DNA from: Duncaniella sp.
GTDB lineage: Bacteria > Bacteroidota > Bacteroidia > Bacteroidales > Muribaculaceae
Assembly (NCBI GenBank): GCA_029061025.1
Contig: JAIDSW010000261.1
Span: forward strand, 1 to 32,494
Direction: 5' to 3'
Length of the DNA stretch: 32,494 bases
The notes beneath the pieces were generated by a model. The model was not told where the DNA came from. It searched no databases and saw only the letters and a list, made by a program, of their open reading frames with translations. The translations under genes and the position numbers were made by a program. This document shows positions 1 to 32,494 of the stretch, in pieces. Positions within the stretch are counted from its first letter, which is position 1, and each line of letters opens with the position of its first letter.

Positions 1-1392
1 GTATACGGCCAGTGCAAAGCGTGGATCGACTGTGGACTTCATCACCGCGAAGTGAGTCGCGACCTGAAGTGGGGCGTGCCCGTGCCTGTGGAGGGCGCCG
101 AAGGCAAGGTGCTCTACGTGTGGTTCGACGCTCCCATCGGCTACATCTCCAACACCAAGGAACTGCTGCCCGACTCGTGGGAAAAATACTGGAAAGATCC
201 CGAAACCCGCATCATCAACTTCATAGGCAAGGACAATATCGTGTTCCACTGCATCGTGTTCCCCGCCATGCTCATGGCCTACGGCGACGGCTTCCAGCTG
301 CCCGAGAATGTGCCTGCCAATGAGTTTCTCAACCTCGAGGGCGACAAGATATCGACCTCGCGCAACTGGGCGGTGTGGCTCCACGAGTATCTCAAGGAAT
401 TTCCCGGCAAGCAGGACGTGCTCCGCTACGTGCTGACCGCCAATGCTCCCGAGACCAAGGATAACGACTTCACATGGGCCGATTTCCAGGCTCGCAACAA
501 TAATGAACTCGTGGCCGTGCTCGGCAACTTCGTGAACCGCGCCGTGGTGCTCACCCATAAGTATTTCGGAGGCATCATTCCCGCTCCCGGCGCCGACACT
601 CCCGCCGAGACAGAGCTGTGGGCTGAAGTTGCCCGACTGAAAGAGGCCGTCAGCGAAAGTCTCGACAACTTCCGCTTCCGCGAGGCGCTCAAGGAAGCTA
701 TGGATATGGCTCGCGCCGGCAACAAGTACCTTCAGGACACCGAGCCGTGGAAAGTGGCCAAGACCGACATGGCCCGCACCGCTACAATACTCTACAACGC
801 GCTGAATCTCTGCGCCAACCTGGCTATCGTGTTCGAGCCGTTCCTCCCCTTCTCGGCCGACCGTCTCGCAAAGATGGTGGGACTCAAGCAGATGAGCTGG
901 GAGATACTCGGCGACCGCGCGCTGCTTCAGGCTGCCGAGCCTGTGGCTCCTGCCGAGCTCCTCTTTGACAAGATCGAGGATGAGGCCGTGGCCGCTCAGC
1001 TCAAAAAACTCGCCGACGCCCGCGAGGCCAATAAGATTGCCGCATGGCGTCCCGAGCCTCAGGCCGCCGATGTCGACATAGACACCTTCGGTCTCTGCGA
1101 CCTGCGCGTGGGTACCGTGGTGGAATGCGAGAAAGTACCCAAGGCCGACAAGCTGCTCCGCTTCCTCATCGACGACGGCATGGAAAAGCGTACCATCGTG
1201 TCGGGCATCGCCAAATTCTACAACCCCGAGGAACTCGTGGGTCGTCAGGTGTGCTTCATTGCCAATCTTCCGCCCCGCAAGCTGCGCGGTATCACCTCTC
1301 AGGGCATGATACTCTCGGTGGTGAACTCCGACGGCTCGCTCGTGCTGCTCCAGCCCTCGGCTGAGGTGGCGCCCGGCTCCAAGATAGGATAA
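1..1392 (+). CDS. metG: Methionyl-tRNA synthetase, C-terminal part (5' end outside window), with C-terminal tRNA-binding (EMAPII/Trbp111-like) domain
   Basis: Frame 1 is open from base 1 ([29 protein letters not shown]...). Contains [29 protein letters not shown], the [10 protein letters not shown] signature, and a C-terminal [24 protein letters not shown] tRNA-binding domain. Confidence 0.96.
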
Positions 1393-1421
1393 CACTCCCA
1401 CCCTCATAATACTCTCTCGCC

Positions 1422-2453
1422 ATGTCAGCGCAACCACGCATCCTCATTATCTACACCGGAGGCACTATCGGGATGATTGAAAATCCCGAGACGAAAGCCC
1501 TGCAGCCATTTGATTTCACACATCTGATCGACAATGTGCCCAAAATCAAGATGCTCGACTTCCGTATCGACAACATCCAGTTTGTCCCCATCGATTCAAG
1601 CGACATGGACCAGCACGGATGGGCGCAGATTGCCACGGCCATACGCGACAATTACGACAGCTACGATGGTTTCGTGGTGCTTCACGGCACCGACACTATG
1701 GCCTACACGGCATCGGCGCTGTCGTTTATGCTCGGCAATCTTCACAAGCCTGTAATCATCACAGGCTCGCAGCTGCCTATAGGCGAGGTGCGCACCGACG
1801 GAGAGGAAAACCTCATCACCGCGCTCCAGATTGCCGCCGCCCGCAACGGTGCGGGCGAGCCAATGGTGCAGGAGGTTGCGATACTCTTTGAAAACTATCT
1901 GTGGCGCGGCAACCGCTCCACCAAGATGAGCGCCGACAATTTCAACGCTTTCAAGAGCAACAACTATCCGCGACTGGCGCGCATAGGCCTCGGCATCAAC
2001 TACGAGGAAGACCATCTGCTGCGCCACAAGGCGCAGCAGCCACTCGACGTGCGCACGGTGATGGACACCGCCGTGATGTTCATAGAGCTCAACCCCGGCA
2101 TGACACCGGCCACGCTGCGGCATCTGCTCGCCACGCCGGGTATAAAGGGTATAGTGCTGCGCACGTTCGGCGCCGGCAACGGTCCGACGGCCGATTGGTT
2201 TCTCGACGAGATACGTGCCGCCGTTGACCGCGGCATCGTGATCGTCAACGTGACTCAGTGTGTCAACGGCGGAGTGCACTCCAAGCGCTACGTATCGGGC
2301 GACCGCCTGCTTTCGGCCGGCGTAATCTCGGGCCACGACATGACCTCCGAGGCCGCCATCACTAAGCTGATGTATCTGTTCGGACTCGGCCTCACCCCCG
2401 CCAAAGTCGCCTGCCGCATCGAAGAAAACATCTGCGGCGAAATCACCGTCTGA
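1422..2453 (+). CDS. ansA: Type I L-asparaginase
   Basis: 343 aa; IYTGGTIGMIE and VLHGTDTMAYTASALSFML asparaginase motifs. Confidence 0.93.
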   Translation: MSAQPRILIIYTGGTIGMIENPETKALQPFDFTHLIDNVPKIKMLDFRIDNIQFVPIDSSDMDQHGWAQIATAIRDNYDSYDGFVVLHGTDTMAYTASALSFMLGNLHKPVIITGSQLPIGEVRTDGEENLITALQIAAARNGAGEPMVQEVAILFENYLWRGNRSTKMSADNFNAFKSNNYPRLARIGLGINYEEDHLLRHKAQQPLDVRTVMDTAVMFIELNPGMTPATLRHLLATPGIKGIVLRTFGAGNGPTADWFLDEIRAAVDRGIVIVNVTQCVNGGVHSKRYVSGDRLLSAGVISGHDMTSEAAITKLMYLFGLGLTPAKVACRIEENICGEITV

Positions 2454-2480
2454 ACCTCGGCATCTGATTTCCCCATCAGA

Positions 2481-2538
2481 AAATGCTCTCCCGGGAGAGC
2501 ATTTTTATTGAAAAATGCTCTTTACAAAGAGCATTTTT
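2481..2538. terminator. Tandem double intrinsic terminator after the asparaginase gene
   Basis: Perfect 24-bp palindrome AAATGCTCTCCCGGGAGAGCATTT (2481-2504), then AAAAATGCTCTTT-ac-AAAGAGCATTTTT (2511-2538). Both are followed by T runs. Confidence 0.85.
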
Positions 2539-2755
2539 TTGTATATGAACGACATTGGACAACAGCTATATCGTTGCAGATGATATGGAAACCGGTACGG
2601 GCAACAAAATTCCGATGTGGATTCTGGGCTTTTTGTACTGATGCGGAGCATGGGGCTAAATAAGCCTGTGTCAAAATCCAATGGATTTCTTCAGGGGGAA
2701 CTGAGTTCTCTTCGTTGGTATTAGACCAATTGTATCACATTGATTTCCAGTTCCT

Positions 2756-2781
2756 GTAGGGACGCACACTCGGGTGCGTCC
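2756..2781. repeat. GTAGGG-type palindromic element, copy 1
   Basis: GTAGGGACGCACactcggGTGCGTCC, 8-bp stem; shares GTAGGGACGC with the copy at 9082. Confidence 0.65.
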
Positions 2782-2884
2782 GGCAGAACTAAAGGGTAAT
2801 TTTCATCGCCATAGTCTACGCCGGACGCCCGGTGACCAATTCTGCACCTACATGAGTGATTATTACCGATTTATGAGTTGCATG

Positions 2885-2988
2885 TATGGAGCGGGGGTCG
2901 CCGACCCCCGCCGCAGCGACAAAACGCATCAGCCGAGTCAAGTTACATTTTTGCAATTGTGGCGGGGGTCGCCGACCCCCGCTCCATA
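2885..2988. repeat. TATGGAGCGGGGGTCG nested palindromic element (compound copy)
   Basis: TATGGAGCGGGGGTCGCCGACCCCCGC ... GCGGGGGTCGCCGACCCCCGCTCCATA. The outer arms are inverted and each arm is itself palindromic. Confidence 0.75.
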
Positions 2989-3003
2989 TCAATACTCCAA
3001 TAC

Positions 3004-3046
3004 ATAAAAAAGCAAGGCTGCGGCATAGATTGTTACGCCGCAGCCT
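3004..3046 (-). terminator. Intrinsic terminator of the minus-strand secreted protein gene
   Basis: Stem AGGCTGCGGC/GCCGCAGCCT, followed on the minus strand by a T-rich tail (TGCTTTTTT). Confidence 0.85.
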
Positions 3047-3076
3047 CGTCAAAAAAATCGGTAGAAGTCAGAGTGG

Positions 3077-6000
3077 TTATCTCACCACAACTTTTTCAGT
3101 CTGTGTGCCCTGGCGGCGGATGTAGAGGCCGGGGGCGGGAGTGCCGTTCACGCGGATACCCTGAAGATTGTAGTACTCGACGGGAGCATCGGTTACATTC
3201 ATCTCAACTTCGGCAATACCGCTGGGCGAGCTGAGTGTATAGCCTGAGAATAATGCGAATGTCTGATCGTCGGCAATATCGGCATCGACCATCAGCATCA
3301 CCCAACCCTTATTCTGCAGTTCATCGGGCAGAGTGTAGGTAGCCGAAGTCCAGCCGGCATTGTCAAAGGGCAGTTCGGCTATGAGCACCGGCTCATCCAT
3401 ACCGTAAGCCTGACCGAGCAGACGCATCTGAGCGGCAGCTATGCCACCCCAGTAGTTGAATGTAATCTGAGCGTCGTTGATGCCGGCAGTTGAGAATTTG
3501 GGTAGTCCCACCATAGCCTTGAGATCAGTCTGACCGTCGACAGTGTAACCCATCATAGCCAGGTTGCCGTCCACGGCGAATATGGGCGAAAGTATCGACG
3601 CGGGATTGCCGGGCATCCAGTAGGTGCCGTTATATTCATCGGAAGGACGCATGATGACGGTATTGTTCTCGGTAACTTCGTTGTCGAGATTATTTACCCA
3701 AGGCAACTTGACGGGGTCACCGATCGAGAAACCAGTACCTACTATGTGGTAGCTGATACCGGCTGCATTGTGAGCCATCACGCCGAGCGTGGTATAGAAC
3801 ATCTCCGTGCCGGCAGGCATGGTGAGGGTGTACTCGGTCTGATCCCAGCCTACTTCGTCGAGATATACCCATGAAGCATCGTAGTAGTAAACCTCGTAGT
3901 AGAACGAATCGCCTATAGCGCCCTCTTCCTCACCCTCGGTGGGGGGAGTCCACGTAAGTTTCACGGTGAGGTTATCCTCGCTCAGTTCGGCTTTGAAATT
4001 GTTGACGATATAGGGGCGCACTACGCCTGTATATACCAGCGCCGTCTCAGCTTTACCCACACGGCCGTCGACCGAGCAGGTAACCTTGATATTGTTGTAA
4101 TTCTGCGCAGTCTCGATTTCCACGGTCTGGAGCGAACCGGGAGCACCGGTCACCTGCGTGGAAGCCACGGGAGTGTTCTGAGCCGATGAGCTGCCCGGCA
4201 CGGTAGCTTCCGAAGCCACCTCGGCAGTGATCACGGTAGCGGCATCGAGCATGCGGCCGTCAGCTGTAGTGAGAGGCATCTTGAACGATACGGTAGCCGT
4301 CAGCGCGCCGTTGGCACCGGCAGTAGCCTGAAGATCGGTGACACCGGTGGGCACGTCGGCATCGCGGTCGCTGAGAGATATGTCGATATCCGATACGTGG
4401 AACGATACCGTCTTCGTCACGGCATGAATACCTATGTAATATACACCGGGCTCGGGCACGGCAAAGAATTCCTCGAGAATATCGCCGAGCATGTGCAGGC
4501 AGTGTGACTCGGGAATGATCACTCGGGTCATGGCCTCGACGGTGGGAGCAGTACCGATGCACACCTCATAAGTGCCGCGGGTATCGCTGTCGTGTACCAG
4601 ACCTATCTCCATTTCAAATCGGTAGGCCTTGGCGGTATTGTCGAAATTGATCGGAGGAAGTATGAGCCAGTCATCGCCGTTGTAACCTGAGGCAAATGCG
4701 GGGAAGCCCATCTCGTCGGCAGTGATGAAGCGCCATGTATCTTCCACGCCGCTCTCATACTTGTGTCCGTCGACGTTGATTGTGGTCATCAGTTCAATAT
4801 CCTTAGGCTCGGGACGGAAGTGGATCGGGCATTTAAGCGGTTCGCCGTAAGTGATGAAGTTGGACACGGCGGCCTCGGAAGTCTTGGAGTCGTAAGTTGC
4901 GGTGACCTCAGCCGTATAGCTGGTGAAGGGCTCGCCCTCGGGCAGCGTGTATTCGAGCGAAGTTTCGGAAGTGGTGCCCAGCACGGTGCCGTTGAGCTTG
5001 ACAGTGTAGGTCAGGGCATCATAATCCACATATCCACCGTGGACTGACGCCGCCGGTGCGGTCCAGGTCACTTTCGTCTCAGTCAGGTGCGCATCCGTGG
5101 GGGCAACGGGAGTATCCGAGCCTACCCAGCGGTGGAGCACCGAAGCTGCACTCTTGAGATTGCCTTTGGAGGCTACGAGCGAGAAGGTGCGGTTACCGTT
5201 GGCGACATCGGTAAGATCAACCGTAATTGCCGATCCAGCTGCGGCAGTGCCGGTGGAATATTTCACACCGTCGACAAGCATGGTCCAGTCGAGATCGCCG
5301 CTCAGGGTCTCACCGCCCTGGGTCTTTGAGGGCATTGTGCCGCTGAGCGTGCCGCTGAGCGATGCGCCGGTGAAGTCGCAGCTATTGATCACAGGCATTG
5401 CGGGCGCGCCTTCAGCAGCGTTGGGCTCGGTAGTGAGCAGAAACGCATATATCTCCGCCCCGGCACTCTTGCTCAACACTTCGGCCTTCTTATCGGCGAT
5501 ATTGAGTGATATAAATGCGGTGGATACATTGTTATAATAAGCATTCCACAGTATGGCGTTGAGCGACGGCACGTAGACCATACCGGTGATGACCCGTGTG
5601 TTCAGGCCGGGGATCTGCGAAGCCACGTTGAACACGTCGGTCTGCGCGCCCTCGGCATCGATCTGCACGAGCTTGCCGGCAGTGGTGATACCGTAGAAAA
5701 GGTCGTCTTGCTCGTTGTAACACAGCGACACGCACACATTGTCGAAGCTGACACTTTTCACTGATTTCACGTTGGTGAATCCGTCGGCATCGGCCACAGT
5801 GTAAGAGAATCCTTCGCCGTTGACATCGTAGCCGTAGCCGTACACCTTATCGTCGAGTGTGCGGTAGGCCGAGGTCAGAAGCACCGGGAGCATGCCGTCG
5901 GCTTCGTCGCTCAGGTCAATGTATTCGTTACGTACGATTTCACCCGTCGACAGGTCAAATTCCGTGTAGGCGTAGGCCATGAAAGCAGTCTCAAACTTAT

Positions 6001-6403
6001 AGCCGTCGAGGGCGCACACACGGCCGTCGCGATACCAGCCGGTATACACGCCCCATGCATTTGCCGTGAGGTAATCCTGCCACATGAATGTGCCGGAATC
6101 AGTCTTGCCGGGGTCGATGCTGTAGAAGCCGTTTTCCTTACCCACAAGATTAGTGTTGTTGAGATAGCCGAAGATCGTAGCGCCGTCAGCAGCCACATTC
6201 ATCGGGGCAAAGCTCACCGGTGCGGGTGCGCTCTTCATGAGCGGAGCCTTCACAAACTCTTGAGTTCCCTGATTCAGCACCGGCAGTTTGGTCGTCTGCA
6301 ACTCTGGATGCGTGAAAAGGCTTTCGGCCTCGGGAACTTTTACGCCGGCCGTCACCGCAATTGCGGCAGCCGCAGCCAGCGAAAGAAACAGTTGTTTTTT
6401 CAT
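3077..6403 (-). CDS. Large secreted multidomain protein (fibronectin III-like / choice-of-anchor-like) with Bacteroidetes C-terminal sorting-like domain
   Basis: 1108 aa; signal peptide MKKQLFLSLAAAAAIAVTA; repeated beta-sandwich modules; C-terminus YYNLQGIRVNGTPAPGLYIRRQGTQTEKVVVR. Confidence 0.85.
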   Translation of the reverse strand: MKKQLFLSLAAAAAIAVTAGVKVPEAESLFTHPELQTTKLPVLNQGTQEFVKAPLMKSAPAPVSFAPMNVAADGATIFGYLNNTNLVGKENGFYSIDPGKTDSGTFMWQDYLTANAWGVYTGWYRDGRVCALDGYKFETAFMAYAYTEFDLSTGEIVRNEYIDLSDEADGMLPVLLTSAYRTLDDKVYGYGYDVNGEGFSYTVADADGFTNVKSVKSVSFDNVCVSLCYNEQDDLFYGITTAGKLVQIDAEGAQTDVFNVASQIPGLNTRVITGMVYVPSLNAILWNAYYNNVSTAFISLNIADKKAEVLSKSAGAEIYAFLLTTEPNAAEGAPAMPVINSCDFTGASLSGTLSGTMPSKTQGGETLSGDLDWTMLVDGVKYSTGTAAAGSAITVDLTDVANGNRTFSLVASKGNLKSAASVLHRWVGSDTPVAPTDAHLTETKVTWTAPAASVHGGYVDYDALTYTVKLNGTVLGTTSETSLEYTLPEGEPFTSYTAEVTATYDSKTSEAAVSNFITYGEPLKCPIHFRPEPKDIELMTTINVDGHKYESGVEDTWRFITADEMGFPAFASGYNGDDWLILPPINFDNTAKAYRFEMEIGLVHDSDTRGTYEVCIGTAPTVEAMTRVIIPESHCLHMLGDILEEFFAVPEPGVYYIGIHAVTKTVSFHVSDIDISLSDRDADVPTGVTDLQATAGANGALTATVSFKMPLTTADGRMLDAATVITAEVASEATVPGSSSAQNTPVASTQVTGAPGSLQTVEIETAQNYNNIKVTCSVDGRVGKAETALVYTGVVRPYIVNNFKAELSEDNLTVKLTWTPPTEGEEEGAIGDSFYYEVYYYDASWVYLDEVGWDQTEYTLTMPAGTEMFYTTLGVMAHNAAGISYHIVGTGFSIGDPVKLPWVNNLDNEVTENNTVIMRPSDEYNGTYWMPGNPASILSPIFAVDGNLAMMGYTVDGQTDLKAMVGLPKFSTAGINDAQITFNYWGGIAAAQMRLLGQAYGMDEPVLIAELPFDNAGWTSATYTLPDELQNKGWVMLMVDADIADDQTFALFSGYTLSSPSGIAEVEMNVTDAPVEYYNLQGIRVNGTPAPGLYIRRQGTQTEKVVVR

Positions 6404-6458
6404 CAGATTATTATAATTGTTTTTTTCTCGTCAGGTGATAAATATTTCCTTATTACCA

Positions 6459-6466
6459 CAAAGTTA
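6459..6466 (-). promoter_or_regulatory. Bacteroidetes-type -7 box (TAACTTTG) for the minus-strand secreted protein
   Basis: Reverse complement of caaagtta is TAACTTTG (consensus TAnnTTTG), about 55 nt upstream of the start. Confidence 0.6.
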
Positions 6467-6489
6467 ATATAAAATCCATGATTTATCAC

Positions 6490-6497
6490 TATATTTG
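6490..6497 (+). promoter_or_regulatory. Bacteroidetes-type -7 box (TATATTTG) for the plus-strand secreted protein
   Basis: TATATTTG, about 65 nt upstream of the ATG at 6562; divergent from the box at 6459. Confidence 0.6.
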
Positions 6498-6561
6498 CAT
6501 ATTAGATTTTCAGATTTAATACATAAAACGCTATAATTTCATCATACATTTCTGATTTATT

Positions 6562-8997
6562 ATGAAGATTTTTCGCACGTTAGCCGTCGCAATGGCGGCA
6601 CTTGCCGTGCCGGCAGCCATGGCTCTTAAACCGGGCTCACCGTCGGTAAGCATGAGTTTTGTAATCGAAGACAACACGGGTAAAGTGGTGGGTACGGTCA
6701 CCGCTCCCGAGAAAGACAGCGATTGGCAGGCTCTTCCTGAAGACACACGCATGACGGTTACCGTCACCCGCTCGTGCTACAGCATCTCGGAGAGCGACAT
6801 ACCGGTGGTGACGTTCACCGACATGGCTCCCGGCCAGCAGGCACAGTTCACCGACGACGCAGTTCCCGCATGGCAATACGGAAATAACTACACATACACC
6901 CCGGCAGCCTACATAGGCGACGAGCGCAACCCGTATTCCTACGGCGGCTCGGTCACTCCCGGTCTGCAATTCTCGTTTGCCTACCAGTCATTCAAGGTCA
7001 CGCCCGCTGTGGACGGAAAATCGGTTGAGCTGACTGCTGTCGTTCCGTCGACTCTCAGCAACGGCGAACCTTTGCCAGTGCCTGTAAAGGCTATGGAATT
7101 TTACCGCGGCTACGAGGGTAACGAGCTCGTGACCTCAGTGGAGAATCCTGAACCGGGGTCTACCGTGACAGTTACCGACAATAATCCCCACGAGAACACC
7201 ACCACCATCTATATGGTGCGTGCCGTCACTGACTTCGGATCTGCCCAGACTACCGAAAGATGCTTCGTGGGATTCGACGTGCCTTACTCTCCCTATCCCA
7301 TCGCGGCTGAATACCATGACGGCGGTATCCGTGTATACTGGACTGCTCCCGACCGCGGCGCCAACTGGGGCGCGATTGACCCGGCCGAGACCGTCTACAA
7401 CGTATTCCGCTGCTGGGGAAGCGGCGAAAACAACCGTGAACTCATTGCCGAGGGTATCAAGGAGACGGAATATGTCGACTACGGTACAGGCATGGAATTT
7501 CCCCGCGCAGTGCGCTATGAGGTACAGGCTGCCAATAATATAGGTCCTGGCGAGTCAGGCTACAGTTCTTATGACTATTCACTGATTATCGGTCCTGAAT
7601 ATGAGCTTCCCTTCGTGGAGACTTTTGACGGAGGCGCTGATAAGATGTGGTCGTATACCAACTCTTCTTACTACGCACGCATGTATCTGTCAGATGTGGC
7701 CGACTACGGCGACGGTATCACCGTTGAGCCCCACTCGGGAGCCGGTCTGATCTACGTAAACTACTCCGAATACCGCGCCCCGTCGGGCAGCGTCAACACC
7801 ATGACGTCTTATAAAATCAATCTGTCGGAAACCGCCACACCGGTATTGAGCTACTGGTACTATGCCATCCCCGGCAATGATGTATATATCGACCTTCAGC
7901 TGTCGACCGACGGCACGGAGTTCACCTCTGTTTCAAAAAATCTCATCTCTCTCGATGCCGACGCTCCCGGATGGAAGAAAGTGCTAATTCCCCTCGAAGG
8001 CTATGCCGGCAAGAGCGCTGTCTTCGTGCGTTTCGTAACCGGATTCAGCGACACGCCCTCTTCGGCCATTATCGACGATATCGTGATAGCTGACTACCGC
8101 AGCGTAGGAGCAATCACTACCGAGAGTGATCCCGAAAACCGCACCATCACTCTCACCTGGGCCGATCCGGGCAGCGAATATGCACCTTGTGTAGGTTTCA
8201 CAGGATATGTCAATGGCGTCAGCGTCGGCAATGTCACCTCTCCCTGGGTCTACGAGGCTCCTGAATATGACACCGTCTACAGGTTCTGCATCGAAGCGCT
8301 CTATGATGGCGTGAAAGTTGCCGACAGCGAGTCGGTGACCGCGCAGGTAAAAGCTCCCGAAGTTACAGAATTCACCATCGACGACTATACATTCGTGGTC
8401 GACAAGGAGCAGCTGGCACCTACCGTATGGATCAAGGCCTACACAGGCAGCAAGACATTCCTCACCGTTACCGGCAGCGTGTATTATCGCGAAGTGGCCT
8501 ACGACGTCACCAAGATACTCGAAGGCGCATTCCGCGGCAATGAAAAAGTAGTGTCGCTGGTGATTCCCGAAAATATCACCACTGTGGGTGAAGAAGCGTT
8601 TGCAGGATGCACCAAGCTAATGGCTGCGACCATAGGTGCAGGCGTCACCGAGATAGAATCGCGCGCCTTTGCAGGATGCTCGGCGCTCAATCAGGTCATT
8701 TTCATGCCTGTTGTCCCCCCCGTGGTTGCTGCTGATGCTTTCGACGGCATCGCTCCCGACTGCAAGGGTACAGCACCTGAAGGTACAGCCGAGGCCTACG
8801 CCGCCACCGCCGGGCTGGGCGGTATTGACTTCGGTGTCAGCGGCATCACTGAAATCGTAATCGACTCGGCAGCCCGCATCGAATACTACGACCTCAACGG
8901 TCGCCGCATCGATGCTCCCGCACCCGGCAGCTGCGTCATAGTACGCCTCACCGGCCGCGACGGCTCGATACGCACCGCCAAGATCATGGTGAAGTAA
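6562..8997 (+). CDS. Secreted multidomain protein with choice-of-anchor-J/FN3-like modules and BspA-like leucine-rich repeats
   Basis: 811 aa; signal peptide MKIFRTLAVAMAALAVPAAMA; VSLVIPENITTVGEEAFAGCTKLMAATIGAGVTEIESRAFAGCSAL is LRR_5/BspA-like; C-terminus IEYYDLNGRRIDAPAPGSCVIVRL...TAKIMVK. Confidence 0.85.
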   Translation: MKIFRTLAVAMAALAVPAAMALKPGSPSVSMSFVIEDNTGKVVGTVTAPEKDSDWQALPEDTRMTVTVTRSCYSISESDIPVVTFTDMAPGQQAQFTDDAVPAWQYGNNYTYTPAAYIGDERNPYSYGGSVTPGLQFSFAYQSFKVTPAVDGKSVELTAVVPSTLSNGEPLPVPVKAMEFYRGYEGNELVTSVENPEPGSTVTVTDNNPHENTTTIYMVRAVTDFGSAQTTERCFVGFDVPYSPYPIAAEYHDGGIRVYWTAPDRGANWGAIDPAETVYNVFRCWGSGENNRELIAEGIKETEYVDYGTGMEFPRAVRYEVQAANNIGPGESGYSSYDYSLIIGPEYELPFVETFDGGADKMWSYTNSSYYARMYLSDVADYGDGITVEPHSGAGLIYVNYSEYRAPSGSVNTMTSYKINLSETATPVLSYWYYAIPGNDVYIDLQLSTDGTEFTSVSKNLISLDADAPGWKKVLIPLEGYAGKSAVFVRFVTGFSDTPSSAIIDDIVIADYRSVGAITTESDPENRTITLTWADPGSEYAPCVGFTGYVNGVSVGNVTSPWVYEAPEYDTVYRFCIEALYDGVKVADSESVTAQVKAPEVTEFTIDDYTFVVDKEQLAPTVWIKAYTGSKTFLTVTGSVYYREVAYDVTKILEGAFRGNEKVVSLVIPENITTVGEEAFAGCTKLMAATIGAGVTEIESRAFAGCSALNQVIFMPVVPPVVAADAFDGIAPDCKGTAPEGTAEAYAATAGLGGIDFGVSGITEIVIDSAARIEYYDLNGRRIDAPAPGSCVIVRLTGRDGSIRTAKIMVK

Positions 8998-9019
8998 ACT
9001 TCACATACCATCTCAAATA

Positions 9020-9060
9020 AACGGTCGCCGGTTCAGCAGTGAATCGGCGACCGCATTTTT
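9020..9060 (+). terminator. Intrinsic terminator after the 811-aa secreted protein
   Basis: CGGTCGCC ... GGCGACCG stem followed by catttttaa. Confidence 0.75.
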
Positions 9061-9081
9061 AATCCATTGAATTACAGCGCC

Positions 9082-9105
9082 GTAGGGACGCGATTCATCG
9101 CGTCC
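9082..9105. repeat. GTAGGG-type palindromic element, copy 2
   Basis: GTAGGGACGCGAttcaTCGCGTCC; perfect 8-bp stem GGACGCGA/TCGCGTCC. Confidence 0.65.
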
Positions 9106-9262
9106 GCGGTGAAAACATGAAATAAAAAATGCATTCTCCCCGCAGCGCATAATTCGTATCATGTATTAGAGCCTGCACCCCTCCGGGGTGTATAAGCCTG
9201 AGTAACCGCAACGACGCTACTATAATCCTCTTACGTCTCTCCGGAAAAAACGCCGGCAATAA

Positions 9263-9295
9263 TATGGAGCGGGGGTCGCAGACCCCCCCTCCATA
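9263..9295. repeat. TATGGAGCGGGGGTCG palindromic element (simple copy)
   Basis: TATGGAGcGGGGGTCgcaGACCCCCcCTCCATA hairpin with one C/C mismatch; homologous to both arms at 2885-2988. Confidence 0.75.
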
Positions 9296-9314
9296 CACGC
9301 CCGGTAACACAACA

Positions 9315-9342
9315 AACCCCGGATGACTCTTCACCCGGGGTT
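9315..9342 (-). terminator. Probable terminator hairpin of the outer-membrane protein gene
   Basis: AACCCCGG ... CCGGGGTT stem 22 bp beyond the stop codon; weak T tract (TTTGTTGTG). Confidence 0.5.
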
Positions 9343-9363
9343 GATGCGTTGCGGTGGTATGAT

Positions 9364-12195
9364 TTACCTCGGGGGGCGGCCGCCGCCGGGGCCGCCGGGA
9401 CCACCGAAGCCGCGACCGGGACCGCCGGGGCCCATGTCGCCGCCGTCAACCGACGGGGTATTGCCTTTTCCGAATGTATTGAACTTCCACGTGAGCGTCA
9501 CCATAAAGTAGCGTGTGAGCGAGTTATATTCGATGTCGTCGATATAGTTGGCCGTCACGTTGCGGCGTATGTTGGAGGTCTGGTTGAGGAGGTCGTGCAC
9601 CTTCAGGGCGATGGTGAGCGACTTGTCGCGCAGCACCTGCTGGGAAATGGAAGCATTCCACATCAGGGTCTTGGTGTCATATCCGGCCGCCATTCCGGTG
9701 GTGGCTGAGTAGCGCAGATCGGTCTGAAGGTTGAAACCCCATGAGGTATAATATGTACCGTCGAATCGTCCGCCGTAGCTGTGCACGGTCTGATTGCGCT
9801 GCTGCGGCAGCGAGTTCTTGGTGAGCTGCAGGCGGTATTCGGGACGCAGCTCCAGCTCGAAGTGGTCAGGGCGGAATGTGATGCCGGGGCTTTCCATTAC
9901 GGTGAATGACAGCGAGTTGTTGCGCGCGCCATTGTTGAAACCTACGTTGTGGTTAACGTTGGCGAAGATATGATTGGAGATGTTCCACTTCTTGTTGCGC
10001 AGCGGCTGGTTAAACATGTTCATCAACCGGGCTGACCACACACCGTTGACGTTGGTATATGTAGTGGTGCGCACTGCCGTTACGGGATCGACCGTGGTGA
10101 GCGACACGATGGAGTTCTGAGTGAACGAGCCGTTAAGCATGAGCATTATCGAGCGCTGGCTGTCGGCATTATAATCCTGGAAACGGAGATTAAAGTTATG
10201 GGTGAACGAGGGATCGAGGTCAGGATTACCCTGCTTGATGTTCATGGGGTCGGAAATATCGGCCACGGGCTGCAGCTGGGTCATGCTCGGCTGTGAAGAA
10301 CGGCCGCGGTAGAATACCTGAAATGATGACTGCTTGTCGAGCTTGTAGCGCAGACGCAGATAGGGAGCATAGTTCCACACCCAGCGCGTGGGAATGGTCT
10401 TGGCGTCGTCGATAAGATTCTCACTCTTCGACATCTGCGGCACAAACTGCAATCCGCCCTCGAAGTTGAGCTTCTTGCCCGATTTCTTGTAACCTACCTG
10501 CACGCTCTGGTTTGACGACTCGTTGCGAAACGAGTTGGAGTAATCAGGATTGGGTTCCGCGCCCAGTGGCGGGAGCACGCCTTCATATCCGTCGGGCAGG
10601 TCGTAGGTGAGCTTGTCGGCATTGTTCCAGCGGTAGTTGAAGCGGTAGGCGAATACGAGGGCATGGCCTTTCTCGGGATCGCCGAGGGGCTCGGTATAGG
10701 TGACGCGGGCGTTGACGCTGTTGCTCCATGTGTGGTTGTTGCCATACTGGTCGAGCTTTATATCATCGTTCATCACATCCTCCTCGGTGGGCATATACTC
10801 GGAGTTGTATATGGTATTGGAGATGGATTTCTCGGTCTCGCGCACATTTGACATCTGATACTGGGCGCTTATCGAGAACGAGCGGCCTTTTTTCTCCTTA
10901 AACGAGTGGGAGTAGATCAAGCGACCCGATGCCTCCCACGAGTTGCCGCGCGAGCGGTCTACATTGTCGGCGGTATACACCTCGCGCATGGAGCGGTCGA
11001 GATACTGCGACCACTCGTCGTTGAAGGAATTGTTGTGGTTAAACGAGAAATTCGGGCGGAATTCGAGTGTATTATACTCATTCGGCTTCCAGAGCATGCG
11101 GAACTGGCCGCTAACATTGTTGCCCCGGTTGCGGGAATACTTTGTGGAGTTGGTATAGGTGGAATAGTCCTCGAAAAGTTCCTGACGATTCTGTCGGGTG
11201 TCGGAAATATTGTCGGTATTGGTGAAGATCACATTACCGCCCACGCGGAATATCTCGCCGTTGCCCACGTTGAAATTCAAGCCGGCGGCACGCGACACGG
11301 TGATACCGTTGTCGCCTCCGAAGCGGCGGAAACGTCCGCCATTGGAATCGGTGAAGCCCATCTCATTGATATTATTGAGATTTCCCAGGAAGGTGAGCTG
11401 GTTTCCGTTCCAGAAGCGGTTGATGTTAAACGACCCTGCATATCGGTCGTCGGTTCCGTAGCCGCCTGTCACCGTGCCAAACCATCCCTGATTCATCCCC
11501 TTCTTCACCGAGAGGTTAATCACCGTCTCGTCCTCGCCGTCGTCCACACCCGTCAGGCGCGCTTCGTCGCTCTTGCGGTCGACCACCTGGAGCTTGTCGA
11601 TCATCGAGGCGGGAAGGTTCTTGGATGCCACCTTGGGGTCATCGGCGAAAAACTCCTTGCCGTCGACAAGAATTTTCGATATGGTCTTGCCGTTGGCTGT
11701 AATGGAGCCGTCAGAGCCCACCTCCACACCGGGCAGACGCTTGAGAAGGTCCTCGACCACGGCATTGGGCTGAGTGCGGTAAGAGTCGGCGTTATATTCC
11801 ACCGTGTCCTCCATCACCTTTATGGGAGTCTTTACGGCCACTACCTGCACCTCGCTCAGCAGCGTGGATGATTCCTTCAGTTTAATCTCGCCGAGCCGCA
11901 GGTTTTTCGTCCCCACGGTCACGGGAGCCTCATAATCGGCATACCCGATATAGGCTATCGACAGTATGTATTTCCCGGCATTGACGTCGGTGAAGCGGAA
12001 ACGGCCGTCGTCGTCGGTGGTGACACCTTTTACGAAAGCACTGTCGCGCGCCGCAAGCAGCTTCACGGCCGCCTCTGTAAGCGGCTCGGCGGTATCGGCG
12101 TCGATCACCTTGCCGGTGACGTTGAGAGCCGACGCAAGCGCAGGCAGCAGCCACGCAAGCATAAGGAGGAGGATTTTTTTCCCTGCAAGTCTCAT
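9364..12195 (-). CDS. TonB-dependent-receptor-like outer-membrane beta-barrel protein with carboxypeptidase-regulatory-like N-terminal domain
   Basis: 943 aa; signal peptide; LNVTGKVIDADTAEPLTEAAVKLLAARDSAFVKGVTTDDDGRF; plug motif VEDLLKRLPGVEVGSDGSITANGKTISKILVDGKEFF; Gly/Pro-rich C-terminus. Confidence 0.92.
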   Translation of the reverse strand: MRLAGKKILLLMLAWLLPALASALNVTGKVIDADTAEPLTEAAVKLLAARDSAFVKGVTTDDDGRFRFTDVNAGKYILSIAYIGYADYEAPVTVGTKNLRLGEIKLKESSTLLSEVQVVAVKTPIKVMEDTVEYNADSYRTQPNAVVEDLLKRLPGVEVGSDGSITANGKTISKILVDGKEFFADDPKVASKNLPASMIDKLQVVDRKSDEARLTGVDDGEDETVINLSVKKGMNQGWFGTVTGGYGTDDRYAGSFNINRFWNGNQLTFLGNLNNINEMGFTDSNGGRFRRFGGDNGITVSRAAGLNFNVGNGEIFRVGGNVIFTNTDNISDTRQNRQELFEDYSTYTNSTKYSRNRGNNVSGQFRMLWKPNEYNTLEFRPNFSFNHNNSFNDEWSQYLDRSMREVYTADNVDRSRGNSWEASGRLIYSHSFKEKKGRSFSISAQYQMSNVRETEKSISNTIYNSEYMPTEEDVMNDDIKLDQYGNNHTWSNSVNARVTYTEPLGDPEKGHALVFAYRFNYRWNNADKLTYDLPDGYEGVLPPLGAEPNPDYSNSFRNESSNQSVQVGYKKSGKKLNFEGGLQFVPQMSKSENLIDDAKTIPTRWVWNYAPYLRLRYKLDKQSSFQVFYRGRSSQPSMTQLQPVADISDPMNIKQGNPDLDPSFTHNFNLRFQDYNADSQRSIMLMLNGSFTQNSIVSLTTVDPVTAVRTTTYTNVNGVWSARLMNMFNQPLRNKKWNISNHIFANVNHNVGFNNGARNNSLSFTVMESPGITFRPDHFELELRPEYRLQLTKNSLPQQRNQTVHSYGGRFDGTYYTSWGFNLQTDLRYSATTGMAAGYDTKTLMWNASISQQVLRDKSLTIALKVHDLLNQTSNIRRNVTANYIDDIEYNSLTRYFMVTLTWKFNTFGKGNTPSVDGGDMGPGGPGRGFGGPGGPGGGRPPR

Positions 12196-12258
12196 ATCTG
12201 TTTTGTTGTGTTGAGCGGAATGGAATGTAAATTATGAGTCAACTCAATAATCTGACTG

Positions 12259-12266
12259 CAAAGTTA
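12259..12266 (-). promoter_or_regulatory. -7 box TAACTTTG for the outer-membrane protein gene
   Basis: Reverse complement of caaagtta; about 64 nt upstream of the start. Confidence 0.55.
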
Positions 12267-12383
12267 CGCATAGGTTTAAAACATTTCCAAAATATCAGGG
12301 CTATAATCGACATTCAGGCCTATTTATCCGACGAATCAGCATGCCGGCTTCAATCAAAGTTTCGTAAAGTCGAAGTTTTTCGC

Positions 12384-12391
12384 TACATTTG
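12384..12391 (+). promoter_or_regulatory. -7 box TACATTTG
   Basis: Matches TAnnTTTG; the ATG at 12413 follows. The TTG start of the predicted ORF at 12389 lies inside this box. Confidence 0.6.
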
Positions 12392-12412
12392 CGGTCACAA
12401 ACTTTACTAAAC

Positions 12413-12790
12413 ATGGATCAGGATCTGAAAAAGCAGCTTACCGCCGACCCCGACGGCCTGCTAACCTACGAATACATAGCCAATCACATAGGCGCCTGCG
12501 ACGATATAATGGACGAACTTGTCGATAACATGATTCTTGTCGACAATTCGGGCCAGTTCACCGTAAGCTCGGCCCGCTATCTCAGCGCCATCGACGCTGA
12601 AAAATACCGCCACGCCATCAGCCGCCTTATCGCCGGCGCCATCGAGAAAGACCGCGAGCGCCGCTACATAGGCGACCTGCTGCCCGCCATATGGGGCGCT
12701 GATTATGAAGCGCGCGCCGACGAGCTCTCGGCTGCCGACGATAATTTCCGCCGCATCTACAAGCGTCTGTTCCCTTCGTCGACCATCTAA
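12413..12790 (+). CDS. Conserved-type hypothetical protein (start revised from 12389)
   Basis: 125 aa MDQDLKKQLTADPDGLLTYEYIANHIGACDDIMDELVDNMI...; downstream of a good -7 box and just ahead of the cyclophilin gene. Confidence 0.75.
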   Translation: MDQDLKKQLTADPDGLLTYEYIANHIGACDDIMDELVDNMILVDNSGQFTVSSARYLSAIDAEKYRHAISRLIAGAIEKDRERRYIGDLLPAIWGADYEARADELSAADDNFRRIYKRLFPSSTI

Positions 12791-12801
12791 CCAGCGATAC
12801 A

Positions 12802-13650
12802 ATGCGCAAAATTTTTCTGATAATCACCGTTTTGCTTGCAGCCGTGTGCCTGCACGCAGCTACCCCCAACAGTAACAATATGACCACTCCCAACACCACC
12901 AAAGACGCCCGCGTGCTCATCCACACCACCATGGGCGACATCACCGTGGCTCTCTACGGCGACACCCCTCTGCATCGCGACAATTTCCTCCGCCTCGCCC
13001 GCGAGGGATATTATGACGGCGTGCTTTTTCACCGCGTTATCAAAAACTTCATGATCCAGACCGGTGACCCCGACTCAAAGACCGCCGCACCCGGCGATAT
13101 GCTCGGCGCCGGTGGTCCTGACTACACCATAGCCGCTGAAATAGTGTATCCCCGCCACTTCCACAAGCGCGGCGCACTCGCGGCAGCCCGCACCGGCGAC
13201 AATGTGAATCCCGAGCGCCGCTCGTCGGGCAGCCAGTTTTACATCGTGACCGGCAACGTATACTCCGAAGGTCAGATGAAGAGCCTTGAGCATAACCTTG
13301 AGATGCAGAATCTCCAGAATATTTTCAACGACCTCGCCCGACAGCACAACGACACCATCATGGCAATGCGCCGCAACCGTGACCGCGAAGGCCTGATGGC
13401 CCTGCAGGAAAAACTCGCTGCCGAGGCTGAGAAAATCGGTGCCGAGAATCCCGTGAAGCTCACTCCGGAACAGATCGAGATCTATACCACTACAGGCGGT
13501 GCTCCCCATCTCGACGGCACTTATACCGTGTTTGGCGAAGTCACCGAGGGTCTTGACGTGGTGGAGAAAATCGAGAATGTCCCCACCGGCAGCGCCGACC
13601 GTCCTACAGAGGATGTGAAAATCATCTCAATGGAGATACTTGATGAATAA
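12802..13650 (+). CDS. Cyclophilin-type peptidyl-prolyl cis-trans isomerase, signal peptide present
   Basis: 282 aa; signal peptide; TTMGDITVALYGDTPLHRDNFLRLAREGYYDGVLFHRVIKNFMIQTGDP, SSGSQFYIVTG, DGTYTVFGEVTEGLDVVEKI. Confidence 0.94.
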   Translation: MRKIFLIITVLLAAVCLHAATPNSNNMTTPNTTKDARVLIHTTMGDITVALYGDTPLHRDNFLRLAREGYYDGVLFHRVIKNFMIQTGDPDSKTAAPGDMLGAGGPDYTIAAEIVYPRHFHKRGALAAARTGDNVNPERRSSGSQFYIVTGNVYSEGQMKSLEHNLEMQNLQNIFNDLARQHNDTIMAMRRNRDREGLMALQEKLAAEAEKIGAENPVKLTPEQIEIYTTTGGAPHLDGTYTVFGEVTEGLDVVEKIENVPTGSADRPTEDVKIISMEILDE

Positions 13651-14905
13651 CTCGTCATTCACCCTCGGCAACGGTCTGAGGGTAATACATAATTACGATC
13701 CGGCCACCGCCATGGTGGCCGTTGACGTGCTATATAATGTGGGTGCGCGCGACGAGAATCCCCATCTCACAGGCATGGCGCACCTTTTCGAGCACCTGAT
13801 GTTTGCCGGCTCGGAAAACGTGGCTGACTACGATGGCGCGCTCGAGCGAGTGGGTGGCATAAGCAACGCATGGACCTCCAACGATTTCACCAATTTTTAT
13901 GATGTGGCTCCCGCCGCCAATGCCGAGACTCTTTTCTGGCTCGAAAGCGACCGCATGCTGTCGCTTTCATTCTCGCAGAAATCGCTCGACGTGCAGCGCA
14001 GCGTGGTGATCGAGGAGTTTAAGCAGACTCATCTCAACCGCCCCTACGGCGACCTGTCACATCATCTGCGTGCGATGCTCTACACCGTTCACCCCTACCG
14101 CTACCCTACGATAGGCAAGGAAATCGACCACCTGCGCCGTGTGACGCTCGACGATCTGAAGCAATTCTACTTCTCTCACTACGCGCCCAACAATGCCGTG
14201 CTCGCCGTGAGCGGCAATCTCACGCTCGACAAAGTAAGGGAGCTTGCCGAAAAATGGTTTGGCTCGATTCCGCGACGCGACATCACGCCCCGCACATATC
14301 CCTCCGAACCGCCCATTATGTCTCCGCGCATAGAGCGACTGAGGCGCGACGTGCCACGCGCTATGATCACGGTAGCTTTTCCCATGCCGGGATATGGACA
14401 GCCTGGATATATCGAGTGTGACCTCATCACCGACATTCTCGCCAACGGACGCTCATCGCGCTTCTACCGCGAGCTCGTGATGCAGGGCGACCTTTTCAGC
14501 GATGCCGACGCCTCGATTTCAGGCTCCGACGAACCGGGATTCCTTATGCTCAACGGGCGCCTCAACCGCAGCGACGATACCTCTGTGGCCGAGGCCCGGA
14601 GGATACTCACCGAGGCGGCGTGCACTCTCGCGCAGCCGGGCAACGTGACCGGGCATGAACTCACTCGGGCTGTAAACCGATTTGAGAGCCAGTCGACATT
14701 CTCGTCGATGAACTTTCTCAACAAGGCTCAGACTCTTGCCATGGCCGAAATGCACGGCGAAGACATAAACTCCATAGTGCCCGCCTACCGCCGCGTGACC
14801 ACCGCCGACATCACCTCCACCGCCACCCGCATCCTCGCCCCCTCCCGCTCCGCCACCATCGAATACCTCCCGCGGGAATCGAATATGATCCCCAATAAAA
14901 TTTAG
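13643..14905 (+). CDS. M16 family (pitrilysin-like) zinc metallopeptidase
   Basis: HLFEHLMFAGS matches HxxEH, with a downstream Glu in SVVIEEFKQ. Overlaps the cyclophilin stop (ATGAATAA). Confidence 0.92.
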   Translation: MNNSSFTLGNGLRVIHNYDPATAMVAVDVLYNVGARDENPHLTGMAHLFEHLMFAGSENVADYDGALERVGGISNAWTSNDFTNFYDVAPAANAETLFWLESDRMLSLSFSQKSLDVQRSVVIEEFKQTHLNRPYGDLSHHLRAMLYTVHPYRYPTIGKEIDHLRRVTLDDLKQFYFSHYAPNNAVLAVSGNLTLDKVRELAEKWFGSIPRRDITPRTYPSEPPIMSPRIERLRRDVPRAMITVAFPMPGYGQPGYIECDLITDILANGRSSRFYRELVMQGDLFSDADASISGSDEPGFLMLNGRLNRSDDTSVAEARRILTEAACTLAQPGNVTGHELTRAVNRFESQSTFSSMNFLNKAQTLAMAEMHGEDINSIVPAYRRVTTADITSTATRILAPSRSATIEYLPRESNMIPNKI

Positions 14906-14945
14906 CTTTCGCGATCCCATACCCAGCCTTACTACTTGAAAATTT

Positions 14946-15755
14946 ATGGCCAAAATATTTGTTCAAAATACCAATATTTCAATAATATCAGTAAATGGAG
15001 ATGATTATATTTCTTTGACTGATTTAGCTCGACATAAAAGTGACGAGCCTAATGCTGTGATTGCTAATTGGATGCGAAACCGCAATACTATTGAGTATCT
15101 CGGTATATGGGAACAACTATACAACCCCGAGTTTAAACCCACCGAATTCGAGGGGTTTAGAACTCAAGCCGGATTGAATGCGTTCACTCTTTCCCCTAAA
15201 AAATGGATCGAATCGACCGATGCTATCGGAATAATTGCAAAATCAGGACGTTACGGCGGCACATACGCTCACAAAGATATTGCATTCAAGTTTGCAAGTT
15301 GGATTTCAGTAGAATTTGAATTATACATAGTCAAAGAGTTTCAGCGTCTTAAAACTGAGGAACAAAAACTGTTCGGTTGGACGGCCAAACGCGAACTTGC
15401 AAAAATAAACTACCGTATTCACACTGACGCTATAAAAGAAAACCTGATTCCGGCAGAGGTTTCCCCGGCACAGGCAAGTATCATTTATGCTAATGAAGCC
15501 GACGTACTTAATGTAGCGATGTTCGGCATAACAGCCAAGCAATGGCGCGAGGCTCACCCGGAGTTAAAAGGCAATATACGAGACCACGCCACCATAAACG
15601 AACTAATCTGCCTGTCGAATATGGAAAATCTAAATGCCGTTTTCATCGGACAGGGAATGACACAAAGAGATCGTCTCATAAAACTTAACCAAATTGCAAT
15701 TCATCAGATGAGCATATTGGAAAGTGACTCCAACGATATAAAACTGCTTAAATAA
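14946..15755 (+). CDS. KilA-N domain-containing DNA-binding protein
   Basis: 269 aa; DDYISLTDLARHKSDEPNAVIANWMRNRNTIEYLGIWEQLYNPEFKPTEF ... GRYGGTYAHKDIAFKFASWISVEFELYIVKEFQRLK is KilA-N-like. More AT-rich than its neighbours. Confidence 0.88.
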   Translation: MAKIFVQNTNISIISVNGDDYISLTDLARHKSDEPNAVIANWMRNRNTIEYLGIWEQLYNPEFKPTEFEGFRTQAGLNAFTLSPKKWIESTDAIGIIAKSGRYGGTYAHKDIAFKFASWISVEFELYIVKEFQRLKTEEQKLFGWTAKRELAKINYRIHTDAIKENLIPAEVSPAQASIIYANEADVLNVAMFGITAKQWREAHPELKGNIRDHATINELICLSNMENLNAVFIGQGMTQRDRLIKLNQIAIHQMSILESDSNDIKLLK

Positions 15756-15775
15756 AAGAGCGAGAACAAACAATC

Positions 15776-15815
15776 CATTTACAAAAACTGCCAATATTGG
15801 CAGTTTTTGTAAATG
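15776..15815. terminator. Perfect 40-bp palindrome downstream of the KilA-N gene (possible bidirectional terminator or protein-binding dyad)
   Basis: CATTTACAAAAACTGCCAATATTGGCAGTTTTTGTAAATG is exactly self-complementary. Confidence 0.7.
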
Positions 15816-15959
15816 AAAACAATCAAACACCTAACTATCAACTCTGTAGGGGCGCTCGCTCGGGTGAATCCGGCCGTGCAAAATACCTTACTGCTCTACC
15901 GGGGAAAAGGTAATTCCCAATATCGGTGCAATGCGTGTGACGAGAGGGGGGAGAACCGA

Positions 15960-16000
15960 AAAAAGTCCGGCAAGCCTTCGCGGCCTGACGGACTTTACTA
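15960..16000 (-). terminator. Intrinsic terminator of the PurF-like gene
   Basis: On the minus strand: AAAGTCCG ... CGGACTTTTTTCGG. Confidence 0.75.
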
Positions 16001-16041
16001 CCTTGGATTAATTGTACCTTATTGTTTCAAGTAGATTTCTT

Positions 16042-17451
16042 TCAGAAGTGGCTGGAGCCGTCGAAGCAATGGGTGCACACCTTGCACTTGGGCAGGCCGA
16101 TAGCCTCGATGAGATCCTCGATGGTATTGAATTTCAAGGATGTGAGGCCGAAATGCTGACGCATACGCTCCACGAGCGCATTGTATTCAGGCGAGCCTGT
16201 AGTGGTGTAGGCTTCGAGATTCTTGTTGGGGTCGCCTTCCATTTCCTCGATAAGGCGGCGGGTGAGAAGTTCCATATCACTCTTTGACGATGTGAAGCCC
16301 ACATAGCGGCATCCATAGATGAGCGGGGGACAGGCGATGCGCATGTGCACCTCCTTGGCGCCGCAATCATAGAGCACTTTCACATTATCGTTGAGCTGCG
16401 TGCCGCGCACTATCGAGTCATCGCAGAAGAGAGCGCGCTGTCCCTTGAGCAGAGCCTTGTTGGGCACAAGTTTCATCTTAGCCACAAGGTCGCGCATCGA
16501 CTGGTCGGCCGGCATGAAGCTTCGGGGCCAGGTGGGGGTATATTTTGAAATCAGGCGACGGTAAGGCACACCTTTTCCGGCAGCATAGCCCAGAGCCATG
16601 CCTACGCCCGAATCAGGTATACCGCAAGCGCAGTCCACTTCGTTTTCATCGCTCAGCGCCATCTTGAAGCCCGACTTGAAACGCACGTCCTCCACATTGG
16701 CGCCCTCGTAGGTAGAGGTAGGGAAGCCGTAATAAACCCAAAGGAATGCACAAATCTGCATTTCCTTGCCCGGAGGCGTAAGCTGGCGCACCTCGTCGGC
16801 GGTCACCTCCACCACTTCACCCGGGCCGAGATCACGCACCACCTCATAATCGAGATTGGGTAATGAGGTCGATTCCGAGCACAGAGCATAAGCTCCATTC
16901 TTGTGGCCGAGGATGATGGGCGTGCGGCCGAGGCGGTCGCGGGCGGCGATGATAGAGTTCTCGGTAAGGATGAGCATGGAGCAAGAGCCCTTGATCTTGT
17001 CATATACATGCTTGATACCTTCCTCGAAAGTCTTTCCGCGGGTGATGAGCAGAGCTATCAGCTCGGTCTGATTAGTGTAGCCCGAACTTAGTTCGGCAAA
17101 ATGTTTTCCGTCCTCAAGCAGTTCCTTCTCAAGCTCGTCGAGGTTGCATATCTTGGCGATAGTCACGATTGCAAACCGTCCTAAATGAGAATTGATAATG
17201 ATAGGCTGTGGATCGGTGTCGCTGATTACGCCTATTCCCATATTCCCTTTGAACTTTGACAGCTCTTTCTCGAATTTCGTGCGGAAATAGGTGCTCTCCA
17301 GACTGTGGATGGAGCGACAGAACTTTTTTTCGACGTTGTCGAAGGTGGCCATGCCACCGCGACGGGTACCAAGGTGTGAATTATAGTCCACACCATAAAA
17401 CAGGTCATTGCGGCAAGCATCCTTGGATGCTACTCCGAAAAATCCTCCCAT
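16042..17451 (-). CDS. PurF-like protein (amidophosphoribosyltransferase family) with degenerate N-terminal glutaminase domain
   Basis: 469 aa; PRPP-binding motif ALFCDDSIVRGTQL; CGIPDSGVGMALGYAAGKGVPY. The N-terminus is MGGFFGVAS rather than Met-Cys-Gly. Confidence 0.9.
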   Translation of the reverse strand: MGGFFGVASKDACRNDLFYGVDYNSHLGTRRGGMATFDNVEKKFCRSIHSLESTYFRTKFEKELSKFKGNMGIGVISDTDPQPIIINSHLGRFAIVTIAKICNLDELEKELLEDGKHFAELSSGYTNQTELIALLITRGKTFEEGIKHVYDKIKGSCSMLILTENSIIAARDRLGRTPIILGHKNGAYALCSESTSLPNLDYEVVRDLGPGEVVEVTADEVRQLTPPGKEMQICAFLWVYYGFPTSTYEGANVEDVRFKSGFKMALSDENEVDCACGIPDSGVGMALGYAAGKGVPYRRLISKYTPTWPRSFMPADQSMRDLVAKMKLVPNKALLKGQRALFCDDSIVRGTQLNDNVKVLYDCGAKEVHMRIACPPLIYGCRYVGFTSSKSDMELLTRRLIEEMEGDPNKNLEAYTTTGSPEYNALVERMRQHFGLTSLKFNTIEDLIEAIGLPKCKVCTHCFDGSSHF

Positions 17452-17483
17452 AGTTATGTGTAAAAATTAAAAATTTTAAGGCG

Positions 17484-17491
17484 CAAAGTTA
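17484..17491 (-). promoter_or_regulatory. -7 box TAACTTTG for the PurF-like gene
   Basis: Reverse complement of caaagtta, about 33 nt upstream of the ATG. Confidence 0.55.
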
Positions 17492-17574
17492 GACAAAAAA
17501 TCCGACAAATTCACCAATAGAGAACAAAAATTTTTAACAAAATTATACAACTATGATTGTCAGAATTTTACCGA

Positions 17575-18624
17575 TTACTCTTCAAGCAGGCGAGCATATA
17601 TTTTGTCCAATTGCTCCACCACACTGTCGATCGAATAGGCTGCCGCCTTACTTCGGGAACTCTTTCCCATAGCGCTTCGTACAGTAGGATTTGCCACAAC
17701 ATCCGTGATTGCATCCGTAAGAGCGGTAATATCACCGGGCTCTATAAGATAACCGTTGTCTCCATCTTCAACTATTGAAGGTATACCTCCCACGCGCGAA
17801 GCTATAATTGGCATCTCCCATGCCATACATTCGAGAATCGACACGGGCAGCCCCTCAAAATACGACGGCAACACGAAGCAATGGCACATTTCGAGCAGCT
17901 TCCGCTTTTCATCGCCCGACACCCAACCTTCGAGCACAACATTATCGTCAAGGCCCTCGCTGCTTATCATCGACTGCAACTTATCCTCTTCGCTTCCGGC
18001 TCCGGCAATGTGCAGCACAACTCTGTCGCGCACCTCAGGCTTAAGCTGCGCCATTGCCTTGACGAGATCAACCACACCCTTAGCTTTTATATTATCCAAA
18101 ACTCCCAGATAAAGCAGGTGAATCTTTTCGGGATCAGCCTCGCGTTCCACTTGAGCCGGATAATTCACCGGATTCGGTACCAAATCAAGATTCTTAATGC
18201 CATGAGACGAAAAAAAGTCATACCACTGATCAGAAAGACATATCACCTCGTCGCAATAATTCAGTGAACGGGCAATACCTTCGGGATCGGTATTGAAATA
18301 GTCCGCAAATCGTCCGCTGTGCACATGCATCACCACCTTGCGACCAAGGCGCCGAGCCAGGCGGGCGAAATACATCTTGCGGCGGAAGCTGGCTCCCGAC
18401 GCCGAGTGTATATGCACTATCTTTATGGAGGGATGAGTGAGAAGCAGCCATGCCGCGCTGGCATAGCCTCCGATAAAATCAACTATCTTGCGGGCAGCCG
18501 ACCCGCCATGATAGCTGGCCACGAAGTGCGCCCCGGGCATAGTTGACGCATAGGCTTTCAGCACCTCGTCCATGCCGCCGCGCGACCGCGGACCGACGAA
18601 TAATATTTTCTCACTTTTAGTCAT
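17575..18624 (-). CDS. GT4-family glycosyltransferase (start revised from 18720)
   Basis: MTKSEKILFVGPRSRGGMDEVLKAY...; HVHSGRFADYF; EGLPVSILECMAWEMPIIASRVGGIPSIVEDGDNGYLIEPGD. The -7 box at 18634-18641 supports the start at 18624. Confidence 0.9.
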   Translation of the reverse strand: MTKSEKILFVGPRSRGGMDEVLKAYASTMPGAHFVASYHGGSAARKIVDFIGGYASAAWLLLTHPSIKIVHIHSASGASFRRKMYFARLARRLGRKVVMHVHSGRFADYFNTDPEGIARSLNYCDEVICLSDQWYDFFSSHGIKNLDLVPNPVNYPAQVEREADPEKIHLLYLGVLDNIKAKGVVDLVKAMAQLKPEVRDRVVLHIAGAGSEEDKLQSMISSEGLDDNVVLEGWVSGDEKRKLLEMCHCFVLPSYFEGLPVSILECMAWEMPIIASRVGGIPSIVEDGDNGYLIEPGDITALTDAITDVVANPTVRSAMGKSSRSKAAAYSIDSVVEQLDKIYARLLEE

Positions 18625-18633
18625 AACTGTCGG

Positions 18634-18641
18634 CAAAGATA
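18634..18641 (-). promoter_or_regulatory. -7 box TATCTTTG for the GT4 gene
   Basis: Reverse complement of caaagata; only about 9 nt from the ATG. Confidence 0.55.
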
Positions 18642-18767
18642 ACCAAAAATTATGAGATGCAGTCATCACGCATCTACATATTTCACTTTCAGCCTGAAGC
18701 CTTGCCACAGGCTCCGGCAATAAAAATCATGCAAAATGTTGCAATTTTGATGCATCATTAACTTTTT

Positions 18768-18799
18768 TTTGGGTAATTGCGGAAAAATATCTATATTCG
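18768..18799 (+). promoter_or_regulatory. Promoter of the glycogen operon
   Basis: TTTG (18768-18771), N20, TATATTCG (18792-18799); one deviation from TAnnTTTG. Confidence 0.5.
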
Positions 18800-18896
18800 T
18801 GGAATTAAATCCAGACCATGACAAAGCGTGCCATGAACGGTTCTGATTATCGGAATTAATTAACATCTACATATACCTATTCATTACTATTTTAAC

Positions 18897-20843
18897 ATGA
18901 GCTATCTCAAGTTTGATAAAAACCTCATGATTAATCTGGAGCAGTCTCTACCGAAGGAGATTCTCCGCACTAATCAGTCGGGCGCCTATCACTGCACCAC
19001 GATAGTAGACTGCAACACCCGCAAGCAGCACGGCCTCCTGGTGGTGCCTGTACCGGAGCTGGGTAACTCCTGGCATGTACTGCTGTCGTCGCTCGATGTG
19101 ACCGTATACCAGCACGGCGCTCCGTTCAATCTCGCTCTCCACCGCTACAGCGGAGGCGTGATGAATCCCAACGGACATAAATATATCCGTGAATTTGACT
19201 GTGACAACGTGCCCCGCACCACTTACCGCGTGGGTGGCGTGATTCTCACCAAGGATAAGATTTTCAGCTCCAAGGAAAACCGCATTCTCATTCGCTATAC
19301 TCTCGTCGACGCCCACTCGGCCACTACCCTGCGCTTCCGCCCCATTCTCGCTTTCCGCGAAGCCAATGAGCTGTGTGTGGCCAACGACGCCCTCAATCCC
19401 ACCATTCCCGAGGTTGCCAACGGCGTGAGCGCATGCCTCTACAACGGCTACCCCACCCTCTACATGCAATTCTCCCGCAAGCCACAGTGGACCTACGATC
19501 CCCACTGGTACAACGGATTTGAATACGTAAAGGATCTGGAGCGCGGCGTGCCCTACACCGAAGATCTGTGGGTACCCGGCTATTTCGACATTCCCATCAA
19601 GAAAGGTGAGTCGATCATCTTCTCGGCCGGACTTTCGGAAGTATCTCCCCGCTCGCTCACGAGCATGTATGAGAAGGAAATCACTCAGCGCACATGCCGC
19701 AACTCGTTTTTCAACTGCCTGAAAAACGCCGTGAAGCAGTGCTACCTCGACGAGCCCGACGGCATGTATCTTCTCTCGGGTTATCCCTGGGGCAAGATTC
19801 TCGCCCGCAACACTTTCATGGCACTTCCCGGCGCCACCATCGCCATCAATCATAAGGAAGACTTCGAGCGCATAGCCGACTCAGGCATCAAGGCTCTCCG
19901 CGATTACTTTGAAAACGGCAATATGCACGACCGTCTGCTCGGCATCGACCTGCCCGACGTTCCGCTGTGGGCAGTGTGGGCTCTCCAGCAGTATTCCAAA
20001 GCCTACGGCAAGGAGGAGACCCGCAAGCGCTACATGCCTGTCATCAAGGAAATCCTCGACTATATCCTCGACAACCGCCATCCCCGCATGAAGGTTGACG
20101 GCGACGGCATGGTGTGGATCGAAGGCACCGAGCGCCCGCTGTCGTGGATGAATGCCGCTCTGGGAGGCCGTCCCATCGTGCCCCGCACCGGCTATCTTGT
20201 GGAGTTCAATGCGCTGTGGTACAACGCCCTGATGTTTGCCACCAAGCTTGCCGAGGATGATCCCAAGGCTGCCGCCGACGCCGCCCGCTGGAAAGAGACG
20301 GCCGAAAAGATGGCACCGAAATATGTCAGCACCTTCCTCAACGACTACGGTTATCTTTACGACTATGTAGCCGGCACCTACGCCGACCCGTCGGTGCGTC
20401 CCAACATGGCCGTCGCCATAGGCCTTGACTACTCGCCGCTCGACCGTCGCCAGCGCAAGGGAGTGCTCGATGTAGTTACCCGCGAGCTCCTCACGCCCAA
20501 GGGCCTCCGCACGCTTTCGCCCAAGAGCTACGGCTACCGTCCCTTCTACCTCGGCTCGCCCGAGGAGCGCGAGATGGCTCTCCACAACGGCCCCGTGCGC
20601 CCGTGGCTCATGGGATTCTATGCCGACGCTTACCTCAAGGTATTCGGCGCAAGCGGCGTGGGCTACATTGACCGCATGCTCATAGGCTTCGAGGACGATC
20701 TGAGCCAGGGTTGCATCGGCTCGCTGTCGCAGCTCTACGACGCCAACCCGCCTTTCAACGGCCGAGGCGCCATAAGCCACGTCACCAATGTGGCCGAAGT
20801 GCTCCGCACGCTCACCACGCTCAAGAAATTCAACATGGACTAA
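18897..20843 (+). CDS. Glycogen debranching enzyme (amylo-alpha-1,6-glucosidase type)
   Basis: 648 aa; NQSGAYHCTTIVDCNTRKQHGLLVVPVPELGNSWHVLLSSLD; DGDGMVWIEGTERPLSWMNAALGGRPIVPRTGYLVEFNALWYNAL; LSQGCIGSLSQLYDANPPFNGRGAISH. Confidence 0.95.
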   Translation: MSYLKFDKNLMINLEQSLPKEILRTNQSGAYHCTTIVDCNTRKQHGLLVVPVPELGNSWHVLLSSLDVTVYQHGAPFNLALHRYSGGVMNPNGHKYIREFDCDNVPRTTYRVGGVILTKDKIFSSKENRILIRYTLVDAHSATTLRFRPILAFREANELCVANDALNPTIPEVANGVSACLYNGYPTLYMQFSRKPQWTYDPHWYNGFEYVKDLERGVPYTEDLWVPGYFDIPIKKGESIIFSAGLSEVSPRSLTSMYEKEITQRTCRNSFFNCLKNAVKQCYLDEPDGMYLLSGYPWGKILARNTFMALPGATIAINHKEDFERIADSGIKALRDYFENGNMHDRLLGIDLPDVPLWAVWALQQYSKAYGKEETRKRYMPVIKEILDYILDNRHPRMKVDGDGMVWIEGTERPLSWMNAALGGRPIVPRTGYLVEFNALWYNALMFATKLAEDDPKAAADAARWKETAEKMAPKYVSTFLNDYGYLYDYVAGTYADPSVRPNMAVAIGLDYSPLDRRQRKGVLDVVTRELLTPKGLRTLSPKSYGYRPFYLGSPEEREMALHNGPVRPWLMGFYADAYLKVFGASGVGYIDRMLIGFEDDLSQGCIGSLSQLYDANPPFNGRGAISHVTNVAEVLRTLTTLKKFNMD

Positions 20844-20865
20844 TCACTCTCTCATTTCCTGACAT

Positions 20866-22104
20866 ATGAAAGCTTTAATGTTCGGATGGGAATTCCCACC
20901 TCATATCCTCGGCGGACTCGGAACCGCCAGCTACGGTCTCACTAAGGGAATGTGGGAGTGTGGCGACATGGACATTACATTTGTTATCCCCAAGCCCTTC
21001 GGCGACGAAGAGAAGCACTTCGCCAACATCATAGGCATGTCGCAGGTGCCCATCGCATGGCGCGACGTCGACCGCGACTATGTGGAGCAGCGCATCGGCA
21101 AACTCATGAGTCCCGACCTCTACTATCGTCTGCGCGACCATATCTATGCCGACTTCAACTACATGCGCACCAACGATCTGGGTTGCCTCGAATTTTCGGG
21201 CCGCTACCCCGACAATCTCGTGGAGGAAATCAACAATTACTCGATATGCGCCGGCGTCATCGCCCGCACCCTCGACTTCGACATCATCCACTCCCACGAC
21301 TGGCTCACCTATCCCGCCGGCATCCATGCCAAGCAGGTTACCGGCAAGCCTCTGGTGATACATGTTCACGCCACGGAGTTTGACCGCTCGCGAGGGAAAC
21401 CCAATCCCACCGTGTTCGGCATCGAAAAAGACGGCATGAACAATGCCGACCATATCATCACCGTGTCCAATCTCACCCGCGACACCGTGATCAACAATTA
21501 CGGCATCGACCCGGCCAAAGTCACCACCGTGCACAACGCCGTGACTCCGCTCACCCCCGAGCAGATGGACGTTCACCCCACCAAGCCCAAGGAAAAGGTA
21601 GTCACCTTCCTGGGTCGAATCACCATGCAGAAAGGACCCGAATATTTCGTGGAAGCCGCAGCCAAGGTGCTCAAGAACAATCACAACGTGCGCTTCGTGA
21701 TGGCCGGCAGCGGCGACATGATGGACAAGATGATCAATCTCGCAGCCGAGCGCGGTATCGCCGACCGCTTCCATTTCCCCGGCTTCCAGAAAGGCAAGCA
21801 GGTATATGAGATGCTCAAGGCGTCAGACGTCTACGTGATGCCCTCGGTATCGGAGCCCTTCGGTATCTCGCCCCTGGAGGCAATGCAGATGGGAGTGCCC
21901 TCGATCATCTCCAAGCAGAGTGGTTGCGCCGAGATTCTCAACAACGTCATCAAGACCGACTACTGGGATATCGACGCCATGGCCGACGCCATCAACTCCA
22001 TCGTCACCTACCCCGCGATGTACAATCAGCTCCGCGAGGACGGTCTGGCCGAGGTCAACCAGATCACCTTGGACAATGCCGGAAAGAAAGGAATCGACAT
22101 CTAA
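20866..22104 (+). CDS. Glycogen synthase-like glycosyltransferase
   Basis: 412 aa; MFGWEFPPHILGGLGTASYGLTKGM; HSHDWLTYPAGIHA; FLGRITMQKGPEYFVEAA; PSVSEPFGISPLEAMQMGVPSIISKQSGCAEI. Confidence 0.94.
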   Translation: MKALMFGWEFPPHILGGLGTASYGLTKGMWECGDMDITFVIPKPFGDEEKHFANIIGMSQVPIAWRDVDRDYVEQRIGKLMSPDLYYRLRDHIYADFNYMRTNDLGCLEFSGRYPDNLVEEINNYSICAGVIARTLDFDIIHSHDWLTYPAGIHAKQVTGKPLVIHVHATEFDRSRGKPNPTVFGIEKDGMNNADHIITVSNLTRDTVINNYGIDPAKVTTVHNAVTPLTPEQMDVHPTKPKEKVVTFLGRITMQKGPEYFVEAAAKVLKNNHNVRFVMAGSGDMMDKMINLAAERGIADRFHFPGFQKGKQVYEMLKASDVYVMPSVSEPFGISPLEAMQMGVPSIISKQSGCAEILNNVIKTDYWDIDAMADAINSIVTYPAMYNQLREDGLAEVNQITLDNAGKKGIDI

Positions 22105-22179
22105 ACCAAAGTCATCACCAAATAACCCTAAACATCCACCCGGTGGCTCGGTCACCACATATATATATCCAACGCAATC

Positions 22180-23694
22180 ATGAAAGCAATTTGTTTCTAT
22201 TTTCAGTTTCATCAGCCATTCCGACTGAAAAGATACCGCTTCTTCGATATAGGCAACGATCATTACTACTACGATGACTTTGCCAACGACGACATAATCA
22301 CCCGCATCGCCCAGCGCAGCTACATCCCCGCAGCCGAGACCCTGCTGCAGATGATCGAGGAGAGCAAGGGCAAGTTCAAGTGTGCCATCTCGGTCACAGG
22401 TACCGCTCTGGAGCAGTTTGAGCAGTATGTACCCGAGTTTATCGACCTGCTCAAGAAGCTCGCCGATACCGGTTGCGTGGAATTCCTCGCCGAGACCAAC
22501 AGCCACTCGCTCGCGTCGCTCACCGACCCCGAGGAATTTGCCCTCCAGGTAAGAAACCACGACATGAAGATCGAGCGTCTTTTCGGTCAGAAAACCAAGG
22601 TGCTCCGCAACACCGAGCTCATCTACTGCGACGAAATGGCTCCCCAGATTCTGGGCATGGGCTACAAGGGCGTGATCACCGAAGGCGCCAAGCACATCCT
22701 CGGATGGAAGTCGCCCAACTATGTATATTGCGCCGCTTCAGCTCCCAAGCTCAAGATTCTGCTGAAAAACGACAAGTTCAGCGACGACATCTCGCTCCGC
22801 TTCAGCAATCCCCAGTGGGATCAGTATCCCCTCAACGCCGATACCTATATCAACTGGATCGCCGACACCCCCGCCGAGGAGCAGATCATCAACCTCTTCA
22901 TGAACATGGAGGTATTCGGTGATTTCCAGCCCCGCGAGACAGGTATATTCCAGTTCCTCGCCGCTCTGCCCCGCTTCGCTCAGGAAAGAGGCGTGGAATT
23001 CTGGACGCCCTCTACCGCCATCGCCAAGCTGAAACCCGTAGCCGAGCTTTCAGTCATGCACCCCATCTCTTGGTCCGACGAAGCCCGCGACACCTCGGCA
23101 TGGCTCGGCAACAAGCTCCAGAACGAGGCTTTCAACAAGCTCTACTCGGTGGCTGAGCGCGTGCGTCTGTGCGACGACCGCCGCCTGAAACTCGACTGGG
23201 AACGCCTGCAGTCGGCTGACCACTTCTTCTATATGTCGACCAAGCATATGGCCGACGGCACAGCCCACGCAGCATTCTCGCCCTACGAGACTCCATTCCA
23301 GGCGTTCACCAACTACATGAACGTACTTGCCGATTTCATCGTCCGCGTTGAAGAGCAGTATCCCCTCTCTATCGAAAACGAAGAGCTCAACGCCCTGCTA
23401 ACCACCATCCGCAATCAGGCTGCCGAAATCGAAGCCCTCACAAAGGAAACCGAGTCGATGCGCAAGAATATCGAGCACTTCAACGACGAGCTCAAGGCAG
23501 CTCCCGCCGTAGAAGCTCCCGCTGAAAAGACCGAAAAGAAGGCTGAAAAGAAGGCTGAAAAGAAGGCCGAGAAAAAGCCTGCCGCAAAGAAAACTCCCGC
23601 AAAGAAAGCTGAGAAAGCAGCCAAAAAGCCTGCCGCCAAAAAGCCCGCGAAAAAGGAGGCCGCTACTGAAAAACCTGAAGGAGAAACAAAGTAA
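22180..23694 (+). CDS. GH57 family alpha-amylase-like protein with Lys/Ala-rich C-terminal tail
   Basis: 504 aa; MKAICFYFQFHQPFRLKRYRFFDIGNDHYYYDDFAN; VEFLAETNSHSLASL; tail AEKTEKKAEKKAEKKAEKKPAAKKTPAKKAEKAAKKPAAKKPAKKEAATEKPEGETK. Confidence 0.93.
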   Translation: MKAICFYFQFHQPFRLKRYRFFDIGNDHYYYDDFANDDIITRIAQRSYIPAAETLLQMIEESKGKFKCAISVTGTALEQFEQYVPEFIDLLKKLADTGCVEFLAETNSHSLASLTDPEEFALQVRNHDMKIERLFGQKTKVLRNTELIYCDEMAPQILGMGYKGVITEGAKHILGWKSPNYVYCAASAPKLKILLKNDKFSDDISLRFSNPQWDQYPLNADTYINWIADTPAEEQIINLFMNMEVFGDFQPRETGIFQFLAALPRFAQERGVEFWTPSTAIAKLKPVAELSVMHPISWSDEARDTSAWLGNKLQNEAFNKLYSVAERVRLCDDRRLKLDWERLQSADHFFYMSTKHMADGTAHAAFSPYETPFQAFTNYMNVLADFIVRVEEQYPLSIENEELNALLTTIRNQAAEIEALTKETESMRKNIEHFNDELKAAPAVEAPAEKTEKKAEKKAEKKAEKKPAAKKTPAKKAEKAAKKPAAKKPAKKEAATEKPEGETK

Positions 23695-23713
23695 CATAAC
23701 ATCCAATCCCACC

Positions 23714-23750
23714 CGTGAGGGCCTGCCGTAACCGACAGGCTCTCATTTTA
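23714..23750 (+). terminator. Intrinsic terminator of the glycogen operon
   Basis: GAGGGCCTGCCG-taa-CCGACAGGCTCTC followed by atttta. Confidence 0.7.
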
Positions 23751-23755
23751 CGCTA

Positions 23756-24523
23756 ATGAACCGAAAAGTAATATTCATCACCGGCGGCTCCACCGGTATA
23801 GGCGCGGCATCGGTAAGACTCTTTGCCGAGCGAGGCTGGAATGTATCGTTCATGGATATAGACAGCGAGGAGGCCGCCCGGCTCATCGCCTCAACCGGCC
23901 ATGACGGGCAAATACTGTTCACGCAGGGCAACACCCGCTCGCGCTCCGACATCGATGCGGCCGTCGACGCTACCATAGCCCGCTGGGGAAGGCTCGACAG
24001 CGTGTTTGCCAACGCCGGAATCCACCGCCGCAACACGCTGCTCGACATCACCGACGAGGAGCTCGACCTGATGATCGACACCAACATCCGCGGCACCGTC
24101 AATACCCTTCGCGCGGCCGTTCCCCGCATTATCGCATCGGGAGGCGGCACGGTGGTGATCAATGTCAGCGACCAGTGGTATGTGGGCAAGCCCCACAGCT
24201 TCGGCTACGGACTCACCAAAGGCGCGCTCGGACAGATCACCCGCTCGCTCGCCCTCGATCTGGGACCGCAGGGAGTGAGAGTCAACGCCGTGTGTGCCGG
24301 CACAGTACGCACCCCGCTCGTCGATAATCTTTTCAAGAAATATGAAGCCGAAGGTCGCGGCTCAGCCCGTGAGTTTTGGGAGGAAGAAAATGCTCTTTAC
24401 ATGCGTGGCCGCGTGGGCGAGCCCGACGAGATAGCGCGCCTTGTATATTTCCTCGCCTCCGACGAATCCTCATTCTGCACAGGCGGTCATTTTCTCGCCG
24501 ACGGCGGCCTGGTAGCCGGCTGA
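23756..24523 (+). CDS. Short-chain dehydrogenase/reductase (SDR) family oxidoreductase
   Basis: 255 aa; FITGGSTGIGAASVRLFAERGW (TGxxxGIG); NAGIHRR; YGLTKGAL (YxxxK). Confidence 0.93.
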   Translation: MNRKVIFITGGSTGIGAASVRLFAERGWNVSFMDIDSEEAARLIASTGHDGQILFTQGNTRSRSDIDAAVDATIARWGRLDSVFANAGIHRRNTLLDITDEELDLMIDTNIRGTVNTLRAAVPRIIASGGGTVVINVSDQWYVGKPHSFGYGLTKGALGQITRSLALDLGPQGVRVNAVCAGTVRTPLVDNLFKKYEAEGRGSAREFWEEENALYMRGRVGEPDEIARLVYFLASDESSFCTGGHFLADGGLVAG

Positions 24524-24559
24524 TATATCATAATTACTAATTCTCAACACCATTAACTT

Positions 24560-25417
24560 ATGAAAAAATACTCTCTATTTTTTGCCGTCGTGACCATGCT
24601 CGTCGCGCTCGCATCATGTGACTCCTCCGACCGTTTCGATGTCGGCCTTTACTCGGTAGCCGTTCCCACCGGATTCGCACCCGAGGAGATCGACACCTCG
24701 GTAGAATCAATCAATAGCGTACAGCTCACTACGCTCGATGATAAGAACACTGTGGTGATCCTCGCTTTCCCGTTTGAAGGCAACGATGAAATCGTGCTTT
24801 ATAATCAGACTGTCGGCGGTGCCAATCCCGCACTTGTGCATATGACTTACCCCTCGGGCGGTGTCAACAAATTTAATTTCGGCGACCGCTCGGGCAGCGA
24901 GATAGAGCTGTCGGGCATAATCGAAGGACTGAATGTCACCGGCAAGGCATATTGTTTCGTAACCGGTGGCTGCACATTTTTCGTCTACAGCCTCGCCACT
25001 GATGGCACCGACTACGACACTGACCGCAAAATCATCGAAAGCATCAAGGTCAACGAAAAGGCTATGGAGGAATTTGACTCCGAAAAGCGCGTAGACACAG
25101 TGGCTGATCTCGCCCGATTGAACCTCCCCGTGAGCGTTGACGAAATAACCACATGGACTGATGTAAAGGTGAATCATGCTGACAAAGAGCTTGTGCTTGT
25201 GATGACCCTTGGCGGCACTGCCGAGGATTATGGCAACGTAAGCGATACCTTTGCCGGCATGCACGACGGCATGGCTGCAAATCTTAAAGCCAACCGCGAG
25301 ACCGACTGGCTCATCGTCGTGCCCTCCGACGAAGGCTACACACTCGGCTACGATTACATCACCTCCGACGGCACCCTGCTCGGTACCCTCCGCTTCACCC
25401 CCGAGGAACTTAAATAA
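24560..25417 (+). CDS. Hypothetical lipoprotein
   Basis: 285 aa; lipobox in MKKYSLFFAVVTMLVALASCDSSDRF. Confidence 0.8.
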   Translation: MKKYSLFFAVVTMLVALASCDSSDRFDVGLYSVAVPTGFAPEEIDTSVESINSVQLTTLDDKNTVVILAFPFEGNDEIVLYNQTVGGANPALVHMTYPSGGVNKFNFGDRSGSEIELSGIIEGLNVTGKAYCFVTGGCTFFVYSLATDGTDYDTDRKIIESIKVNEKAMEEFDSEKRVDTVADLARLNLPVSVDEITTWTDVKVNHADKELVLVMTLGGTAEDYGNVSDTFAGMHDGMAANLKANRETDWLIVVPSDEGYTLGYDYITSDGTLLGTLRFTPEELK

Positions 25418-25554
25418 GGTTTTAGGGTTTAGGTTTTAGGTTTTAGGGGGGCGCACCCTAAGACAAAATTGTTTACTTTCTTCTCAAGCCCTAAAACCTA
25501 CCACCTAATCCCTCACCCCTAACCCCTAAAACCTAAAACCTAATCCCTAAAACC
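25418..25554. repeat. Telomere-like (TTTTAGG)n long inverted repeat
   Basis: Left arm GGTTTTAGGGTTTAGGTTTTAGGTTTTAGGGG (25418-25449) is 31/32 complementary to CCCCTAAAACCTAAAACCTAATCCCTAAAACC (25523-25554). A second degenerate CCTAAAA-rich block lies at 25489-25522. Confidence 0.9.
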
Positions 25555-25568
25555 TGAAAAAAAATTAT

Positions 25569-25576
25569 TACCTTTG
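25569..25576 (+). promoter_or_regulatory. -7 box TACCTTTG
   Basis: Matches TAnnTTTG, 30 nt upstream of the ATG at 25607. Confidence 0.6.
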
Positions 25577-25606
25577 TAGCGTAGCTTCATATTTCTACTC
25601 ATTGAT

Positions 25607-26179
25607 ATGACATATTCGCAAGACGATTTCGATGCAGCTCTCTCGGCGCTCAGGCGCGGGGGCGTGATACTCTACCCTACCGACACGGTGTGGGGTATAG
25701 GGTGTGACGCCACCGATGAAGAGGCCGTCGAGCGGATATTCCGTATCAAGCGGCGTGCCGATAGCAAGGCCATGCTTTCGCTCATCGACTGCGCTGAAGC
25801 TCTTGAAGGCTACGTTGACCCCGAGGCCGCGTCTGCATCCATAAAGGTCATTGATCCCGCGCGGCCTACCACAGTGATTTACCCGAAGGTAAGAAACATA
25901 GCTGCGCCACTGGTGGCCGATGACGGCTCGGCCGGATTCCGCATAAGCCGTGAGGAATTCTCGCGCGAGCTGTGCCGGCAGCTCGGTCGTCCGGTAGTGT
26001 CAACCTCAGCCAACATCAGCGGCCGCCCTGCTCCGGCATCTTTCTCGGAGATTGATGACGAGATCAAGGCTGCGATGGACTATGTGGTGATACACGGCAG
26101 AGAAAGTGACGGCTTGGCAACCCCGTCGCGCATCGTAAAACTGAATCCCGACGGCACGGTAGCCGTGATACGCCCATGA
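25607..26179 (+). CDS. L-threonylcarbamoyladenylate synthase (TsaC/Sua5/YciO family)
   Basis: 190 aa; GGVILYPTDTVWGIGCDATDEEAVERIFRIKRR; PVVSTSANISGRPAP. Confidence 0.94.
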   Translation: MTYSQDDFDAALSALRRGGVILYPTDTVWGIGCDATDEEAVERIFRIKRRADSKAMLSLIDCAEALEGYVDPEAASASIKVIDPARPTTVIYPKVRNIAAPLVADDGSAGFRISREEFSRELCRQLGRPVVSTSANISGRPAPASFSEIDDEIKAAMDYVVIHGRESDGLATPSRIVKLNPDGTVAVIRP

Positions 26180-27987
26180 ATGCCGCTACACTCCGACTCC
26201 GCAAGTGTGGCCGCGCGCTCCACACCATCTTCCTGAGCTTTCTGCTCTGGCGGCAACGTCATGTCAAGGAGCGCACGCTGGTGATGATACTCGCCCTTTT
26301 CGTGGGTATCGCATGCGGATTCGCAGCGCTTATTCTTAAATCGCTCATCCATGTGATTGCCACGTTTCTCACGAGCCATCTCGCCGTGGCGACGGGCAAC
26401 TGGCTGCTGCTCGTGTATCCCCTGGCGGGTATCATGATCACGAGCATGTATGTGCGCTACGTGGTGCGCGACAACATCTCCCACGGTGTCACGCGCGTGC
26501 TCTATGCCATTTCACAAAACAAAAGCCGCCTCAAGCCGCACAACATTTACACTTCGGTCATAGCCTCGTCGATCACCATAGGTTTCGGCGGATCGGTGGG
26601 AGCCGAAGGCCCTATCGTATACACCGGTGCCGCGATAGGCTCCAATATAGGCCGCGTGTTCCGCCTGTCGCCGCGCATCCTCATGATACTCGTGGGATGT
26701 GGCGCCGCCGCCGGTATAGCCGGCATATTCAAGGCACCCATAGCGGGAATGCTTTTCACGCTTGAGGTGCTGATGATCGACCTTACCACCGTGTCGGTCA
26801 TGCCGCTTCTTATCTCGTCGATAAGCGCCGCCACGGTAGCCTATGTGTTCACGGGCTATACACCCGAATTCTCGTTTATGCAGAGCGAGATATTCCTTAC
26901 CCAACGAATACCGTTCGTGATACTTCTCGGGCTCTTCCTCGGATTCGTGTCGCTCTACTTCACCCGCGTCACCGGCTTTATGGAAGGTGTTTTCAAGCGC
27001 ATAAAGTCAGTGTGGGGCAAGATACTTGCCGGTGGCACCATCATAGCCCTGCTCGTGTTTCTTTTCCCGCCGCTCTACGGCGAGGGATATTCCTCAATCA
27101 CCGCGCTCATCAACGGCCACACGGCCGAGATAGTCGACCGCTCGATCTTCTACAGCGACCGCGACGACGTGTGGTTTATCATCTTCTTCGTGAGCGCCAT
27201 AGTGCTTTTCAAGGCATTCGCCACCTCGGCCACCAACGGCGCCGGCGGTGTCGGCGGTACATTTGCGCCGTCGCTCTACGTGGGCGCGATGGCCGGATTC
27301 CTTTTCGCCTACACCATCAATGCGATATTCGACCTCGACCTTTCGACCAAAAACTATGCGCTCATGGGCATGGCCGGAGTGATGAGCGGCGTAATGCACG
27401 CCCCGCTGATGGGCATCTTCCTCACGGCCGAAATGACGGGCGGCTACCAGCTGTTTCTCCCGCTGCTGATAGTCTCGACCATATCCTACGGCACCATACG
27501 CATCTTCGAGCCCTACAGCATCTACACCCGACGCCTCGCCCGCCAGGGCAAACTGCTCACCCACCACAAAGACCGCGCCGTGCTCACCCTGCTTAAGATG
27601 GACAATGTGATCGAGACCGACTTCGTGCCCGTGCATCCCAAGATGAATCTGAAGCAGATGGTCGACGCTATCTCGCGCAGCTCGCGCAACCTGTTTCCGG
27701 TGCTGAACTCCGACGGCACACTGATGGGAGTGGTAATACTCGACGAAATCCGCAACATAATGTTCCGCCCCGATTTGTACAAGCGCATGTATGTCAACCA
27801 GTTCATGTCCATGCCGCCGGTGAAGATCGAAGTTGGCCAGAGCATGGAGAGCGTGATGAAGGCATTTGACGACACCGGCGCCTGGAATCTGCCCGTGGTC
27901 GAAAACGGCAAATATGTAGGCTTCGTCTCAAAATCTAAGATCTTCAACTCCTACCGCCGCGTCCTCCGCCACTACTGCGAGGATTGA
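26176..27987 (+). CDS. ClC family chloride channel/transporter with C-terminal CBS domains
   Basis: 603 aa; GSVGAEGPIVYTGAAIGS; GAAAGIAGIFKAPIAGMLFTLEVL; GVGGTFAPSLYVGA; CBS region after about residue 470. ATGA overlap with the upstream gene. Confidence 0.94.
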   Translation: MNAATLRLRKCGRALHTIFLSFLLWRQRHVKERTLVMILALFVGIACGFAALILKSLIHVIATFLTSHLAVATGNWLLLVYPLAGIMITSMYVRYVVRDNISHGVTRVLYAISQNKSRLKPHNIYTSVIASSITIGFGGSVGAEGPIVYTGAAIGSNIGRVFRLSPRILMILVGCGAAAGIAGIFKAPIAGMLFTLEVLMIDLTTVSVMPLLISSISAATVAYVFTGYTPEFSFMQSEIFLTQRIPFVILLGLFLGFVSLYFTRVTGFMEGVFKRIKSVWGKILAGGTIIALLVFLFPPLYGEGYSSITALINGHTAEIVDRSIFYSDRDDVWFIIFFVSAIVLFKAFATSATNGAGGVGGTFAPSLYVGAMAGFLFAYTINAIFDLDLSTKNYALMGMAGVMSGVMHAPLMGIFLTAEMTGGYQLFLPLLIVSTISYGTIRIFEPYSIYTRRLARQGKLLTHHKDRAVLTLLKMDNVIETDFVPVHPKMNLKQMVDAISRSSRNLFPVLNSDGTLMGVVILDEIRNIMFRPDLYKRMYVNQFMSMPPVKIEVGQSMESVMKAFDDTGAWNLPVVENGKYVGFVSKSKIFNSYRRVLRHYCED

Positions 27988-28030
27988 TATTATTCAGGAT
28001 TGACTCTATTTAAACCGCATTATTATTGCA

Positions 28031-28061
28031 ACGATAAAATCTTTATCGTAACGTAAATTTG
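28031..28061 (+). promoter_or_regulatory. Operator-like dyad and -7 box
   Basis: ACGATAAA-atc-TTTATCGT (28031-28049), perfect 8-bp inverted repeat, immediately followed by TAAATTTG (28054-28061). Confidence 0.45.
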
Positions 28062-28093
28062 CCGTTGTAATTACGAACTTTTATTTAATCAAT

Positions 28094-28240
28094 ATGAAAG
28101 TATCGAAAAAACAACCGTCGATAACCTCCCTGACTGCTGATGGGGGTCGTAAATCTGCGCAGTCGATAAAGCTCCAAGCTGTAAAAGCTGAAGACCGCGT
28201 GAAACTTCGCATCAGTTCATATCAATATCTTCTTCCGTAA
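28094..28240 (+). CDS. Candidate small ORF (48 aa)
   Basis: MKVSKKQPSITSLTADGGRKSAQSIKLQAVKAEDRVKLRISSYQYLLP*, 33 nt after a TAAATTTG box. No recognised family. Confidence 0.3.
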   Translation: MKVSKKQPSITSLTADGGRKSAQSIKLQAVKAEDRVKLRISSYQYLLP

Positions 28241-28402
28241 CTTTGTCAGCGGAATATTATTCTCCATCATTCGTAATGCGAAGCAGAGACATATACTCGC
28301 ATCGCATTACAGATATATGGACATTCAGGTCTTTAAATAACTGATATGCACCATTTGTGAAAGCCGGCAATAATTTCCGCAAGCTTTTTTTCTCTCGGAA
28401 AA

Positions 28403-28434
28403 TTTGGAAATGTGAACCCTAAGGAGTATCTTTG
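28403..28434 (+). promoter_or_regulatory. Promoter of the candidate ncRNA
   Basis: TTTG (28403-28406), N20, TATCTTTG (28427-28434); ideal Bacteroidetes spacing. Confidence 0.7.
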
Positions 28435-28437
28435 TGT

Positions 28438-28674
28438 TATAAAAGCAAAGGCAGGGCGAGAGAGCCCGAGCCAAAATTGAAAATACCACGCCGCATCAAA
28501 GCAGATTGGGAAACTCTACAAGTTTTATCGAAATACCGAGACAAGCTTAGCCGACCAATGGCGGGCCTCATCCCCGAGAGGGGAGGCCACCGTGCCCGGA
28601 GGATTACAAAGGCCGGCGAGCACTCAAATCCTGTCATTCGGAGTTTCACCACATTCTTTGGTGCGGTGATTTTT
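28438..28674 (+). ncRNA. Candidate structured non-coding RNA (about 235 nt)
   Basis: Promoter upstream; 5' hairpin GGCaGGGCgagagaGCCCgaGCC; hairpin GGCC-tca-TCCCC-gaga-GGGGA-GGCC; GGATT...AATCC helix; terminator TCACCACA-ttctttgg-TGcGGTGA-TTTTT at 28646-28674; no convincing ORF. Confidence 0.65.
28646..28674 (+). terminator. Intrinsic terminator of the candidate ncRNA
   Basis: TCACCACA/TGCGGTGA stem (7 of 8 pairs) followed by TTTTTGT. Confidence 0.65.
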
Positions 28675-28742
28675 GTATCCGTCTGAACACTATCGCCGCG
28701 GCATTTGTTAAAAAAGTATATCTCACTTTTTAACATATCATT

Positions 28743-30080
28743 ATGCTCTGCGATATTATCCCCACCCACACCGTTGCCGTATGGCTGCTCGAGACTATCT
28801 ACAAGGCGCTCGACATGCTCGGCCTGAAACATGACAAGACGACCGAAGAAGTCATCTACGTAGCCGTAATAGTGCTTATCGCGCTTGCTATCGGCTGGGT
28901 GCTCAAGCTTGCGATAGTGTGGCTCGTAAGAAAAATCATCGCCGTGAAGCGACCCAACACGGCGGCACTGCTTACACAATATCACGTATTCACGCGCACC
29001 TCGCGGGTGATTCCGCCGCTGGTAATCCTTACGCTCCTGCCGTTTGCATTCACGAGCACCTCAAAGCTGCTCGACATATGCGAGCGACTGCTGTGGGCCT
29101 ATACAATAATCGTGTTCACCATCGCCGTCACGTCGATAGTGACCCTTGCATGGGTTGGCTACAATAACAAGCGCAACACTCGCAACCTGCCGCTCAACGG
29201 TGTGCTCAACACCATCGTGGGCGTGATATGGATCATCTCGGCGATAGTGGTGGTATCGGTGATCATCGATAAATCACCCGCCATGCTGCTTACCGGTCTC
29301 GGTGCTTTTGCGGCAGCATTGATGCTGGTGTTCAAAGACAGTATCCTCGGCTTCGTGGCGGGCATACAGCTGTCACAAAACGACATGCTGCGCGTGGGCG
29401 ACTGGATCGTGGTGCCATCGACGATTGCCAACGGTATAGTGGTCGACGTGTCGCTCTCGGCTGTCAAGGTGCAGAACTGGGACAACACCATCGTCACCTT
29501 GCCTCCCTACACGCTTATATCCACATCGTTTCAAAACTGGCGCGGAATGACCGAAAGCGGCTGCCGGCAGATAGCCCGCTCCATACTCGTCGACGCCAAC
29601 TCGATACTTCCTTTGGCTTCGGACAAGACAGATGAACTTGTCGCACGCTATCCGCTGCTGAAACCGTGGGTCGACAAGACCCGTGCCGCAGGTCACGACA
29701 CATTTGACCCCGGGCTGGCAACCGTCAACGGTTCGCTTGAGACGAATCTCGGTCTGCTCCGTGCTTATCTGTGCGCTTATCTGCTGCAAAGTCCGTCGTT
29801 TGACCACAACAATCAGATTCTCGTGCGCACGCTCGCGCCTACACCCGAAGGCGTGCCCCTGCAGATATGGGCATACACCTCCACCACTGCCTTTACCGCT
29901 TACGAGGCAATACAGAGCGCTCTCTTTGAGCACATAATCGCCGTAGCCCCCGACTTCGGGCTGGAGATATACAACGAGGAGAGCGGCAAGGATGCAATCT
30001 CGACCGTCACCGTCGATATGTTGCCTCCATCATCAGCATCAACCACCGATTCCTCAACTCAAACAAACGCAAAGCAATGA
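28743..30080 (+). CDS. MscS-family mechanosensitive ion channel
   Basis: 445 aa; GLGAFAAALMLVFKDSILGFVAGIQLSQNDMLRVGDWIVVPSTIANGIVVDVSLSAVKVQNWDNTIVTLPPYTLISTSFQNWRGM. Confidence 0.93.
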   Translation: MLCDIIPTHTVAVWLLETIYKALDMLGLKHDKTTEEVIYVAVIVLIALAIGWVLKLAIVWLVRKIIAVKRPNTAALLTQYHVFTRTSRVIPPLVILTLLPFAFTSTSKLLDICERLLWAYTIIVFTIAVTSIVTLAWVGYNNKRNTRNLPLNGVLNTIVGVIWIISAIVVVSVIIDKSPAMLLTGLGAFAAALMLVFKDSILGFVAGIQLSQNDMLRVGDWIVVPSTIANGIVVDVSLSAVKVQNWDNTIVTLPPYTLISTSFQNWRGMTESGCRQIARSILVDANSILPLASDKTDELVARYPLLKPWVDKTRAAGHDTFDPGLATVNGSLETNLGLLRAYLCAYLLQSPSFDHNNQILVRTLAPTPEGVPLQIWAYTSTTAFTAYEAIQSALFEHIIAVAPDFGLEIYNEESGKDAISTVTVDMLPPSSASTTDSSTQTNAKQ

Positions 30081-30751
30081 AACGCATCAACCGACTCATA
30101 GCCGCGGCAGCATTGATAATCGCCGCCGTAATACCCGCCCGCGCCCAGTATTTCCAGCTCGCCTCACAGGTGCGCGACCTTATCACCCCCGCTCTCACCG
30201 GCGGCTCGGCCTACAAGGGATTTGTGGAGGCATCGGTGCTCGCGGGCATAGGCACTAACCGCGTCACTTTCTATGGCATCTCCACCACACAGGGCTACCA
30301 GTATCGCCCGTGGTTCTTCATGGGCGCCGGTGTAGGCATAGACGTGGCCACGGCCGTATTGCCTACCGACATTCAGGGCGACGTGGTACGTCCGCCATAT
30401 TTCGGACACTCCACGGCCTCAACCAAAGCCATGATTCCGCTGTTCTCTGATTTCCGATTCAACATCGGCAAGGCATCAGGAACATCGGCCTACATCGATC
30501 TCAAATTAGGTGCCACATGGCTCATAGGCGGCAGCTATCTTGAGTTGGCCGAGAAATGCCTCGGCTCGTCGGCACAATTCTATTTCAAGCCCTCGGTGGG
30601 AGTACGCATCCCGGTGAGCACCACCACATCAAAGCGCGCCATAGACATCGGCCTGACCTACCAGCTCATCACCTCCGACCGCAACTACGCCCCCTACTCC
30701 TCCACCGTGTCGCTCAACAACATCGGCATCACGCTGGCCTATGAGTGGTAA
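30077..30751 (+). CDS. Hypothetical exported protein, probable small outer-membrane beta-barrel
   Basis: 224 aa; signal peptide ending ...IPARAQ; amphipathic beta-strand pattern; C-terminus IGITLAYEW with terminal aromatic residue; ATGA overlap with the mscS-like gene. Confidence 0.7.
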   Translation: MKRINRLIAAAALIIAAVIPARAQYFQLASQVRDLITPALTGGSAYKGFVEASVLAGIGTNRVTFYGISTTQGYQYRPWFFMGAGVGIDVATAVLPTDIQGDVVRPPYFGHSTASTKAMIPLFSDFRFNIGKASGTSAYIDLKLGATWLIGGSYLELAEKCLGSSAQFYFKPSVGVRIPVSTTTSKRAIDIGLTYQLITSDRNYAPYSSTVSLNNIGITLAYEW

Positions 30752-30788
30752 GGGCTGCAGACAATAATAACTTTTTTAATCTATGACA

Positions 30789-30832
30789 AGCCAAGCATTT
30801 TTAGAACTAAAAAGTTCTAAAAATACTTGGCT
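30789..30832. promoter_or_regulatory. 20-bp inverted repeat overlapping the -33 element of the toxin-antitoxin promoter
   Basis: AGCCAAGcATTTTTAGAACT-aaaa-AGTTCTAAAAATaCTTGGCT (19/20 paired). The TTG at 30827-30829 lies 20 nt from TATCTTTG. Confidence 0.7.
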
Positions 30833-30857
30833 GTTGATATAAAAAACCTTATCTTTG
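30827..30857 (+). promoter_or_regulatory. Promoter of the toxin-antitoxin locus
   Basis: TTG, N20, TATCTTTG (30850-30857); the ATG at 30862 is only 4 nt downstream. Confidence 0.65.
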
Positions 30858-30861
30858 CCAC

Positions 30862-31227
30862 ATGAACCAGAGTGAGAATCAAAATCCGGATATTCGAGTA
30901 ATACTCAGGACTCCTGAGTTTGATGAATTCTACGGGTCACTGCCTCAACAAGTAAAGGAAAAGTTCCAATACGTATTCAAGGTATTGTAAAGTGTATATA
31001 ATATTTCTACAAAATTTGTCAAGCATCTTGAAGGGACTGAATTATATGAGATGAGAGTATCATCAGGTTCAAATGAATACAGGAGCATATTATTTGCAAT
31101 AGACCACAGCAATGTCATTCAGTCGACAAGAGTAATACTTTTAAACGGCTTTCTAAAAAAGTCGACTAAGGATTACAAGAAACAAATAAACATTGCCATC
31201 AAAATATTAAATAATTTACAGTCATGA
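30862..31227 (+). pseudogene. RelE/HigB-like toxin interrupted by an in-frame TAA
   Basis: Translation MNQSENQNPDIRVILRTPEFDEFYGSLPQQVKEKFQYVFKVL*SVYNISTKFVKHLEGTELYEMRVSSGSNEYRSILFAIDHSNVIQSTRVILLNGFLKKSTKDYKKQINIAIKILNNLQS*. The stop is at 30988-30990 and the rest of the frame is intact. Confidence 0.85.
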
Positions 31228-31535
31228 TAAAGTTAGATGAAGCCAAATTATCAAAACTGCCTACTACAAATCAACTCCTCGATGAGCAATATGGAGCAAA
31301 CGGCACTAAAGAGCGTGAAGAATTCAACGCAAAGGCTTTGGCATGGTATTACGGCTCACTTCTGCGCGACCGAAGAAAAGAATTAAAACTCACACAGCGC
31401 CAGGTTGCTGAAAGGATAGGCAGAGAGCAAACATATATCGCTCGCGTCGAACGTGGAAAAACTGACATTCAGATGTCAAGTTTTTTTCGGATCGCATCAG
31501 TGCTCGGTATTCAGTTCACGGCTTCGTTTGTATAA
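31224..31535 (+). CDS. HigA-like XRE-family HTH antitoxin
   Basis: 103 aa; RKELKLTQRQVAERIGREQTYIARVERGKTDIQMSSFFRIASVLG; ATGA overlap with the toxin frame. Confidence 0.9.
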   Translation: MIKLDEAKLSKLPTTNQLLDEQYGANGTKEREEFNAKALAWYYGSLLRDRRKELKLTQRQVAERIGREQTYIARVERGKTDIQMSSFFRIASVLGIQFTASFV

Positions 31536-31540
31536 TTGAT

Positions 31541-31855
31541 ATGGGATTATTTAATTTTCTCCGCAAGATTTTCTTCCCGCTTGCCGATGACGGGACTTCG
31601 CCCAAAGATACCGACAGAAAACCTGAGCGCGAACGTGTGCGTTCAGAAATTGACACCGACACTGCAATTCTCTTGAGGCGTAAGGATAGAATAGAACGTG
31701 CAGAACGTGAAAAACGGTTGCGGGCAATTGAAGATAGGATAAGAAACAACCCTGGCCACCGACGCAGGATCTATCGCTATAGCGACGATAACTATTATCA
31801 CGACTCCTACGATGATCACCTCCACGATACTGACGACTTCGAAGATGATTATTGA
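31541..31855 (+). CDS. Hypothetical small charged protein with Asp/His/Tyr-rich tail
   Basis: 104 aa MGLFNFLRKIFFPLADDG...RYSDDNYYHDSYDDHLHDTDDFEDDY; begins 5 nt after the antitoxin stop. Confidence 0.6.
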   Translation: MGLFNFLRKIFFPLADDGTSPKDTDRKPERERVRSEIDTDTAILLRRKDRIERAEREKRLRAIEDRIRNNPGHRRRIYRYSDDNYYHDSYDDHLHDTDDFEDDY

Positions 31856-31872
31856 ACAGAGTTAATAACAAG

Positions 31873-31919
31873 AGAGCTGCTCGGACACTTCTGACATGTC
31901 AGACTTGTCTGACAGCTCT
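31873..31919. repeat. Nested/overlapping palindromes upstream of nadB
   Basis: AGAGCTG ... CAGCTCT enclosing the perfect 14-mer TCTGACATGTCAGA (31890-31903) and overlapping TCAGACttGTCTGA (31899-31912). Confidence 0.65.
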
Positions 31920-31988
31920 GAAAATATATCGGCCGGGGGAGGTTGTGATTTTTTCGCGGAGGGCGGGGAGAATACCGCGAATATTTAT

Positions 31989-31996
31989 TAAATTTG
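31989..31996 (+). promoter_or_regulatory. -7 box TAAATTTG for nadB
   Basis: Matches TAnnTTTG, 34 nt upstream of the ATG at 32031. Confidence 0.55.
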
Positions 31997-32030
31997 CGGT
32001 CGGTAAAAATTTCAGCCGATTTCTTACATA

Positions 32031-32494
32031 ATGACCCGTCAATATGATTATCTGGTGATAGGTTCCGGCATCGCCGGAATGAGTTTCGCCCTTAAAGTGG
32101 CCCGTCACGGCCGCGTAGCCCTTATATGCAAAACCACTCTCGATGAAGCCAATACCGCGCTGGCTCAGGGCGGCGTGGCTTCGGTGACAAATCTTGAGGT
32201 TGACGATTTCGACAAGCATATCCACGACACTATGGTGGCCGGCGACTGGCTGTCGGACCCCGCAGCCGTGGAGCTTGTGGTGAAAAACGCTCCCGCGCAG
32301 ATACGCGAGCTCATCAACTGGGGTGTGGATTTCGACCGCAACGACAAGGGCGATTTCGACCTTCACCGCGAGGGCGGTCACTCTGAATTCCGCAGACTCC
32401 ATCAGGCCGCCAACACCGGCGACGAGATACAGCAGTCGCTCATTGAGGCGGTGCGCAAGGGTGACAACATCGACATATGCGAGCATCACTTCGC
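32031..32494 (+). CDS. nadB: L-aspartate oxidase, N-terminal part (continues beyond window)
   Basis: MTRQYDYLVIGSGIAGMSFALKVARHGRVALICKTTLDEANTALAQGGVASV...DLHREGGHSEFRRLH; open to the window end. Confidence 0.93.
   Translation, partial: MTRQYDYLVIGSGIAGMSFALKVARHGRVALICKTTLDEANTALAQGGVASVTNLEVDDFDKHIHDTMVAGDWLSDPAAVELVVKNAPAQIRELINWGVDFDRNDKGDFDLHREGGHSEFRRLHQAANTGDEIQQSLIEAVRKGDNIDICEHHF

Follow-up and report, generated by a model that had tools for sequence, protein, structure and literature searches.

A widespread clade of PurF-like proteins lacking the catalytic cysteine, with a probable role in ammonia-dependent purine synthesis

In the textbook account, PurF commits the cell to purine synthesis in a reaction that uses glutamine. 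Here we describe a PurF-like protein, encoded in a 32,494-nucleotide stretch of DNA from Duncaniella sp. (contig JAIDSW010000261.1 of assembly GCA_029061025.1; the whole stretch is referred to below as the window), which has lost the residues of glutamine hydrolysis, retains those of the phosphoribosyltransferase (PRTase) half and belongs to a single multi-phylum clade, some of whose members are the only PurF of their genomes. This protein is probably a glutaminase-dead, Fe-S-type PRTase that would make 5-phosphoribosylamine (PRA) from free ammonia and would be able to replace the glutamine-dependent PurF. The enzyme class is already known; what is new is a natural, widespread glutaminase-dead form acting as sole PurF. 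If common gut and sediment anaerobes do run this step on ammonia, nitrogen flow into purines would be wired differently in them, such bacteria would escape PurF inhibitors that are glutamine analogues, and metabolic models that assign them a glutamine-dependent PurF would be wrong. The family would also be a natural test of the function left to a glutaminase domain that stays strictly conserved after losing glutamine hydrolysis.

Sequence anatomy of the window protein and its family

An earlier note on this DNA, made from the sequence alone, had drawn attention to the MGGFFG start of the protein and to the absence of Cys1, giving no strand; the open reading frame was confirmed on the minus strand, beginning with an ATG, and its translation begins MGGFFGVASKDAC. 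Only five codons (FLHIT), none of them Cys, separate this ATG from an in-frame TAA, so that no alternative start or propeptide could expose a cysteine, and a mis-called start or propeptide is ruled out as the reason for the missing Cys1, as that note had argued. In the window the gene is solitary, with an upstream region of its own and unrelated neighbours (a glycosyltransferase upstream, and downstream a KilA-N-domain gene on the opposite strand). Before the ATG, the element TAACTTTG (positions 17480-17495, minus strand) is similar to the Bacteroidetes -7 box (TAnnTTTG), and the gene therefore probably has its own promoter. Elsewhere in the window, a minus-strand ORF of 1108 aa (positions 3077-6403) has a weak fn3 match as its sole Pfam hit.

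On sequence grounds the homology to PurF is clear. The purF equivalog model TIGR01134 matches the window protein over its full length with 188 bits, about half the cut-off of 350; the model also matches all 42 aligned members of the family, and none of the family matches listed in the genome searches reaches 350 bits. NCBIfam holds no dedicated model for the Cys-less PurF family, and no close member was found by sequence in the PDB, where B. subtilis and plant PurF structures do match. In the open-access literature searched we found neither a description of such a family nor fitness data for Bacteroides purF genes. The window protein is also matched over residues 1-391 (7e-52) by phrog_26846, a phage protein family of unknown function, which suggests that PurF-like genes may be carried by phages.

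Table 1. Positions in the window of the gene for the Cys-less PurF-like protein and of its main features
Feature	Position	Strand	Remarks
Cys-less PurF-like protein, whole gene, 469 aa	16042..17451	minus	TIGR01134 match residues 3-465; B. subtilis PurF (1ao0/1gph) over 3-391 plus C-terminal CxxC
N-terminal Ntn/glutaminase-like domain, ~residues 1-230, predicted to be catalytically dismantled	16762..17451	minus	G2, L27, loop deletion after I76, T97-I98-A99, S123
Family-specific Cys13, 97% conserved	17413..17415	minus	Not an N-terminal nucleophile; missing in several members
C-terminal phosphoribosyltransferase domain, ~residues 231-469, plus stop codon	16042..16761	minus	From alignment
Fe-S ligand Cys234 (QIC)	16750..16752	minus	125/125; aligned with canonical ligand
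Family-specific flexible loop KYTPTWPRSF, residues 303-312	16516..16545	minus	Replaces canonical KNxYxGRTF
PRPP-binding motif DDSIVRGT, residues 344-351	16399..16422	minus	D345, S346, V348, R349, G350, T351 invariant in 125/125
Fe-S ligand Cys381 (IYGC)	16309..16311	minus	125/125
Fe-S ligands Cys459 and Cys462 (CTHC)	16066..16077	minus	125/125 each

The Pfam GATase_7 match spans residues 76-197. Alignment with canonical PurFs places Gly2 (N-terminus MGGFFG) at Cys1, Leu27 at the Arg of QHRGQ, TIA (97-99) at the oxyanion HNG and Ser123 at the Gln-binding Asp, while the Arg-bearing Gln-binding loop RYSTxG is deleted altogether, bearing out the earlier suggestion that the substrate-binding Arg and the oxyanion Asn/Gly had been lost. 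These losses are shared by the family: among 125 distinct sequences, position 2 is Gly in 112 and Ser in 13, with no Cys among them, all 125 lack the RYSTxG loop, the oxyanion Asn has become Val or Ile, and the Gln-binding Asp is gone. Since the loop deletion, Gly or Ser at position 2 and the four Fe-S cysteines occur in 125/125, the pattern is not due to chance. A conserved nucleophilic Cys elsewhere in the protein, which the earlier note had named as evidence against its reading, was looked for; the two candidates, Cys13 and Cys157 (also family-specific, 94% conserved), were rejected, neither being N-terminal.

The PRTase core and the PRPP-binding motif, described as intact in the earlier note, are kept, invariant or nearly so, in 125/125 family members, and the cysteines that the note had tentatively matched to the Fe-S ligands of Bacillus-type PurF do align with the canonical ligands. 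The flexible loop is the exception. It has changed as a block, with K303, T305-W308 and R310-F312 present in 125/125 distinct sequences and K303-W308 and R310-F312 invariant in 42/42 aligned members, a change that could affect the kinetics and perhaps even the product.

Strong purifying selection acts on both domains, dN/dS being 0.01-0.07 in the three closest comparisons and at most 0.14 in a more distant pair whose dS is saturated; together with the intact frame, the former values rule out a pseudogene or decay. Of 110 near-invariant positions in the 125 distinct sequences, 49 fall inside the former glutaminase domain, and the family has (nearly) invariant motifs of its own, MxGxFG, DYxSHLGTxR and SDTDxQP, as well as KYTPTWxRSF in the PRTase flexible loop. 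The conserved positions and the low dN/dS argue that the N-terminal domain is not decaying and is kept for some function other than glutamine hydrolysis.

Distribution, phylogeny and genomes with a single PurF

The conservation in Bacteroidetes anticipated by the earlier note was found, and it extends far beyond that group. Of the 61 relatives searched, 40 have a full-length Cys-less protein and one more has fragments of it; an even sample of 149 Bacteroidales genomes from across the order contains 46 carriers, and of 150 genomes in the family around one Lachnospiraceae MAG, 107 have the gene. When named genomes were scanned, full-length members were returned at 50-57% identity under the record labels Desulfobacterales, KSB1, Planctomycetota, Gemmatimonadota, Thermodesulfobacteriota, Lentisphaerota/Victivallaceae, Clostridia and Lachnospiraceae. 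A species-specific oddity is thus ruled out. In a tree with canonical and long Bacteroidota PurFs, the MGGFFG-type proteins, whose phylogeny the earlier note had proposed to examine, form one clade with support 100, which joins the canonical Fe-S PurFs apart from the long PurF. This rules out repeated independent loss of the cysteine: the Cys-less PurFs are one ancient clade spanning Bacteroidota, Bacillota, Desulfobacterota, Planctomycetota, Lentisphaerota and others. One short frame (G058:C88:24757-25107), in which residues 1-63 are joined to 414-469, is possibly an internally deleted remnant of a Cys-less gene.

The usual PurF of Bacteroidales (L053:1409-3298, P0002 and relatives) is a very divergent protein of ~630 aa with GNFN for HNGN, scoring far below the TIGR01134 cut-off; in L053 and L057 its gene adjoins a glutamine synthetase-like gene (assigned by eye). 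This long Cys-type PurF (KHECG...) occurs in 130 of the 149 Bacteroidales genomes and is absent from 19, some of which carry a canonical PurF. In searches for canonical TIGR01134, long-PurF and Cys-less-family proteins, at least 14 well-assembled Bacteroidales genomes had no PurF-like protein except the Cys-less one. These genomes were drawn across the order (G037, G039, G108, G122, G129, G132, G138, G144, G153, G185), from the near relatives of the window (G006, G001) and from among family members (G031, G033), and they are 98-100% complete except for G001 (91%). All 14 encode PurD, PurH and a protein resembling PurM, which in most of them scores below the model cut-off. By length and match pattern, their remaining TIGR01134 matches look like GlmS or other class II amidotransferases, the identity of GlmS having been read directly in the window's own genome only.

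As to whether the window's genome also encodes a Cys1-type PurF, a check suggested by the earlier note, none was detected in the draft, which is 87% complete and in which PurD was likewise not detected. Its 99%-identical neighbour G006 (99% complete) likewise has no PurF besides the Cys-less protein, but does encode PurD, PurH and a PurM-like protein. Absence of any other PurF had been listed by the earlier note among the outcomes counting against its reading; found in close relatives, it argues instead that the Cys-less protein does the job of PurF, and it restores no glutaminase.

Across the order sample the Cys-less gene is found in 11 of the 13 genomes without any Cys-type PurF vs 35 of the 136 with one (Fisher p = 4e-5, a value that is optimistic because the genomes are related). 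On the protein tree at least nine changes are needed to account for the sole state, and supported branches force five of these. Within one genus, the Cys-less gene alone is present in G039 and the long PurF alone in G140; in another, G065 has both PurF types and G153 the Cys-less gene only. Ten Lachnospiraceae also show a Cys-less match only, a count resting on PurF matches in genomes that have no completeness values (G191 and up). Most of the genomes are MAGs, so that a missing gene can be a gap, yet the sole-PurF pattern recurs independently.

Proposed role and competing explanations

Further evidence comes from gene neighbourhoods. In the Clostridia MAG L139, where no other PurF was found, the gene order is purE, purC (its match falling below the cut-off), Cys-less gene, purM, purN, and L140 shows this order up to the contig limit (purE-purC-Cys-less gene-purM). 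Muribaculaceae and related loci have purL on the same strand, its end ~16 to 140 bases before the Cys-less gene; these loci lie largely within one supported clade, so that the linkage, which may be a single old event kept in that clade, counts as one event and the Clostridia operon as a second. Other neighbours vary. PepT-like genes follow the Cys-less gene in Bacteroides-like genomes, and ThiE-like and Prs-like genes lie downstream of it in rumen Bacteroidaceae (all assigned by eye); at L100-L105 and L108, a ThiE-like gene of ~187 aa overlaps or abuts its downstream end and is followed by a PRPP synthetase-like gene, both again assigned by eye. In the Lachnospiraceae MAGs L135 (6001-10685) and L137 the Cys-less gene directly precedes hisZ-hisG-hisD, a linkage rejected as a general feature, being seen at only 2 of 30 sampled Lachnospiraceae loci, and in a Planctomycetota MAG hisF is convergent with it.

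A protein that keeps the PRPP site and the cluster, has lost the glutaminase residues and is the lone PurF beside the remaining pathway enzymes would most simply make PRA from free ammonia. NH3-dependent PRA synthesis is an established activity of PRPP amidotransferase (PMC12017579), and E. coli PurF Cys1 mutants lose activity with glutamine and keep that with ammonia, according to PMC3261824, citing Mei and Zalkin 1989. In the scheme we propose, where PRA synthesis, ammonia as substrate and the role of the N-terminal domain are all inferred from sequence anatomy and genome content, the protein would be a Bacillus-type (Fe-S) PurF that has permanently lost glutamine hydrolysis, and its PRTase half would bind PRPP and use ammonia from solution to form the first intermediate of the purine pathway, PRA. 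The former glutaminase domain would have been kept by strong selection as a structural or allosteric part, candidate roles being allosteric nucleotide control, oligomer structure and ammonia entry. In ammonia-rich anaerobic habitats such an enzyme could stand in for the glutamine-dependent PurF; in genomes with both, it would probably be an ammonia-using alternative, though it may instead have some other PRPP-linked role. The ammonia-dependent PurF considered in the earlier note has thus gained strong, if indirect, support from the sole-PurF genomes that hold the pathway and from the pur operons and purL adjacency. More tentatively, the clade may be the sole, obligately ammonia-using purine entry enzyme in many gut and sediment anaerobes, its glutaminase domain rebuilt for a new selected role such as ligand sensing or ammonia reception, with MGGFFG, DYxSHLGTxR and KYTPTWxRSF as the relevant motifs.

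The purL loci bear on an unlikely alternative, namely that the protein is a PRA synthase fed ammonia in trans by a separate glutaminase such as the domain of PurL, so that purine synthesis would stay glutamine-dependent. The PurL encoded directly upstream at many loci does carry its own glutaminase domain (PurQ-like match, residues 1004-1225), and an N-terminal domain under purifying selection could serve as a docking surface; however, no conserved neighbour across the family is a dedicated glutaminase, the purL linkage is confined to a few clades, and the solitary window gene has no such partner beside it.

The regulatory paralogue also considered in the earlier note, a pseudo-enzyme that would sense PRPP, nucleotides or redox via its Fe-S cluster, possibly in a mixed oligomer with Cys-type PurF, and would make no PRA, seems to us quite unlikely. 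Pseudo-enzymes typically show glutaminase loss of this kind, and a Cys-type PurF accompanies it in 35 of the 46 carriers of the order sample, but the PRPP-site residues and Fe-S cysteines are invariant, the purF slot of the Clostridia pur operon is filled by the Cys-less gene, and the protein is sole PurF in genomes that keep the pathway genes. As a pure role it is disfavoured in those genomes, while it could still apply where a Cys-type PurF coexists.

Still less probable is a neofunctionalised PRTase acting on another amine or acceptor, e.g., in histidine, thiamine or cofactor metabolism. The nearly invariant KYTPTWxRSF loop and the new N-domain motif DYxSHLGTxR, and the linkages to his genes and to ThiE-like and Prs genes, would fit such a role, but these linkages are rare, and it leaves the purine linkages and the sole-PurF genomes unexplained.

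That PRA arises without any PurF in the sole-PurF genomes, from enzyme side reactions or spontaneously from ribose-5-phosphate and ammonia (a reaction that does yield PRA non-enzymatically in vitro, and Salmonella purF mutants reportedly form PRA independently of PurF), the Cys-less protein being irrelevant, is highly improbable, since it predicts pathway genomes without any PurF, whereas all forms were absent from only 2 of 149 genomes, both at the 95% completeness threshold (G070, and G145, which has a PurD fragment only), and genomes without a Cys-type PurF are enriched in the Cys-less gene. In the abstract of PMC3485032, Salmonella purF mutants are described as needing purines, with a difference 'but under some growth conditions'.

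Comparison with known systems

B. subtilis PurF (PDB 1AO0, 1GPH) is a full-length homologue with which the PRTase residues, the PRPP motif and the four Fe-S cysteines align; unlike it, the Cys-less protein has no N-terminal Cys or propeptide and no Gln-binding loop, its oxyanion residues are replaced, and its PRTase flexible loop has been re-engineered. The long Bacteroidota PurF (P0002) is likewise of PurF type, occurs in the same order and is presumably a glutamine-dependent PurF, but it is larger, keeps KHECG, in which a Cys follows a short propeptide, along with HNRGQ and GHLRYST, and forms a separate clade that is not closely related.

A PurF-like protein without the nucleophile Cys has a precedent in Mlab_0150 of Methanocorpusculum labreanum, a paralogue with Ser in its place (PMC3261824). 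That protein is described there as having arisen, in this one archaeon, by recent duplication of its own PurF, whereas the Cys-less family is an old multi-phylum clade. The E. coli Cys1 mutants cited in the same paper (Mei and Zalkin 1989) are alike in having lost the use of glutamine and kept ammonia-dependent PRA synthesis, which for the Cys-less family would be expected by analogy; they differ in being laboratory point mutants, whereas the family is a natural lineage.

Follow-up and report, generated by a model that had tools for sequence, protein, structure and literature searches.

A long, almost perfectly matched inverted repeat in the gap between two bacterial genes suggests a functional hairpin, but the same appearance could arise from the way in which repeats grow. 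This question is raised by the window, a stretch of 32,494 nucleotides from Duncaniella sp. (assembly GCA_029061025.1, contig JAIDSW010000261.1), in which such a repeat separates a putative lipoprotein gene from tsaC/sua5. A sequence-only reading had likened its units to plant-type telomere repeats and had considered a slipped or expanded repeat acting as terminator or cruciform, a G-quadruplex and a dispersed MITE-like element.

Architecture and conservation of the tsaC/sua5 junction

Positions 25418-25555 form an inverted repeat of NNTTAGG heptads, with two arms of 33 nt (25417-25449 and 25523-25555) that are 97% complementary and 73 nt apart. The 32-nt arms with 31/32 complementary positions described in the sequence-only reading are real and are contained in these longer arms, and their heptamer-like units proved to be NNTTAGG heptads. 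The junction comprises the following features:

24560-25417, + strand: putative lipoprotein gene, 285 aa
25418-25451, + strand: G-rich arm, heptads GGTTTTA/GGGTTTA with a G run at the end, directly 3' of the TAA stop codon (25415-25417)
25454-25469, + strand: spacer motif, a one-mismatch copy of the dispersed intergenic motif CACCC(A/G)AAGACAAAAT
25490-25555, - strand: C-rich block, heptads CCTAAAA/CCTAATC/CCCTAAC, some units degenerate; NNTTAGG when read on the - strand
25557-25576, + strand: A-tract and TAnnTTTG promoter motif of tsaC, the outer boundary of the element
25607-26179, + strand: tsaC/sua5 (PF01300, 2e-41)

The borders and the neighbouring gene had also been read correctly. The G-rich arm directly follows the stop codon of the upstream ORF, and the C-rich block stops one base short of an 8-A tract (25557-25564), after which comes the promoter motif TACCTTTG (25569-25576). 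The degenerate CCTAAAA block noted in the loop is present and belongs to the C-rich block, which exceeds the arm length; pairing with the G-rich arm involves the outer 33 nt of the block. The upstream 285-aa protein is probably a lipoprotein, judging from its N-terminus with a LASC lipobox, and a Pfam search with it gave no match.

The predicted RNA fold of the element reaches -53.9 kcal/mol (z = -7.3, no shuffle equally good), and that of the other strand -62.9 kcal/mol (z = -5.8). Because of this fold, and because heptad words occur far above reversed controls, the element is not a chance structure. An Rfam search returned sub-threshold matches only, mostly to eukaryotic miRNA hairpins.

The inverted repeat is not the conserved feature. 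Among 18 paired elements from the genome carrying the window element (G000) and a sister species (G021), the match between an element's own G-arm and C-arm was 0.507, versus 0.505 against the arms of other elements, and permutation tests gave p values of 0.22, 0.90 and 0.47. Co-evolution of the two arms was rejected, since own arms match no better than others. In G223, nearly all arrays are single and unpaired. The tsaC junction itself varies in presence and absence, with three states in three species: paired arms in G000, a C-array only in G021 and no array in G009. These are comparisons between species, and the G009 junction is too diverged to serve as an exact empty site on which a target-site duplication could be recognised. 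The TAnnTTTG promoter motif and the bases after it are kept in all three. Thus, the earlier proposal of a terminator or cruciform formed by matched arms is not supported, because the arm match is that expected by chance, the hairpin is not followed by a T-tract and the sister junction lacks the G-arm. Of the compared set, the window element has the best-matched arm pair, and its hairpin is best explained as a by-product of a gap that holds two arrays of opposite orientation, which happen to match unusually well.

Several other repeats and a gene copy were also seen. In the sister species G021 (Duncaniella sp. SC0367; L042, L071), a diverged second copy of the putative lipoprotein (37% identity) lies between the first copy and tsaC. 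The spacer motif CACCC(A/G)AAGACAAAAT is found in 43 copies in G000 at <=2 mismatches (control 0), sometimes in tandem with a period of 21 or 26 nt; copies lie in the window (25454-25469) and at G000:C288:14785-14878 and C251:14332-14466. As an obligate core of the element it was ruled out, because G020 has 30 copies and no heptads. Intergenic regions of G020 (L246-L250) consist of other G/C-rich repeats, e.g., GTCAGCCTTTTTGG and GCGCGGTGCTTTAGCGCCG. Palindromic elements, such as GGGCGCTCC..GGAGCGCCC and GCGGGGGTCGGCGACCCCCGC, occur in or beside the spacers of heptad elements (L011, L013, L020, L078, L081).

Distribution, turnover and polarity of NNTTAGG arrays

The repeat at the tsaC junction belongs to a large family, with many copies in this genome and in relatives. 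The draft assembly of G000 (2.49 Mb) consists of 363 contigs, many of them broken at arrays; it contains GGTTTTAGG 97 times versus 15 times for the reversed word, at about 25 places, and TTAGGNNTTAGGNNTTAGG 60 times versus 0 for the control. Its arrays combine the heptads TTTTAGG, GATTAGG, GGTTAGG, CTTTAGG and GTTTAGG in one orientation or both. Matches to three tandem heptads were found in 3 of 27 Duncaniella species (G000, 60; G021, 195; G018, 2) and, across Muribaculaceae, in 92 of 397 genomes and 17 of 30 genera, with a maximum of 363 in one genome; the reversed-pattern control was almost empty in the genus and family counts. Four tandem heptads occur in 38 of 393 genomes of the order. A literature search on Muribaculaceae repeats found nothing relevant.

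The variable dinucleotide of the heptad depends on the lineage: AG in G041, G034 and G481, AA in G049, GG/AG in G147, TT/GA/GG/CT in Duncaniella and CT/TT/CA/CG in G223. The resemblance to plant-type telomere repeats is convergent, as lineages have different dinucleotides and AGTTAGG or AATTAGG is the unit of many arrays. An actual telomere repeat was rejected, as the sites are internal and intergenic rather than at chromosome ends and the units are mixed rather than uniform. Since the arrays adjoin many unrelated genes, the membership of tsaC/sua5 in the Pfam family 'Telomere recombination' is a coincidence.

The array places are kept between sister species, while the order of their units is lost completely. 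G000 and G021 have 12 array places in common, with flanks that are 75-92% (mostly 81-92%) identical; similarity between orthologous arrays at these places is 0.557, versus 0.608 between non-orthologous ones. At a second locus, the first 147 residues of the neighbour gene are 100% identical in the two species, and the arrays differ in number and order, with 5 and 6 heptads in G000 versus 4 and 13 in G021; in 12 other congeners, this locus has an ordinary leader without arrays. The dinucleotide spectrum is common to the arrays of a genome, with an overlap of 0.523 within genomes versus 0.225 between genomes (0/300 shuffles), and G000 and G021 have the same spectrum of units. Moreover, identical heptads within arrays are enriched at a distance of 14 nt (0/500 shuffles) and 28 nt (1/500), and not at 7 or 21 nt, a periodicity characteristic of two-heptad units duplicated in tandem. 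The periodicity and the complete unit turnover support the slipped, expanded repeat suggested earlier.

The conserved feature is the polarity, in that the G-rich strand runs away from the ORF closest to it. In seven genomes, 79 arrays were sampled non-exhaustively from listed places, the loci of G000 and G021 not being mutually independent; of the 62 decidable arrays, 50 have their nearest ORF 5' of the G-rich strand and 12 have it on the opposite side (p = 1e-6). Where opposite arrays are adjacent, the G-arm precedes the C-arm in 21 cases and follows it in none. The polarity was replicated in another genus (19:4) and with GGATTNN, an unrelated heptamer from a different Bacteroidales family (16:5). 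The GGATTNN family, with 252 matches in its genome (G691; L272-L291), was revealed by the reversed-pattern control.

The arrays are intergenic, with 0/79 in the seven genomes and 0/23 in G223 lying within ORFs, as defined by simple longest-frame calls. They often start within a few bases of a stop codon, and 33 of the 55 ORF ends abutted by arrays are 3' ends. TAnnTTTG is found at <=60 nt from 14 of 54 array edges, versus a 2% background, and some arrays end at the ATG itself. Thus, arrays occupy the space left free by coding sequence and core promoter. At L009, L010, L077, L079 and L086, the adjoining ORF appears to take its stop codon from the array, since a heptad array contains TAG on the G strand and TAA on the C strand repeatedly in each of the three frames. 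Viral contigs, pooled irrespective of host, contain at least 120 stretches with NNTTAGG arrays (L112-L231; 0/176 blocks inside ORFs, polarity 112:45), and the arrays are therefore not confined to chromosomes. A blastn search for plasmid carriage with the low-complexity filter on gave no match.

Origin of the arrays and rival explanations

These observations are probably explained by a lineage-specific family of intergenic NNTTAGG arrays that grew by slippage and are confined by gene and promoter boundaries. Array length would change in steps of 14 nt (two heptads), through replication slippage or unequal exchange. Local slippage accounts for changes in length but is insufficient, by itself, for the presence of one set of units at dozens of loci. 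Either occasional ectopic conversion or template switching may have carried units from locus to locus, or the units may descend from one founding expansion. Purifying selection would halt array growth at coding sequences and core promoters, and the polarity could result from selection that acts against leaders with G-rich RNA and tolerates C/A-rich leaders as well as 3' tails rich in G.

There is a small chance that an active process in Muribaculaceae adds or copies TTAGG-core heptads in two-heptad steps and with fixed polarity at gene borders, keeping the unit uniform across the genome and erasing the order between sister species. If so, the same polarity with unrelated heptamers (other Bacteroidales, Xanthomonas, Nostoc) would point to a general, quadruplex-independent rule that links transcription or translation to repeat growth.

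It is likewise improbable that the elements are bidirectional insulators or terminators. RNA polymerase leaving either gene would first transcribe a G-rich stretch and then the C-rich one that pairs with it, and the long hairpin, possibly together with an R-loop on the G-rich stretch, would stop transcription and protect mRNA ends. The strong fold predicted for both strands, the G-first order from either side in 21/21 pairs and the tsaC junction, where one weak 9-bp stem is the only other terminator candidate between stop codon and promoter, are in line with such a role. However, own arms are matched no better than foreign ones, many arrays are unpaired (the majority in G223) and the G-arm is missing at the sister tsaC junction. 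In addition, the long stem is followed on the + strand by an A-tract and not by the T-tract of an intrinsic terminator. C-arms can also abut start codons, which counts against a terminator because termination there would hurt. A Rho site in the C-rich, G-free arms was rejected by reasoning, the polarity being opposite to that needed directly after a stop codon.

A binding-site array for a DNA- or RNA-binding regulator beside promoters and start codons is very unlikely. The constant TTAGG core with its variable dinucleotide and the arrays near promoters and start codons would suit a regulator, as MacGregor suggested for the TAACTGA repeats that precede start codons (PMC4679880), but most abutted ORF ends are 3' ends, orthologous arrays differ widely in length and arrays are missing altogether from most congeners.

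Just as unlikely is a regulatory role of G-quadruplexes like that put forward for GGGNATC repeats. Both arms of the window element contain two-tetrad motifs, as do nearly all arrays; the polarity and the location rule are also shared with G4-forming heptamers (PMC4692102). The three-tetrad motif, however, is absent from the window element and from all 33 arrays of G000, and only 5 of 79 arrays carry it overall. The polarity rule is therefore independent of three-tetrad quadruplexes, and since the AATTAGG and AGTTAGG lineages have GG runs only, quadruplex formation is not the conserved feature. Polarity in units unable to form three-tetrad quadruplexes and in an unrelated heptamer argues against the quadruplex explanation.

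Finally, a MITE or REP-like element moved by a transposase such as Y1 (TnpA_REP) is very improbable: the family is dispersed, as the sequence-only reading had supposed, and Y1_Tnp gene counts are the highest of the genus in G000 and G021 (6 and 7), but the arrays have no common ends, terminal inverted repeats or unique core, heptad number and type vary at their ends, and single arrays are common. Nor are Y1 transposases required: heptad-rich genomes (G034, G041, G091, G236, G328, G378) are without a Y1_Tnp match, Y1 occurs in 48 of 62 heptad genomes versus 213 of 335 others (hand tally), and the flanks examined around six Y1 genes contain no tandem array and a single isolated heptad word.

The slippage-grown arrays favoured here are of wider interest. 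Genome-wide identity of the units combined with local turnover constitutes a problem of concerted evolution. The arrays probably break short-read assemblies, and many lie at contig ends. Moreover, a single well-matched array pair can mimic a functional hairpin.

Relation to known repeat systems

Earlier descriptions of intergenic heptamer arrays in bacteria are few and offer no mechanism. To these, the present analysis adds a large family from gut Bacteroidota; roughly one in four of the sampled Muribaculaceae genomes has it, and related species do or do not carry arrays. The STRR heptamers of cyanobacteria are seven-base tandem repeats dispersed in the genome, like the arrays here, with different units and in a different phylum.

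The BrickBuilt MITE of Porphyromonas gingivalis (PMC4596501) is also a dispersed intergenic Bacteroidales element with an internal tandem repeat, but it has a 23-nt unit, a fixed leader and tail and inverted ends, none of which are seen here. The TAACTGA direct repeats of Beggiatoaceae, Cyanobacteria and some Bacteroidetes (MacGregor 2015, PMC4679880) are intergenic heptamers near start codons, with a patchy distribution and missing from close relatives in the same gene context, as are the arrays here. Their unit is unrelated and fixed, in contrast to the lineage-specific dinucleotide of NNTTAGG, and inverted pairs are nearly absent among them.

Heptanucleotides of Calothrix are cited by Rehm et al. 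(2015, PMC4692102), who reported the same polarity rule, along with inverted pairs, conserved gene context and variable length, for the Xanthomonas and Nostoc repeats GGGAATC and GGGGA(C/T)T. Like these, the Muribaculaceae arrays are tandem repeats of a G-rich 7-nt unit, dispersed over many intergenic loci as single arrays or inverted pairs, with polarity and with places that are kept while length varies. They differ in the NNTTAGG unit, the phylum and the 14-nt higher-order periodicity, and they have mostly GG instead of GGG runs and almost no three-tetrad motif.

Follow-up and report, generated by a model that had tools for sequence, protein, structure and literature searches.

The window, the whole stretch of 32,494 nucleotides that was analysed, contains a structured RNA gene flanked by two genes for ion channels, a CLC-type chloride channel with a CBS domain (26176–27987) and an MscS-type channel (28743–30080). 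The nearest named relative of the MscS-type protein is from a Duncaniella MAG (95% identity), and the RNA's place next to mscS is not conserved. In the gap ahead of the RNA gene there is a possible small ORF of 48 codons (MKVSKKQPSITS..., 28094–28240, + strand) without a Pfam or NCBIfam match. At 31051–31535, a 58-residue ORF precedes a gene for an XRE-type regulator that is similar to HipB/HigA antitoxins, with matches below the curated cut-offs; the two may be a toxin-antitoxin pair or the remnant of one. No tRNA or tmRNA was found in the window.

The RNA gene was identified with cmscan and Rfam 15, which gave a sole match across the whole window, to RF01693 at 28489–28674 (+ strand). The match spans the full-length model at 134.1 bits (E 1.7e-22), well above the gathering score of 60 bits, and the apical arm pairs as in the family consensus. 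Weak matches in the region to the Avalong thermometer, Afu_514, mir-9461 and L31-Firmicutes models were discarded, all being far below their cut-offs. RF01693 is titled "Bacteroidales-1, 6S-Bacteroidales RNA suggested" in this release and corresponds to the Bacteroidales-1 RNA of Weinberg et al. 2010 (PMC2864571). Neither the window nor the genome to which it belongs (G000) is matched by the 6S-Flavo model RF01685, and the RNA was therefore assigned to RF01693. Searches with the canonical 6S model RF00013, which represents E. coli ssrS and B. subtilis 6S-1, were negative both in the window region (E-values up to 10) and across the whole genome (0.001); thus, it is architecture and mechanism rather than sequence that argue for kinship with the proteobacterial and firmicute 6S RNAs. 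The gene is a real non-coding RNA gene of an already known kind. The original prediction, made from the DNA letters, of a stand-alone structured RNA gene with its own promoter is borne out by the family match, the fold, the covariation and the conservation of the promoter; its description as unannotated and possibly a new class is refuted by the score. Both of the known kinds that it offered instead, a 6S-like RNA or a Bacteroidales-specific motif, apply to this RNA; of the models it proposed to scan, Bacteroidales-1 matches and canonical 6S does not.

The gene is preceded by a −33 element, TTTG (28403–28406, + strand), and a −7 element, TATCTTTG (28427–28434, + strand), of the form TAnnTTTG, separated by a spacer of 20 nucleotides. 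TTTG and TAnnTTTG are the consensus elements of the Bacteroides primary sigma factor, sigma-ABfr (PMC7366714). Of 111 family homologues, 102 carry the −7 box 10–102 nucleotides upstream of the RNA core, compared to a rate of 5.5% in shuffled sequence, and 25 of 27 order-level homologues carry it as well; the exact TTTG at a 20-nucleotide spacer accompanies it in 50 of the 111 family members. The promoter is thus present as originally described, with a conserved −7 box. From the spacing, transcription would start at about 28439–28441. An extended form, TAnnTTTGyGTTrTAA, has four other matches in the genome (C43:3329, C43:19210, C179:1719 and C331:3533), all upstream of protein genes and without Rfam hits; by eye, one of these genes has a RecA-like start and one a Skp/OmpH-like start. 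A promoter or leader start shared with other structured RNAs was sought among these four matches and none was found. Since the extended form also precedes protein genes, it seems to be a housekeeping promoter in general use.

The sequence from 28440 to 28674 folds at −84.6 kcal/mol, compared to −64.5 kcal/mol for dinucleotide shuffles (z −4.3, none of 200 as good). A consensus was derived with RNAalifold from an alignment of 60 family- and order-level homologues. It contains 37 pairs, 30 of which show changes on both sides. Paired positions are occupied by standard pairs in 93.5% of cells, versus 80.4% in column shuffles, none of 500 of which did as well, and no more than 49.4% once the partners are slid.

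The outermost helix of the RNA is a closing stem, formed by 28489–28501 and 28656–28668 (+ strand) both in the minimum-energy fold and as helix 1 of the consensus. All ten of its consensus pairs have compensatory changes on both sides, with 94.1% of cells paired; examples of variants are GCCGGAG/CUCCGGC in three homologues (L005, L009 and L011) and CCUCACUGAG/CUCAGUGAGG in another (L012). These ends are left unpaired in the structure line of RF01693, and the stem was also missed in the original prediction. The second stem (helix 2) pairs GGGAAACUC (28508–28516, + strand) with GAGUUUCAC (28641–28649); 97.8% of its cells are paired, with three pairs changing on both sides and three invariant. 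Between the second stem and the apical arm lies a central bubble. Its 5′ strand (28517–28544, + strand) is mostly unpaired in the consensus and is a candidate template strand for product RNA; its 3′ strand (28622–28640, + strand), with the CUCAAAUCCUGUC block, is nearly invariant in the alignment. Within the bubble, the consensus pairs GAG (28538–28540) with CUC (28623–28625), without variation. Near-invariant blocks on both bubble strands are compatible with two product RNAs; inspection of the bubble by eye did not reveal a −7-like promoter sequence. The apical arm (28545–28621, + strand) consists of helices 4 and 5, in which 16 of 17 pairs have changes on both sides, and pairs as in RF01693. 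With the closing stem added, the molecule therefore takes the canonical 6S outline of closing stem, large central bubble and apical arm (PMC8414754), and this outline is found in the covarying consensus itself.

The 3′ arm of the closing stem is followed directly by ATTTTT (28669–28674), and together they probably double as the terminator. The letters of the hairpin with TTTTT proposed earlier are present, but the arm belongs to the closing stem rather than to a separate hairpin: at least nine of 11 closing-stem pairs are kept in 54 of the 60 homologues, and all four pairs of the local 3′ hairpin in 34. Most family members have a separate terminator hairpin directly after the core. None is seen in the window or its two nearest relatives, which share the closing stem and ATTTTT and then diverge. 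Flavobacterial homologues have the same ending, a closing stem followed by TTTTTT. We speculate that the local 3′ hairpin could be the form adopted once the closing stem is opened in the course of product RNA synthesis, by analogy with the 3′ hairpin formation on product RNA synthesis discussed for E. coli 6S RNA (PMC10406553).

Two inner helices had also been proposed from the letters, and covariation supports neither. For GGCC..TCCCC-gaga-GGGGA-GGCC, the window does contain the TCCCC-gaga-GGGGA tip; beneath it, however, GGCC/GGCC pairing is in competition with CCUC (28566–28569)/GAGG (28599–28602), and it is the latter that covaries, as part of helix 5. GGATT/AATCC is present in the sequence but finds no support from covariation, as its GG belongs to a different covarying pairing, again in helix 5. 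Covariation among homologues does support a third proposed helix, GGCaGGGC/GCCCgaGCC at the 5′ end.

This 5′ helix is real and covaries among relatives. It forms a leader hairpin, GGCaGGGC-GAGAGA-GCCCgaGCC (28450–28472, + strand), located between the promoter and the core and outside the RF01693 model. In Muribaculaceae leaders of at least 30 nucleotides it takes the form NNNC-RAGAGN-GNNN, a conserved loop on compensatory stems. RAGAG occurs in 56 of 74 such leaders, compared to a mean of 17 and a maximum of 26 in shuffled sequences. The first four pairs around the loop are standard in 71.9% of cells versus 28–36% when slid, this slide comparison being the sole control for relatedness in the leader counts, and perfect 4-bp stems comprise 15 distinct stem sequences. 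The hairpin was not evident by eye in 25 order-level leaders and appears to be specific to the family. No description of it as a part of 6S RNA was found in the accessible literature. There is about an even chance that the hairpin serves Muribaculaceae 6S RNA as a functional domain peculiar to this lineage, one that the Rfam model lacks; a processing or protein-binding site would be our guess at its role.

The genome of the window has one RF01693 copy. A single match was found in each of the 91 near-complete Muribaculaceae genomes (91/91) and in 113 of all 119 sampled genomes of the family. RF01693 matches 39 of the 148 genomes in the order sample. A covariance model (R1), built from the 60-sequence alignment only, all Bacteroidales sequences, with the closing stem included, matches 56 of the 148; the filters were stricter here than in the family sample, and therefore these absences are not proven. 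The unmatched genomes of the order sample were counted against the 6S interpretation.

The R1 model also connects Bacteroidales-1 with 6S-Flavo. R1 and RF01685 matches coincide in 15 of the 15 genomes of a phylum sample that match both, with R1 extending about 25–30 nucleotides past RF01685 on either side, and R1 was found in all ten extracted 6S-Flavo loci of that sample (L228–L237; E-values of 6e-14 to 1e-8). The displayed sequences of the flavobacterial-type loci among these ten keep the closing stem ahead of the TTTTTT. Additionally, RF01693 and RF01685 overlap in two bridging genomes of the order (G154, C19:12456–12633, L054; G188, C28:10435–10601). Therefore, Bacteroidales-1 and 6S-Flavo are one homologous group. 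Both have AAACUCA, CCUGU and GGAGUUU blocks and the closing stem. The RF01685 model differs in being shorter (108 positions) and covering the inner part only, and it does not match the window. The window RNA resembles Bacteroidales-1 more fully, with a full-length match, the same apical arm, the same invariant blocks and a single copy per genome. In contrast to the Rfam model of that family, which leaves the ends unpaired and omits the leader hairpin, the homologues covary in the closing stem. RF01693 carries no clan in the cmscan output.

6S RNAs are generally known to work by promoter mimicry, a block in stationary phase and release on regrowth. As an open-promoter mimic, 6S RNA blocks the housekeeping holoenzyme until product RNA synthesis frees it (PMC8414754, PMC10406553). 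In Bacteroides thetaiotaomicron, dRNA-seq detected 6S RNA together with product RNAs of two classes (PMC7366714); this 6S RNA, for which Wehner et al. 2014 is cited there, is presumably the RF01693 locus. The window RNA shares with canonical 6S RNA the closing stem, the large central bubble and the apical arm, as well as product RNAs reported in a Bacteroides relative, and differs in that the promoters and the primary sigma factor of Bacteroidota are not those of the canonical systems. The family match, single-copy conservation and conserved promoter established here, the lack of a conserved ORF, and the 6S and product RNAs of B. thetaiotaomicron make 6S RNA the most likely product of the gene; the covarying fold and the relationship with 6S-Flavo were likewise established. 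An RNA of about 235 nucleotides would be transcribed from a housekeeping-type promoter and fold into a long hairpin whose closing stem, large central bubble and apical arm resemble an open promoter. By analogy with the general 6S mechanism, this RNA would sit in the active site of the housekeeping RNA polymerase holoenzyme as growth slows, and come free once the enzyme, on regrowth, has used the bubble as a template for a short product RNA. We are confident that this locus, in a Muribaculaceae bacterium near Duncaniella, encodes 6S RNA (Rfam Bacteroidales-1); its RNA would sequester RNA polymerase, with binding and release in this organism predicted from the known systems.

Other explanations of the conserved structure were considered. 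The RNA could be a trans-acting sRNA that pairs with mRNAs and does not regulate polymerase, its 6S-like shape being coincidental. The invariant single-stranded blocks of the bubble could indeed pair with targets, and polymerase binding is itself argued by analogy. The covarying 6S outline, the presence of exactly one copy in every near-complete genome of the family and the detection of product RNAs of the Bacteroides 6S RNA (PMC7366714) speak against it, as does homology with 6S-Flavo; because of the universality in the family, the fold and the 6S-Flavo kinship, a trans-acting sRNA is very unlikely. A role as cis-regulatory leader of mscS would fit the immediate context, since that gene begins 68 nucleotides downstream on the same strand. 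The original prediction had suggested collecting homologues upstream of mscS-like genes. Among 80 mscS relatives with flanking sequence, however, the RNA lies upstream in just the two closest, and in most relatives of the RNA a terminator hairpin directly follows it. The RNA is not tied to mscS, and with synteny lost (2/80) the leader hypothesis was rejected as most improbable.

The region could also code for a protein, as a frame of 84 residues (28432–28686) is open in the window. Its start lies inside the −7 box, the frame opened by the same TTG runs for a median of 18 codons across 102 homologues, and the product has no Pfam or NCBIfam match. This unconserved frame, already dismissed as non-biological in the original prediction, was rejected, and a coding function can be virtually discounted.

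As a 6S RNA gene, the locus itself is ordinary, being another copy of a near-universal regulator. The closing stem makes RF01693 6S-shaped and ties it directly to RF01685, which argues for placing both in one clan. Both the closing stem and the leader hairpin could be added to the Rfam model, which would improve the modelling of Bacteroidota 6S RNA. The leader hairpin offers a concrete add-on domain in a gut lineage that is abundant and has a primary sigma factor and promoters unlike those of the model 6S systems.
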